DNA from: Oceanobacillus indicireducens | GTDB taxonomy: Bacteria; Bacillota; Bacilli; Bacillales; Amphibacillaceae | Assembly (NCBI RefSeq): GCF_014647195.1 | Contig: NZ_BMOS01000021.1 | Location: forward strand, 1-55,125 | Direction: 5' to 3' | Length of the DNA: 55,125 bases | In this document: positions 1 to 55,125 of the stretch, piece after piece | Layout of the letters: every line of letters begins with the position of its first letter | Numbering within the stretch: position 1 is the first letter of the stretch | Notes under the pieces: model-generated | The model's input: the letters and a program-made list of their open reading frames with translations, nothing else | Databases searched by the model: none | Told to the model about the DNA's origin: nothing | Position numbers and translations under genes: made by a program

Positions 1-108
1 CTTTCTTATTGCCATTTTTAGCGTTATTTCGTAAGTATTTTCATACAAATGTTAGTTGAACCGAATCAGGAATTTACGGGTATTAGAGATCGTTAATGCG
101 TGATAAAA
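1..108 (+). repeat. Partial copy of intergenic repeat family 2
   Basis: The segment GTTAGTTGAA...GAATCAGGAATTTA (about 51-84) and the end TTAATGCGTGATAAA (about 92-106) match the repeat at 16995-17157 (inverted there) and, in the first part, the one at 43861-43946. This copy lacks the CCCCCAC/GTGGGGG hairpin present in the 17 kb copy. Bases 1-50 show no match that I can see. No coding potential. Confidence 0.6.
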
Positions 109-175
109 TAAGCAACTATAATTGAATCAAAGAATATAAGTGAACATATTTTAGAAACAAGAGGAGGTTATCATT

Positions 176-712
176 TTGGAAAAATTCCAGTTGTACAACT
201 TCGCTTTTGAAAACTTAAGCAGGAAAAATATGTCGTTTCAAGAAGTGTTTCAGCATGTTAAAAGTTTCATGGAGAAGGATCGATATGGCAATTATAAACT
301 GATGTTTGGGACAGATTCCCAGGTCCATCCGACATACACGCGTTTTATTACAGGGATTGTTATTCAGTGTGAAACAAAAGGAGCATGGGCTTGTATTCGG
401 AAAGTAATTGTTCCAAGAAGAATGAATCATCTTCATGAACGGATTTCTTACGAGACAACGTTGACGGAAGAAATTGTCGGGTTGTTTACAGAGGAACGCA
501 AGAATCAGTTGATTGAACTTATTTTGCCGAATATTTATCGAGGCGCATCATTAACGATTGAAGGGCATATTGACATTGGATCAGGTAATAAAAATAAAAC
601 GAGAATCTTTGTAAACGAAATGCTTGCACGTATGGAAGCACTTGGAATTGAAGCAAAGATTAAACCGGAAGCATTTGTGGCAAGCTCTTACGCGAATCGA
701 TATACAAAATAA
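176..712 (+). CDS. ykuK: YkuK-like RNase H-fold family protein (DUF458)
   Basis: This 178-residue protein resembles the Bacillus YkuK family, which is predicted to have a ribonuclease H-like fold; its cellular substrate is not established. The N-terminal part holds the family-like segment 'KLMFGTDSQVH' (about residues 42-52), where the Asp is the expected acidic residue of an RNase H fold, and the C-terminal part has 'GHIDIGSGNKNKTR'. The start is TTG at 176, supported by AGGAGG at 162-167 with 8 nt spacing. It is monocistronic by appearance. The name rests on remembered family resemblance, so the biochemical role stays open. Confidence 0.8.
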   Translation: MEKFQLYNFAFENLSRKNMSFQEVFQHVKSFMEKDRYGNYKLMFGTDSQVHPTYTRFITGIVIQCETKGAWACIRKVIVPRRMNHLHERISYETTLTEEIVGLFTEERKNQLIELILPNIYRGASLTIEGHIDIGSGNKNKTRIFVNEMLARMEALGIEAKIKPEAFVASSYANRYTK

Positions 713-882
713 TTTTTTAAAAGAAAAAAATAAAATATTATATAGCGCTTTAAAGCTTTGTACATAAGGCTTTATTGAGAAAAAGCAAGTTCATTAATAA
801 AAAATTTTCACTCTTTTTTAAAAAAGGTGTTGCATTATTATTTAAAATCGAATAGACTGTATTATAACAAGGGAACAAAAAA

Positions 883-898
883 TAATATTGTTATATAA
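883..898 (+). promoter_or_regulatory. Half copy of the glyoxylate-operon palindrome
   Basis: TAATATTGTTATATAA repeats the left half of the perfect palindrome at 1024-1053. Together with TTATAACAA at 863-871 it forms a looser inverted repeat just ahead of the ribosome site of the small gene at 913. It may be a second operator for the same regulator. The placement is seen directly; the function is inference. Confidence 0.45.
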
Positions 899-912
899 GA
901 GGAGGGGCGAAC

Positions 913-1017
913 ATGAACAAACATGAACAAGTATCGTGTCCGGAATGTGGGCAGGAAGTTGATTCAAGAAGCTACACGATGGAATGTGATTATTGTTTGT
1001 CAAAAAAGGAAGATTAA
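913..1017 (+). CDS. 34-residue zinc-ribbon-like protein (YhfH-like)
   Basis: A short reading frame starts at ATG 913 behind the strong site GAGGAGGGG (899-907) and encodes 34 residues. It contains CPECG and, 13 residues on, CDYC, so two CxxC knuckles that could bind one zinc. The spacing and the C-terminal Lys/Asp-rich tail recall the very small YhfH family of Bacillus, whose role is not known to me. It sits between YkuK and the glyoxylate operon, flanked on both sides by copies of the same AT-rich palindrome, which suggests shared control with aceBA. The coding call rests on the ribosome site and the cysteine pattern. Confidence 0.65.
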   Translation: MNKHEQVSCPECGQEVDSRSYTMECDYCLSKKED

Positions 1018-1023
1018 TTTTTT

Positions 1024-1053
1024 TATTAATATTGTTATATAACAATATTAATA
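1024..1053. promoter_or_regulatory. Perfect 30-bp palindrome, putative operator of aceBA
   Basis: The left arm TATTAATATTGTTAT is followed directly by its exact reverse complement, with no spacer. It lies between the small zinc gene and aceB and covers the position expected for the -35 box of the TATAAT at 1062-1067. That is a classical repressor position. It has no T-tract and so is not an ordinary terminator. The regulator is unknown. Confidence 0.7.
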
Positions 1054-1067
1054 TTTGAAACTATAAT
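1039..1067 (+). promoter_or_regulatory. Predicted sigma-A promoter of aceBA
   Basis: A perfect -10 TATAAT is at 1062-1067. With 17-nt spacing the -35 is ATAACA (4 of 6), which lies in the right half of the 30-bp palindrome. The weak -35 overlapped by an operator suggests regulated expression. Confidence 0.5.
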
Positions 1068-1094
1068 ACAACAGTATATTGGGAGAGTGAATTC

Positions 1095-2699
1095 ATGCTT
1101 ACGAATCAAACTTCTGTTTCTGTACAAATTGAACACGAACAAACCTTTCCGAAAATCTTGACACCTCAGGCCTTAGAGTTTTTAGGAAAACTTCATGAGC
1201 ACTTCGATGAACGGCGAAGGAACTTACTCGAAATTAGACAACAAATTCAAGAAAAGCTGAATGAAGGGAGACAGCTTCAGTTCTTGAAGGAAACGAAGCA
1301 TATCCGTGAAGGTGACTGGACAGTAGGGCGTTTGCCGAAAGATTTACAAGATCGCCGCGTTGAAATAACGGGACCGGTTGACAGAAAGATGATTATCAAT
1401 GCACTTAACTCAGGTGCAAAGGCATTCATGGCAGACTTTGAAGATGCAACATCTCCAACTTGGGAAAACATGATGAACGGGCAAATTAATTTAAAAGATG
1501 CAATACGCAGGTCTATTGATTTTGAAGCAGATAATGGCAAGCGATATGAATTGAATGAAGATACTGCCGTATTAATCGTCAGGCCGCGAGGATGGCACTT
1601 AGAAGAAAGGCATTTGCGGTGCAACGGAAAGTCAATGTCTGCCAGTTTAGTAGATTTCGGACTGTATCTATATCACAATGCAACAGAACTAATAGCAAGA
1701 GGAACAGGTCCTTACTTTTATTTACCGAAAGTAGAGAATCACCTTGAAGCACGTCTTTGGAATGAGGTATTTGTTTTTGCACAAAATGAGCTTGGTATTC
1801 CACAAGGTACAATTAAAGCAACGGTCTTGATTGAAACGATTACAGCTGCATTTGAAATGGATGAGATTTTATATGAATTACGCGACCATGCTGCAGGCCT
1901 AAACTGTGGCCGGTGGGATTACATTTTCAGCTATATTAAAAAGTTTCATAAAGACCCAGAACGGATACTTCCGGACCGGGCAACCGTAACAATGGAAGTT
2001 CCATTCATGCGTTCGTATTCACAGCTTGCTATCAAAACTTGTCATAAACGAAATGCGATGGCGATCGGTGGCATGGCTGCCCACATCCCGGTAAGAAATG
2101 ATGAAGCGAAAAATAAAATTGCTTTTGATAAGGTACGTAAGGATAAAGAGCGGGAAGCACGTGATGGGCATGACGGAACATGGGTTGCTCACCCAGGGAT
2201 GGTTGAACTTGTAAAAGAAGTGTTCGATGAGATCATGCCGACCCCGAACCAATTGCATCGTAAGCGGGAGGATGTTGAGGTAACAGCTGAGGACCTTGTC
2301 CAATTGCCAGATGGAGAGATAACAGAAGAAGGTCTTCGGACGAATGTCAGTGTTGGAATTCAGTATACCGCTGCATGGCTTTCGGGAAGAGGTGCTGTAC
2401 CAATTAATCATTTGATGGAAGACGCAGCTACTGCAGAAATATCAAGAGCTCAAGTTTGGCAATGGATTCGGTGTCCAAAGGGTGTACTTTCTGATGGGAG
2501 AAAAGTGACATTTGAGTTGGTCGACAAAATTCTTCAGGAAGAGTTGGAGAAAATAAAGGGACAGATTGGGGAAGCGGCTTATGAGCAAGGAAATTTTGCA
2601 GAAGCTGCGGAGATTTTTGATTCGTTAGTAAAAGAAGATGAATTTGCAGAATTCTTAACATTACCAGCATACAAACAATTAACGAGGGGGAATAAATAA
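1095..2699 (+). CDS. aceB: Malate synthase A
   Basis: Malate synthase condenses glyoxylate with acetyl-CoA to malate, the second step of the glyoxylate shunt. The 534-residue length fits the isoform A family. Family segments visible are '[17 protein letters not shown]' (about 108-124), '[16 protein letters not shown]' (about 269-284) and the C-terminal '[20 protein letters not shown]'. The start is ATG 1095 with GGGAG 9 nt upstream. Its stop codon overlaps the aceA start by one base (TAATG), so the two are translationally coupled. Cytosolic. Confidence 0.96.
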
Positions 2700-3976
2700 T
2701 GTACCAAGAGCGGGCAGAACAATTACAAAGAGAATGGGAAAATAATGAGCGTTGGTCAGGGATTAGAAGGGAATATTCAGCCGAGGATGTCATTCGGCTG
2801 AGAGGTTCCATCGATGTGGAGCATACATTGGCAACTCGCGGTGCAAAAAAATTGTGGAACTTAATCAACGAGGAAGACTACATTAATGCTTTAGGTGCAT
2901 TAACCGGAAATCAGGCGGTACAGCAGGTGAAAGCAGGCTTGAAGGCGATATACTTAAGTGGCTGGCAAGTAGCAGCAGATGCGAACCTGTCAGGCGAAAT
3001 GTATCCGGATCAGAGCTTATACCCAGCGAATAGTGTGCCACATGTTGTCAAGCGAATTAATCAGGCATTACAGCGTGCAGATCAAATCCATTATTCGGAA
3101 GGCGACTCGGAAATTGATTGGTTTGCTCCAATTGTGGCAGATGCGGAAGCTGGATTTGGCGGACAATTAAACGTGTTTGAGTTGATGAAAGGCATGATTG
3201 AGTCGGGTGCATCTGGTGTCCACTTTGAGGATCAGTTATCTTCCGAGAAGAAATGTGGACATTTAGGCGGGAAAGTTCTTCTGCCGACGCAAACAGCGGT
3301 GAAAAACTTGATTGCAGCTCGGTTTGCGGCAGATGTCATGGGAACGCCGACAATCATTATTGCTCGTACCGATGCGAATGCCGCTGACATGATTACGAGT
3401 GATGTTGATCCGACTGATGCACCATTTATTACAGGTGAAAGAACTTCTGAAGGGTTTTTCCGAACAAGAGCAGGACTGGATCAAGCAATTGCTCGAGGTT
3501 TAGCCTATGCGCCGTATGCAGATTTAATCTGGTGTGAAACGTCAGAGCCAGATATGGAAGAGGCACGTCGTTTTGCTGAAGCGATTCATGAACAATATCC
3601 AGGTAAACTGCTAGCTTATAATTGTTCACCATCATTTAATTGGAAACGGAAATTATCCGATAAGGAAATCGCAAATTTCCAGCGAGAACTCGGGAAGATG
3701 GGTTATAAGTTCCAGTTTGTAACACTAGCAGGTTTCCATGCATTGAATCACAGCATGTTTGAACTTGCAAGGAAATACAAAGATGAAGGCATGGCTGCTT
3801 ATTCCGAATTGCAGCAGGCAGAGTTCGCAAGCGAAGTACATGGTTACAGTGCAACTAGACACCAGCGTGAAGTCGGAACAGGATACTTTGATGAAGTAGC
3901 CCAGGTAATTTCAGGTGGAGCCTCATCAACAACCGCACTCGCAGGATCAACAGAAGCAGAACAATTTACAAGTTGA
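2699..3976 (+). CDS. aceA: Isocitrate lyase
   Basis: Isocitrate lyase cleaves isocitrate into glyoxylate and succinate and opens the glyoxylate shunt, allowing growth on acetate or fatty acids. The catalytic loop KKCGH is present with Cys186, and the metal-site segment '[11 protein letters not shown]' is at about 145-155. At 425 residues it is the short bacterial form. ATG 2699 overlaps the aceB stop by one base, preceded by GAGGGGG. It forms a two-gene operon with aceB, followed by a hairpin element that can act as terminator. The shunt fits the fad operon and acetoin complex elsewhere in the window, both of which yield acetyl-CoA. Confidence 0.97.
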
Positions 3977-3982
3977 TTGTAG

Positions 3983-4047
3983 AGCGGGACAGTGGGGTCA
4001 GAGGCAACGTCCCAGTGGGACATTGCCTCTGACCCCACTGTCCCGCT
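3983..4047. repeat. Repeat family 1 copy A, long hairpin, likely terminator of aceBA
   Basis: Arms beginning AGCGGGACAGTGGGGTCAG and ending in its reverse complement form a 24-bp stem that extends with one mismatch through the central GTCCCA/TGGGAC. A T-run follows (4047-4051), so it can end aceBA transcription. Related copies are at 4262, 11776, 18250 and 20265, so it is a dispersed element and not only a local terminator. Confidence 0.8.
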
Positions 4048-4067
4048 TTTTAAGTCCTTTAATATAA

Positions 4068-4259
4068 TTGATAAAGGCATTTTCAGATGAGAAAACGATA
4101 CTGGCTCTAGGCATGGTGGACCATCGAAATCTGACAGTGCATACCTATAACGAAGAACTTGCTGTAGAAATTTTTAACAGTTTGGGTGAATATTATAAAT
4201 TACTAAGAGAATGGATAGATGATATAAAGAAAGATAAAAAAGGAATATGGCGCTGGTGA
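4068..4259 (+). pseudogene. C-terminal fragment of an HI0074-type nucleotidyltransferase substrate-binding protein
   Basis: The frame 4068-4259 encodes 'MVDHRNLTVHTYNEELA' and 'YYKLLREWI', which match the C-terminal half of the small helical proteins that pair with minimal nucleotidyltransferases (HI0074/HI0073-like, MNT-HEPN relatives). The N-terminal half, usually about 60-70 residues, is missing and the sequence upstream is repeat copy A. No ribosome site precedes the nominal TTG at 4068. No nucleotidyltransferase partner is nearby. I read it as a relic of a lost two-gene module. Confidence 0.65.
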
Positions 4260-4261
4260 AC

Positions 4262-4317
4262 TGGGACAGGGGGTCAGAGAAAGAATCCCATAAGGTGATT
4301 CTCTCTCTGACTCTTTT
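4262..4317. repeat. Repeat family 1 copy B, degenerate hairpin
   Basis: TGGGACAGGGGGTCAGAGA at its start matches copy A, and the arms GTCAGAGAAAGAATC and GATTCTCTCTCTGAC pair around a short loop before a T-run (4313-4317). It is a diverged copy and may terminate transcription from the left. Confidence 0.65.
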
Positions 4318-4493
4318 TGTCTTTTTTCTATTTTTTTACTGAAGATAAAAATGAGTACGGTGTTCAAAAAATATCCAGTGCTCCGCCTTATTGGTCTGTT
4401 TCACATATTTGACAAAACCATTCTCCAACATAGGAGCTATACCTTTGTTATAATGAATATGAGAATGCGCTTCCAGTAAAGGGGTGATAAAAT

Positions 4494-6764
4494 ATGACAG
4501 ACAATCGGACAATTGCAGTGAAAGAAGCTCTATTGGCGGCAAAAGAGATTGCGAAGAAACAAGAAAATTATCAGTTAGATATACCGCATCTCTGGTCAGC
4601 TTTATTACAGCCGGATCTTTTTGCTTATGAGCTTTACGTAGATTTAGATGTTGATATGAATGAATTTATTCAACTTGTAAACAGGGAAGTTGAAAAGATT
4701 TCAAAAATAACAGGAACAGATATCCAATACGGTGAAAAGTTAAGTCAGCGATTGCAAAGTCTACTCGATGAGGCAGAAGTGGAGTCGACGAACCTACGTG
4801 ATCAATATGTAACTATAGAACATTTAATACTTGCACTTTTTGAACAAAAGTTCAACCCGATTACTACTTATTTAGACGAAAATGGAATAAATAAAGAATT
4901 AGTTTATAAACAGATGAATAAAGTCCGAAAAGGAAAAAAAGCTGTGCATCAGAATCAAGAAAATGTGTATGATGCACTGGATCGGTATGCAGTAAATTTG
5001 AATAAGGAGTATTTAGAAGGAAAGATAGAGCGTGTTATCGGAAGAAGTGATGAAATAAACGATATTATTCGTATATTAACACGGAAGATTAAAAATAACG
5101 CCATTCTTATTGGCAGTCCTGGAGTCGGAAAGTCTGCAATCGTAGAGGGATTAGTTCAAAAAATTGTTGATAAGGATGCACCGAAAAACCTGGAAAATAA
5201 AATTGTTTACAATCTGGACATGAGCGCTTTGGTAGCTGGCGCCAGATACCGTGGTGATTTTGAAGAAAGATTGAAAACCGTATTAAACGAAGTTCGGGAT
5301 TCTAATAATCAAATTATATTATTCATTGATGAGATTCACACAATTGTTGGTGCTGGAAGAACGGAAGGATCCATGGATGCCGGTAATATTTTGAAGCCGA
5401 TGCTAGCTCGCGGTGAGATTCGTTGTATCGGTGCTACTACACAAGATGAATATCGGGAGAACATTGAGAAAGACAAGGCGCTCGAAAGAAGATTTCAGCG
5501 TGTTATGGTGCACGAGCCAACAGTTCAAGACACGATTGAAATCCTTAAAGGGATCAGGCAAAATTACGAACTATTCCATGAAACAACCATTACAGAAGAG
5601 GCGATTGAAGCCGCTGTAAAACTATCGGTTAGGTATATAACTGATCGTTTCCTTCCGGATAAGGCTATTGATTTAATGGATGAAGCAAGCGCCGTAAAAT
5701 ATATTAAGCTTAATAACCCCCTATTAAATGATGGATTAGTAAATGTTGATAATGCTGTCACTGAAGATGATATTAAAAATGTAGTAGAGAGATTAACGGG
5801 AATTAAAATTAGTGGCATTATGGAAAATGAAAGAGAAAAACTATTAAATCTTGAAGACGAACTCCGGAAACACATTATTGGTCAAGATGAAGCAGTATCG
5901 AAAGTTTCTGAGTCGGTGCTAAGGTCCAGAGCTGGTGTACAAAATCCTAATCAACCTACTGGTTCGTTCTTATTTTTAGGACCAACAGGTGTTGGAAAAA
6001 CACAACTTGCCAAAAGCCTAGCACAGGTTTTATTTGGCAGTGAACTGGATATGGCAAGACTTGATATGTCGGAATATATGGAAAAACATGCAGTGGCCAG
6101 GTTGATCGGCCCGCCTCCAGGATATGTCGGTTATGACGAAGGGGGACAATTGACAGAAGCAGTACGTCATCGACCACATTCCATTGTTGTTCTAGATGAA
6201 ATTGAAAAGGCTCATCCAGATGTGCTTAATCTACTCCTTCAAGTACTTGATGAGGGAAGGCTAACTGACTCCCAGGGACATACTGTAGATTTTAAGAATA
6301 CAATATTAATTATGACGAGTAATATAGGGTCTCCCATACTATTACAAGCTATTGAAAGCGACGGAGAAATTTTGCTAGATATAAAAAATAAAGTAACACA
6401 GCAATTAAGGCATCATTTTAGACCAGAGTTTATCAACAGGATAGATGATGTTCTAATCTTTAATCCGTTAAGACAAAAACATATGCATCAGATTACGATG
6501 TTGATGATTAATGATCTAAATCAACGGCTAAAAGATAAGAATATGGCTGTTTCCTTAGATAAGGAGGCCGTCGAATGGATAGCAGAAAATGGGTATGACC
6601 CCCTTTACGGTGCTCGGCCACTACGACGATTTATTATGGAGGAATTAGAAACGCCATTGGCACGGGACATTATTTCAAATAAAATAACGGAAAATACCGA
6701 TATTCATATTCAGTTGAAGAATTATAAATTAAATTTTATATACAATCAACATTTTAAAAAATAG
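4494..6764 (+). CDS. ClpB-like AAA+ unfoldase lacking the coiled-coil middle domain
   Basis: A 756-residue double-ring AAA+ ATPase. It has two N-terminal Clp repeats (about 1-145), Walker A GSPGVGKS (207-214), Walker B LFIDE (276-280), arginine fingers near 332, a second Walker A GPTGVGKT (496-503) and a second Walker B VVLDE. The stretch between domain 1 (ends about 402) and the second domain (from about 440) is far shorter than in ClpB, where a coiled-coil M domain of over 100 residues sits here. There is no VGF/IGF ClpP-docking loop in the second domain, so it is not a ClpC or ClpE. It probably remodels proteins without a protease and, lacking the M domain, may not work with DnaK. ATG 4494 follows AAAGGGGTG. 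Confidence 0.85.
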
Positions 6765-6776
6765 ACATGAAAATTG

Positions 6777-6816
6777 GGCTCTACCATTTGGCAAACTGCT
6801 ATTGTAGAGCCTTTTA
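6777..6816 (+). terminator. Terminator after the ClpB-like gene
   Basis: GGCTCTAC (6777-6784) pairs with GTAGAGCC (6804-6811) and a short T-run follows. It lies 13 bases after the stop codon. Confidence 0.75.
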
Positions 6817-6925
6817 TAAAAAAACAGAATGCTCACTTTGTCACAAATTCTTCAAAGTTAGTCTAAAACTGTCTGAAAAAGCAATAAATTGTTTGTTAAC
6901 AAATTTAATTTTAGATACAATTGAA

Positions 6926-6941
6926 TTGTAAGCGCTTTATA
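6926..6941. promoter_or_regulatory. Catabolite-responsive element (CcpA site), predicted
   Basis: TTGTAAGCGCTTTATA fits the Bacillus cre consensus except for one position and is 65 bases upstream of the first gene of the acetoin-type operon. CcpA repression of acetoin catabolic genes is established in Bacillus; for this site it is inference. Confidence 0.6.
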
Positions 6942-7005
6942 AAGTCTTTTTAACTACTTTTATACTGGCTTACACTTAACGAATAAGAAACAGGAGGGTG
7001 GTTAT

Positions 7006-8349
7006 TTGTCAAACTTTGATATTTTAATTATTGGAGCTGGTCCGGGAGGATATGTAGCAGCAGAAGAAGCTGCTACATTAGGTAATTCAGTAGCAGTAAT
7101 TGAAAAAAACGCCATCGGTGGATGTTGTTTAAACGTTGGCTGTATACCGTCAAAAACTTATCTGCAGTATAGCCATTGGCTTTCAGGAGTGGAAGCAGCT
7201 AATAAGAATGGAATGACGATAACAGTAGAGAACATTGACTTTCCTGCAATTGTACAAAGAAAAAATAGGGTTGTTTCAACATTACAAGGTGGCATTCATA
7301 GTACGTTTAAAAACAATGGCATTAAATTTATTCAGGGAGAAGCGAAATATGTAAGGAAAAATACGTTTGAAGTCGATGGCAAGGAGTATTATGGGAAGAA
7401 AATTCTGCTTGCAACTGGTGGGCGCCCATTTGTACCCGGAATAGATGGGTTAGACCAAGTAGATTATTTAACAACCGATACATTTTTTGAGATGGAAGAA
7501 TTACCTGATAAGTTTGTAACGATTGGAGGTGGAGTCATTGCTGTAGAATTGGCATTTGCCCTTAGAAAATTTGGAGTTGAAGTAACGATTATTGAAGTAG
7601 CCTCAGATATTTTATTAACACTCGACCACGAAGCTAGGGAGATTATTAAAAATAAACTAAAATCCATTGGTATTCAAATTGAAACGAGTGCCACCATTCA
7701 AAAAGTCACAAATCAAAAAGTTGTTCTCGCAGGTCATAAAGAGTTTTTATTTGATGAATTACTGGTAGCTGCAGGTAGAGAACAAAACCTCGATTTACCT
7801 CACGCAATAGGATTGGAATTAGATAATAGTAACAGATTTGTTTCCGTAGACGAATATTATGAAACAAGCGAAAGTAATGTTTTTGCTATTGGCGATTTAA
7901 TTGGCGGACAGACATTAGCTCACGCTGCAAGTGCAGAAGGAATAAAAGCTGCACGTGCGATGAGTGGTAAAAAGGAAAGACCTGTTAATCCGCACAGTAT
8001 CCCCAGGCCATTATTTATTGAACCTGAAGTTTCTGCTTTCGGCTTAAGTGAAGAAGAGGCTGAACGTGCCGGTTATGATGTGATTACGGAAATAATGCCT
8101 TTTTCCTTTAACGGACGTGCAATTGCATCAGATGAAACAGAAGGCTTCGTGAAAATTATAAGTGAAGCGAGGTACCGTGAAATTTTAGGTGGGGTTATTG
8201 TAGGTTCCCAGGGAGCAGATTTATTACATCAAATCTTGACAGTCTATGAATCAGAAGGAACGGTCGATGAACTAGCAAATACTGTATTTGCCCATCCTAC
8301 ACTATCTGAATTAATTCAAGAAACTGCTAAGCATATCGTTAAAAAATAA
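7006..8349 (+). CDS. acoL: Dihydrolipoamide dehydrogenase (E3) of the acetoin-type complex
   Basis: This FAD disulfide reductase reoxidises the lipoyl arm of the E2 subunit and makes NADH. Motifs are GAGPGG near residue 10 for FAD, the redox pair Cys41/Cys46 in CLNVGC, the NAD site 'GGGVIAVELA' and the C-terminal active His in FAHPTLSE. An extra Cys40 replaces the usual Thr before the redox Cys. The start is TTG 7006 with AGGAGG at 6992. No lipoyl domain is fused. It leads the operon acoL-acoA-acoB-acoC; in B. subtilis the E3 gene comes last. A pyruvate or branched-chain complex E3 is the alternative, but the E1alpha and E2 below favour acetoin. Confidence 0.88.
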   Translation: MSNFDILIIGAGPGGYVAAEEAATLGNSVAVIEKNAIGGCCLNVGCIPSKTYLQYSHWLSGVEAANKNGMTITVENIDFPAIVQRKNRVVSTLQGGIHSTFKNNGIKFIQGEAKYVRKNTFEVDGKEYYGKKILLATGGRPFVPGIDGLDQVDYLTTDTFFEMEELPDKFVTIGGGVIAVELAFALRKFGVEVTIIEVASDILLTLDHEAREIIKNKLKSIGIQIETSATIQKVTNQKVVLAGHKEFLFDELLVAAGREQNLDLPHAIGLELDNSNRFVSVDEYYETSESNVFAIGDLIGGQTLAHAASAEGIKAARAMSGKKERPVNPHSIPRPLFIEPEVSAFGLSEEEAERAGYDVITEIMPFSFNGRAIASDETEGFVKIISEARYREILGGVIVGSQGADLLHQILTVYESEGTVDELANTVFAHPTLSELIQETAKHIVKK

Positions 8350-8373
8350 TTTAATAATTTAGGAGGAATCATT

Positions 8374-9444
8374 ATGTCAGGCAAAGCACAAAGAATGCCA
8401 GAATCAGTCAGTAAGGTGGAAACGTCATTCAAAGAATTGGTTGATCTGGAAGTCCGTACAGCAACAGATACAGCTGTTAAGAACCTAACAAGTGATAAAG
8501 CCAAAGACATGTATAAAAACATGGAAGACATCCGCAACTTTGAAGAAAATGCAAAACGTTATTTTGCTGCTGGAGAAATTCCGGGTTTTGTTCATTTATA
8601 TGCTGGTGAAGAAGCAATCGCAACAGGTGTCTGTGCTCACTTAACAGATGAGGATTATATTACGAGTACACACCGTGGCCATGGACACTGTGTCGCAAAA
8701 GGCGGAGATTTAAAAGGAATGATGGCTGAAATATTCGGTAAAGCTACGGGACTTGGAAAAGGAAAAGGCGGTTCTATGCATATTGCCGATATCGATAAAG
8801 GAATCTTAGGAGCAAACGGCATGGTTGGCGGCGGTTTTGGAATAGCGACTGGAGCGGCAATAAGAAATAAATATAAGAAAAGTGATCGAGTAGTTGTTTG
8901 CTTTTTTGGAGATGGAGCGGCAAACGAAGGGGTATTCCATGAATGTTTAAACATGGCATCGATTTGGAAGCTTCCTATTGTGTTTGTAAACGAAAATAAC
9001 TTCTTTGCTGAAGCAACTCCGCAATGGTATTCATCAGCTTCTAACACAATTGCTGAGAGAGCTGTCGCATACAATATGCCTGGAGTTCGTGTGAATGGTA
9101 AAGATGTCGCGGGAGTCTATGAAACTGCCGGAGAAGCAATTGAACGTGCGCGTAAAGGAGAAGGTCCGACTCTAATAGAGTGTGTAACATATAGAAATCA
9201 TGGTCACTTCGAAGGTGATGAGCAAACTTATAAAGCAGATTTTGGAGAAGAAAAAGAGTGGGCTGACGTTGATCCATTAAATGTATTCCGTGAGTATGCG
9301 ATTGAAAACGGACTGGTTACTGAAGAAGAGTTGGATAAGTTGAGAGAAGAATCGATAAAAGATGTTGAAGAAGCAGTTAAATTCGCACAAGAAAGTCCTG
9401 AACCAGAACCTGAAGCACTTTATGAAGATGTATTTGCTGACTAA
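8374..9444 (+). CDS. acoA: Acetoin dehydrogenase-type E1 component, alpha subunit
   Basis: Thiamine diphosphate-dependent E1alpha that cleaves acetoin and passes the acetyl group to E2. The TPP motif GDGAANEG is followed by the downstream Asn in NENNFF. 'THRGHGHCVAKGGD' and 'GKGGSMHI' are typical for this E1alpha group, and 'YNMPGVRVNGKDV' is as in AcoA. At 356 residues it carries about 40 extra N-terminal residues before the usual 'MYKNMEDIRNFEE' start. ATG 8374 follows AGGAGG. It lies 24 bases after acoL and before acoB. Substrate choice between acetoin and another 2-oxo compound is inferred from similarity. Confidence 0.87.
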   Translation: MSGKAQRMPESVSKVETSFKELVDLEVRTATDTAVKNLTSDKAKDMYKNMEDIRNFEENAKRYFAAGEIPGFVHLYAGEEAIATGVCAHLTDEDYITSTHRGHGHCVAKGGDLKGMMAEIFGKATGLGKGKGGSMHIADIDKGILGANGMVGGGFGIATGAAIRNKYKKSDRVVVCFFGDGAANEGVFHECLNMASIWKLPIVFVNENNFFAEATPQWYSSASNTIAERAVAYNMPGVRVNGKDVAGVYETAGEAIERARKGEGPTLIECVTYRNHGHFEGDEQTYKADFGEEKEWADVDPLNVFREYAIENGLVTEEELDKLREESIKDVEEAVKFAQESPEPEPEALYEDVFAD

Positions 9445-9471
9445 CTAACAATTCGGAAGGGGTAGAATACC

Positions 9472-10503
9472 ATGAGTAAAGAAAAATTGTTTATGCAAGC
9501 GATAAATGAAGCGCTAGACCAGGCAATGGAAAAAGATGAAGATGTTATTTTACTTGGAGAAGATATTGCTGGCGGTGCGAATGTGAAGCATTTAGAAGAA
9601 AAAAATGAAGATTCATGGGGCGGAACGATGGGAATTACTAGGGGGTTGATGCCCAAATATGGCCGTGAACGTGTTATTGATACACCTATATCTGAAATGG
9701 GATATATGGGAGCAGCTGTAGGAATGGCAGTAACAGGTTTGCGTCCTGTTCCGGAGTTAATGTTCAATGACTTTATTGGCTTTGCACTTGATTCGATTCT
9801 TGGACAAGGCTCGAAAATGCGTTATATGTTTGGCGGTAAGGCTACAGTACCAATGACGGTTCGTACCATGCACGGTGCTGGTGCCAGTGCTGCGGCTCAG
9901 CACTCTGGTTCTTATTATGGAATGCTTGGTTCCATACCGGGAGTGAAAGTAGTTGTTCCAGCAACACCGTATGATGCAAAAGGGTTAATGCTATCTGCTA
10001 TTGAAGATAATAATCTGGTCATGTTTTTTGAGGATAAAACATTGTACGGTACAAAAGGAGACGTGCCAGATGAATATTATACGATTCCAATAGGAGAAGC
10101 AGCTATTAAACGAGGTGGTGAAGATTTGACGATTGTCACTATTGGAAAAATGTTATTTGTAGGTTTGGAAGTTGCTGAAATATTGGAGAAAGATAATGTA
10201 TCCGTTGAAGTTATTGATTTACGCACTGTCGCTCCGTGGGATCAGGAAACAGTCATTGAATCTGTTAAAAAAACAGGAAGATTAATAGTTATTGATGAAG
10301 CGAATCCACATAATAACACAGCAACAGATATTGCATCTGTAGTATCTGATAGAGCATTTGATTATTTAGATGGCCCGATTAAATGTGTTTGTGCACCAAA
10401 TACACCTGTTCCTTTTGCAGCGAATCTCGAAAAACTATATATTCCGAACGCAGATAAAGTATTAAGAGAAGCAGCAGAAATTATCGATGATTTAAAAGCT
10501 TAG
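9472..10503 (+). CDS. acoB: Acetoin dehydrogenase-type E1 component, beta subunit
   Basis: The beta partner of the E1 heterotetramer; it supplies the conserved Glu that activates TPP (in 'LLGEDIAGG') and the C-terminal transketolase domain. 343 residues is the normal length. Segments 'RVIDTPISEMGYMGAAVGMA' and 'DLRTVAPWDQETV' are family hallmarks. ATG 9472 follows GGAAGGGG. Third in the operon, 27 bases after acoA. Confidence 0.9.
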   Translation: MSKEKLFMQAINEALDQAMEKDEDVILLGEDIAGGANVKHLEEKNEDSWGGTMGITRGLMPKYGRERVIDTPISEMGYMGAAVGMAVTGLRPVPELMFNDFIGFALDSILGQGSKMRYMFGGKATVPMTVRTMHGAGASAAAQHSGSYYGMLGSIPGVKVVVPATPYDAKGLMLSAIEDNNLVMFFEDKTLYGTKGDVPDEYYTIPIGEAAIKRGGEDLTIVTIGKMLFVGLEVAEILEKDNVSVEVIDLRTVAPWDQETVIESVKKTGRLIVIDEANPHNNTATDIASVVSDRAFDYLDGPIKCVCAPNTPVPFAANLEKLYIPNADKVLREAAEIIDDLKA

Positions 10504-10519
10504 AAAGGGAGGTAGAACG

Positions 10520-11767
10520 ATGGCAACTGAAATTGTAATGCCTAAATTAGGGTTAACGATGACAGAAGGAACCGTTGAAAAATGGTTAGTAAGTGAAGGC
10601 GATCAGGTTGAACAGGGAGATCCGCTTGTTGAAATCAGTTCTGAAAAGCTGACAAATGAAGTTGAAGCACCGGTATCCGGAGTGATTATTAAAGTAGTTG
10701 CTGAAGAAGGTGATGTTGTTCCAAGTAGGGAAGCTATCGCATTTATCGGTGAAGAAGGCGAAACCGTTGAAACAAATAGGGAATCAGAGAATAAAAAAGC
10801 GATGGAGACACAAGGAACACAGCAAGTTGAACAACATACTGCTGTTGATACAGAAGCAAAGCAACACGAACTGGTACATTCAAAAGAAGGAGAACGAATT
10901 TTTATTACCCCGGTTGCCCGGAAAATGGCAAAAGAGCAGAATATTGATATCCGTGATGTAAATGGAACAGGTGGAAATGGAAGGATTACACGGCTTGACA
11001 TATTAAGGTATGAACCATCAGAGAAAGCTGTAGCTGAGAAAACACAGCCTGCAGGTGCAATCTCTCCGGAAATCGAATACGGTGCTGGACTTGAGGGTAT
11101 GCGCAAAACGATTGCCGAGCGTATGATGAGAAGTGTTCAATCAACAGCACAAGTAACGAATCAGCGAAAAGTAGATATTACAGAATTAATGACATTCAGA
11201 AAGGAAATACAAGGGAAAATAAAACAGCCGCTTGATAATGGAGAAATGAGTATTAATACATTACTGACAAAAGCAGTTGTTCTATCTTTACTGGATACTC
11301 CTGAAATGAATGCGTGGTTCTACAATGGTAAATATATTAAAGTGGATGAGGTTCATATAGGTATGGCTACTGCGATTGAAGAGGGGTTGGTAGTACCTGT
11401 TATCAAGAATGCACATCATATGCCGCTGTCACAACTTGGCCCAGAAATAAGAAAGGTAACATCTGAAGCTAGAAAAGGAACACTGGATGGCAGCCTATAC
11501 ACAGGGTCCACATTTTCGATTACAAACTTAGGTGGATTTGATATAGAATACTTTACACCTATCATAAATACACCTGAAGTTGGTATTCTTGGAGTTGGTT
11601 CCCTGCAAAAAGAATTAGCATTTGATGATAATGGAAAAGTAGTTGAAAAGCTGAAACTTCCATTAAGTTTAACATACGACCATCAAATTATAGATGGTGC
11701 TCCAGCAGCAGAATTTTTAAGTAAAATAGCTGGTTACCTACAAGATCCTTATCGACTGATGATTTAA
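10520..11767 (+). CDS. acoC: Acetoin dehydrogenase-type E2 (dihydrolipoyl acetyltransferase)
   Basis: The E2 core transfers the acetyl group to CoA, yielding acetyl-CoA. Domain order is a lipoyl domain (about 1-78, lipoyl Lys43 in SSEKLTNE), a charged linker, a peripheral-subunit-binding domain (about 129-165, 'TPVARKMAKEQNID'), and the catalytic domain ending with the DHQIIDG active-site motif. 415 residues with a single lipoyl domain. ATG 10520 follows GGGAGG. Last gene of the operon; a family 1 repeat hairpin follows. No acoR-type activator lies beside the operon. Confidence 0.88.
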   Translation: MATEIVMPKLGLTMTEGTVEKWLVSEGDQVEQGDPLVEISSEKLTNEVEAPVSGVIIKVVAEEGDVVPSREAIAFIGEEGETVETNRESENKKAMETQGTQQVEQHTAVDTEAKQHELVHSKEGERIFITPVARKMAKEQNIDIRDVNGTGGNGRITRLDILRYEPSEKAVAEKTQPAGAISPEIEYGAGLEGMRKTIAERMMRSVQSTAQVTNQRKVDITELMTFRKEIQGKIKQPLDNGEMSINTLLTKAVVLSLLDTPEMNAWFYNGKYIKVDEVHIGMATAIEEGLVVPVIKNAHHMPLSQLGPEIRKVTSEARKGTLDGSLYTGSTFSITNLGGFDIEYFTPIINTPEVGILGVGSLQKELAFDDNGKVVEKLKLPLSLTYDHQIIDGAPAAEFLSKIAGYLQDPYRLMI

Positions 11768-11775
11768 CGAATTTC

Positions 11776-11835
11776 GGGACAGTGGGGTCAGAGGCAATGT
11801 CCCACTTGGGACATTGCCTCTGACCCCACTGTCCC
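11776..11835. repeat. Repeat family 1 copy C, perfect 29-bp inverted repeat
   Basis: Arm 11776-11804 (begins GGGACAGTGGGGTCAGAGG) and arm 11807-11835 are exact reverse complements with a 2-nt loop. It starts 8 bases after the acoC stop and could terminate transcription, though only TTTC follows. The perfection of both arms suggests recent origin or gene conversion. Confidence 0.85.
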
Positions 11836-11859
11836 ATTTCATTTATATCCCGTTAGGGC

Positions 11860-11888
11860 TTGACGTAATTGTGTTTTTGGGTTATGAT
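11860..11888 (+). promoter_or_regulatory. Sigma-A promoter of spx
   Basis: TTGACG (11860-11865) and TATGAT (11883-11888) are separated by exactly 17 nt. Confidence 0.75.
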
Positions 11889-11942
11889 ATATTTAATTAA
11901 ACATATTTGAATTTGTTGAAATAGATGATTAATTAAATATAT
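11887..11942 (+). promoter_or_regulatory. AT-rich stem-loop in the spx leader
   Basis: ATATATTTAATTAA (11887-11900) is the exact reverse complement of 11929-11942. The right arm ends three bases before the GGGGG ribosome site (11945-11949). A folded leader could modulate spx translation or mRNA stability; that role is inference. Confidence 0.55.
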
Positions 11943-11956
11943 ATGGGGGTAAATGA

Positions 11957-12352
11957 ATGGTCACACTGTACGTCACACCTAGCTGTACTTCCTGTAGAAA
12001 AGCAAGAAAATGGTTTCAAGAGAACGGTATTCCTTTTAAAGAAAGGAATATTATGTCTGACCCGGTATCAAGGGATGAAATCAAAGAAATTTTACGCTTG
12101 ACGGATAATGGTACGGAGGAAATTATTTCTACCCGTTCAAAAGCTTTCCAACAATTAAAACCAGATTTGGAAAATTTAACATTACAGGATTTATTGACAC
12201 TGATTGAAGAAAATCCAGGAATCTTAAAACGCCCAATTATGTTTGATGATAAACGTCTTCAGGTCGGATATAACGGAGACGAAATTCGTAGCTTCTTACC
12301 ACGTTCGGTAAGAGAATTTAATCTGCAAGAAATGCAGAAAATGATTAACTAA
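11957..12352 (+). CDS. spx: Redox-sensitive transcription regulator Spx
   Basis: Spx binds the alpha subunit of RNA polymerase and switches on thiol-stress genes under disulfide stress. The CxxC redox switch CTSC is at residues 10-13, and the length of 131 residues is exact for the family; '[19 protein letters not shown]' is the ArsC-like fold segment. The C-terminus lacks the usual LAN-type tail, ending in ...MQKMIN, so ClpXP recognition may differ. ATG 11957 follows GGGGG by 7 nt; the ATG at 11953 is out of frame. It has its own promoter and terminator. Confidence 0.94.
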
Positions 12353-12370
12353 ACATATTAAAATAATTGA

Positions 12371-12409
12371 AGTGCTATTTCTCGAACAAGCGAGAGATAG
12401 CACTTTTTT
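12371..12409 (+). terminator. Terminator of spx
   Basis: AGTGCTATTTCTCG (12371-12384) pairs with CGAGAGATAGCACT (12391-12404), followed by six Ts. Confidence 0.9.
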
Positions 12410-12500
12410 GATTTTCTTGTACAATCAATCTAAAAGAATTTTTTATAAATGCAACTTTTTATCATCTGCCTGCATCTTAGTAGTAAGGGGAGGGAGCAAG

Positions 12501-13052
12501 TTGAACCTAGTCGACAGGTTAAAAAGAAAAGAAGAGGCTGCTTTAGTTGAACTCATGAATCAATATGGGGACTATTTGCTCCGAATGGCTTACCTATTAA
12601 TCAAGGATCACCAACGGGCAGAGGAAGCGGTGCAAGATACATTTATCTCCGCATTTGAAAAAATAAATCAGCTGGAAAAGGAAGAACATTTAAAGAGCTG
12701 GCTGACAACGATAACGATTAATCGTTGCCGACAGCAAATGCGCAAATGGAGTTTTAAGCATATTTTCCCAGATATAGAAATAATCGAGCGCACACAACAA
12801 GCGGATAGGATTGATAGTCCAGAAGCGGATTTATTGGCAGTTGAGTGGAACGAGAATCTCACAGCTGCAATTCATGCATTGGATTATAAATATCGAGAAG
12901 TCATCACGTTATTTTATTTTAACGAATTGAAGCTTGCGGAAATTGCTGTCTCGACAAATATAAAGGAAAATACTATCAAGTCACGGTTAAAGCGGGCGAA
13001 AAAATTGTTAAAAGACCATTTACTAAAGGAGGGTGCGCATAATGGAGGATAA
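12501..13052 (+). CDS. ECF-type RNA polymerase sigma factor
   Basis: A 183-residue sigma-70 family factor with region 2 ('NQYGDYLLRMAYLLIKDHQ', 'AEEAVQDTF') and region 4 ('YREVITLFYFNELKLAEIA', 'ENTIKSRLKRAKKLL'). It should direct polymerase to a small stress regulon and be held inactive by the membrane protein encoded next. The start is TTG 12501 because GGGGAGGG at 12487-12494 sits 6 nt upstream; a longer frame to 12372 runs through the spx terminator. The 3' end overlaps the next gene by 11 nt. It is not clearly one of the named B. subtilis ECF factors. Confidence 0.9.
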   Translation: MNLVDRLKRKEEAALVELMNQYGDYLLRMAYLLIKDHQRAEEAVQDTFISAFEKINQLEKEEHLKSWLTTITINRCRQQMRKWSFKHIFPDIEIIERTQQADRIDSPEADLLAVEWNENLTAAIHALDYKYREVITLFYFNELKLAEIAVSTNIKENTIKSRLKRAKKLLKDHLLKEGAHNGG

Positions 13053-13356
13053 AAAGCAGATAAAGAATCGACTAAATAAGGAACTTGAAAATATTCGGTT
13101 TACAAAGCAAACAGATGTGTTGAAAAAAGTTTACCGGCCAACGTGGAAAGATAAACTTCATCAACTATGGAATAAAGAGATCAGCATACCAATTCTTCCA
13201 GTAAGTTCAGCCGTGGTCATCCTTTTGTTCGGTTACGGATTTTTCACAATTTCTGAATTCAATAATCAAGATGAATATCCGTATGAAACGATTGAAATCG
13301 GAGGTAATACGTATTGGAAAGCGGAAGTAGAGAGGAGACTTGTGAATGAGGAATAA
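13042..13356 (+). CDS. Putative membrane-anchored anti-sigma factor
   Basis: A 104-residue protein with a basic N-terminal cytoplasmic part (about 1-50), one transmembrane segment ('ILPVSSAVVILLFGYGFFT', about 51-69) and a short extracytoplasmic tail. Its position directly after and overlapping an ECF sigma gene makes an anti-sigma role likely. ATG 13042 is 8 nt from AGGAGGG. No zinc-binding HxxxCxxC motif is present. It overlaps the next gene by 11 nt. Confidence 0.72.
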   Translation: MEDKKQIKNRLNKELENIRFTKQTDVLKKVYRPTWKDKLHQLWNKEISIPILPVSSAVVILLFGYGFFTISEFNNQDEYPYETIEIGGNTYWKAEVERRLVNEE

Positions 13357-15598
13357 TATTACGTTAAAAATAAAGCATTTGGTTATGATTATGACGGGCA
13401 TTTTTATCCTTATTCCGCTTGCAAGTATTTATCTGATACCACAACTTGAACTCGGTATAGTAAAATATAAGCTTGCGAATGGAAGTGGGGTTGGAAAAGA
13501 CAAAATTCTCGAACTCTTGGAAGACAATATTCTGCCGAGTCAAAAATATCACCTGATTGAAGAGCGTTTCTTAAGTGGGGAGTGGATGAATGACTATGCA
13601 ATATATGTCGGGCCTTCTATGACGACAAGCGTGGCTGCGGATCATGATTGGCCATTCATCAGTTGGGAAGAAAAGCAACCATATATTGAGGATTATCTAG
13701 AAAATGGGCCTATTAATGGATATCTACAAACGGCGGTTATGGAGCTAGCATATGAAGCAGTACTGGAAGGAGATGACGCTAGACTTCAGGAAATCTATGA
13801 TCGTGCAGTTGAACGTTTGGAAAAGTCGGAGCACTCTTATGAAATTCCTGAACTAAAGTTTTCGTTTATCAAGCTCCATTTGCAAGCTGGAAATCTAGCT
13901 AAAGCGGAAAGTCTATTAGAACAAATTGACGTTCCGGACCATGCGTATGCTAAGGCAGAAAAGAAGCAATATGAAGCATTCCTTTTATTGAGGAAGGGGC
14001 AGCTGGAAGAGGCTTTAGCGACGGTTCAGCAAGGTTTGGAAGAATATAGAATTGCTTGGGAAAAAGAAGAGAATGAAGACCCGATAGAACAGAGCGGTGT
14101 TTATGAAGAGATGAAGAAATTGGAGAACCGCTTGCTAACTGGTCCTCCTGTGAATGGTGCGGCGGAGGTTGCGAAGGTATCAGGAAATATTAGCAGACAG
14201 GACGGGACGCCGATTAAGGATGCCGGTGTATTTCTTAGGGATGCTGCCGATGTTACTAGTTCGATTCGTCCTGATGAATGGTACCAGACAAAGACAGATG
14301 CTGCTGGGAATTTCGAATTCACGGGGGTTATGCCTGGAGATTATCAAGTGTTTGCCGGTTTCCAAATGGAGCAAATCGATGGCTATTTTTGGCCGGTTGA
14401 TATGAATGACTGGGTAAGAATCGACGGTACAGAAAATATTCAATATGATATTACGCTAGCCCCGCTACTGGAAGTAAACGCTCCTGCAAACGAAGCCGTA
14501 TTGGAGGAAAAAACGATTGATTTTAGCTGGGAAGCGGTTGACGAGGCAGCTTATTACATGCTTGACTTTCATATAGAAGAAAGCGATGTTTCTTATGGGA
14601 TGAGCTGGGATAGGAAGGTGGAAGAAAGTCAACTTTCATTGCCTGTAGAGAGTCTTTATAATATTTATTTGAATTTCCTTACTGATATTGCAGAAACAAA
14701 GAACGATTATTTCAACCCGGCAACGGTGCTTGGCTTTGAAAATCCAGAGGGACATTATTCTTGGAATGTGAAGGCTTTTGATGAAGATGGAAATCTTATA
14801 ACACAAAGCAATGGTTACCGGTTAGCGGAAGAAACAATCGGAAATCTGCCGACTATGTATTTAAAACAACGGGAACTTACAGCAGAAGATGAATTGCTGC
14901 TAGCCGGTGAATTGGAACAGGCGCTTGACGGTTACCGGAACGTTTTAACATCCAACCCAGATGACTTGCACAGCCTCCGAATGGTTGCACGGTTGATCGG
15001 GATCGAAGCGGGTGGGAGCTTTAGTACCGCGCAAAAGCTGCAGCAACCTTATTATGAACAACTAGCCGAGCTTACGGCAGATCCTATTTATCTGAATCAG
15101 ATGTTACATTATTATTACGATGCAAGCGATTGGGAGCCATATGAGAAGTGGTATCAGAAGTATAAAGCGGCTTTGGGAGAAACAATCGACCCTTATACAA
15201 AAAGTATCCATGCCAATGCTCTTTTATTTCAAGGTAAATACGAGGAAGCTGCGAACCTCCATAAGGAAGCACTGCTGGAAGGAAGCGACAACCACAATAT
15301 CGGAAATCTATTAGCTGTGGAAATTTATCTTGGTACTGATTTAGATGAAGTGTATGATTTAGCAAAACAATATCCTTATATGGAATATACGACTGGTAAT
15401 GTCGGTGTAGTGGATTGGAGTGTTCTTATTTCTGATATAAAACAAGCGGTGCATGATGACGCTCGGGTTATCGATACCTTGCATGAAGGGCTGATGTTCT
15501 TTTTCAAAGAGCAGGATACCGAGCTGCAGGAATGGAAGGAACAAACAGAACAAACTTCACTTACTAAATTTATCCGCGCTTTGGAGGAAGTGAATTAA
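13346..15598 (+). CDS. Membrane-anchored TPR and carboxypeptidase-regulatory-like domain protein
   Basis: A 750-residue protein with one N-terminal membrane anchor (about 12-33). The middle carries TPR-like helical repeats (about 110-265, 'AGNLAKAESLLEQI', 'KGQLEEALATVQQGL'), then a carboxypeptidase-regulatory-like beta domain (about 275-350, 'TKTDAAGNFEFTGVMPGDYQV'), an Ig/FnIII-like stretch (about 375-480), and a second TPR region (about 510-690, 'QGKYEEAANLHKEAL'). It is translationally coupled to the anti-sigma gene. The long extracytoplasmic part could sense envelope state for the sigma/anti-sigma pair, or be a client. I know no named family for the whole architecture. Confidence 0.75.
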   Translation: MRNNITLKIKHLVMIMTGIFILIPLASIYLIPQLELGIVKYKLANGSGVGKDKILELLEDNILPSQKYHLIEERFLSGEWMNDYAIYVGPSMTTSVAADHDWPFISWEEKQPYIEDYLENGPINGYLQTAVMELAYEAVLEGDDARLQEIYDRAVERLEKSEHSYEIPELKFSFIKLHLQAGNLAKAESLLEQIDVPDHAYAKAEKKQYEAFLLLRKGQLEEALATVQQGLEEYRIAWEKEENEDPIEQSGVYEEMKKLENRLLTGPPVNGAAEVAKVSGNISRQDGTPIKDAGVFLRDAADVTSSIRPDEWYQTKTDAAGNFEFTGVMPGDYQVFAGFQMEQIDGYFWPVDMNDWVRIDGTENIQYDITLAPLLEVNAPANEAVLEEKTIDFSWEAVDEAAYYMLDFHIEESDVSYGMSWDRKVEESQLSLPVESLYNIYLNFLTDIAETKNDYFNPATVLGFENPEGHYSWNVKAFDEDGNLITQSNGYRLAEETIGNLPTMYLKQRELTAEDELLLAGELEQALDGYRNVLTSNPDDLHSLRMVARLIGIEAGGSFSTAQKLQQPYYEQLAELTADPIYLNQMLHYYYDASDWEPYEKWYQKYKAALGETIDPYTKSIHANALLFQGKYEEAANLHKEALLEGSDNHNIGNLLAVEIYLGTDLDEVYDLAKQYPYMEYTTGNVGVVDWSVLISDIKQAVHDDARVIDTLHEGLMFFFKEQDTELQEWKEQTEQTSLTKFIRALEEVN

Positions 15599-15639
15599 AA
15601 AAATGCGTGAGGCAGATATCCCGCCTTACGCATTTTTTT
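15597..15639. terminator. Bidirectional terminator between the ECF cassette and hlyIII
   Basis: AAAAAAATGCG at the left pairs with CGCATTTTTTT at the right around GAGGC/GCCTT. Both convergent genes end at its edges. Confidence 0.85.
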
Positions 15640-15640
15640 G

Positions 15641-16288
15641 TTAAATGACATACCAATATATACAAATGAAATGGAACAGGCTGCCGAGGAGAATAAAAAT
15701 ATGAAAAATCTCGTGGAAGCCCCAATTTTTAAACCGGAGAAATTCTGGTTTAAATCCGTAAATAATCCCGCCAATCGTATAGGCGACACCACCAAGGATA
15801 AGATAGACCATCCCGCCTGTACCAAGTGCTGGGGCTAATTCTCCAGTGAAAAAGATAGCGAGCCACCCCATTAAAATGTAAATCATGGTGGAAAGCCATC
15901 TTGGTGAAGTGAACCATGTCAGTTTGAAAATGACACCAAGAATTGCGAGGCCATTAATGACACTGAATAGAATCCAACCTAATGTGTTATTCAATGCGAT
16001 GATACATAAGGGGGTGTAAGTCCCAGCAATTAAAACGAAAATCATCGAATGATCAATTCGCTGCAGCCAAGCTATCACCTTATCTTTTGCAATGACCATA
16101 TGATACGTTGCGGATGCCGAGTAAAGTAAAATCATGCTGACTCCGAAAATAACGACGGCTGTCAAGCCAATTATTGAATACCCTTCGGCGACGGCCTTTA
16201 TAATCATTGCTACTAATCCAAATAAAGCGAGAACTGCACCTACCCAATGTGTTAGGCTGTTAATTGGTTCTCTAATATACTGATTCAA
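15641..16288 (-). CDS. Hemolysin III family protein (PAQR superfamily)
   Basis: A 215-residue integral membrane protein with about seven hydrophobic helices. PAQR/HlyIII signatures are SATYH (after the second helix), the His in 'QRIDHSMIFVLIAG', and HEIFH near the C-terminus, which form the zinc site in this superfamily. The bacterial role is unsettled: hydrolase, membrane fluidity or pore formation have been proposed. The start is TTG at 16288 with AAAGGGG 9-10 nt upstream. A promoter and a palindromic operator precede it. Confidence 0.9.
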   Translation of the reverse strand: MNQYIREPINSLTHWVGAVLALFGLVAMIIKAVAEGYSIIGLTAVVIFGVSMILLYSASATYHMVIAKDKVIAWLQRIDHSMIFVLIAGTYTPLCIIALNNTLGWILFSVINGLAILGVIFKLTWFTSPRWLSTMIYILMGWLAIFFTGELAPALGTGGMVYLILGGVAYTIGGIIYGFKPEFLRFKNWGFHEIFHIFILLGSLFHFICIYWYVI

Positions 16289-16308
16289 CTGGAAAACCCC
16301 TTTCGATG

Positions 16309-16337
16309 TAACACGTGGTTTTTAAAACTACGTGTTA
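16309..16337. promoter_or_regulatory. 29-bp imperfect palindrome, likely operator of hlyIII
   Basis: TAACACGTGGTTTT and AAAACTACGTGTTA are mirror arms with one mismatch around TTA/T. It lies just after the predicted transcription start of hlyIII on the minus strand and before its ribosome site, a good place for a repressor. Confidence 0.6.
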
Positions 16338-16350
16338 GTGTTATAATAAA

Positions 16351-16380
16351 TTTATAACATAGTTTATAGCGATAAGTCAA
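16351..16380 (-). promoter_or_regulatory. Predicted promoter of hlyIII
   Basis: On the minus strand TTGACT (16380-16375) and TATAAA (16356-16351) are 18 nt apart. Confidence 0.5.
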
Positions 16381-16413
16381 CCGCTGCTAATAAAAATGTG
16401 GAGGAATTTAGAT

Positions 16414-16986
16414 ATGGTGAATAATTTAGATAACTTACTGGAGAAACTGCAGCTCAATACACGACTATCCAGCCAGGATATACCTGGATTGGACTTATAC
16501 ATGGATCAGGTCATCCAATTATTTGAAAATAAGTATGAACAAACGAAACGGACAACAGATGAAAAGATTTTAACGAAAACAATGATCAATAATTATTCCA
16601 AGGGGAAATTATTTTTCCCGATAAAAAATAAAAAATACTCCCCGGAACATGTCATGCTCATTGATTTGATTTATGAAATGAAGACGATTCTTGCAATACG
16701 GGATATTAAGACAACACTGGAATCACTTAATCAGCAGATGATGGAAGAAACACTTGATCTCGGGCCATTATATGAATCCTTTATAAAGCTTTCGGGAAGT
16801 AATCTCGAACGTTTTACCGAAGACAGTAAGAAAATGGTGCGCGAGGTGGATGCCGGGCAACTCGATGATAGCTATTTGAATCAGGTGCTGCTCGTACTAT
16901 CCTTTGTTAATATGAGTAATTATTATCGCAGGGCAGCTGAAGCCTTAGTTGATGAGATTGCAGATATAGAAGCGAAAAAGGACTAA
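16414..16986 (+). CDS. DUF1836 family protein
   Basis: A 190-residue soluble protein with the conserved DUF1836 segment 'NYSKGKLFFPIKNKKYSPEHVMLIDLIYEMK' seen in part at about 57-86. That region resembles a MerR-like winged helix (tyrosine, basic and 'ypPi...kYs..Hi..L' pattern), so a DNA-binding role is possible but unproven. ATG 16414 is chosen because GTGGAGG (16398-16404) lies 9 nt upstream; the earlier ATG at 16396 overlaps that site. It stands alone, with repeat family 2 right after its stop. Confidence 0.8.
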   Translation: MVNNLDNLLEKLQLNTRLSSQDIPGLDLYMDQVIQLFENKYEQTKRTTDEKILTKTMINNYSKGKLFFPIKNKKYSPEHVMLIDLIYEMKTILAIRDIKTTLESLNQQMMEETLDLGPLYESFIKLSGSNLERFTEDSKKMVREVDAGQLDDSYLNQVLLVLSFVNMSNYYRRAAEALVDEIADIEAKKD

Positions 16987-16994
16987 GCTTTACC

Positions 16995-17157
16995 GTTTAT
17001 CACGCATTAAAGGTTTGTAATACCCCCACTTCTAAACATGAGGGAAGTCCAACATGTGAGGGTGGGGGATAAACAGTCCATAAATGCCTGATTCTGTTCA
17101 ACTAACATTCAGTGGAGAGGTAATGAATCCCCCACTGAATGAAGTTTCACTTTATGA
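16995..17157 (-). repeat. Repeat family 2, fullest copy
   Basis: Read on the minus strand it begins TCATAAAGTGAAACTTC, holds a hairpin with arms CATTCAGTGG and CCACTGAATG, then GTTAGTTGAACAGAATCAGG, a second hairpin with CCCCCAC and GTGGGGG arms, and ends in TTAATGCGTGATAAAC. Copies are at 1-108 (right part) and 43861-43946 (left part). No reading frame. It looks like a small non-autonomous element. Confidence 0.75.
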
Positions 17158-17190
17158 TAAAATAAAAGAAAAAGAATGAGGAGAATGCAT

Positions 17191-18246
17191 GTGGCGACTT
17201 ATCCAAATCTTTCAGAGACGAAAAACCTAATTAAACAACTTGTTTCTATTCCGAGTCCTTCCGGGAATACTGGAAAAGTAATTTCTTTTATTGAAGAGAT
17301 TTTAACAGATTTACAAATTGAACATAAGCGAAATAGAAAAGGCGGCTTGATTGCGACAATTCCAGGTGAGAATGAAAACGAACATCGTATGCTTACTGCT
17401 CATGTCGATACGTTAGGTGCCATGGTGAAAGAAATTAAGCGTGACGGTCGTCTCCGATTGGATTTAATTGGTGGATTTACGTATCACTCAATCGATGGGG
17501 AATATTGTGAGATTGAGACGTCTTCAGGGAAAATCTTCACCGGAACTATTTTACATCATGAGACATCTGTGCATGTCTATAAAAATGCGCGGGATGCTAA
17601 ATATAATCAAGAAAAAATGGAAGTGCGAATTGATGCCAAAGTGGAAAATGCGGAAGCAGTAAGAGCGCTTGGCATCGAGGTGGGAGATTTTGTCTCCTTC
17701 GATCCCCGTGTTGAAATAACAGATAATGGCTTCATCAAATCACGTCATTTAGATGATAAAGCGAGTGTTGCGATGCTTATCCAACTAATGAAACGAATCA
17801 AAGATGAAAAGCTTAGTCTACCTTATACAACCCATTTTCTGATATCTAATAATGAAGAAATCGGTTATGGAGGAAATTCTAATATTCCAGCGGAAACGGT
17901 CGAATATGTAGCGGTTGATATGGGAGCAATGGGGGAAGATCAGTCCACGGATGAATACACGGTTTCTATCTGTGTGAAAGATGGTAGCGGACCATACCAT
18001 TATGGATTGCGCAAGAATTTAGCTAATTTAGCCGAGGAAAATCATATCGGCTACAAGTTAGATATCTATCCTTATTACGCATCCGATGCGTCAGCGGCAA
18101 TCCGAAGCGGGCATGATATCGTCCATGGCCTTATCGGTCCAGGAATCGACGCCTCCCACGCATACGAACGCACCCACGAAGATTCCCTAAAAAACACCGA
18201 ACAATTACTCTACCACTACATCCAATCCAAACAGGTAGAAATATAA
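17191..18246 (+). CDS. yhfE: M42 family metallopeptidase (YhfE-like)
   Basis: An aminopeptidase of the M42 family, usually assembling into dodecameric shells that trim peptides in the cytosol. Metal and catalytic residues are visible in 'TAHVDTLG', 'SRHLDDKAS', 'SNNEEIGYGG', 'VAVDMGA' and the C-terminal 'DASHAYERTH'. 351 residues is normal. The start GTG 17191 fits GAGGAG at 17178-17183 (7 nt); ATG 17185 would be too close to it. Monocistronic, with a family 1 repeat fragment after the stop. Old 'endoglucanase' labels of this family are not supported. Confidence 0.88.
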   Translation: MATYPNLSETKNLIKQLVSIPSPSGNTGKVISFIEEILTDLQIEHKRNRKGGLIATIPGENENEHRMLTAHVDTLGAMVKEIKRDGRLRLDLIGGFTYHSIDGEYCEIETSSGKIFTGTILHHETSVHVYKNARDAKYNQEKMEVRIDAKVENAEAVRALGIEVGDFVSFDPRVEITDNGFIKSRHLDDKASVAMLIQLMKRIKDEKLSLPYTTHFLISNNEEIGYGGNSNIPAETVEYVAVDMGAMGEDQSTDEYTVSICVKDGSGPYHYGLRKNLANLAEENHIGYKLDIYPYYASDASAAIRSGHDIVHGLIGPGIDASHAYERTHEDSLKNTEQLLYHYIQSKQVEI

Positions 18247-18249
18247 AAC

Positions 18250-18308
18250 GGGACACGGGGTCAGAGCACTTGTCCCAGTGGGACATTGGGGACGGAGGCA
18301 TTGTCCCA
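18250..18308. repeat. Repeat family 1 copy D, rearranged
   Basis: GGGACACGGGGTCAGAGCA followed by TTGTCCCAGTGGGACATTG and again GGAGGCATTGTCCCA. Half-units are shuffled relative to copy C, so the hairpin is incomplete. Confidence 0.65.
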
Positions 18309-18318
18309 CCTCTTGTTC

Positions 18319-18510
18319 TAGCGTAGGAAACTATAAAATAAAAATGCAGTGATAATTTAGGTATCCAGGGTTAGCCACGTCCGCTCTGCGCCCAGCAACT
18401 AGCAGATCTTTTGGTGGGACGAGTAATCGCAGTTCCAGGCGCCCGCGTAACGAATCGCGTTCTTAGCCTGTAAGGGCGCTTGCGCCTTTATTCGAGAACA
18501 AGGAAGGTAG
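18319..18510. repeat. Repeat family 3 copy and downstream structured spacer
   Basis: 18319-18400 matches 54849-54928, including TAGCCACGTCCGCTCTGCGC and CCCAGCAACTA. The following part differs from the later copy and contains the hairpin AAGGGCGC/GCGCCTT near 18472-18489. Such GC-rich cassettes are common between Bacillaceae genes. No reading frame of note before the gene at 18520. Confidence 0.65.
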
Positions 18511-18519
18511 GTATAAAAG

Positions 18520-19506
18520 ATGAAACTAAGTATTCTTGATCAGGTTCCCATTCCAAATGGAAAAACTGCAAACGAGGCACTGGAAGCGACGATTGATCTC
18601 GCTGTGACGGCGGAAAAATTAGGATTTCACCGCTATTGGATTGCCGAGCATCATGACTTCCCGGGATTAGCAAGTCCCGCACCAGACATCATTCTTGGTA
18701 TTATTGGTTCGAAAACGAATCGCATTCGCATCGGCTCTGGGGCGGTTCTTTTACCAAACTATAGGCCGTACCAGATAGCTGAAAGATATAACCTGCTGGC
18801 TACTTTATATCCCGGAAGAATAGACCTTGGACTTGGACGAGCGCCGGGCGGATCAGCAGAGGCATCGATTGCGCTTGTAGATAATTTTCTCGAACAGGTG
18901 AAAAACTATCCGGAAAAACTGGATGAATTACTCCATTTCTTGAATCGTGATTTTCCTGAAGAACATCTTTTCTCTAAGGTTTCTGCACAACCTGTTCCGA
19001 AAGAACAACCGGTCCCGTGGCTTCTTGGCACGAGCAAGAAAAGTGCAGTGTTAGCGCTCGAGAAAGGCCTGCCATATGTGTTTGGCGACTTTATGAGTGA
19101 TGCAGACGGTCCGTCAATTGTGCGCGGTTACTTTGAAAACTTCCAGGAGGGAGAGCCGGAAGCAATTGTTACGGTGAACGTTATTTGTGCGGAGACGAAA
19201 GAGGAAGCGGAGCAGCTTGCGAAAAGCAATCAAATATGGAAATGGATGCAGGATAAAGGGAAGGGAAATGGAAAAATTCCTTCTATTACTGAAGTGAATG
19301 AATATAAGCTTACAGATGAAGATCTCGAACTTTTGCGTAAATCCGGTGACCGGCAAATTGTTGGAACGCCGGATATTGTTCGGAAATCGCTTGAGTTACT
19401 AAGTGAGGAATATGGTACGGACGAGTTTATGATTCTTACAATTACGCATGATTTTGCGGCTCGTAAAAAATCTTACGAACTGATTGCACGTGAATTTGGA
19501 TTATAG
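18520..19506 (+). CDS. LLM class flavin-dependent oxidoreductase
   Basis: A 328-residue TIM-barrel monooxygenase of the bacterial-luciferase-like superfamily, using reduced FMN. Segments 'GFHRYWIAEHHDFPGLASPAPD' in part and 'LYPGRIDLGLGRAPGG' are typical of the MsnO8/YceB-like single-chain group. The substrate cannot be told from sequence. ATG 18520 follows AAGGAAGG. No operon partner; DedA follows 99 bases later with its own ribosome site. Confidence 0.88.
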   Translation: MKLSILDQVPIPNGKTANEALEATIDLAVTAEKLGFHRYWIAEHHDFPGLASPAPDIILGIIGSKTNRIRIGSGAVLLPNYRPYQIAERYNLLATLYPGRIDLGLGRAPGGSAEASIALVDNFLEQVKNYPEKLDELLHFLNRDFPEEHLFSKVSAQPVPKEQPVPWLLGTSKKSAVLALEKGLPYVFGDFMSDADGPSIVRGYFENFQEGEPEAIVTVNVICAETKEEAEQLAKSNQIWKWMQDKGKGNGKIPSITEVNEYKLTDEDLELLRKSGDRQIVGTPDIVRKSLELLSEEYGTDEFMILTITHDFAARKKSYELIAREFGL

Positions 19507-19605
19507 CTTCTAAGTTCATGGTAGTTTGTATATAAATATTATAGAGAAGCGTTTAATGGACAAGTATCCATAATAGCAAGGTAAATTGAAAGTCAGGAGG
19601 TATGC

Positions 19606-20211
19606 ATGCAAAGCTGGGTCACATATATAATGGAAAAGTTCGGCTACTTGGGTATTTTTCTTATGATGACGTTGGAAAATTTATTCCCGCCCATCCCATC
19701 TGAAATCGTTCTTCCCTTTGGAGGGTTCATGACCACGTATGCAAATCTAACAGTAATTGGCGTCATGACAGCAGCGACATTGGGTTCCGTTATCGGTGCG
19801 ATGATTCTGTATAGCATCGGCCTCCTGATTGATGTGGAGCGCTTGGAGAGAATTGTGGCACGGTTCGGTCATCTTCTTAGAATTGAAAAAGCGGATATTC
19901 GTAAAGCGGATACCTGGTTTGATAGATTTGGATATTGGACAGTGTTTTTCTGTCGGATGGTGCCGCTCGTTCGTAGTCTTATTTCTATTCCAGCTGGGAT
20001 GTCGAATATGAAATTTTCCGCATTCATCCTGTTAACAACACTCGGAACATTGATTTGGAATGCTCTCCTTGTAGCAGTGGGTGTCCTCCTTGGTGAGAAC
20101 TGGGAAGCTATTCTAGGAATTATGGACGTTTATTCGACAATTGTTTATTCATTGCTTGGAGCAGGCGTCATTTTGATGGCATTTATATATATAAAAAAAT
20201 GGAGAAAATGA
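19606..20211 (+). CDS. DedA family membrane protein
   Basis: A 201-residue DedA (SNARE-associated/VTT) protein. DedA proteins act in lipid carrier or phospholipid recycling; the exact substrate of this one is unknown. It shows 'LENLFPPIPSEIVLPFGG' near the N-terminus and the family motif 'FFCRMVPLVRS' (F-x-R-x-x-P-x-x-R), with four or five hydrophobic helices. Start ATG 19606, or the out-of-frame ATG 19602 ignored; AGGAGG is at 19595-19600. Confidence 0.9.
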   Translation: MQSWVTYIMEKFGYLGIFLMMTLENLFPPIPSEIVLPFGGFMTTYANLTVIGVMTAATLGSVIGAMILYSIGLLIDVERLERIVARFGHLLRIEKADIRKADTWFDRFGYWTVFFCRMVPLVRSLISIPAGMSNMKFSAFILLTTLGTLIWNALLVAVGVLLGENWEAILGIMDVYSTIVYSLLGAGVILMAFIYIKKWRK

Positions 20212-20238
20212 AAAGAATGGTGATATGCCGTTCTTTTT
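20212..20238 (+). terminator. Terminator after dedA
   Basis: AAAGAATGG (20212-20220) pairs with CCGTTCTTT (20228-20236) and seven Ts follow. Confidence 0.8.
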
Positions 20239-20264
20239 TTGTACTCTTTTTTAGGTGCGTATAA

Positions 20265-20353
20265 CTGGGACATTTACACTGACCCCATGTCCCACCAGTC
20301 CCCAGTGTCCCACCAGTCGCAGTGGGACAAAACCTCTGACCCCGGTGTCCCAC
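20265..20353. repeat. Repeat family 1 copy E, rearranged
   Basis: Contains CTGACCCCATGTCCCACCAG, GTGTCCCACCAGT, CAGTGGGACAAAACC and CTCTGACCCCGGTGTCCCA. Several half-units occur in the same orientation, so it is a shuffled composite. It lies between dedA and the lia operon. Confidence 0.65.
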
Positions 20354-20360
20354 TAAATAC

Positions 20361-20398
20361 GTCTTGGGGCTTAGTTGGATTTATGTCTGGGGCTCATT
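20361..20398 (+). promoter_or_regulatory. Direct repeat upstream of liaI, candidate activator sites
   Basis: GTCTTGGGGCTTAG (20361) and GTCTGGGGCTCATT (20385) recur about two helical turns apart, some 60 bases before liaI. This is where LiaR binding would be expected. I cannot match it to a known LiaR box with certainty. Confidence 0.35.
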
Positions 20399-20455
20399 AT
20401 CAGGTTTTGTTTTCTGCGGTAAGATGGAGTCAAGATCAAGAAAGGAGGCTGTCAC

Positions 20456-20800
20456 ATGAAGAAATTTTTACTCTTTGTTGGGGGATTAATTGCATTTTTC
20501 GTGTTGCTTGCCAATATTGGACCAATGATTATTTTAGGGTTGAGTCTCTGGTTGTTGTATATCGTGTTTAAAAAGTTTGTCGCAACGGATTCAACGGGTG
20601 CAAAAGTCGGCTGGATTGTAGTTGGATTGCTTGTGTTAAGCATCAGCTTGTCGAACATCTATGCAATCATTGGTGTCGCAGCTGTTTATGTATTGTATTT
20701 GATCATGAAGAGCTGGAAGGAAGAACCAGTTGTCCACACGGTGAACGATGACGATCCATTTACGAATTTCGAACGGGAATGGGCAGATTTACATCAATAA
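20456..20800 (+). CDS. liaI: LiaI-like small membrane protein
   Basis: A 114-residue protein with about three to four hydrophobic segments and an acidic soluble C-terminus ('NDDDPFTNFEREW'). In B. subtilis LiaI anchors the PspA-like LiaH at the membrane; this gene sits directly before liaH (26-nt gap), which supports that role. Sequence resemblance to B. subtilis LiaI is weak, closer to the Listeria/Bacillus lmo0954-type proteins found at the same place. ATG 20456 follows AGGAGG. Confidence 0.7.
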   Translation: MKKFLLFVGGLIAFFVLLANIGPMIILGLSLWLLYIVFKKFVATDSTGAKVGWIVVGLLVLSISLSNIYAIIGVAAVYVLYLIMKSWKEEPVVHTVNDDDPFTNFEREWADLHQ

Positions 20801-20826
20801 TTAAATTTAAAAGGAGAGAATAAATT

Positions 20827-21465
20827 ATGTCAACAAACATTTTTACACGCATCATGGATAATATTTCAGCAGACTTGCATCATTTAATGGATAAGAAAGA
20901 GGAAAAGAATCCAGTCGCAGCATTGAATCAATACTTGCGCCAAAGCGAACTGGAAAAGGAAAAAGTCAGAAAGATGATTGAGCGCCAGTACAAATTGAAA
21001 GATGAATTCTCTCGTGAATATTTAAAAGCTCAAGATTTAGCAGATAAGCGCAAGAGACAAGCAGACATTGCAGAGCAAGCAGGAGAAACCGATTTATATG
21101 AATTTGCAGTGAAAGAGTATGAAGAGTATGAGAAGCGTGCAGCCCGCTTAAAACAGAGCAGGGAAGAAACAATAGAACAACTCGTTTCACTGGAAAATAA
21201 ATATGAAGAAATGAAGCATCGCCTGAAAGATATGCATATGCGCCGAATGGAATTAATGGGAAGAGAAAATATTGCAAGGGCGAATCAGCAAATGAACCAA
21301 GTAATCGATGATGTATCCGATAAACCATTTGCGAAGTTTGCCGAACTGGAGCAGTATATCGAGAATCTGGAATACAAGGTGAATAGCTCCTATTATAAGA
21401 GCACATTCGATAGTAAAATTGCTAAGCTTGAAAAAGAATTACAAGATAAAGAAAATGTGGAATAA
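20827..21465 (+). CDS. liaH: PspA/IM30 family phage-shock protein LiaH
   Basis: A 212-residue, almost wholly coiled-coil protein of the PspA/Vipp1 family that assembles on stressed membranes. The start 'TRIMDNISADLHHLMDKKEEKNPVAALNQYLR' in part is the family N-terminus with its amphipathic helix, and 'QADIAEQAGETDLYEFAVKE' the central hairpin. ATG 20827 follows AAGGAGAG. It is the main output of the LiaRS system. Confidence 0.92.
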   Translation: MSTNIFTRIMDNISADLHHLMDKKEEKNPVAALNQYLRQSELEKEKVRKMIERQYKLKDEFSREYLKAQDLADKRKRQADIAEQAGETDLYEFAVKEYEEYEKRAARLKQSREETIEQLVSLENKYEEMKHRLKDMHMRRMELMGRENIARANQQMNQVIDDVSDKPFAKFAELEQYIENLEYKVNSSYYKSTFDSKIAKLEKELQDKENVE

Positions 21466-21502
21466 GATGCGATAAGCTCCAAGGAAAATGATATACTATA
21501 TA

Positions 21503-21523
21503 GGCGTAGATGAAATCTGCGCC
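21503..21523 (+). promoter_or_regulatory. Hairpin between liaIH and liaFSR
   Basis: GGCGTAGAT and ATCTGCGCC form a 9-bp stem with a 3-nt loop, and TATACT lies just before (21492-21497). No T-run follows. It may be an attenuating or processing structure that lowers liaFSR relative to liaIH, as reported for B. subtilis. Confidence 0.45.
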
Positions 21524-21555
21524 TTAAACGATTGAAAAGGTAAGGGGGAGCCGTC

Positions 21556-22284
21556 ATGTTCAAGCAATTACCGACAAAATCATATAACTGGATTCTAATC
21601 ATCGGCATCCTCCTTCTCATGGCTGAATTTGTATTTTCCTTTGGAGGAACAATTATCCCCGCTATTATATGCGGGTTCTTAGTCTATATTAGCTGGAAGA
21701 ACTTTTATACCCTCTGGGGTAAAATTGTCTTTTGGCTTAGTCTTATTGGTCTCATTTTTTCGATACTGAGTCTTATGGCAGTTAGATTCCTTATTATTGC
21801 AGCAATTGTTATCTTTGCGATGAGATACTATGATTCAACGAAAAGAACCGATCGAATCTATCCCAAGCTTCCCGACGAAGAAGCACTAAACGAGCCGCTA
21901 AGTCGTGTGGAACCTCTATTTGACCATACCGTATTGGATGACCAGTATACTGAGGAGACTGCTTACCAGTGGAGAGATGTGAACATTCATGGCTTGCTTG
22001 GTGATAGGGTTATTGATTTAAGTAATACCGTCATCCCGAATGACACAGCGGTTATTTCAATACGTCATGGTCTGGGTAATATTGAAATATATGTACCTTA
22101 TGAAGTGGAGGTCAGTATCCACCACAGTGCTATATTCGGTAATGCCCATATCTTCCACGAAAGTCATGAAAAACTTTTTAATAAATCGATTTTTTATCAA
22201 ACGGCTGTTTATGATCACGCAACAACGCGTGTAAAAATCGTCACCTCGCTATTTTCTGGAGATATTGAGGTGAAGCGTATATGA
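21556..22284 (+). CDS. liaF: LiaF, inhibitor of the LiaRS two-component system
   Basis: A 242-residue protein with four N-terminal membrane segments (to about residue 95) and a C-terminal cytosolic beta domain, 'IHGLLGDRVIDLSNTVIPN' and 'GLGNIEIYVPYEVEV', as in LiaF/VraT. LiaF keeps LiaS off without envelope stress. The end overlaps liaS by 4 nt (ATGA). No liaG gene is present between liaH and liaF. Confidence 0.9.
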   Translation: MFKQLPTKSYNWILIIGILLLMAEFVFSFGGTIIPAIICGFLVYISWKNFYTLWGKIVFWLSLIGLIFSILSLMAVRFLIIAAIVIFAMRYYDSTKRTDRIYPKLPDEEALNEPLSRVEPLFDHTVLDDQYTEETAYQWRDVNIHGLLGDRVIDLSNTVIPNDTAVISIRHGLGNIEIYVPYEVEVSIHHSAIFGNAHIFHESHEKLFNKSIFYQTAVYDHATTRVKIVTSLFSGDIEVKRI

Positions 22285-23354
22285 GTACGATTATCCGCCA
22301 TATATTCACTGGCATTCTGTTTAGTATCTTACTTTCAGCGGTCGTCCTCACACTTGTGTTCACTGTTTTCCCTCCGGACAGTTATGCGATTCTGTGGGAA
22401 ACCGAGATTGGCAATGTTTCTTTCTTAATCTGGGTGTTTGGTTTCATACTAGCAGGCGGAACGATTTTCGGGATATCAACTGGTTGGTACTGGAGACAAC
22501 GACTGCATCGGATTGAACGTAAGCTTGACAGACTAAGTAAGGGGCAGAGACTTGATGAGGAAAAAGAACCGTATCACGAACTGAAAAGCATTGAAAAGCG
22601 TCTAGAACTCATTCAATCACGAATAGATCAGCAAACGGAAAACGCGCAAAGACTTGCAACAGAAAGAGCGGAAGAACGAGAAAAGAGCTTACAAGAAATT
22701 GTCGTCCAAGAACGAAACCGGCTTGCCCGTGAATTACATGATTCTGTAAGTCAACAACTCTTTGCGGCATCAATGATGATTTCAGCTCTCAATCTGCAAA
22801 ATGCTCCTGAAGATGATGAAATGAAGAAGAAATTACAATTAGTGGAAAAAATGCTGCAACAATCCCAGCTGGAAATGCGGGCACTCCTTCTACACCTGCG
22901 TCCAGTCGCGTTAAAAGGGAAATCTCTTGTTCAAGGTGTGGAAGAATTGCTTGTTGAAATGCAACAGAAAATTACGATTGATATATCGTGGACAGCGGAA
23001 GAACTTTCTGTTGATAAGGGAATTGAAGACCAACTGTTCCGTATCATTCAAGAAGCGATGTCCAACACATTGCGCCACGCACAAGCCACGAGTTTTCATG
23101 TGTTGCTCATTAAGCGAGAAGGTACGGTAATTTTACGTATTTCAGATAATGGGGTAGGTTTCGACATGGAAAGCGTGAAAACTAGTTCCTATGGCCTCCA
23201 TAATATGAGGGAGAGGGCATATGAAATCGGTGGAACGTTCAAAGTTGTCAGCTTACCGAATCAAGGCACGAAGCTTGAGGTAAAAGTTCCCCTACCTACA
23301 GGATCGGATCAAGAAGAAAGAGCATCTATTCAAACAGAAAGTGAGGAAGAATGA
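22281..23354 (+). CDS. liaS: LiaS sensor histidine kinase
   Basis: A 357-residue kinase with two membrane helices and a short extracytoplasmic loop, an intramembrane-sensing layout. It has HAMP-like and coiled-coil segments, the HisKA_3 phosphoacceptor '[13 protein letters not shown]', and a C-terminal ATPase domain with 'SDNGVGFDM' and '[10 protein letters not shown]'. It overlaps liaF and liaR by 4 nt each. It responds to lipid II-binding antibiotics in known relatives. Confidence 0.93.
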
Positions 23355-23983
23355 TGATAACTGTATTATTTGCCGATGATCATGAAATGGTTCGTATTGG
23401 CGTAGCGTCTTATCTGTCCGCACAACCGGATATTGAAGTCGTAGCTGAAGCTGATGACGGAGAACCAGCTGTGAAGTTAGCTCTTGAATGGAAGCCGGAT
23501 ATCATTTTAATGGACTTAGTTATGAAGGAAATGGATGGAATCGAAGCTACGAAACAGATCCTATCTGAGTGGCCGGAAGCAAAGATTATCATCGTTACAA
23601 GCTTTCTCGATGATGAAAAAGTTTACCCAGCGCTTGAAGCCGGCGCGAAAAGCTATTTGCTGAAGACTTCCAAGGCTGAAAAAATAGCCGAAGCGATCCG
23701 CGCAACTCATGAAGGCCAATCGATCTTGGAACCTGAAGTAACTGGGAAATTAATGAACCGGATGCGCCATTCTCAAGAGGAAGCGTTGCATGAGCAATTG
23801 ACAGAACGGGAGAAGGAAGTCCTGCTTCTTCTTACAGCTGGGAAAACGAACCAAGAAATAGCCGATGAGTTGTTTATTGCAACGAAAACAGTGAAAGTCC
23901 ATGTAAGTAATATTTTAGCAAAATTAGAGGTACAGGATCGAACCCAGGCAGTTATTTATGCTTTCCAGCATAATCTTGTATAA
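23351..23983 (+). CDS. liaR: LiaR response regulator
   Basis: A 210-residue NarL/FixJ-type regulator: receiver with phospho-Asp in '[12 protein letters not shown]' (about residue 55) and a C-terminal LuxR-type helix-turn-helix '[22 protein letters not shown]'. It should activate the liaI promoter upstream. Start at 23351 overlaps liaS; ATG 23354 is a possible start. Confidence 0.94.
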
Positions 23984-24061
23984 TTTTCTATCAGTCTTAA
24001 ATTATCAGGTGAAATGAAAGGATTTTAATATATCGTCCTCTATTAGGAAAATATACGTCTA

Positions 24062-24099
24062 AACATGTAGTATGCCCGAGGGATATTGCATGTTTTTTC
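24062..24099 (+). terminator. Probable terminator of the lia operon
   Basis: AACATG/CATGTT with AGTAT/ATATT inner pairs, followed by TTTTTT. It lies about 80 bases after liaR. The rest of 23984-24296 holds the cwlO control region described separately. Confidence 0.55.
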
Positions 24100-24138
24100 T
24101 CTATTAAGGAAATAATTTGTCATTAATTGAAACATAAC

Positions 24139-24155
24139 TGTAATATAACGATAAC
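24139..24155 (+). promoter_or_regulatory. Candidate WalR box upstream of cwlO
   Basis: TGTAATATAACGATAAC fits the WalR direct repeat TGTWAH-N5-TGTWAH with a perfect first and a 4-of-6 second half. WalR control of cwlO is established in B. subtilis; here it is inferred. Confidence 0.4.
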
Positions 24156-24186
24156 ACGACTGCAATTTTTGGGTGTTACAATACCA

Positions 24187-24214
24187 TTGAAATGAAAATA
24201 ATACATAATATAAA
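24187..24214 (+). promoter_or_regulatory. Predicted promoter of cwlO
   Basis: TTGAAA (24187-24192) and TATAAA (24209-24214) with 16-nt spacing, about 80 bases before the start codon. Confidence 0.5.
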
Positions 24215-24296
24215 TTAATGACACGAATTTGCAGGTAGGCTTTCATGAACATACATAAAGAGATGCAATAGTAGTGAGGAAGTGGGGAACGAGAAA

Positions 24297-25634
24297 TTGA
24301 AAAAGACCTTAGTAACGATGGCTACTGTAACAGTAGTAGGTTTGAGCAGTGTGTTTTTTACTGATCACGCATCAGCAGAATCTATTGATGACCTGAAGGA
24401 CAAGCAAACGCAAATTCAAGATGAAAGAGGAACGATTAAAGCAAACTTATCCGAGGCAGAAGCGGAGATTGCTGATTTATTAATAGACTTAGAGAATTTA
24501 AATGATGAAATTGACCGTGTTAATAAAGCGCTTGACGAAAACAAAGCAACAATGGAGAAAAATGAAAAATCCATTACTGCAACAGAAGAGCAAGTAGACA
24601 AGCTTGAAGCGGAAATCAAAGAACTTGAAGAAGCGATTGAAAAACGTTTCGACATTTTAAAAGAACGCGCATCAGCTTACCAAAAGAATGGTGGTAACAT
24701 TTCTTATCTTGAAGTGTTATTCGGCTCGCAAAATTTCATGGATTTCATTAGCCGTGTAAGTGCAATTAACAAAATTAGCGATTCTGATGCTGAATTAATG
24801 GAACAAATCGACGCTGATAAAGTTAAAGTTGAAGAGAAGCAAGAAGAGGTAATTGTTAAACTTGATGAATTAAAAGAAATGCGTGTCGAGCTTGAAGGAA
24901 TTGAGAAAACAATCAAAGCTCAACAAACACAAAACAAAGATAAAAAGGCAGAAATCAAAGATAAAGAAGCAGCACTTGTTGCAAAAGTAGAAGAACTTGA
25001 AGTGAAAGACAGCGAGCTTGCTTCCCTTGAAAGAGACGTTAGACAGAACATTAATGAATTAACACAACCTGCTCCTGAAGTTCAGGTAGCAAGTAACGAA
25101 ACGAATGCAAGTGGCAATGAATCAAATAACAATAGTTCAAATAATAATGATTCAAGTAACAATAACTTATCAACTGTTTCAAAAGAAGAACCGAAATCAA
25201 AATCAACTAATTCGACTAATTCAACTAATTCAACTAATTCATCTGATTCATCCCGTCCAGCAGCGTCTGGCGGTGTTGAAACTGCAATGAACGCTGGATT
25301 CGCTCACCTTGGCACTCCATATGTATGGGGAGGAAAAGGACCAGGTGGATTTGACTGTTCTGGATTTGTATCCTGGGCATTTGCTCAAGGTGGAATTTCC
25401 GTACCGTCAAGCACTGCAGGACTAGCAGGTGTTGGTACGAAGGTTTCCGCAAGTAATATGCAACCGGGTGACATTGTATTCTTCAACACATATAAAACAA
25501 ACGGTCATGTAGGTATCTACCTTGGTGGCGGTAAGTTTATCGGTGCACAGAACTCTACTGGTCTAGCAGTAGCAGACATGTCTAGCGGTTACTGGGCTGA
25601 TAAATTCTCAGGCCACGTACGCAGCGTAAGATAA
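24297..25634 (+). CDS. cwlO: CwlO-type peptidoglycan DL-endopeptidase (NlpC/P60)
   Basis: A secreted 445-residue wall hydrolase that cuts D-Glu/meso-DAP cross-bridge peptides. From TTG 24297 (GGGGA at 24284-24288) a signal peptide ends at 'TDHASA', followed by a long coiled coil (about 30-255), a Ser/Asn/Thr-rich linker (about 265-325) and an NlpC/P60 domain with catalytic Cys in FDCSGF and His in GHVGIYLG. In B. subtilis FtsEX controls such coiled coils. GTG 24282 was rejected as start because it overlaps the ribosome site. The linker is coded by 9-bp tandem repeats. Confidence 0.92.
   Translation: MKKTLVTMATVTVVGLSSVFFTDHASAESIDDLKDKQTQIQDERGTIKANLSEAEAEIADLLIDLENLNDEIDRVNKALDENKATMEKNEKSITATEEQVDKLEAEIKELEEAIEKRFDILKERASAYQKNGGNISYLEVLFGSQNFMDFISRVSAINKISDSDAELMEQIDADKVKVEEKQEEVIVKLDELKEMRVELEGIEKTIKAQQTQNKDKKAEIKDKEAALVAKVEELEVKDSELASLERDVRQNINELTQPAPEVQVASNETNASGNESNNNSSNNNDSSNNNLSTVSKEEPKSKSTNSTNSTNSTNSSDSSRPAASGGVETAMNAGFAHLGTPYVWGGKGPGGFDCSGFVSWAFAQGGISVPSSTAGLAGVGTKVSASNMQPGDIVFFNTYKTNGHVGIYLGGGKFIGAQNSTGLAVADMSSGYWADKFSGHVRSVR
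25208..25250 (+). repeat. 9-bp tandem repeat in the cwlO linker
   Basis: About four and a half tandem units of AACTAATTC-type sequence (first diverged, AATTCGACT) code for the Ser-Thr-Asn repeats of the linker. In-frame slippage could change linker length. Confidence 0.75.
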
Positions 25635-25652
25635 TAAAGTAAACAATTCATA

Positions 25653-25684
25653 AAATCCATCCTATCTGTAGGGTGGATTTTTTC
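25653..25684 (+). terminator. Terminator of cwlO
   Basis: AAATCCATCCTA pairs with TAGGGTGGATTT, followed by TTTTC. Confidence 0.88.
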
Positions 25685-25740
25685 TCGTATTTTATCCTTA
25701 AATTTTTGAACCTGAATTTTAAAAAATAAAATCTTCTGTA

Positions 25741-25769
25741 TAGACGGGTATGGTTGGATATATTATAAT
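25741..25769 (+). promoter_or_regulatory. Predicted promoter of the CNNM-type gene
   Basis: TAGACG (25741-25746), 17-nt spacer, TATAAT (25764-25769). Confidence 0.5.
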
Positions 25770-25828
25770 AAAATGGAGCCAATCATAACTAATAATCTCG
25801 AAATAAAAATGAATTTATATTTGCACTT

Positions 25829-25871
25829 AGGAGGTGAAGTTCCTATTGCTTGTGCATAGGAACACTAATTG
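25829..25871 (+). promoter_or_regulatory. Shine-Dalgarno site separated from a TTG start by a hairpin
   Basis: AGGAGGT lies at 25829-25835 but the first possible start of the gene, TTG 25869, is 33 nt away; in-frame stops at 25857 and 25866 exclude earlier starts. Between them GTTCCTAT (25839-25846) pairs perfectly with ATAGGAAC (25856-25863). Folding it would bring the site to normal distance. A short upstream frame (TTG 25847 to the stop at 25886-25888) could instead couple translation. Confidence 0.6.
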
Positions 25872-27161
25872 GACGTATTGCCCATAATTAATTTACTTGC
25901 AGTTGCTGTACTAATTGCATTAACCGCATTTTTCGTAATGGCGGAATTTGCGATTGTAAAAATTAGAAGTACACAACTTGAACCACACATCGAAGTAGGG
26001 AAAAAATCTGCAATTGCTGCAAAGAGAATAATCACCCACTTGGATGAATATCTATCAGCGTGTCAGCTCGGAATAACAATCACTGCATTAGGGATTGGAC
26101 GACTCGCGGAACCGACATTTGAGAAAATGCTCTATCCAGTCATTTCTTATTTTAATGTTAGTACTGGAATGGTTACGACGATAGCAATTGCGATCTCCTT
26201 TCTGATTGCAACTTTTCTACATGTTGTAATTGGAGAACTCGCACCAAAGACGATTGCTATTCAAAAGGCGGAGCAAGTTACCTTATTTATTGCAAGACCT
26301 CTCGTTTGGTTCTATCGTTTACTTTATCCGTTCATTTGGCTTTTAAACGGTACAGCTCGGCTAATTATTCTTGCTATGGGGTTCAAACCAATCAGCAGTC
26401 ATGAAGAGACCCACACGGAAGAAGAGCTGCGTTTAATTCTAGCTGACAGTTATAAAAGTGGTGAAATTAATCAATCGGAAATGATGTATGTAAACAACAT
26501 TTTTGAGTTTGATGAGCGAGTAGCAAGGGAAATCATGATACCTCGAACTGAAATGGTATATTTCTTTAAAAAAGATAGTTTAGAATCAAATATGGATGTT
26601 ATCCTTGAAGGACAATATACAAGATATCCGGTAGCGGATGAGGATAAAGATAATATTATTGGATTAGTAAACTTGAAAGAAGTTCTCACAGGATATCACC
26701 AAAATAAGCATGTTACAATTGATCAGTTTATTCGGCCAATTCTGCATGTATCTGAAGCTACACCGATTAAGCAGGTGCTGCTCAAAATGCAGAAAGATCG
26801 GATCCATATGGCAATTGTTAATGATGAATATGGCGGAACAGCCGGTTTAATTACGGTTGAAGATATTTTAGAAGAAATCGTTGGTGATATTCGTGATGAA
26901 TTTGATGAAGATGAAATACCTGACGTACAGGAAGTGAATGATAAGACATTCATTGTATCTGGAAAACTTCATCTGGAAGATGTGAATCAAATCCTCGGTA
27001 TCGAGCTGGTAGATGATGAAGTCGACACAATCGGGGGATGGATGTTTACGACAAACCTGGACGCACAGGAAGGTGTCATCATAGAATATGAAAACCACCG
27101 TTTTATAATCGAGGAAATGGATGGTTACCAGATTAAAAAAGTTAAGATAATTAAACCATAA
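25869..27161 (+). CDS. CNNM/CorC-type membrane protein, probable Mg2+ efflux
   Basis: A 430-residue protein with an N-terminal DUF21 domain of three to four membrane helices (about 1-190, 'SACQLGITITALGIGRLAEP', 'VVIGELAPKTIAIQ'), two CBS domains (about 210-330, 'IMIPRTEMVYF', 'NDEYGGTAGLITVEDILEEIVG') and a C-terminal CorC/HlyC transporter-associated domain. Relatives such as MpfA/YhdP export magnesium, although annotation often says hemolysin. The start is TTG 25869; its ribosome site is unusual (see the leader entry). Monocistronic with its own terminator. Confidence 0.9.
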   Translation: MDVLPIINLLAVAVLIALTAFFVMAEFAIVKIRSTQLEPHIEVGKKSAIAAKRIITHLDEYLSACQLGITITALGIGRLAEPTFEKMLYPVISYFNVSTGMVTTIAIAISFLIATFLHVVIGELAPKTIAIQKAEQVTLFIARPLVWFYRLLYPFIWLLNGTARLIILAMGFKPISSHEETHTEEELRLILADSYKSGEINQSEMMYVNNIFEFDERVAREIMIPRTEMVYFFKKDSLESNMDVILEGQYTRYPVADEDKDNIIGLVNLKEVLTGYHQNKHVTIDQFIRPILHVSEATPIKQVLLKMQKDRIHMAIVNDEYGGTAGLITVEDILEEIVGDIRDEFDEDEIPDVQEVNDKTFIVSGKLHLEDVNQILGIELVDDEVDTIGGWMFTTNLDAQEGVIIEYENHRFIIEEMDGYQIKKVKIIKP

Positions 27162-27173
27162 CGGTTCATATAG

Positions 27174-27200
27174 AAAAGCAGGCAAATTGCCTGCTTTTTT
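27174..27200 (+). terminator. Terminator after the CNNM-type gene
   Basis: AAAAGCAGGC pairs with GCCTGCTTTT, followed by further Ts. Confidence 0.9.
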
Positions 27201-27221
27201 GTTGCGTTAAAACGGTCTTAT

Positions 27222-27247
27222 GTTTAACTACTCTCTATTAAGGATAA
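27222..27247 (+). promoter_or_regulatory. Sigma-B-like promoter of the VLRF1-type gene
   Basis: A perfect -35 GTTTAA (27222-27227), 14-nt spacer, then GGATAA (4 of 6 against GGGTAT). Confidence 0.4.
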
Positions 27248-27289
27248 ATACAAGAAGAAGTAATTATCTTTTCTATAGGAGGCGATGGA

Positions 27290-28096
27290 GTGAGTCTTAC
27301 TATTACGGAAACGATTAACTGGCTTAAGGATGTGCGGAAAGAAGGAGCGAACAAGGTATTTACGATGTATTTAAACACGGATAGATCAGACCCGAACCAG
27401 CAAGGGGGAGAATGGAAGATCCACTTGAAGAACGGGATGAGAAACTTCGAAACATACTTACAGCAAGATGATAATACAGAGGAATTAAATAATTTTAAAA
27501 AGGTTAAAAAGAAAGCGATGGATTTTATTAAGGAGAATGAGCAGCAATTCCAGCGTGGCGTTATTATTTATGCAACGGCAGATGATGATGTGTGGTTTGC
27601 TAAATGTGTACAAATGCGGTTGGAGGATGAGTTCTACTGGCAGGAAACACCGGAGATTAATCAACTTATTGAACTAAGCGAAAAGTATCCAAAGCTTGGT
27701 ATCGTTCTCGTGCAGCAGAACCAAGTTAAAGTGATCGATTCAGAGTCGAATCGGATTAAGGAGACAACATATTTTGAACTCGATGTAGATACAGAAGATT
27801 GGAAGATAAAACAAGGCCCAAGGCGACCATCTACTGCAGGAGCGGGTGGTCCCCATGTACAAAAGGATAGTTTTGAATCGAGATTCGCTGCTAACCAACA
27901 TCGCTGGTATAAAAAGATTGCCCCGAAATTAGATAAGATAGCCAAAGACAATCAATGGGAACAGCTTTATATGGTTGGAGAAGGAGACAGTGCGAAAGAG
28001 CTTGAGAAACTTATGCATCGCCCAATCGACGCCGTTTTACAGAAGAATATGCTCGACCATGAAGAAACAAAAGTGTTAGAAGAGGTGCTCGCATAA
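27290..28096 (+). CDS. VLRF1-family, aeRF1-type release-factor homologue
   Basis: A 268-residue protein related to the bacterial branch of the aRF1/eRF1/Pelota superfamily (Vms1-like release factor 1 type), proposed to cleave or recycle peptidyl-tRNA on stalled ribosomes. It begins 'KVFTMYLNTDRSDPNQQGG', typical of this family, and has a Gly-rich strip 'STAGAGGPHVQKDS' about residue 180, near where superfamily members carry the catalytic GxQ loop; here a Gln follows in HVQK. GTG 27290 is 8 nt from AGGAGG. It has a sigma-B-like promoter. Function is by family inference. Confidence 0.75.
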   Translation: MSLTITETINWLKDVRKEGANKVFTMYLNTDRSDPNQQGGEWKIHLKNGMRNFETYLQQDDNTEELNNFKKVKKKAMDFIKENEQQFQRGVIIYATADDDVWFAKCVQMRLEDEFYWQETPEINQLIELSEKYPKLGIVLVQQNQVKVIDSESNRIKETTYFELDVDTEDWKIKQGPRRPSTAGAGGPHVQKDSFESRFAANQHRWYKKIAPKLDKIAKDNQWEQLYMVGEGDSAKELEKLMHRPIDAVLQKNMLDHEETKVLEEVLA

Positions 28097-28139
28097 AAAG
28101 TAAGAAGAGGTAGGAAACTCCCACCTCTTCTTACTTTTT
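28095..28139. terminator. Bidirectional terminator between convergent genes
   Basis: AAAAAGTAAGAAGAGGT pairs with ACCTCTTCTTACTTTTT, a 17-bp perfect stem. Confidence 0.93.
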
Positions 28140-28143
28140 CAAC

Positions 28144-28608
28144 TTATTCTTCAGATAAAAATTTTGCATTCACATAGCCGGTGAATTCATCGGTTGTTAC
28201 CTTTACCCATTCTTCACCGCGATCTTCAACTTCGACTTGTTGATTCATGACAAGTACGCCGACTAAATCATAATCAACACCAGGTCCGCTTCTTGCATTT
28301 AAGGTCTCGACCTCTACGGTCCTTGTTGAAGTTGTTGCTTCTATTTCTTCAGCATCTACTGTATCGTCGGCTTCTTCGTCATTTACAACCGAACCAACAG
28401 CTCCAGCTACAGTATCTGTATCTTTTGCTTCCTCTTCATCGGATTCGTTCTTTTCGTCTGTTGTGGCACTCTCCGTATCTGTCTGTGGGTATGACATAGA
28501 AGCGAGGTCTGGATTGGTAAATTTTTGTTGCATTATGCCTACAAAAACAACGAAGGCAAGCGCAACGATTGTTAGTATAATTGCAATAAAAGCTTTCGTT
28601 CTTTTCAT
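28144..28608 (-). CDS. Membrane-anchored SH3 domain protein
   Basis: A 154-residue protein with one N-terminal membrane anchor ('AFIAIILTIVALAFVVFVGI', about 5-24), an acidic, Asp/Glu/Thr-rich linker (about 35-95) and a C-terminal bacterial SH3 domain ('TLNARSGPGVDYDLVGVL'...'GYVNAKFL'). Such domains bind wall peptides, so it probably faces the wall. ATG at 28608 is chosen because AGGAG precedes it by about 7 nt; a longer frame to 28650 has no ribosome site. Not named. Confidence 0.85.
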   Translation of the reverse strand: MKRTKAFIAIILTIVALAFVVFVGIMQQKFTNPDLASMSYPQTDTESATTDEKNESDEEEAKDTDTVAGAVGSVVNDEEADDTVDAEEIEATTSTRTVEVETLNARSGPGVDYDLVGVLVMNQQVEVEDRGEEWVKVTTDEFTGYVNAKFLSEE

Positions 28609-28794
28609 CTTATAAACTCCTAAACTATAATATCTAGTAGTAGTATACACGAATTAAACGAAAAAGTCTTTCATTACTTACTCAACTTTCACAGGATAAA
28701 CAGCTATATTTACTTTTGTAATCGATAGAAGCTGTGGAAGCTGTGAATTGTTTTCCTGTTATACAGCATAAGTGCAAGTTTCTCCTGGAGGTTC

Positions 28795-28911
28795 GCAGTC
28801 CAGACACCTCTCGCTTTCCGCGGGCGGCTGGTGAGCCTCCTCGCAGGCAAGCCTGCTGCGGGGTCTCACCAAGCCTATCCTCCCGCAGGAGTCTCGAGGT
28901 GTCTGGACTGC
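28795..28911. repeat. Repeat element 4 with 16-bp terminal inverted repeats
   Basis: GCAGTCCAGACACCTC (28795-28810) and its exact reverse complement (28896-28911) bound a GC-rich core with nested stems GGTGAG/CTCACC and GCAGGC/GCCTGC. No credible reading frame. Together with element 5 it fills the 28609-29319 gap. It looks like a miniature transposable or structured-RNA element. Confidence 0.75.
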
Positions 28912-29015
28912 TCCGAGGGAAAGCATGATTTGGAACACTATTTTTCATTTTAGAAATTAGGATCGCTTATCATAGTGGTGAGTTAGTTTCCATTAATAAT
29001 AACGCTCTCTATCAG

Positions 29016-29201
29016 TTCAGTTGCCCGGCGGACGGTGACTTCAACGGGAAAAGCACGAGTCCGAAGACCCCGCAGGAAGCGAACTTCTTCCGAGGCAGAC
29101 TAAGAACGCCACGTCCTGTGGCAACGTCTGCATTAGCACGTCCTATGCGTCGAGGCTGAGGCCGTGCCCGTGGAAAGCATCCGTCCGCCGGGCAACTGAA
29201 C
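29016..29201. repeat. Repeat element 5 with 21-bp terminal inverted repeats
   Basis: The ends 29016-29036 (GTTCAGTTGCCCGGCGGACG...) and 29181-29201 are perfect reverse complements around a 144-bp GC-rich core with further stems. The composition is far richer in GC than its surroundings. No reading frame. It resembles abundant intergenic elements of Bacillaceae; the mobilising enzyme is unknown. Confidence 0.75.
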
Positions 29202-29295
29202 GGTAATTAGAACGCCAAAAAACTGAAAGAGCTGGACACTTACGCTGTATGAAAGTATTCTTCCTTCAAAATGAAGATTCACTTTGACCAAAAAT

Positions 29296-29333
29296 GAGAA
29301 AGAAAGCCAAGTCGGTTATTTATGCGACTTGGC
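29296..29333 (-). terminator. Terminator of the znu-zur operon
   Basis: On the minus strand GCCAAGTCG (29333-29325) pairs with CGACTTGGC (29314-29306), followed by TTTCTTTC. The zur stop codon lies in the loop. Confidence 0.8.
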
Positions 29334-29733
29334 ATTCGGGACAGAGGCCGTAGATTTCAAATTTGTGGTCCTCGATCATGTAGTTCTCTAGTTTATTTTC
29401 AACTTCATCCATCGGACAAATATTAATTTCTTTCGTTTTTCCGCACCTGCTGCAGATAAAATGATGATGATGGTGGGTCGCACATTTCATCCGGAAGTGT
29501 TTTTCCCCATTTAATTCTGTGCTTTCAAGAATTTTCATTTCATCATATAAATGTAAATTCCGGTACACGGTGTCAAAACTAATACCTTCATATTTATCTT
29601 CCATAAATTGATGCAGTTCTTTCGCTGTCCGGTATCCATCAGCTTTTTCGAAAAAGGTTAAAATATCTTTCCTGCGCCCAGTTGATTTATACCCATTCTT
29701 TCTTAGCACTTCCATTGCATTCTGTAAATTCAT
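29320..29733 (-). CDS. zur: Fur-family zinc uptake regulator
   Basis: A 137-residue Fur-family repressor with the winged helix 'TVYRNLHLYDEMKI', a His-rich metal site 'THHHHHFICSRCGK' and the two CxxC pairs (CSRC and CPEC) of the structural zinc. Its place as last gene of a zinc importer operon favours Zur over Fur or PerR. The ATG overlaps the znuB stop by one base (TAATG on the minus strand). It should repress the operon when zinc is sufficient. Confidence 0.87.
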   Translation of the reverse strand: MNLQNAMEVLRKNGYKSTGRRKDILTFFEKADGYRTAKELHQFMEDKYEGISFDTVYRNLHLYDEMKILESTELNGEKHFRMKCATHHHHHFICSRCGKTKEINICPMDEVENKLENYMIEDHKFEIYGLCPECQVA

Positions 29734-30581
29734 TAGGCTTCCCTCATTTCTTGTTGTGATTTCCGACTCCGTTTAACCCCGATTGTTAACAGTAAAATCG
29801 TGACGGCAATCATGACAATTGTTCCACCTGGCGGGATACTTAAATAATATCCGCTTATAATACCAATGATAACAGAAATTTCACCGAACAAAATAGATAA
29901 AAACAACATTTGTTTAAACCCTTTTGCAATCCGCATCGCTGCAGCGACAGGGAGGGTCATAAGAGCGGAGACGAGTAAGACTCCAACAATCCGCATTGAA
30001 GCAGCAATAACAAGAGCAGTTAGCACAATAAATAACAGGTGAATGTGTTTCGTATGAATGCCTGAGATCGTTGCATGTTCTTCATCAAAGGATAGAGTAA
30101 GCAGTTCTTTATAGAAAAAAGTGACGATCAGAACGACGATAATAAATATTATGAAAATCAATAAGAAGTCACTTTGGCTTACAGCGGAAACCGATCCGAA
30201 TAAATATCCGAATAAATCCGTGTTAAATCCATTAGCTAGAGATATGAAAATAACACTTAATCCGACACCGGCAGAAAGGATAATCGGAATTGCCAATTCC
30301 TGATATGTTTTATAAACCGTACGCAGCTTTTCAATAAAAATGGAACCGATGACGGAGAAGGCCATCCCGCTGTAAAGAGGGGGGAAGGTGATGAGAAGTA
30401 ACTTCTCGATCATTAACCCAAAGGCAATCCCTGCCAATGTAACATGGGATAAGGCATCCGCAATTAAAGAAAGCCTGCGGACGACAATGAAAGTTCCGAG
30501 TAATGGAGCGATGATTCCGATTAATAAGCCAGTTATAAATGTATATCGTAAAAATTCATAGTTTAAAAAGTCAGCTAGCAT
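29733..30581 (-). CDS. znuB: Zinc ABC transporter permease
   Basis: A 282-residue ABC-3 family permease with about eight membrane helices ('TGLLIGIIAPLLGTFIVVRR', 'ADALSHVTLAGIAFG'). It forms the membrane channel with ZnuC and ZnuA. ATG 30581 follows GGAGG by 7 nt. 12 bases after znuC and overlapping zur. Also called AdcB in relatives; Mn specificity is possible but the His-rich ZnuA argues for zinc. Confidence 0.92.
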   Translation of the reverse strand: MLADFLNYEFLRYTFITGLLIGIIAPLLGTFIVVRRLSLIADALSHVTLAGIAFGLMIEKLLLITFPPLYSGMAFSVIGSIFIEKLRTVYKTYQELAIPIILSAGVGLSVIFISLANGFNTDLFGYLFGSVSAVSQSDFLLIFIIFIIVVLIVTFFYKELLTLSFDEEHATISGIHTKHIHLLFIVLTALVIAASMRIVGVLLVSALMTLPVAAAMRIAKGFKQMLFLSILFGEISVIIGIISGYYLSIPPGGTIVMIAVTILLLTIGVKRSRKSQQEMREA

Positions 30582-30593
30582 AATATTCCTCCA

Positions 30594-31349
30594 TTACGAA
30601 TGATGGACAATCGTTGTGACTGGATGTCCATAAAATAAAGATAGGTCTTTATCGGAAAGGGAACAATATTCTTCAGAATTTCCATGGAAATGCAATGTCT
30701 TATTTAAACAGACAACATCTGTCGCATATTCCGTCATAATCTCAGTGTCATGGGTGACTAAAAGAATCGTAATCTCTTGTTCCTCATTTAATTTGTGTAG
30801 TAACTCATAGAATCGTTTCACATTTTCTTGGTCAACTCCAACGGTTGGCTCATCGAGAATCAATAATTCCGGCTCACTTACAAGTGCCCTAGCGATGAAT
30901 ACCCGCTGTTGTTGTCCGCCAGAAAGCTTTCCGATATTTTCATTGGCAAACCCACTCATATCGACCAATTCAAGTGCTCTTAGGATGTTTTGTTTATCTT
31001 GTTTGTTAAAAAATGTAAAATAGCCAAGCTTTGCCGTAAGACCGGTTGAAACGACTTCAAAAACAGTTGCAGGGAAACCTGTATTAAAGCTATTTGCTTT
31101 TTGCGAAACGAACCCGATTTTATTTCTTTCTTGAAACTTTTCCAGTGGTATGCCGAATAATGTTACATTTCCTTCATCTGGTTTAAGCAAGCCGAGAATC
31201 AGTTTGACCAGCGTGGTTTTTCCACCCCCGTTCGGACCAACTAGGCCCATAAACTTGCCCTTTGGAAGTTCAAAATTAATCCCATCGAGTATTGGTTTGT
31301 TTTGATAGGAAAAGCTGACATTATGCATCGTTATAATAGGTTCATTCAT
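30594..31349 (-). CDS. znuC: Zinc ABC transporter ATP-binding protein
   Basis: A 251-residue ABC ATPase with Walker A GPNGGGKTT, signature LSGGQQQR, Walker B 'LLILDEPTVGVD' and switch His in 'LLVTHD'. It powers zinc import. ATG 31349 is chosen with AAAGGA 9 nt upstream; a TTG six codons earlier would overlap the znuA stop but has no ribosome site. Confidence 0.92.
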   Translation of the reverse strand: MNEPIITMHNVSFSYQNKPILDGINFELPKGKFMGLVGPNGGGKTTLVKLILGLLKPDEGNVTLFGIPLEKFQERNKIGFVSQKANSFNTGFPATVFEVVSTGLTAKLGYFTFFNKQDKQNILRALELVDMSGFANENIGKLSGGQQQRVFIARALVSEPELLILDEPTVGVDQENVKRFYELLHKLNEEQEITILLVTHDTEIMTEYATDVVCLNKTLHFHGNSEEYCSLSDKDLSLFYGHPVTTIVHHS

Positions 31350-31363
31350 TGGAACACATCCTT

Positions 31364-32296
31364 TCAATTCATTGCTTCATCGAGAACTGCTAAATTATCT
31401 TTCATAATGGAGAGGTAATCCCGATTTTCTTTAATATCTTCATCGGTGAGTACTGCAAGATTATGGATAATCAACGGTTCAGCATTGATCTCTTGCTGAA
31501 TCACTTCAGCAACTCGAGTTTTTACATTTTGTTCAAAAATAATATGATTGATGTTATTTTCTTTTACTACGTCAATGATTTCTACTAATTCTTTCTGGGA
31601 TGGTTCATTTTCCGTGGAAAGCCCGTGGATGGAAATTTGTTCAATTCCGTAGCGTTCTTCCCAATAACCGAAAGCTGCATGGGTGACGAGTAATTTTTTA
31701 GTTGACTTTGTTGCAAGTAATTCTGTGAATTCATCATCTATTGCTTGAAGTTGTTCTTTTAAATGTGCAAAGTTTTCTGCAAACCGTTCCGCTTCATCCG
31801 GATATTGTTTACTTAACTCATCATGGATAATCTCGGCAATCTCAATCATGCGAATCGGATCGAGCCAAATATGCGGATCCTTGTCTCCGTGGTGATGATC
31901 ATGATCTTCGTGAGCGTCATGGTCATCTTCTTGGGCTAAGAATAATTGTTCATGCTGACCGATTTCGATTAACTTCACATCTTCATTTTCTAAAGCGCTG
32001 GCAGCGGTGCTTGCTAATGCTTCAAGCCCTGCGCCGATATAAATAAAAGCATCTCCATCCGCAATCTTTGCCAATTCCTTTGCCGCAGGTTCATACGTAT
32101 GCTCATCCACTCCAGGAGGATAAACGGACTGTACTTCAACAAGATCACCAGCAATCTCCTCAACGATAAATTGTAACGGATATATTGTTGTATAAATCGT
32201 CCCTTTTGATTGGTCGATATCATTTGATGCCGTGCTACAACCGGCTAATAATAAAATAAATAATAAAAAGATAAAAATACGTTTCAATACTCTCAA
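31364..32296 (-). CDS. znuA: Zinc ABC transporter substrate-binding lipoprotein
   Basis: A 310-residue metal-binding lipoprotein (cluster A-I). The signal ends in the lipobox LLAGC. Metal ligands are expected in 'DEHTYEPAA', 'DPHIWLDP' and 'THAAFGYW'. A His/Asp-rich loop (about residues 118-138, HEDHDHHHGDKDPH) before the second ligand marks zinc rather than manganese binders. TTG 32296 is 7 nt from AGGAGG. First gene of znuA-znuC-znuB-zur. Confidence 0.92.
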   Translation of the reverse strand: MRVLKRIFIFLLFILLLAGCSTASNDIDQSKGTIYTTIYPLQFIVEEIAGDLVEVQSVYPPGVDEHTYEPAAKELAKIADGDAFIYIGAGLEALASTAASALENEDVKLIEIGQHEQLFLAQEDDHDAHEDHDHHHGDKDPHIWLDPIRMIEIAEIIHDELSKQYPDEAERFAENFAHLKEQLQAIDDEFTELLATKSTKKLLVTHAAFGYWEERYGIEQISIHGLSTENEPSQKELVEIIDVVKENNINHIIFEQNVKTRVAEVIQQEINAEPLIIHNLAVLTDEDIKENRDYLSIMKDNLAVLDEAMN

Positions 32297-32477
32297 TGAA
32301 CATCCTCCTGTACGATGAAATTCTTCCTATAATAATTCCTTATTATTAATTCAACAATCATGCACCTGAAAGGTGAGTAGAGCTCTAATATAAGCGAAAG
32401 AGCAAGAACACTTATGCTGAATGGTGGCAATCAGCTTATGAAATTCTTTTCTAATCATATCGTAACCGTTCCGATTT

Positions 32478-32496
32478 GTAAATAATAATCATTTCG
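32478..32496. promoter_or_regulatory. Fur-family (Zur-like) operator, predicted
   Basis: GTAAATAATAATCATTTCG matches 13 of 19 positions of the Fur-type consensus GATAATGATAATCATTATC. Its place before a zinc operon that encodes its own Zur suggests a Zur box. Confidence 0.5.
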
Positions 32497-32560
32497 ATTT
32501 AGAAAAAAACCAACATCTCTGTTGCGAAATATCAGAAAGTATTTTATACTAAAAGCAGGT

Positions 32561-32578
32561 TAAGAGATTGTTCTCTTA
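32561..32578. promoter_or_regulatory. Second palindrome over the fad -35 region
   Basis: TAAGAGA and TCTCTTA are exact inverted arms around TTGT and cover the TTGTTC -35 box. The binding protein is unknown. Confidence 0.4.
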
Positions 32579-32596
32579 TTTTTTTAAAGAATAATG
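32568..32596 (+). promoter_or_regulatory. Predicted promoter of fadNAE
   Basis: TTGTTC (32568-32573), 17-nt spacer, ATAATG (32591-32596), or TAATGA with 18. Confidence 0.45.
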
Positions 32597-32612
32597 AATG
32601 AGCATTCATTCA
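32595..32612. promoter_or_regulatory. FadR (YsiA-type) operator
   Basis: TGAATGAGCATTCATTCA has arms TGAATGA and TCATTCA around four bases, matching the Bacillus FadR consensus. It overlaps the -10 box. Long-chain acyl-CoA relieves FadR repression in B. subtilis. Confidence 0.8.
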
Positions 32613-32636
32613 AAGATATGGATTGGGGGATAAAAC

Positions 32637-35024
32637 ATGAAACGGTCAATCAAGCGAGCTGCTGTATTAGGCTCTGGAGTAATGGGGTCTGGAATCGCCG
32701 CACACTTAGCAAATAACGGCATTCCTGTACAAATGCTCGACATTGTACCATCAGAATTAACGGTGCAAGAGGAAAAACAAGGATTGTCGCTAGAAGACAA
32801 AAGAGTGCGTAATCGGATAGTCGAGAAAAGTAAACAGGCATTATTAAAGCAAAAGCCATCACCCATTACATCGAAGGCAAGTCTTGATTTGATTGAAATT
32901 GGGAATTTTGAAGATGATATGGAACGCTTAGAGGAAGCCGATTGGATTATTGAAGTAGTGACAGAGAATCTTGAAATCAAGAAGCAAGTATTTGCAAATG
33001 TGGATAAACACCGGAAGAAGGGCAGTATTGTTAGTTCCAACACGTCAGGAATATCTGTAGAAGCGATGATTGAAGACTGTAGTGAGGATATGAAGAAACA
33101 TTTCCTAGGAACACATTTCTTTAATCCACCGCGTTACTTAAAATTGTTGGAAGTAATTCCAACCTCACATACCGATCCAGATGTACTTGAGTTCATGAAA
33201 GTATTCGGTGAGAATGTTCTTGGTAAAGGGGTTGTAGAAGCGAAGGACACGCCAAACTTTATAGCAAACCGAATTGGGACATATGGGCTTCTTATCACAC
33301 TAAGGGAAATGCTTGAACAAGGATTTAGTGTTGGGGAAGTTGATTCGGTTACTGGTCCACTTATCGGTAGACCGAAGAGTGCCACGTTCCGTACATTGGA
33401 TGTAGTCGGCCTCGATACATTCCTGCACGTCGCACGAAACGTCTATGACAAAGTGGAAGGAAAAGAAAAGGAAGTATTTGATCCGCCGGCATTTATGCAG
33501 AAAATGGTTGAAAATGGTTGGCTCGGTTCTAAATCTGGAAAGGGATTTTACGAGAAAAAAGCTGGAGTCATTTATGAAATTGATCCGGATACACTTGAAT
33601 TTAGTGAACGAAAGAAATTACAAACACCAGCAATCGAAATGGCAAAGCAAGCAAAAGGCTCTCGCGCCAAAATGAAAGCGCTTCTATCGATGCCCGATGA
33701 TCCAGCAGCTAAGCTCGTTTGGTCTTTATTAAAACCGGTCCTTATTTATTCCGCCGAACTGGTCGGTGAAATTGCCGATGATATTACGGCTATTGACGAA
33801 GCGATGAAATGGGGATTCGGTTGGGATATCGGACCATTTGAGACGTGGGATGCGATTGGTTTGAAACAAGCAACCGAGCGGATGCAACGTGAAGGGGAGA
33901 CAGTGCCAAGCTGGGTGCTAGAGTTAATTGAAAAAGGATATGAATCTTTTTATAAACAAGCAGACGGAGAAATAACCTTTTATAATGGCAATGAATTTGA
34001 AGAGCTTAAGACAAATCCGAAAGAAGTGAATCTAAGACTCTTTAAGAATGAATCAAATGTAATCAAGAAAAATACTGGTGCAAGTTTAATAGATTTAGAT
34101 GATGGTGTTCTATTACTTGAATTCCATTCACCAAATAATGCGATTGGTCTCGATATTATGCAAATGGTGAACACAGCAATCGAGGAAGCTGAAGCTAACT
34201 ATGAGGGGCTTGTTATTGGAAACCAGGGTAAAAACTTCTGTGTTGGTGCTAATCTCGCATTAATGTTAATGGAAGCACAGGATGATAATTTCTATGAACT
34301 TGATATGGTCATCCGTATGTTTCAAAATATGACGACAAACATTAAATATGCAAATATACCAGTAGTCGTCGCTCCATTTAATATGGCGCTTGGAGGCGGG
34401 GCGGAAGTGTCGCTACCTGCAGCAGCAATTCAAGCGTCACCGGAAACATATATGGGACTTGTCGAAGTTGGTGTCGGTCTTATACCTGGTGGAGGTGGCA
34501 CGAAAGAACTTTATCTAAAACAACTTCGCAATATGCCAAAGGGGATCGATTTTGACTTATCGAAGGTCGCGAATGATGTCTTTGAAAAAGTGGCAACAGC
34601 GAAAGTATCAACCTCCGCAAAAGAAGCACAAGAGCTAGGATTTCTAGACCAAAAAGATGCGATCAGTGCGAATCCAGATCATTTAATTTACGATGCCAAA
34701 CAAAAAGTGCTTGCACTAGCTCAAGCAGGTTACCGGGCACCTGCAAAAGAAAAAATTCCGGTCGTTGGAAATGCAGGCTATGCGGCGATGCTGCTCGGGG
34801 CAAAAAATCTCCAGATGAGCGGTTATGCATCTGAACATGATGTGAAGATTGCCGAAAAGCTAGCCTATGTCTTATCCGGTGGAAGAATTAAAGAAGGTTC
34901 GCTTATTGATGAGCAGACAATGCTCGATTTCGAGCGAGAAGCATTCTTAAGTCTAATCGGTGAACCGAAAACACAAGCCCGGATGCAACACATGTTAATG
35001 AAAGGGAAACCATTACGCAACTAA
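32637..35024 (+). CDS. fadN: 3-hydroxyacyl-CoA dehydrogenase / enoyl-CoA hydratase
   Basis: A 795-residue bifunctional beta-oxidation enzyme. The N-terminus is an NAD-binding 3-hydroxyacyl-CoA dehydrogenase ('GSGVMGSGIAAHLAN', 'GTHFFNPPRYLKLLEVI', about 1-390), the C-terminus a crotonase fold ('FNMALGGGAEVSLPAAAIQ', 'GVGLIPGGGGTKELYLKQL', from about 480). This order is the reverse of E. coli FadB and as in B. subtilis YusL. First gene of fadN-fadA-fadE behind a FadR box. ATG 32637. Confidence 0.94.
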   Translation: MKRSIKRAAVLGSGVMGSGIAAHLANNGIPVQMLDIVPSELTVQEEKQGLSLEDKRVRNRIVEKSKQALLKQKPSPITSKASLDLIEIGNFEDDMERLEEADWIIEVVTENLEIKKQVFANVDKHRKKGSIVSSNTSGISVEAMIEDCSEDMKKHFLGTHFFNPPRYLKLLEVIPTSHTDPDVLEFMKVFGENVLGKGVVEAKDTPNFIANRIGTYGLLITLREMLEQGFSVGEVDSVTGPLIGRPKSATFRTLDVVGLDTFLHVARNVYDKVEGKEKEVFDPPAFMQKMVENGWLGSKSGKGFYEKKAGVIYEIDPDTLEFSERKKLQTPAIEMAKQAKGSRAKMKALLSMPDDPAAKLVWSLLKPVLIYSAELVGEIADDITAIDEAMKWGFGWDIGPFETWDAIGLKQATERMQREGETVPSWVLELIEKGYESFYKQADGEITFYNGNEFEELKTNPKEVNLRLFKNESNVIKKNTGASLIDLDDGVLLLEFHSPNNAIGLDIMQMVNTAIEEAEANYEGLVIGNQGKNFCVGANLALMLMEAQDDNFYELDMVIRMFQNMTTNIKYANIPVVVAPFNMALGGGAEVSLPAAAIQASPETYMGLVEVGVGLIPGGGGTKELYLKQLRNMPKGIDFDLSKVANDVFEKVATAKVSTSAKEAQELGFLDQKDAISANPDHLIYDAKQKVLALAQAGYRAPAKEKIPVVGNAGYAAMLLGAKNLQMSGYASEHDVKIAEKLAYVLSGGRIKEGSLIDEQTMLDFEREAFLSLIGEPKTQARMQHMLMKGKPLRN

Positions 35025-35044
35025 GGACCTGAGGGGGAGAAAAT

Positions 35045-36220
35045 GTGAAGGAAGCAGTTATCGTTGCAGGAGCAAGGACTCCGGTCGGTAAGGCGAATAA
35101 AGGTAGTTTAAGAGACGCGAGACCGGATGATTTAGCTGCACTGACAATCAAAGAAACATTGAAAAGGGCAGGCGACTATACCGGAAATATTGATGACGTC
35201 ATCATCGGTTGTGCGATGCCGGAAGCAGAGCAAGGGATGAATATGGCAAGAAACATTGCGGGGCTTGCCGGTCTTCCGAAAGAAGTTCCGGGAATTACAA
35301 TTAATCGCTATTGTTCTTCCGGACTGCAAGCAATCGCCTATGGTGCTGAACGTATTATGGTTGGCGCAAGTGATGCGATTATTGCTGGTGGAGCAGAGTC
35401 GATGAGCTTAATTCCGATGGGCGGACATGTCATTAAACCAAACCCGAAACTCGTAGAAGATGCGGTTGGCTATTATATGGGCATGGGACATACGGCGGAA
35501 GAAGTGGCGAATCGTTTCAATATATCCCGAGCAGATCAAGATGCTTTTGCAGCACAAAGTCATGAGCGGGCAGCGAAAGCAATTCAAGAAGGTAAATTCG
35601 CTGATGAAATTGTCTCGGTGGAAGTCACAGAACGTGTTATCGGTAAGGATAATAAGGTTGTAGAACAGACAAAACAATTTGCGATGGATGAAGGGGTACG
35701 CGCAGATACAAATACAGAAGTCCTTGCTAAACTGAGACCTGCATTTCATGTTAAGGGATCTGTAACAGCTGGAAACTCCTCGCAAATGAGCGATGGGGCA
35801 GGAACCGTCCTATTAATGGAGCGCGAGAAAGCCCAAGCAGAAGGATTAATCCCCTTATTAAAATTCCGTTCCTATGCTGTAGCTGGAGTGGAGCCGGAAA
35901 TTATGGGAGTAGGTCCTGTAAAGGCGATACCAAAGGCACTGGAAATTGCCGGCCTTGAGTTATCGGATATCGGATTGATCGAGCTGAATGAAGCGTTCGC
36001 ATCCCAATCGTTACGAGTTATTGAAGCGCTTGACTTAGATACTTCCATTGTGAATGTAAACGGTGGAGCAATTGCACTCGGGCACCCGCTAGGAATGACG
36101 GGAACGAAGCTGACGCTAACTTTAGCTCATGAGATGCGCCGCAGAAATGTTCAATTTGGAATTGTTACGATGTGTGTTGGCGGTGGAATGGGAGCAGCAG
36201 GAGTATTTGAGCTAATTTAA
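35045..36220 (+). CDS. fadA: Acetyl-CoA acyltransferase (3-ketoacyl-CoA thiolase)
   Basis: A 391-residue thiolase that releases acetyl-CoA in the last step of beta-oxidation. Nucleophile Cys is in NRYCSSGLQA (about 91), His in 'GHPLGMTGT' and the C-terminal Cys in 'MCVGGGMGAAG'. The start is GTG 35045 after GAGGGGG. 20 bases after fadN. Confidence 0.94.
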   Translation: MKEAVIVAGARTPVGKANKGSLRDARPDDLAALTIKETLKRAGDYTGNIDDVIIGCAMPEAEQGMNMARNIAGLAGLPKEVPGITINRYCSSGLQAIAYGAERIMVGASDAIIAGGAESMSLIPMGGHVIKPNPKLVEDAVGYYMGMGHTAEEVANRFNISRADQDAFAAQSHERAAKAIQEGKFADEIVSVEVTERVIGKDNKVVEQTKQFAMDEGVRADTNTEVLAKLRPAFHVKGSVTAGNSSQMSDGAGTVLLMEREKAQAEGLIPLLKFRSYAVAGVEPEIMGVGPVKAIPKALEIAGLELSDIGLIELNEAFASQSLRVIEALDLDTSIVNVNGGAIALGHPLGMTGTKLTLTLAHEMRRRNVQFGIVTMCVGGGMGAAGVFELI

Positions 36221-36259
36221 TTTTTACAACTAACTTTTAATAAAAGGAGAAGATCGATT

Positions 36260-38044
36260 ATGAGTGAAACAAAAGACAGACTCTTTAAAGGAGGAGCTTT
36301 CCTCATTGAAGAATTAACCGGTGAGGACATTATCACTCCTGAGGACTTAACAGATGAGCATAAAATGATTGCGAAAACAACAGAGGAATATGTTAACAAT
36401 GAAGTCGTCCCGCTTATCGACAAGTTAGAAAACCACGAATTCGAACATTCCGTGGAATTATTGAAAAAGGCGGGAGAGCTAGGCCTGCTCGGTGCAGATG
36501 TTCCGGAGGCTTACGGTGGGCTTGGTCTGGATAAGATTAGCTCATCCTTGATTACAGAGAAAATGGCACCAGCAGGAGGATTTTCCATCACTCATGGAGC
36601 CCATGTCGGTATCGGCTCGCTGCCAATTGTGTTTTTCGGGAATAAAGAACAGAAGGAGAAATATTTGCCAAAGCTTGCGACGGGCGAGCTAATCGCCGCC
36701 TATGCCCTGACAGAACCTGGCTCCGGTTCAGACGCTCTCGGGGCAAAAGCGACTGCCAAGCTGAATGAGGCAGGAACCCACTATATTTTGAATGGGGAAA
36801 AGCAGTGGATCACGAACTCCGCGTTCGCAGATGTATTTGTCGTCTATGCAAAAATTGATGGTGAACATTTCTCTGCGTTCATTGTAGAACGCGATTATCC
36901 AGGTGTGTCCACCGGTTTGGAAGAGAAGAAGATGGGGATTAAGAGCTCATCGACCCGGACACTGATTTTGGAAGATGCAGAAGTGCCGGTAGAGAATCTC
37001 CTAGGTGAAAAAGGTAGAGGACATATTATTGCCTTTAATATTTTGAACGTTGGACGTTACAAACTAGCCATCGGTGGAGTTGGTGGCTCGAAACGGGCAT
37101 TTGAACTAGCGGCAAAATATGTAAATGAACGGAAACAATTCAGTGTACCAATTTCGAGCTTCTCCCTAACCCAATCTAAGCTTGCTACGATGGCGAGTGA
37201 AATCTATGCAAATGAAAGTGCGGTTTATCGTACAGTAGGATTGTTCGAGCAGCGGATGGGTGCTTTGTCTGATGAAGAACTTGAGGACGGTCGGGAAATT
37301 GCCCGGGCAATTGCTGAGTACCAAATCGAATGCTCGATAACGAAATATATGGCGACAGAATTACTTGATCGCACTGCTGACGAGGCAGTTCAGCTGCATG
37401 GTGGGTATGGGTTCATGGAAGAATATGAGGTAGAAAGAATCTATCGGGATTCCAGGATCAACCGGATATTTGAGGGTACGAATGAAATCAACCGACTGCT
37501 TGTTCCGGGAACATTGCTGAAGAAGGCGATGAAAGGGGAACTACCATTATTACAGAAAGCCCAAGGACTTCAGGAAGAGCTTATGATGATGATGCCTGAA
37601 GAAGTTGGCACAGGACCACTTGATCAGGAAAAGCATTTAGTGCGTAATGCAAAGAAAATTGTTCTCTTAGGTGCTGGTTTGGCGGCACAGAAATACATGC
37701 AGAAGCTTGAGAATGAGCAAGAAATTCTCGTCCACTTGGCCAATATGGTTGGAGATGTCTTTAATATGGAATCAGCCCTCCTCCGTACTGAAAAAGCGAT
37801 CCATCATACGGGCGAGGAGAAGAATGAGCTGAAACTGCTTTATACTCAAGTATATGTACAGGAAGCATTCAATCGGATTGAGGCAGCAGCAAAAGAGATC
37901 TTAATTGCGGTGGAAGATGGGGATACTCTACGGATGATGCTCTCTTCCTTACGTAAATTGACCCGTCATGAACCGACGAATGTTACTCTGAAGAAACGGG
38001 AAATCGCCAAATCACTTATCGAAAGTGAAAAGTATATCGTATAA
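36260..38044 (+). CDS. fadE: Acyl-CoA dehydrogenase
   Basis: A 594-residue FAD enzyme for the first step of beta-oxidation. It is longer than the usual 380 residues because of a C-terminal extension after about 420, as in B. subtilis FadE (YusJ). Motifs are 'YALTEPGSGSDALGAKA', 'RKQFSVPISSF' in part, and 'RINRIFEGTNEINRLL' near the active-site Glu. ATG 36260 after AAAAGGAG. Last gene of the operon. Confidence 0.94.
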   Translation: MSETKDRLFKGGAFLIEELTGEDIITPEDLTDEHKMIAKTTEEYVNNEVVPLIDKLENHEFEHSVELLKKAGELGLLGADVPEAYGGLGLDKISSSLITEKMAPAGGFSITHGAHVGIGSLPIVFFGNKEQKEKYLPKLATGELIAAYALTEPGSGSDALGAKATAKLNEAGTHYILNGEKQWITNSAFADVFVVYAKIDGEHFSAFIVERDYPGVSTGLEEKKMGIKSSSTRTLILEDAEVPVENLLGEKGRGHIIAFNILNVGRYKLAIGGVGGSKRAFELAAKYVNERKQFSVPISSFSLTQSKLATMASEIYANESAVYRTVGLFEQRMGALSDEELEDGREIARAIAEYQIECSITKYMATELLDRTADEAVQLHGGYGFMEEYEVERIYRDSRINRIFEGTNEINRLLVPGTLLKKAMKGELPLLQKAQGLQEELMMMMPEEVGTGPLDQEKHLVRNAKKIVLLGAGLAAQKYMQKLENEQEILVHLANMVGDVFNMESALLRTEKAIHHTGEEKNELKLLYTQVYVQEAFNRIEAAAKEILIAVEDGDTLRMMLSSLRKLTRHEPTNVTLKKREIAKSLIESEKYIV

Positions 38045-38053
38045 TTTCAGTTC

Positions 38054-38090
38054 GTCCGGAGTATAGAATATGCTCCGGACCATTTTTTTT
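38054..38090 (+). terminator. Terminator of fadNAE
   Basis: GTCCGGAGTA and TGCTCCGGAC arms followed by eight Ts. Confidence 0.92.
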
Positions 38091-38181
38091 AAAACCATAC
38101 GAGCTCTGTAGCAAATACATGTGTCAACAAACCTTCTATGTTAAAATAGTGGTAATTACATAAAGGAGCTGGTTTTTTAAA

Positions 38182-38538
38182 ATGAGTATGACTTTTTACT
38201 GGTATCCAAAATGCGGCACGTGCAGAAATGCGAAGAAGTGGTTGGAAGCGAACGATATCGACTTTGAGGCAGTCCATATCGTTGAGGATACACCATCTAA
38301 GGAAGAGATTTTACAATTGATTGAAAAAAGTGGTCTAGAACCGAAGAAGTTCTTTAATACGAGCGGTAAAAAATATCGCGAATTGAATATGAAAGAGAAG
38401 ATTAAAGATGCTTCAGTTGAAGAAATGGCAGAATACCTAGCTTCTGACGGTATGTTGATTAAACGACCGATAGCAGCGATGGGAGACAAAGTTACGGTTG
38501 GTTTTAAAGAAGACGAATACGAATCAATTTGGAAATAG
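38182..38538 (+). CDS. yusI: ArsC/Spx-family thioredoxin-fold protein YusI
   Basis: A 118-residue ArsC-like protein with CxxC in YPKCGTCRNAKKWL and 'KRPIAAMGDKVTVGFKED' near the end, as in YusI. The location between fadE and gcvH matches B. subtilis. The function is unknown; arsenate reduction is not supported. ATG 38182 after AAAGGAG. Confidence 0.88.
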   Translation: MSMTFYWYPKCGTCRNAKKWLEANDIDFEAVHIVEDTPSKEEILQLIEKSGLEPKKFFNTSGKKYRELNMKEKIKDASVEEMAEYLASDGMLIKRPIAAMGDKVTVGFKEDEYESIWK

Positions 38539-38632
38539 TACAGAAGGTAAAGAGAAAATGTGATGTATAGTAGATTTTCTAATCTATCCATTGTATAGTT
38601 GGAGTGAGAAGAAACGGAAAGGATGATAACCG

Positions 38633-39019
38633 ATGAATTTACCAGAGGACTTACGTTATACGAAAGAGCACGAGTGGATTAAGAAAGAGAGCGACAATAA
38701 AGTGCGCATCGGAATTACTGATTTCGCTCAAGATGAACTTGGAGATATCGTGTTTGTCGAACTTCCGGAAGAGGGCGACACAGTCGAAGCGGACGATTCA
38801 TTTGGCAGTGTAGAATCGGTAAAAACAGTTTCCGAGTTATATGCACCAGTCAAAGGGACAATAGTTGAAATCAATGAAGAATTGGAAGACAGCCCAGAAC
38901 TTGTCAACGAATCTCCATATGAACAGGCTTGGATGATCGTTGTAGAACTAGAGGACGCAAGTGAATGGGATAATTTACTGACAGCTGAAGAATACAAAGC
39001 AATTATAGAAGAAGATTAA
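38633..39019 (+). CDS. gcvH: Glycine cleavage system H protein
   Basis: A 128-residue lipoyl carrier. Lys64 in '[10 protein letters not shown]' is the lipoylation site. Apart from shuttling the aminomethyl group in glycine cleavage, in Bacillus GcvH is the obligatory intermediate in lipoate assembly on E2 proteins, so it would serve AcoC here. gcvT/P are not in the window. ATG 38633 after AAAGGATG. Confidence 0.95.
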
Positions 39020-39035
39020 TACAGCAAGACAAAAA

Positions 39036-39086
39036 AGAGGGGGACTAACTATACAATAAAACAGTATAGTCAGCCTCCTTTCTTTC
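39036..39086 (+). terminator. Probable terminator of gcvH
   Basis: ACTATAC and GTATAGT form the top of a stem, extended by GAGGGGG and CCTCC, followed by TTTCTTTC. Confidence 0.55.
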
Positions 39087-39137
39087 ATATGCTATAATAA
39101 TAGGTGGATGATTTGATCGGATAAGGAGTGGCAGGGT

Positions 39138-39494
39138 ATGATAGCACACGAAACCGAAAAAGTTATTATTGTGGAGGGGTTGACAGATAAACGTAAGATA
39201 GAAGAAATTCTAAGCGAAGAAGTCACGATTATTTGTACAAACGGCTCACTAAGCATCCATTGGTTTGATGAGCTGTTAGAAACATATAACTTAGATGAAA
39301 ATGATGTCTACATCTTTGTCGATGAAGATAAAAATGGCTTGAAACTACGAAAACAACTGGCACGGGAACTCCCTCATGCCGACCATATTTATATCAGCAG
39401 GGATTACCGTGAAGTCGCAACTACCCCTTATAAAATCCTTGCCTCCTTACTCGTTGCAAAACATTTTTCAGTACGACCAACATTTTTATACTAG
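39138..39494 (+). CDS. yusF: Toprim-domain protein YusF
   Basis: A 118-residue protein made of a single Toprim fold: 'KVIIVEGLTDKRKIEE' gives the conserved Glu and 'DDVYIFVDEDKNGLKLRKQL'-like segment (D-x-D) the acidic pair. It resembles small ribonuclease M5-type Toprim proteins and B. subtilis YusF. The substrate is unknown. 12 bases before the thioredoxin gene. ATG 39138 after AAGGAG. Confidence 0.87.
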   Translation: MIAHETEKVIIVEGLTDKRKIEEILSEEVTIICTNGSLSIHWFDELLETYNLDENDVYIFVDEDKNGLKLRKQLARELPHADHIYISRDYREVATTPYKILASLLVAKHFSVRPTFLY

Positions 39495-39506
39495 TCAGGT
39501 GAGCCT

Positions 39507-39827
39507 ATGCAGAAAGTAATATCAAAACAGCTAAAGAAAGATTCTTACTTATTATATATTTATTCGCCATTTTGCGGCACATGCCATATGGCTAGGACGA
39601 TACTTGAAAAAATTGAAGACATTCATGGCGAAGAAATATTTTATGAAATGAATGCCAATTTTGAAGAAGCTTTCTTACACGAACATAAAATAGAGAACGT
39701 GCCTTGTTTATTAATTAAAGAGAATAATGAAGTAAAGGAGAAAGTGTATACTTTCTATTCTACCGGTAATATTTATCGTTATCTTTTCGAATATAAGCCT
39801 GAGCTCTTCACTGGGGAAAGCTATTGA
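39507..39827 (+). CDS. yusE: Thioredoxin-like protein YusE
   Basis: A 106-residue thioredoxin-fold protein with active site CGTC in 'SPFCGTCHMAR' instead of CGPC, and the cis-Pro segment 'IENVPCLLIKEN'. Co-transcribed with yusF by its 12-nt gap. Probably a cytosolic disulfide reductant. ATG 39507. The SAM-riboswitch promoter -35 overlaps its 3' end. Confidence 0.88.
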   Translation: MQKVISKQLKKDSYLLYIYSPFCGTCHMARTILEKIEDIHGEEIFYEMNANFEEAFLHEHKIENVPCLLIKENNEVKEKVYTFYSTGNIYRYLFEYKPELFTGESY

Positions 39828-39853
39828 CAGCTTAACTCAACTCATGCTATGAT
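39824..39853 (+). promoter_or_regulatory. Promoter of the SAM-riboswitch met operon
   Basis: TTGACA (39824-39829), 18-nt spacer, TATGAT (39848-39853). Confidence 0.8.
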
Positions 39854-39879
39854 TTCTTTATATTAATTGAATAGGTATG

Positions 39880-40043
39880 CTCTTATCGAGAGCGGTGGAG
39901 GGACTGGCCCTGTGAAACCGCGGCAACCTTCAAAGTCATTTGAAAGGTGCCAATTCCTGCTAATATCTTGATAGATAAGAGAACAAGAAATGCAATTATA
40001 GGTAAAAGCGTCTTTCTGTTCTCGAATAGAAAGGCGCTTTTTT
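39880..40043 (+). ncRNA. SAM-I (S-box) riboswitch with terminator
   Basis: The P1 helix CTCTTATC (39880-39887) / GATAAGAG (39974-39981) closes a SAM-I aptamer with the hallmark GAGGGACTGGCCCTGTGAA and CCGCGGCAACC. The terminator is AAAAGCG.../...CGCTTTTTT at 40004-40043. An antiterminator is visible: GAGAACAAGAAA (39979-39990) can pair with TTTCTGTTCTC (40013-40023). SAM binding should stop transcription of metNPQ. Confidence 0.97.
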
Positions 40044-40068
40044 GATTTATTTGGAAGGAGATAGTCAG

Positions 40069-41097
40069 TTGATTTCCATTAAAGGTTTAAGGAAGCAATA
40101 CGTTACAAAAGAAAGGCAAATCATTGCAGTTGATGATTTGGATCTGGATATAAAAGAAGGAGAAATATTTGGCGTTATTGGTTATAGTGGTGCTGGTAAA
40201 AGTACCTTCATCCGCTTGATCAATCGGTTGGAGGAGCCATCAGGAGGCTCTGTAACAATAGGTGATAAAGACATAACACGTTTGAAGAAAAATGATCTCC
40301 GCATTGCACGCCAGGACATTGGAATGGTGTTTCAACATTTTAATTTACTATGGTCGCGGACTGTGGCGGAGAATATTGCATTCCCGCTTGAAATTGCTGG
40401 AATGAGCAAAACGGATCGTAAACAGCGGGTTCAGGAATTGATCGACTTAGTCGGTTTAACTGGTCGGGAAGATGCTTATCCATCTGAATTAAGTGGTGGG
40501 CAAAAACAGCGTGTCGGTATTGCTAGATCACTGGCGAACAAACCGAAACTATTACTTTGTGATGAAGCGACATCTGCTCTTGACCCGGAAACGACAACAT
40601 CTATTTTGGATCTACTCGTAGACATTAATGAAAAGATGGGACTCACAATTATTCTGATTACCCACGAAATGCAGGTCATCCGGAAAATTTGCCACCGAGT
40701 TGCTGTTATGGAAGAAGGAAAAGTAGTTGAAATGGGAGATGTCCTCGATGTTTTCCTGCATCCGAAACAACAAATAACAAAGAAATTTGTTAGCCAAGTG
40801 ATGGGAAATACAGAGGAAGAGGATGCGATCCCAAGCATGCTCCAAGATAATCCAGAAGGGAAGCTAATCAAGCTGCAATTTATCGGAGAGTCAGCGAACA
40901 AAGCTTTAATCAGTCAGCTTGCAAAGCAGTTTGCCATCGATATCAATATTATCCAAGGCAAGATTACAAATACGAAGGCCGGAAGTTACGGAACATTGTT
41001 TGTTCAAATTACTGGTGAGGATGCGGAAATTGACCGTGCTATTCTCTATGTTCAAACGAAAACCTCCGTGGAATTGGAGGTCATCCTAAATGTTTGA
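40069..41097 (+). CDS. metN: Methionine ABC transporter ATP-binding protein
   Basis: A 342-residue ATPase with Walker A GYSGAGKST, signature LSGGQKQR, Walker B 'LLLCDEATSALDP' and a C-terminal NIL/ACT-like domain (about 265-342) that senses methionine. TTG 40069 is 8 nt from GGAAGGAG; the longer frame to 40042 begins inside the riboswitch terminator. It overlaps metP by 8 nt. Regulated by the SAM riboswitch. Confidence 0.95.
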   Translation: MISIKGLRKQYVTKERQIIAVDDLDLDIKEGEIFGVIGYSGAGKSTFIRLINRLEEPSGGSVTIGDKDITRLKKNDLRIARQDIGMVFQHFNLLWSRTVAENIAFPLEIAGMSKTDRKQRVQELIDLVGLTGREDAYPSELSGGQKQRVGIARSLANKPKLLLCDEATSALDPETTTSILDLLVDINEKMGLTIILITHEMQVIRKICHRVAVMEEGKVVEMGDVLDVFLHPKQQITKKFVSQVMGNTEEEDAIPSMLQDNPEGKLIKLQFIGESANKALISQLAKQFAIDINIIQGKITNTKAGSYGTLFVQITGEDAEIDRAILYVQTKTSVELEVILNV

Positions 41098-41746
41098 AAA
41101 TGTGAATATGGACGAGCTGTTAACAGCGACTAATGAAACTTTTTATATGACAATTATTTCGCTATTGGGCACCTTGGTCATCGGAATACTTCTTGGATTA
41201 TTACTATTTCTTACAGCAAGAGGCGGTATTTGGGAAAATAAAGTCATTAATGCAATAACCGCATCTGTTGTCAACGTATTCCGTTCGATTCCGTTTATAA
41301 TATTGATTCTGTTACTATTTCCATTTACAAATTTCCTTATTGGGACGATTCGAGGACCAAGTGCTGCGCTACCAGCGCTAATTATCGGCAGCGCGCCATT
41401 TTACGCTCGGCTTGTGGAGATTGCGTTCCGGGAAGTTGATAAAGGTGTCATTGAAGCTGCAAAATCAATCGGTGCGAAGACGAGTACGATTATATTTAAA
41501 GTATTGATACCTGAATCCTTACCAGCTCTCGTATCAGGGCTGACCGTTACGGCTATTGCACTTATCGGCTATACCGCGATGGCAGGAATAATTGGGGCAG
41601 GCGGTCTTGGAGATTATGCTTATTTCTATGGTTTCCAGCGCCGGAACTTTGATCTTGTGTTTATTTGTACGATAATAATTTTGATCATTGTATTTATTAT
41701 TCAATTTATTGGAGATTTCATTACCAATAAAATAGATAAAAGATAA
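41090..41746 (+). CDS. metP: Methionine ABC transporter permease
   Basis: A 218-residue permease with about five membrane helices and the EAA loop 'EAAKSIGAKTSTIIFKVLIPESLP'-type segment (about 123-145). It forms the pore of the MetNPQ importer. ATG 41090 overlaps metN. Confidence 0.95.
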   Translation: MFENVNMDELLTATNETFYMTIISLLGTLVIGILLGLLLFLTARGGIWENKVINAITASVVNVFRSIPFIILILLLFPFTNFLIGTIRGPSAALPALIIGSAPFYARLVEIAFREVDKGVIEAAKSIGAKTSTIIFKVLIPESLPALVSGLTVTAIALIGYTAMAGIIGAGGLGDYAYFYGFQRRNFDLVFICTIIILIIVFIIQFIGDFITNKIDKR

Positions 41747-41763
41747 AAAGGAGAGGAATAAAG

Positions 41764-42639
41764 ATGAGAAAGTTTCTAGGATTAATTCTACTATCATTCA
41801 TTCTGTTGCTGGCTGCATGTGGTACAAGTGGAGAAAAAGAAGATACCGCAAATGGCGCAGATGATGCAGATAAGACCGCTGGAGAAGAAGCCACAGAACC
41901 GGTTGATATCGTTATTGGTGCATCAAGTACACCCCATGCTGAAATTTTAGAAGAAGCTAAGCCGTTGCTTGAAGAGCAAGGAATCAATATTACAATCGAG
42001 ACGTATCAAGATTATGTATTGCCGAATGAGGACTTGGAATCGGGTACGCTCGATGCGAACTTTTTCCAGCATATTCCATTCCTCGATCAAACAATTGATG
42101 ACACAGGGTATGATTTAGATTATATTGATGGAATCCATATTGAACCGATGGGTGTTTACTCGAAAAATATCACATCACTTGATGAGATTGAGGATGGTCA
42201 AGAGATTATCATCAGCCGTTCCATTCCTGACCATGGACGTATTCTGTCATTATTTGAGCAACAAGACTTGATTACATTGGATGAGAGTGTAGAGAAATCT
42301 ACGGCAACAATTGAGGATATTGTAGACAATCCTTTGAATTTAACATTCTCACCAGATGTGGATCCATTGTTATTGCCAGAAATGTACGAGTCGGAGCCGG
42401 ATGCATTAGTTGCAATCAACACAAACTATGCCATCGATGCAGGCCTGAATCCGCTAGAAGATGCGTTATTCATTGAAGACGAGAATTCAGAGTATGTAAA
42501 CGTCATCGCTGTCCGCAGCGAAGACAAAGACAATCCTGCGTTCCAAACATTAGTTGATGTTTTACAATCGGAAGAAATCCAAAACTTCATCTTAGAAAAT
42601 TATGATGGGGCAGTTGTTCCGGTTGGCGGAAGCAATTAA
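41764..42639 (+). CDS. metQ: Methionine-binding lipoprotein
   Basis: A 291-residue NlpA/MetQ lipoprotein with lipobox LLAAC and the ligand-domain segments 'GASSTPHAEILEEAKPLL', 'QDYVLPNEDLESGTLDANFF' and 'NTNYAIDAGL'. It delivers methionine to MetNP. ATG 41764 after GGAGAGG. Confidence 0.95.
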   Translation: MRKFLGLILLSFILLLAACGTSGEKEDTANGADDADKTAGEEATEPVDIVIGASSTPHAEILEEAKPLLEEQGINITIETYQDYVLPNEDLESGTLDANFFQHIPFLDQTIDDTGYDLDYIDGIHIEPMGVYSKNITSLDEIEDGQEIIISRSIPDHGRILSLFEQQDLITLDESVEKSTATIEDIVDNPLNLTFSPDVDPLLLPEMYESEPDALVAINTNYAIDAGLNPLEDALFIEDENSEYVNVIAVRSEDKDNPAFQTLVDVLQSEEIQNFILENYDGAVVPVGGSN

Positions 42640-42661
42640 AATTTGTGAAATCGGTAGTAAA

Positions 42662-42698
42662 GGGAAGCATAAGCTTAGATGTTTATGCTTCCTTTCTT
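42662..42698 (+). terminator. Terminator of metNPQ
   Basis: GGAAGCATAA pairs with TTATGCTTCC, then TTTCTTT. Confidence 0.88.
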
Positions 42699-42744
42699 TA
42701 TATTACAGCATCGTTCATTTCCGGTTAAATACTCCACCCTATAC

Positions 42745-42770
42745 GTTTATTTCTCCTTTGAGCAGGGTAG
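42745..42770 (+). promoter_or_regulatory. Sigma-B-type promoter of a small gene
   Basis: GTTTAT (42745-42750), 14-nt spacer, GGGTAG (42765-42770): five of six matches in each box of the GTTTAA/GGGTAT consensus. Confidence 0.65.
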
Positions 42771-42818
42771 CGTTATTGTGTTAACCTTTTAATGTAGAAA
42801 ACAAAGGAGTGGTTTATT

Positions 42819-43007
42819 ATTAATTCGGTTAATAATGAGTATTATACGCAAGAAATGGAAAAGGCAATGAACGAATATCATAAAATGAGCATTGCCGAAT
42901 ACGAATCGAATTTAGCAAACCGAATGAAAGTAGAGCGGGAACGCGAACGGGAATATCAAGAATCAAAACAAATCATCGCTGAAATTGACAATCAGCTTGG
43001 ATACTAA
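42819..43007 (+). CDS. Small charged protein, apparently initiated at ATT
   Basis: An open frame of 62 codons starts at ATT 42819, 9 nt after AAAGGAG (42803-42809), and ends at a TAA that runs into a strong terminator. No ATG, GTG or TTG fits the ribosome site; the first in-frame ATG, 42855, has none. The product is helical and charged ('EMEKAMNEYHKMSIAEYESN', 'KVEREREREYQESKQII') with no membrane segment or cysteine. A sigma-B-like promoter precedes it, so it may be a general stress protein. I do not recognise the family. Confidence 0.6.
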   Translation: MNSVNNEYYTQEMEKAMNEYHKMSIAEYESNLANRMKVEREREREYQESKQIIAEIDNQLGY

Positions 43008-43051
43008 AAGAACAGAAGACGGGCCTACTTGGTCCGTCTTCTGTTCTTTTA
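43006..43051. terminator. Bidirectional terminator
   Basis: AAAAGAACAGAAGACGG and CCGTCTTCTGTTCTTTT, a 17-bp perfect stem between the small gene and the DUF421 gene. Confidence 0.93.
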
Positions 43052-43053
43052 GC

Positions 43054-43737
43054 TTATGCCTCATTCATCATACCGCGAATTGTAAAGCCATCATTTTTAG
43101 ACCATTCCGCATAATAGATCTTACTGATTTCGGTATAGCCTAACTTCGCAAGTTCTGACTTTAGCCATGTTTCACTTTTTCCGATTTTTTCTAGCGTTGT
43201 TCCTACTATTTTCCCTTCATCAATCACTAGATAGCTAAGGGCTGCTTCTTTTGGTTGGATGGAAAGCATTTCTGCTGTGACTGGTACGGATCGTTCATGC
43301 TCTAACACACTCAGCTGTCCGCTTGGCTCGATTATTCCATATTTCACTTCATTAATCGAGAAAATCCCTTGTTGCCTCAGCATTGTACGCAACTGTTCCG
43401 ATTCGAGCTTATTCTTTTTCAAAGCTTTTATATCGAGTTCACCATCATGGATAATGACGGTAGGTTCTCCTTTTACTGCTGGCCTTGTTTTATCGAATTT
43501 CTGAACGATCTTTTCAATACTGTATATGAGAAGGGACCATAAGACAATAGCTGCCAATACTTGCCAAACAGTGACTTTGTCATCATAGACCGATTCTTCG
43601 AGCAAGCCTCCGAGTACAAGGATATATACAAAATCAAAAGGAGTAATTTGAGATAGTTCTTTCTTTCCTAACAAACGGACTACAATCAGTAATGCGAGTA
43701 AACCACAGATTATTTTTATTGTCATCGATGTCGCCAT
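43054..43737 (-). CDS. DUF421 family membrane protein (YetF-like)
   Basis: A 227-residue protein with three N-terminal membrane helices (about 5-80), the motif 'RLLGKKELSQITPFDFVYILVLG', and a cytosolic C-terminus. Relatives such as YetF occur in spore-formers, and some (e.g. SpoVA-associated and germination proteins) have spore roles, but the function here is open. ATG 43737. Confidence 0.88.
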   Translation of the reverse strand: MATSMTIKIICGLLALLIVVRLLGKKELSQITPFDFVYILVLGGLLEESVYDDKVTVWQVLAAIVLWSLLIYSIEKIVQKFDKTRPAVKGEPTVIIHDGELDIKALKKNKLESEQLRTMLRQQGIFSINEVKYGIIEPSGQLSVLEHERSVPVTAEMLSIQPKEAALSYLVIDEGKIVGTTLEKIGKSETWLKSELAKLGYTEISKIYYAEWSKNDGFTIRGMMNEA

Positions 43738-43826
43738 ACTTGTTATTCACCTCTGCTTTATTCTTGTAATTGTAATACCCTTTATTGAACTAACTAATCT
43801 ACTAAGTTGAATATATCGCTGCTTCC

Positions 43827-43852
43827 GTTTTCCACTTGGGTGACACGGGTAA
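43827..43852 (+). promoter_or_regulatory. Sigma-B-like promoter ahead of the proteasome-like gene
   Basis: GTTTTC (43827-43832), 14-nt spacer, GGGTAA (43847-43852; 5 of 6). Repeat family 2 lies between it and the gene. Confidence 0.4.
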
Positions 43853-43860
43853 GGAATACA

Positions 43861-43946
43861 TATAAAGTGAAACTTCATTCAGTGGGGATCCTTACCGTTC
43901 CTTACCTCCCCACTGAATGTTAGTTGAATAGAATCAAGGATTTACA
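43861..43946 (+). repeat. Repeat family 2, left part
   Basis: Starts TATAAAGTGAAACTTC; arms CATTCAGTGGGG and CCCCACTGAATG form a 12-bp perfect hairpin stem; then GTTAGTTGAATAGAATCAAGG. Inverted copy at 16995-17157. It ends about 10 bases before the ribosome site of the next gene, so it forms part of its leader. Confidence 0.75.
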
Positions 43947-43972
43947 AATAACCAATAAAGGAGCATTCGAAA

Positions 43973-45235
43973 ATGACGGCTGAAGTGGCAGTACTGAATA
44001 AACAAGGAATCGCAATGGCTGCAGACAGTGCAATAACAAGCGGTAGAGAAGGTGTACAAAAAGTATATAATACGGCCAATAAATTATTTTCATTATCGAA
44101 AGAACATTCAATTGGAATTATGATATATGGGGCTGGGTCCTTTATGGAAGTTCCTTGGGAAGTCATTATCAAAGCGTACCGGAATAATCTCGGGACAAAA
44201 AAGTTTCCGAATGTAAAAGATTATCTCCATGATTTCTTTTGCTTTTTGGATGAAGATGAACGGTTCAGAGATAAATATGTCGAAGAAATTATTGTGTATC
44301 GTATTTTTTCCGATAATCTAAAACGGATAGTCAAAGAAGTGGAAGAACGAATGGCAAGAAAAGAGCATATGGAGGAGGGGGTCTCGTCCGAGCGGGTTAC
44401 CAACTGGCTTGGGGAAGCTACTCGTCAACTAATTAAATCCTATCAAAAAGAAGAAAATAATTTTATAGAGATGGATGAAAATGCTTTTAAAGAACGCTTT
44501 GGTTCGGTAGTTATTGAAATAATCGATGAACTGATTAAATATGATGTTCCGGCAGAACTGACAGAGCAGTTTTACAAATTAGCTTTTGAAGCTGTTCGGA
44601 AGGACTATTTCAGCGTAGGGAGTACTGGATTTGTAATTGGCGGATATGGAGAAGAAGATATTTTTCCCCGTCTATTAAATTACAGATTGGAAGGATTTAT
44701 CTTTGGTCAACTAAAATATAAGAAATTAAAAGATAAAAAAATTAGTTATACGACGGATAAAGACGATGGCACAGCCACGATTACCGCATTTGCTCAAAGA
44801 GAAATGGTTGACTCCTTCATTAGTGGTATCGAACCGAATATGGAAGATCTTATATTTAATATCATTTCGGGTGTATTGAGAAATTATCCTGCAGAAATTC
44901 AAAAACGTCTAGCACTCGATTTTACAAAAGAACAAGTTAAAGACTTGGAAGTAATGGGTAGAGAAATGTATGAGTCTATAGAAAGCGCTATAACAGAATA
45001 CCAGGAAAGAAATTATATTGCCCCCCTACTTGGTGTTGTCCGTTCCTTGCCAAAAGAAGAGCTGGCAGATATGGCGGAAGCCCTCGTCTCCTTGACGACA
45101 TTTAAACGTAGAGTAACGAGAGCGACCGAATCAGCAGGACCGCCAATTGACGTCGCGATTATTACAAAGGGAGACGGTTTCATCTGGATGAAACGGAAGA
45201 ATTACGTTGATGAGGAAATAAATGCTCATTTATAG
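43973..45235 (+). CDS. Proteasome-beta-like Ntn-hydrolase with helical insertions
   Basis: A 420-residue protein of no family I can name. The start MTAEVAVLNK..GIAMAADSAITSG places Thr2 (Thr1 after Met removal), Gly, Ala, Asp18, Ser, Thr and Gly exactly as in proteasome beta subunits; Lys37 in NKLFSL fits the catalytic Lys33 position. The middle 'FVIGGYGEEDIFPRLL' (220-235) matches the proteasome 'GG.D..P' strand, and 'PIDVAIITKGDGFIWM' (391-406) the archaeal beta C-terminal strand IDVAVIT..DGY. About 110 extra residues, mostly helical, follow Gly55, and more lie at 275-385. ATG 43973 is 9 nt from AAAGGAG. A 49-residue gene follows at 21 nt. Threonine-peptidase or amidase activity is inference. 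Confidence 0.7.
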   Translation: MTAEVAVLNKQGIAMAADSAITSGREGVQKVYNTANKLFSLSKEHSIGIMIYGAGSFMEVPWEVIIKAYRNNLGTKKFPNVKDYLHDFFCFLDEDERFRDKYVEEIIVYRIFSDNLKRIVKEVEERMARKEHMEEGVSSERVTNWLGEATRQLIKSYQKEENNFIEMDENAFKERFGSVVIEIIDELIKYDVPAELTEQFYKLAFEAVRKDYFSVGSTGFVIGGYGEEDIFPRLLNYRLEGFIFGQLKYKKLKDKKISYTTDKDDGTATITAFAQREMVDSFISGIEPNMEDLIFNIISGVLRNYPAEIQKRLALDFTKEQVKDLEVMGREMYESIESAITEYQERNYIAPLLGVVRSLPKEELADMAEALVSLTTFKRRVTRATESAGPPIDVAIITKGDGFIWMKRKNYVDEEINAHL

Positions 45236-45256
45236 CATTGGAAAGGAGAGAGTGAC

Positions 45257-45406
45257 ATGCTGCCTAAGGGTAATGATTCAAAGAAGAATGCTTATTTTCA
45301 GCTGCCGCCGGAGGATCGGATGGAATTTGAACTAGAGGATAAAGAGAAAAAAGAAAAAGAAATTGCCGTTGAAAAGGTCTATGATAAGTTGAAGAAAAAT
45401 AAATAG
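45257..45406 (+). CDS. 49-residue charged protein in operon with the Ntn-hydrolase
   Basis: ATG 45257 follows GAAAGGAGAG and the frame runs 49 codons to TAG. The product starts MLPKGNDSKKNAYFQLPPED and continues as a Lys/Glu-rich helix ending in VYDKLKKNK. The 21-nt gap makes it part of the preceding gene's operon. It might be an adaptor, regulator or substrate of the Ntn-hydrolase; no homology is recognised. Confidence 0.6.
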   Translation: MLPKGNDSKKNAYFQLPPEDRMEFELEDKEKKEKEIAVEKVYDKLKKNK

Positions 45407-45458
45407 ATGTTACAAATGTTACAAGTAGAAAACAACTCTATTAAATGTCGTTTGTTGA

Positions 45459-45483
45459 GTTTAACTTTAATAAAATGTGGAAT
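45459..45483 (+). promoter_or_regulatory. Sigma-B-like promoter of gsiB
   Basis: GTTTAA (45459-45464, perfect), 13-nt spacer, TGGAAT (4 of 6). gsiB is a classical sigma-B gene in B. subtilis, which supports the assignment. Confidence 0.6.
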
Positions 45484-45533
45484 CTAAAGTAATGTACGAG
45501 CAAGAATTATCATCATGAAAGGAGTTTTTACAA

Positions 45534-45998
45534 ATGGTTAAAAACAACAATAATGGTAAGATGTCTCGTGAGCAAGCAGGAAGAAAAGGTGGTAAAGTAA
45601 CTTCAAGAAACCATGACCAAGATTTCTATGAAGAAATTGGTCAAAAGGGTGGCGAGGCTACTTCACGGAACCATGATCAGGAATTTTATGAAGAGATCGG
45701 TCAAAAAGGCGGGGAAGCTACAGCGCAAAATCATGACCGCGAATTCTATGAAGAAATTGGTCAAAAAGGTGGCGAGGCAACTGCACGGAATCACGACCGG
45801 GAATTCTATGAAGAGATTGGTCAAAAGGGAGGAGAAGCTACCTCCCGAAATCACGATCAGGAATTCTATGAAGAAATTGGTCAAAAGGGTGGCGAGGCAA
45901 CTGCACGGAACCATGACCAAGACTTTTATGAAGATATCGGTGAAAAAGGTGGAAAATCTCGAGCCCGAGAGCGCCGAAACAATAATAACAACAAATAA
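45534..45998 (+). CDS. gsiB: General stress protein GsiB (KGG repeats)
   Basis: A 154-residue, very hydrophilic protein. After an Asn-rich start and 'SREQAGRKGGK' come six 20-residue repeats of the form 'NHDQEFYEEIGQKGGEAT', close to B. subtilis GsiB (which has five). GsiB is a hydrophilin-like sigma-B stress marker of unclear molecular role. ATG 45534 follows GAAAGGAG. At DNA level it is a 60-bp tandem repeat. Confidence 0.95.
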   Translation: MVKNNNNGKMSREQAGRKGGKVTSRNHDQDFYEEIGQKGGEATSRNHDQEFYEEIGQKGGEATAQNHDREFYEEIGQKGGEATARNHDREFYEEIGQKGGEATSRNHDQEFYEEIGQKGGEATARNHDQDFYEDIGEKGGKSRARERRNNNNNK

Positions 45999-46024
45999 AA
46001 TTATAATACACTCCACTTAAGGTG

Positions 46025-46064
46025 AAAAAGCGCAGCAGTCCATTCGGTACTGTCTGCGCTTTTG
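46025..46064 (+). terminator. Terminator of gsiB
   Basis: AAAAAGCGCAG pairs with CTGCGCTTTT; three inner pairs AGT/ACT extend it. Confidence 0.8.
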
Positions 46065-46104
46065 ACATGTTTTACATAACTTACGAACGATATCTTCTGG
46101 CAAC

Positions 46105-46252
46105 ACAAGCTTCTTTAGAAAGGCGCAGCAGTGCAGGGATAGCAACAGCATGTCGTAAAGTTGCTAAGATTACCTTAAGAAATGTGCTGTTGGTGGAAAG
46201 CTTCTACTAAGCCAAAAGAACCCCACGGCTTTAACCACAGGGGTTGTCAGTT
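46105..46252 (+). mobile_element. Relic of an IS200/IS605-type right end (tnpB 3' end, omega-RNA-like)
   Basis: One frame reads SSAGIATACRKVAKITLRN..LLVESFY, then stop, AKRTPRL, resembling the C-terminal tail of IS1341-type TnpB proteins with stops. It is followed by the hairpin AACCCC (46219-46224) / GGGGTT (46240-46245) and GTTGTCAG, as at the right end of such elements. The rest of the element is missing. The interval 45999-46563 holds no other gene beyond this, the gsiB terminator and the suf promoter. Confidence 0.5.
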
Positions 46253-46439
46253 AAATGAGAACGAGATATAGTGTATACTAGATATATATTATAGAAGAAA
46301 CGGGATGATCAGTTATCATGCTGTTTTTCTTATGTATAAACAACGAGGATTGGAGGGGGAACTTTCGGCGAGAAAATAAAAATTTCGATAATGGCGAACG
46401 CTTCTGTCCGTTGGATTTAAGCGCTTATATACAATCTTA

Positions 46440-46467
46440 TTGCAAATAGACCGAATGGGTTGATAAT
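46440..46467 (+). promoter_or_regulatory. Predicted promoter of the suf operon
   Basis: TTGCAA (46440-46445), 16-nt spacer, GATAAT (46462-46467); leader of about 90 nt. Confidence 0.4.
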
Positions 46468-46563
46468 TAATTTGAAATGCTTTAAGATTGTAATGAGAAT
46501 AGATTGAGAATGAATATCAAGTTCATCTCGGAAAACTAGAATAAGCATTTGGAGGTATTGATT

Positions 46564-47349
46564 ATGTCAGGATCAGTTTTAGAAATCAAAAATCTTCATG
46601 TTTCCATTGAGGATAAACAAATATTAAAAGGTGTAGACCTTACAATTAAGGGCGGGGAATTCCATGCAATCATGGGACCGAACGGAACAGGTAAATCTAC
46701 ATTAGCATCAGCAATTATGGGGCATCCCCTTTATGAAATAACAGAAGGAAGCATTACGTTTAATGGTGAAGACGTATTAGAAATGGAAGTGGATGAGCGT
46801 GCAAGAGCAGGTCTTTTCCTAGCAATGCAATATCCAAGTGAAATCAGCGGTGTAACAACTTCTGACTTTTTACGTAGTGCAATTAATGCAAAACGTGAAG
46901 AAGGCGATGAGATTCCATTAATGGAATTCATTAAAGAACTTGATGAAACACTTGATTTCCTTGAAATTGATAAGAGCATGGCTACACGTTACTTGAACGA
47001 AGGATTCTCTGGTGGGGAGAAGAAACGTAACGAAATCCTTCAATTAATGCTACTAAAACCGGAAATCGGTATTTTAGATGAAATTGACTCAGGACTTGAC
47101 ATCGACGCGTTAAAAATAGTTTCTAAAGGTATTAACAAACTACGTGATGAGAACTTCGGAACATTAATCATTACTCACTACCAACGTTTATTAAACTACA
47201 TCACACCGGATTATGTACATGTCATGATGCAAGGCCGTGTCGTAAAATCTGGTGGTCCAGAGTTAGCTAAGCGTCTAGAAGCGGAAGGCTACGAATGGAT
47301 TAAAGAAGAGTTAGGTATCGAAGACGAAACAATCGAACAAAATGCATAA
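46564..47349 (+). CDS. sufC: Fe-S cluster assembly ATPase SufC
   Basis: A 261-residue soluble ABC ATPase of the SufBCD scaffold: Walker A GPNGTGKST, signature 'FSGGEKKRNEILQ', Walker B 'IGILDEIDSGLD', His in 'ITHYQRLL'. ATG 46564 is 8 nt after GGAGG; an upstream TTG at 46549 overlaps the ribosome site. First of sufC-sufD-sufS-sufU-sufB, the standard Firmicute order. Confidence 0.96.
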   Translation: MSGSVLEIKNLHVSIEDKQILKGVDLTIKGGEFHAIMGPNGTGKSTLASAIMGHPLYEITEGSITFNGEDVLEMEVDERARAGLFLAMQYPSEISGVTTSDFLRSAINAKREEGDEIPLMEFIKELDETLDFLEIDKSMATRYLNEGFSGGEKKRNEILQLMLLKPEIGILDEIDSGLDIDALKIVSKGINKLRDENFGTLIITHYQRLLNYITPDYVHVMMQGRVVKSGGPELAKRLEAEGYEWIKEELGIEDETIEQNA

Positions 47350-47366
47350 ACGTTAGGAGGAGTATC

Positions 47367-50324
<2,958 letters not shown>

Positions 50325-50358
50325 GGTGTTTTGAAATATCTGAAGGAGGGTTACAACT

Positions 50359-51756
50359 ATGGCTAGGAATATGCCTGAAATAGGAGATTATAGATATGGT
50401 TTCCGTGACAAAGACGTATCGGTTTTCCGTACGGAGAGAGGATTAACTCGAAAAGTCGTTGAGGAAATCTCCAAAATGAAAGAAGAACCACAATGGATGC
50501 TAGATTACCGCTTGAAAGCGTTGGAGCATTTCTATGCACGTCCAATGCCGCAATGGGGCGGTGACTTATCAGGACTTGATTTTGATGAGATCATCTATTA
50601 TGTAAAACCATCGGAGAAACAAGGTAGAACTTGGGATGAGGTTCCAACAGAAATTAAACAGACATTTGACAGACTTGGAATTCCTGAAGCAGAGCAGAAG
50701 TATCTTGCTGGTGTATCTGCTCAGTATGAGTCTGAAGTAGTTTATCAGAGTCTGAAGGAAGATCTTCAAGAATTAGGAATCATTTTCACAGATACAGATA
50801 CTGCTTTGCAGGAGAATGAAGAATTATTTAAAGAGTATTTCGGTACAGTAGTGCCATACTCCGATAACAAGTTTGCCGCTCTGAACTCTGCAGTATGGTC
50901 CGGCGGTTCCTTCATTTATGTTCCAAAAGGAGTCAAAAGCTCAACGCCGTTGCAAGCATATTTCCGTATTAACACGGAAAATATGGGACAGTTTGAACGT
51001 ACGCTAATCATTGTTGATGAAGATGCATCTGTTCACTATGTGGAAGGATGTACAGCACCAACTTATTCATCAGCATCCTTGCATAGTGCAGTAGTTGAAA
51101 TCATCGTTAAGAAAGATGCATACTGTCGTTATACTACAATCCAGAACTGGTCCAGCAACGTTTATAACCTTGTTACGAAACGTGCAACTGTAGATGCGAA
51201 CGGAACAATGGAATGGATTGATGGTAACTTAGGATCGAAATTAACGATGAAATATCCTTCTATTCTCTTGAAAGGTGAAGGAGCAAGAGGTAATACACTA
51301 TCGATTGCGCTAGCTGGTAAAGGACAATTACAGCATGCTGGTGCAAAAATGCATCACTTAGCACCGAATACATCTTCAACGATTGTATCGAAGTCCATTT
51401 CCCGTAATGGTGGTAAAGTTTCTTATCTTGGACTTGTTCACTTCGGACGTAAAGCGGACGGAGCACGTGCGAATATCGAGTGCGATACATTGATTATGGA
51501 CAATGAGTCTACATCTGACACAATTCCATACAATGAAATCTTAAATGACAATATCTCACTTGAGCATGAAGCGAAAGTATCCAAAGTTTCCGAAGAACAA
51601 TTATTCTATTTAATGAGTCGTGGCTTAGATGAATTCGAAGCAACAGAAATGATTGTTATGGGCTTCATCGAACCATTCACAAAAGAACTTCCAATGGAAT
51701 ATGCAGTTGAAATGAATAGACTGATCAAATTCGAAATGGAAGGCTCTATCGGATAA
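50359..51756 (+). CDS. sufB: Fe-S cluster assembly protein SufB
   Basis: A 465-residue scaffold subunit on which the cluster is built, highly conserved: '[17 protein letters not shown]', '[20 protein letters not shown]', '[16 protein letters not shown]', '[17 protein letters not shown]'. ATG 50359 after AAGGAGG. Last gene of the suf operon. Confidence 0.97.
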
Positions 51757-51772
51757 TTTTAAATAAAACATC

Positions 51773-51800
51773 CCCGTCACAGATATGTGGCGGGTTTTTT
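51773..51800 (+). terminator. Terminator of sufCDSUB
   Basis: CCCGTCAC and GTGGCGGG arms followed by six Ts. A group II intron relic begins at the next base. Confidence 0.92.
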
Positions 51801-52235
51801 GTGCGTTTGGCAGCACATCGAACTAATCGCTGATAGCCTCTAACACGTCGTTGTGGCGAAAGTGTCTAGCTGAAAAGCAGCAGTGCGTGGTCGTGGGGCA
51901 ATGTCGGAGGGTTTGAAGGGACAGGCGACATCAAACCCAAACCCATGCTGGTAGAAGCGGATAACCTTGCACAAGAAGGGAATATCCCATAATCGATACG
52001 GATTCCATTAGTTATGAAGGCTGGTTTCGGGGGAAAGTTCGGTGGCATGACCCGAGGAGGTCTTACTGTCTCTACTCCGTGGTAAACCTTAGGTAAGTCT
52101 GTGATGGACAAGCCAAGCTTATGGATAGTAAGAAGTAGAGCAGGGAATAGTAATGAAAAGGCCCACTGGAAAAGTTGCAAAAGTGAGTGACTCCGTATGA
52201 TAAGTAGAAAATGGTGTGCTTACTCTATTGTTGTA
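51801..52235 (+). mobile_element. Decayed, ORF-less group IIC intron
   Basis: Starts GTGCG (intron 5' consensus GUGYG) at the first base after the suf terminator T-run, the insertion site known for class C introns. Internal segments resemble IIC domain I and II: GCCTCTAACAC...GTTGTGGCGAAAGTGTCTAG, and GGGGGAAAG...GACCCGAGGAGGTCT near 52029-52064, close to the Oceanobacillus intron ACCCGGGGAGGTCT. CTCCGTATG...GGTGTG near 52190-52219 may be a damaged domain V. No reverse-transcriptase frame remains. The right end is uncertain. Together with 52236-52411 it fills the gap between sufB and yhgE. Confidence 0.65.
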
Positions 52236-52345
52236 CGGGAAATTATAAATAAAAAGATGATAATAACTTGAGTTACTTGTAATGGCATGTTCTGAATAAG
52301 CTTTTTTTGTACTGTACCCGCTAAAATTGTGGAGTTTTTCAAGTA

Positions 52346-52394
52346 AATAGTGTATTTTAGTATGATGGAGAATGTCGAAGGAAATTACACTATT
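52346..52394 (+). promoter_or_regulatory. Inverted repeat and promoter-like sequence before the YhgE gene
   Basis: AATAGTGTA (52346-52354) and TACACTATT (52386-52394) are exact inverted arms 31 nt apart, with TATGAT (52361-52366) between them as a possible -10. Possible operator pair or leader stem. Confidence 0.35.
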
Positions 52395-52411
52395 AGGATG
52401 ATGATTAAGTT

Positions 52412-54808
52412 ATGAAGAATATATGGGATATTTTTAAAACAGATTTAAATAATATACGGAAGAAACGTGCTGCAATCATCGTGATTGTAGCTCTAATGAT
52501 TTTACCTTCCATGTATGCGTGGTTCAACATTTTACCTTCGTGGGATCCATATGCCAACACGGAGAATGTTGCGGTAGCAGTTGTGAACCTGGATGAGGGC
52601 GCGGAGGTAGAAGGAGAAACGGTCAATGTCGGGGATGAGGTTGTCACAAACTTAAAGGATAATAAGAAGCTAGGCTGGCAATTTGTTGATGAAAAGGAAG
52701 CGAAAGAAGGTCTTGAAAAAGCGGATTATTATGCGTCTATTACGATTCCGTCTAATTTCTCCGAGAAATTAACGAGCGTTCTGGATGATAAACCCGAAAA
52801 GCCTGTATTGGATTATTATATTAATGAGAAAGTGAACGCCATTGCTCCGAAAATTACGAATGCAGGGGCAACTGGTATTGTGGAAAGTGTCCATCAAGGA
52901 TTTATTAAAGTTGCCAATGAAGCGATTTTTACAGCATTCAATGAAGCCGGAATTGAACTGGAAGCGAACAAAGAAAGCATTGAACGCTTAAGGGATGCCA
53001 TCTATCAGTTAGAAGAAGACATGCCTGAAATTGAGCGACTTTTAGGTGTTGCGGGAGATGATTTAGACAAAGCGGAAGATGCGAGCGAAAAAGCGCATGA
53101 AGGTGTTAAGAAAGCAGAAGAAGTGAGTGTACAAGTTCAGGCACTTAGTGAAAGAGCTAAGGAGATTCTTAATGAAACTGATAAGTATGTAGACGAATAT
53201 GTTCCCATTGTTAAAAATGATTTAACAACAGCACAAAAAGTTATCAAAGAAGTTCCAGGGGTAATTAGTCAAATATCCGAGAAAGAAGATTCTTTTGATG
53301 AAGTTGTAACAAAAATAGAAAATAGCACAGGAAAAATCGATCAAGGAATCGAAGTCCTGCAGTTATTGGAAGAAGCGTTGAAAAATGCGGATGAAGAAGC
53401 AACCAACGGCAACCAAATCGCCAATCTTGTTGCCCAATTAGAAGAAGACAATGAACGGCTCGAAAAAGCGAAACAAGATCTGCTGGCTACGATTGATGTC
53501 ATCGAAAATGCACCAGATAACGGGGAAGATGCACCAAGTGAAGATGAGAAGTCTTTAGAGCAGTTAAAAGCGATGGTAGAAATTATCGAAGCTAGACAAG
53601 CAGCAATTCAGCATGCAATCGAGGCAAGTAAACAAGTTGAAGAATCTATTGCAGATGGTATTTTCCTTGACGGAGTTGATAAGGTTGCGGGTTATGAAGA
53701 AGATCTAAGACAATTCAAAGATGAAGTGCTTGCAAAAATTACTGCAGCTAAGGAAGGGAAAGCAAAACTAGCCGACGTATTAGATTATATAGAGGAACAC
53801 GCTTTACGAATTAATACAACCATTAATGATTTATTAACATTTATCGATCAAGATTTAATGCCAACCTACAATAAAGAAATGAACACGGCCCGAAATGCAA
53901 TTCATGAAGCAGATAAAAAAATAGAAAAAGTCACTTCCTACTTTCCGAAAGTAGAGGAAATTTTAAATAAAGTTGATGCAGGAATCGGTACAGGAAAAAA
54001 AGAGTTGGACAAAATTCAATCTGTTTTTCCTGAAGCGAAAGAGAAATTATTTAGTTTAGCGAAGAAAACGAGGGAATTAGAAGCTAAAGGAGATCTCGAA
54101 GAACTGATTGACTTTCTACGGAATGATCCGAACGCAAAGGAAGAATTCTTCGCAGATCCAATCATTCTTCAGGAACACAAATTATTCCCAATTCCGAACT
54201 ATGGATCAGGCATGGCTCCGTTCTTTACGACACTCTCCCTCTGGGTTGGGGGGCTGATCCTCGTTTCTACTTTGATTGTTGACGTACCGAATAAGCATAA
54301 ATACAAGGGCTATGAAGCATATTTCGGCAGATTTATAACATTTTGGTTGATTGGACTGGTACAGGCTTTAGTTGTCACTTGCGGTAATTTGTTCTTGCTT
54401 GAAACATTCGTTGTACACAAATTCCTATACGTTCTATTTGCTTTTCTGATCAGTACAGTGTTTATGGTGATTATTTATACATTTGTCTCCGTCTTTGGAA
54501 ATACGGGCAAAGTGATTGCGATTATCTTGCTCGTTATGCAACTCGGAGCGTCGGGGGGTACCTTCCCAATCCAGACAACACCGCAATTCTTCCAAACAAT
54601 CCACAAGTTTATGCCGTTTACGCATGGATTGGGCTTGTTAAGGGAAGCGACAGGTGGAATTGTTTGGTCCGTCGTGCTCACCCATATCGCTTGGCTTGTC
54701 GGTTTTATGATCATCTTCTTGTTTATCGGTATTAAACTAAAAGAAACAATAAATAAACGAAGCGATAAGTTCTTAGAAGAAGCACGTGAAAGTAAAGTTA
54801 TTTTATAA
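52412..54808 (+). CDS. yhgE: YhgE/Pip domain membrane protein
   Basis: A 798-residue protein with an N-terminal membrane helix (about 21-45, 'IIVIVALMILPSMYAWFNI'), a long extracytoplasmic coiled-coil region (about 190-610) and five to six C-terminal membrane helices (from about 610) of the ABC-2 type. It starts like YhgE, Pip phage-infection protein and the EsaA/YueB group. Some relatives are phage receptors or belong to type VII secretion, but no esx genes are near. ATG 52412 has only a weak ribosome site. Confidence 0.88.
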   Translation: MKNIWDIFKTDLNNIRKKRAAIIVIVALMILPSMYAWFNILPSWDPYANTENVAVAVVNLDEGAEVEGETVNVGDEVVTNLKDNKKLGWQFVDEKEAKEGLEKADYYASITIPSNFSEKLTSVLDDKPEKPVLDYYINEKVNAIAPKITNAGATGIVESVHQGFIKVANEAIFTAFNEAGIELEANKESIERLRDAIYQLEEDMPEIERLLGVAGDDLDKAEDASEKAHEGVKKAEEVSVQVQALSERAKEILNETDKYVDEYVPIVKNDLTTAQKVIKEVPGVISQISEKEDSFDEVVTKIENSTGKIDQGIEVLQLLEEALKNADEEATNGNQIANLVAQLEEDNERLEKAKQDLLATIDVIENAPDNGEDAPSEDEKSLEQLKAMVEIIEARQAAIQHAIEASKQVEESIADGIFLDGVDKVAGYEEDLRQFKDEVLAKITAAKEGKAKLADVLDYIEEHALRINTTINDLLTFIDQDLMPTYNKEMNTARNAIHEADKKIEKVTSYFPKVEEILNKVDAGIGTGKKELDKIQSVFPEAKEKLFSLAKKTRELEAKGDLEELIDFLRNDPNAKEEFFADPIILQEHKLFPIPNYGSGMAPFFTTLSLWVGGLILVSTLIVDVPNKHKYKGYEAYFGRFITFWLIGLVQALVVTCGNLFLLETFVVHKFLYVLFAFLISTVFMVIIYTFVSVFGNTGKVIAIILLVMQLGASGGTFPIQTTPQFFQTIHKFMPFTHGLGLLREATGGIVWSVVLTHIAWLVGFMIIFLFIGIKLKETINKRSDKFLEEARESKVIL

Positions 54809-54810
54809 TG

Positions 54811-54841
54811 AAAAACCCGCCATTTTTAGTGGCGGGTTTTT
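54811..54841 (+). terminator. Terminator of yhgE
   Basis: AAAAACCCGCCA pairs with TGGCGGGTTTTT around a short loop. Confidence 0.9.
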
Positions 54842-54848
54842 CCTCATT

Positions 54849-55125
54849 GCATAGCGTCCTATAAAATATAAATGTTGTGCATAACTTAGATATCCAGGGC
54901 TAGCCACGTCCGCTCTGCGCCCAGCAACTATCAAACTTCACACTCCTCCAATCGATAAAGAAGACTTGCCGAGCGGTCTTTGTGAGGCTTAGTCGCCCTT
55001 ATACCCTTGTGGTGAAAGCGGGCATCAACTCAAAGAGAAAAGGAAGGCCGACTAAGAACGGGCCAAGGCCCAACTCACGTCTACCCTAAAGGGGCATGTT
55101 TCCTTTATCTCATTCCGTAAAGGGG
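54849..55125. repeat. Repeat family 3 copy and GC-rich non-coding tail to the window end
   Basis: 54849-54928 matches 18319-18400 (TAGCCACGTCCGCTCTGCGC, CCCAGCAACT). The tail 54929-55125 has no credible gene; it holds short inverted pairs such as CGACTAAG at 54991-ish and its partner CTTAGTCG, and GGGCC/GGCCC near 55060. It looks like a structured intergenic element running beyond the window. Confidence 0.6.

What the first reader, a model, noticed from the sequence alone, without database searches (positions are those of the whole stretch)
43973..45406. Possible new proteasome-like Ntn-hydrolase with a small partner gene
The 420-residue protein shows three separated blocks that line up with proteasome beta subunits. 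First, Thr right after Met, then Gly, Ala, Asp, Ser, Thr and Gly at the canonical 11, 15, 17, 18, 21 and 23 spacing, and a Lys near position 36. Second, a GG strand at 222-225. Third, the C-terminal strand IDVAIIT..DGF, nearly that of archaeal beta subunits. The usual 180-210 residue fold is swollen by about 110 and then about 90 mainly helical residues. HslV, Anbu and actinobacterial PrcB do not look like this. A 49-residue Lys/Glu-rich gene follows 21 nt behind, and sigma-B-like promoters and gsiB surround the pair, hinting at a stress-induced threonine hydrolase with its own adaptor. The block matches come from memory of the family.
Basis: partly seen in the sequence, partly recalled or inferred. 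Interest (0 to 1): 0.82.

Follow-up and report, generated by a model that had tools for sequence, protein, structure and literature searches.

The report
Proteasome-like hydrolase with tiny partner
A relative of Bacillus carries a cousin of the cell's protein-shredding proteasome, apparently switched on by stress, next to a tiny uncharacterised gene that nearly always accompanies it and may control it; viruses of several other bacteria carry the same pair.

Summary
The 420-residue protein (43973-45235) models as a proteasome-type Ntn fold with two extra helical insertions. Thr2, Asp18 and Lys37 are invariant in 122 of 122 distinct homologues. The enzyme family is probably not new: it fits PMI-4, one of 22 proteasome-like subfamilies listed in 2021 (PMC8665760) without known function or telling gene context; no PMI-4 sequence was at hand to compare.

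New here is the context. A 34-75-residue ORF follows in 112 of 119 distinct homologues, against 103 of 312 control genes. In 159 genomes of the host family the partner occurs in 29, each time beside the hydrolase, and in none of the 127 without it. Partner genes show purifying selection. In the host family the pair sits behind a sigma-B-like promoter (18 of 29 loci) and before a GsiB-like gene (21 of 29). Elsewhere it is cargo of phages, satellites and plasmids.

Best reading: a stress-induced threonine hydrolase with a dedicated small regulator. Chemistry, substrate and the partner's action are untested.

The parts
43827..43852 (+). sigma-B-like promoter GTTTTC-N14-GGGTAA
   Evidence: aligned with GTTTTT-N14-GGGTAT in Oceanobacillus alkalisoli and GTTTTT-N14-GGGTAA in O. 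luteolus; published Bacillales consensus KTTTW-N12-17-GGGWAW (PMC9847131, passages)
43876..43919 (.). perfect 13-bp inverted repeat inside a stretch that lies between promoter and RBS in the window and is absent from O. alkalisoli and O. luteolus
43957..43963 (+). ribosome-binding site AAAGGAG of the hydrolase gene
43973..45235 (+). proteasome-like Ntn threonine hydrolase, 420 aa, probable PMI-4 subfamily
43976..43978 (+). codon of Thr2, the predicted nucleophile after Met removal
   Evidence: 122 of 122 distinct homologues; pairs with residue 1 of proteasome beta and Anbu chains
44273..44599 (+). helical insertion 1 (residues 101-209) after helices H1/H2
   Evidence: secondary structure of the model; assigned by order of elements, not by a residue-level superposition
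44834..45046 (+). helical insertion 2 (residues 288-358) between helices H3/H4
   Evidence: secondary structure of the model; assigned by order of elements
45146..45193 (+). C-terminal strands IDVAIITKGDGFIWMK, the block most like archaeal beta subunits
   Evidence: alignment to 1pma/3c91; Asp393, Gly402 and Trp405 in 122 of 122 (this block was also a search pattern)
45242..45250 (+). ribosome-binding site AAAGGAGAG of the partner gene
45257..45406 (+). small partner, 49 aa, Lys/Glu-rich, with a YFxLP motif and a predicted long helix (18-48)
45534..45998 (+). GsiB-like KGG-repeat stress protein, conserved neighbour in the host family
   Evidence: PF10685, 121 bits; downstream on the same strand in 21 of 29 host-family loci, the window included

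Best explanation
The locus encodes a proteasome-type N-terminal threonine hydrolase together with a dedicated 49-residue partner. Inferred mechanism: the initiator Met is removed and exposes Thr2 as nucleophile (no propeptide is needed for this); Asp18 and Lys37 complete the core of the active site; the two helical insertions sit where the proteasome has its pore loop and its ring-ring contact helices, so the enzyme probably does not form the usual double ring with a classical ATPase cap; the partner, mostly one long helix preceded by an aromatic YFxLP motif, binds the enzyme and controls its assembly, substrate access or substrate choice. In this host family the pair belongs to the sigma-B general stress response, next to a GsiB-like protein, and would act on damaged or specific proteins under stress. 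Phages, satellites and plasmids carry the same pair for a purpose not yet known. Shown by computation: fold, conserved active-site core, near-obligate pairing, promoter and GsiB context, mobile context. Inferred: hydrolysis, Met removal, partner binding, stress induction, quaternary structure.
For: Fold. Active-site core: Thr2, Asp18, Lys37 in 122 of 122; in the 47 sequences of A3, drawn from loci whose search patterns did not cover these residues, they are likewise invariant. Partner: 112 of 119 distinct loci against 103 of 312 control genes; 52 of 56 clusters at 60% identity, one representative each; strict ATG plus Shine-Dalgarno version on an earlier set, 61 of 74 against 27 of 272; two displaced partners recovered. 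Co-occurrence: partner in 29 genomes, all among the 32 with the hydrolase, 0 of 127 without. Partner dN/dS 0.04-0.32 in the 14 of 20 chosen pairs that could be computed. Motif [YF]Fx[LIV][PS] in 27 of 83 distinct partner ORFs against a shuffled mean of 0.2, maximum 3. Sigma-B-like motif in 18 of 29 upstream regions against a shuffled mean of 1.0, maximum 5. GsiB-like gene downstream in 21 of 29, while this genome shows KGG repeats at only two loci. The host has a sigma-B over the curated cut-off (427.9 bits, cut-off 315).
Against: No catalytic test. Foldseek's whole-model superpositions are poor (TM 0.22-0.29 by query length in the 50 rows, rmsd 15-23 A), as expected with 200 inserted residues but still a caveat. 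Against the archaeal beta subunit, without gaps, the positions that would be Asp166 and Ser169 (numbers recalled) are 385 (variable) and 388 (Val in 120, Ala in 2 of 122); Glu386 is near by (112 Glu, 7 Asp, 3 Gln). Residue 53, near the expected oxyanion-hole glycine, is Gly in 94 of 122. Longer in-frame starts exist in some loci (for example L008, L009, L010), so the start before Thr is the likely one, not proven. A third of control genes also have an ORF of the partner's size, so single cases prove little. 56 of 83 partner ORFs lack the motif; the script took the wrong frame for at least one locus, L002. 11 of 29 upstream regions fail the strict sigma-B pattern; 8 of 29 loci have no GsiB-like gene within 1.5 kb. 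Three host-family genomes, and a second copy in G579, carry divergent copies (32-36% identity) without a recognised partner.
Confidence: 0.62

Rival explanations
1. The pair is primarily an anti-phage or inter-element weapon: a protease cargo gene that attacks a phage or host protein when the partner senses infection; the chromosomal stress version is a domesticated copy.
For: Cargo positions in phages and prophages, at the end of streptococcal satellite phages such as Javan103 and Javan468 (Javan421 is an exception) and on plasmids. Patchy distribution: E below 1e-100 in 3 of 398 genomes of the phylum sample, own genome included; one E. coli variant with at least 80% coverage in 9 of 5,426 genomes.
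Against: No PADLOC model for P0001 or P0002 and only scattered weak hits for 47 relatives. Among 140 neighbour ORFs the PADLOC families shown (25 of 72) are HTH, capH, RmrA, control-protein and methyltransferase models, not effector systems. The host-family copies sit in a stress context.
Confidence: 0.25
2. Toxin-antitoxin-like pair: one member is harmful and the other restrains it, with the hydrolase either as the toxin or as the enzyme that keeps a toxic small protein low.
For: Tight two-gene unit, tiny and variable partner, mobile elements.
Against: The partner is predicted as a charged helix (modest confidence); nothing measured.
Confidence: 0.12
3. The partner is an assembly factor, a propeptide supplied in trans, and not a regulator or adaptor.
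For: A start codon stands directly before Thr in the kept homologues, whereas propeptides of proteasome beta subunits help assembly (PMC8665760, section read). The three longest C-terminal tails (68, 47, 34 aa) belong to copies without a partner.
Against: The third tail is longer by one residue only than the longest tail of a copy with partner (33). Two divergent partner-less copies (L025, L149) have short tails. By eye the tails do not resemble partners.
Confidence: 0.25
4. Not a protease but a specific transpeptidase or amidase, as connectase is a ligase, with the partner as its substrate.
For: The same fold supports ligation in connectase (PMC8665760, passages); supporting residues differ from the proteasome by sequence alignment; lysine-rich partner.
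Against: No long insertion between the third and fourth strands in the model, where connectase has its helices (that stretch has low confidence).
Confidence: 0.15

Closest known systems
PMI-4 (proteasome homolog with multiple insertions 4; Fuchs, Alva and Lupas 2021, PMC8665760)
   Same: Proteasome fold, active-site Thr/Asp/Lys, insertions after H1/H2 and between H3/H4, spread over several phyla and phages
   Different: The paper reports no informative gene context for its new homologs; a near-obligate small partner and a sigma-B/GsiB context are added here. No PMI-4 sequence was available for comparison.
20S proteasome beta subunit (archaeal, eukaryotic)
   Different: 420 aa against about 200; two helical insertions; equivalents of Asp166 and Ser169 not kept by sequence alignment
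Anbu
   Different: Anbu chains are about 230-240 residues long, without room for these insertions; no Anbu among the 31 profile matches
HslV
   Same: Bacterial member of the fold; weak profile match to phage 'peptidase HslV family' (phrog_1040, E 0.0067)
   Different: This genome has a separate Pfam Proteasome gene at G000:C1:260084, by length HslV-like
PHROG phrog_5990 (unknown function)
   Same: Full-length match, E 4.6e-109
   Different: No function given there

Membership tests
Proteasome-like Ntn hydrolases | Proteasome-type alpha-beta-beta-alpha fold | tested here: met
Proteasome-like Ntn hydrolases | N-terminal Thr (or Ser) nucleophile with Asp17 and Lys33 equivalents | tested here: met
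   Thr2, Asp18, Lys37 in 122 of 122 distinct homologues; aligned with beta residues 1, 17 (Glu in that chain) and 33
Proteasome-like Ntn hydrolases | Hydrolase activity with the N-terminal Thr | not testable with these tools
   needs protein
PMI-4 | Helical insertions after H1/H2 and between H3/H4 | tested here: met
   order of helices and strands in the model against the description in PMC8665760; PMI-3 shares both features
PMI-4 | Found in several bacterial phyla and in phages | tested here: met
   Bacillota, Pseudomonadota, Bacteroidota records and phages; table 1 of PMC8665760 marks phages for PMI-4 alone among PMI-1 to PMI-6
PMI-4 | Clusters with reference sequence HDY66466.1 | not testable with these tools
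   sequence not held
20S proteasome beta subunit | Compact subunit of about 200 residues without large insertions | tested here: not met
   420 aa with helices 101-209 and 288-358 inserted
20S proteasome beta subunit | Asp166 and Ser169 supporting residues | tested here: inconclusive
   sequence alignment puts variable 385 and Val/Ala 388 there; residue numbers recalled; no residue-level superposition was available
HslV | Match to the curated proteasome/HslV model | tested here: inconclusive
   P0001 does not match PF00227; 7 of 47 relatives do, weakly
Sigma-B regulon (host family) | Sigma-B promoter upstream | tested here: met
   window and 17 further of 29 loci; 11 fail the strict pattern
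Sigma-B regulon (host family) | Sigma-B-dependent transcription | not testable with these tools
   needs RNA data
Known anti-phage systems | Match to a PADLOC model | tested here: not met
   none for P0001 or P0002; only weak scattered hits (best 7.5e-5, LeoBC, 4 of 47)

The most novel reading that the evidence does not exclude
A two-gene regulated-proteolysis (or ligation) switch without an ATPase: a proteasome-like enzyme whose assembly or substrate choice is set by its own tiny, variable partner, used by bacteria for stress survival and by phages and their satellites in conflicts with hosts or rivals.
Probability: 0.3. Interest if true: 0.85.

Novelty: new variant of a known kind. Interest (0 to 1): 0.66.

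Why it matters
The 2021 survey that listed 22 new proteasome relatives in prokaryotes reported no genomic context or co-occurrence that suggests a function (PMC8665760, discussion read). A near-obligate small partner, sometimes left out of annotations (for example E. coli strain 120899), gives this family a first testable handle, and the sigma-B/GsiB setting says under which conditions to look. It may be an ATPase-free way of controlling a proteasome-like enzyme, and it links bacterial stress proteolysis with phage cargo.

Tried and rejected
Curated families: Pfam, NCBIfam and PADLOC give nothing above cut-off for P0001 itself, and single-sequence phmmer against the PDB gives noise; only profiles and the fold show the relation. 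A close-relative scan of viral contigs with P0001 alone found none; the alignment query did. A partner search in phages by single sequence found none.

A defence-island reading was looked at with 140 neighbour ORFs of 38 representative viral loci: the most frequent families shown are repressors and other HTH proteins, antiterminator Q, endolysins, holins and recombinases (25 of 102 Pfam and 25 of 305 PHROG families shown, each in at most 10 of 140 members), so defence is kept as a rival only. An upstream repressor as a third fixed member was considered: of 10 chosen upstream ORFs in mobile loci, 4 match HTH or CI-repressor models, so it is not general. That partner-less copies carry the partner fused at the C terminus rests on three loci (L035, L084, L067), one of them by a margin of one residue, without visible similarity; left open. 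The first partner count (70 of 74) used a 40-75 aa limit and was repeated with 34-75 aa on more loci.

The three alignment scans of viral contigs kept the best 80 of 169, 163 and 101 relatives; their patterns cover parts of the C-terminal block, the Lys37 stretch and the N terminus, so conservation there is partly selected. The PDB second look ranks only chains that Foldseek had found. Paper searches for functional work on this subfamily showed, among the listings, only PMC8665760 as directly on it; the other listed papers were judged by title and abstract start and not opened, apart from passages of PMC9847131 (from the sigma-B search). Subscription papers are mostly outside that library.

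Full report
What is there. The window lies in a genome whose closest match found here is Oceanobacillus alkalisoli (89% identical hydrolase). ORF 43973-45235 encodes 420 residues and ORF 45257-45406 encodes 49, 21 nt further on. A GsiB-like KGG-repeat gene follows at 45534-45998 and a YetF-type gene lies upstream on the other strand.

The active site. In 122 distinct full-length homologues (59 clusters at 60% identity) Thr2, Asp18 and Lys37 never change. In one search each of the 274 gene copies examined has a start codon followed by Thr within six codons of the profile start; copies whose profile match began after position 5 were not examined, and truncated copies were dropped before the 122, their numbers not printed. 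Loci were fetched with patterns outside the N terminus; their 70 distinct proteins all have Thr second. The equivalents of Asp166 and Ser169 are not kept by sequence alignment, so the chemistry may differ in detail from the proteasome.

The partner. With 34-75 aa and a start from -35 to +60 nt, 112 of 119 distinct loci with at least 300 nt downstream have such an ORF, against 103 of 312 other long ORFs in the same loci. By clusters it is 52 of 56. Of the seven without, L017 and L018 keep the partner further down behind inserted sequence; L035, L084 and L067 have the three longest C-terminal tails (68, 47, 34 aa; the next is 33, in a copy with partner); L025 and L149 are divergent copies. Partner genes show purifying selection (dN/dS 0.04-0.32 in 14 computable pairs of 20 chosen). 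Sequences differ strongly between lineages, but an aromatic motif [YF]Fx[LIV][PS] occurs in 27 of 83 distinct partner ORFs (shuffled mean 0.2), and one Phe is invariant in an alignment that includes chromosomal and phage-borne versions (15 rows). The model of the 49-mer is a short helix and a long helix, with modest confidence (pLDDT 73.7, pTM 0.35). A profile of the partner finds 29 of 159 host-family genomes, each time within about 430 nt of the hydrolase; these are 29 of the 32 genomes that have the hydrolase, and the other three have divergent copies. One of the 29 matches (G509) is reported with a stop inside. Some rows of that profile come from the same species as genomes searched, so presence there is partly by construction; absence from the other 127 genomes is not.

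Stress context. The 29 loci used here are those of the host family with 55-100% identity, the window included; divergent copies were left out. Within 160 nt upstream, 18 of 29 have GTTT-N14-17-GGNWA (doublet-shuffled mean 1.0, at most 5 loci in any of 500 shuffles; 3 of 41 mechanical window ORFs of 150 aa or more, one of them this gene). The published consensus is GTTTAA-N15(+/-2)-GGGTAT for B. subtilis and KTTTW-N12-17-GGGWAW for Bacillales, and gsiB is named there among sigma-B genes (PMC9847131, passages). In the window the site is 146 nt upstream because a stretch with a perfect 13-bp inverted repeat lies between promoter and RBS; two relatives lack that stretch and have the same promoter close to the gene. 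A GsiB-like gene lies downstream on the same strand in 21 of 29. The genome has a sigma-B over the curated cut-off.

Mobile context. Outside this family the pair is found in phages, at the end of several streptococcal satellites (Javan421 is an exception), on plasmids and in prophages, including E. coli. The neighbour families shown most often are regulators, lysis genes and recombinases.

What it is called. PMC8665760 (abstract, results, discussion and methods read, introduction in passages) describes 22 new proteasome-like subfamilies. PMI-3 and PMI-4 have both insertion sites; PMI-4 is the large one (501 sequences at 90% identity) and the only PMI marked in phages. The authors report no genomic context or co-occurrence suggestive of function. 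Searches listed no later functional paper on it in the library held.

Verdict. The finding is real; its partner gene is stronger than first described and its enzyme less new. Function remains inferred.

Noticed in passing
window 43876-43919: Perfect 13-bp inverted repeat in a stretch absent from two close relatives; it separates the sigma-B-like promoter from the gene and may affect its expression.
   Followed up: partly
L035, L038, L297, L298: On rhizobial plasmids the hydrolase lies within a few kb of a multiubiquitin/ThiF gene pair (4 of 6 annotated alphaproteobacterial regions seen; three are the same type of island, which also has a Clp protease gene), a possible link between ubiquitin-like tagging and this enzyme.
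   Followed up: partly
L017 and L018, downstream of the hydrolase (L018 nt 3223): Inserted sequence separates hydrolase and partner, yet the partner reading frame is kept.
   Followed up: partly
G017, G507, G534 and second copy in G579: Divergent host-family copies (32-36% identity) without a recognised partner.
   Followed up: no
L150:6202-7485: E. coli prophage copy annotated as hypothetical protein; the 49-aa partner reading frame behind it is not annotated.
   Followed up: yes
L029, L301, L302: Streptococcal satellite phages place a small putative transcription regulator gene directly before the hydrolase.
   Followed up: partly
G041:C65, G022:C25: Short partial matches to the hydrolase N terminus, perhaps decayed copies.
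   Followed up: no
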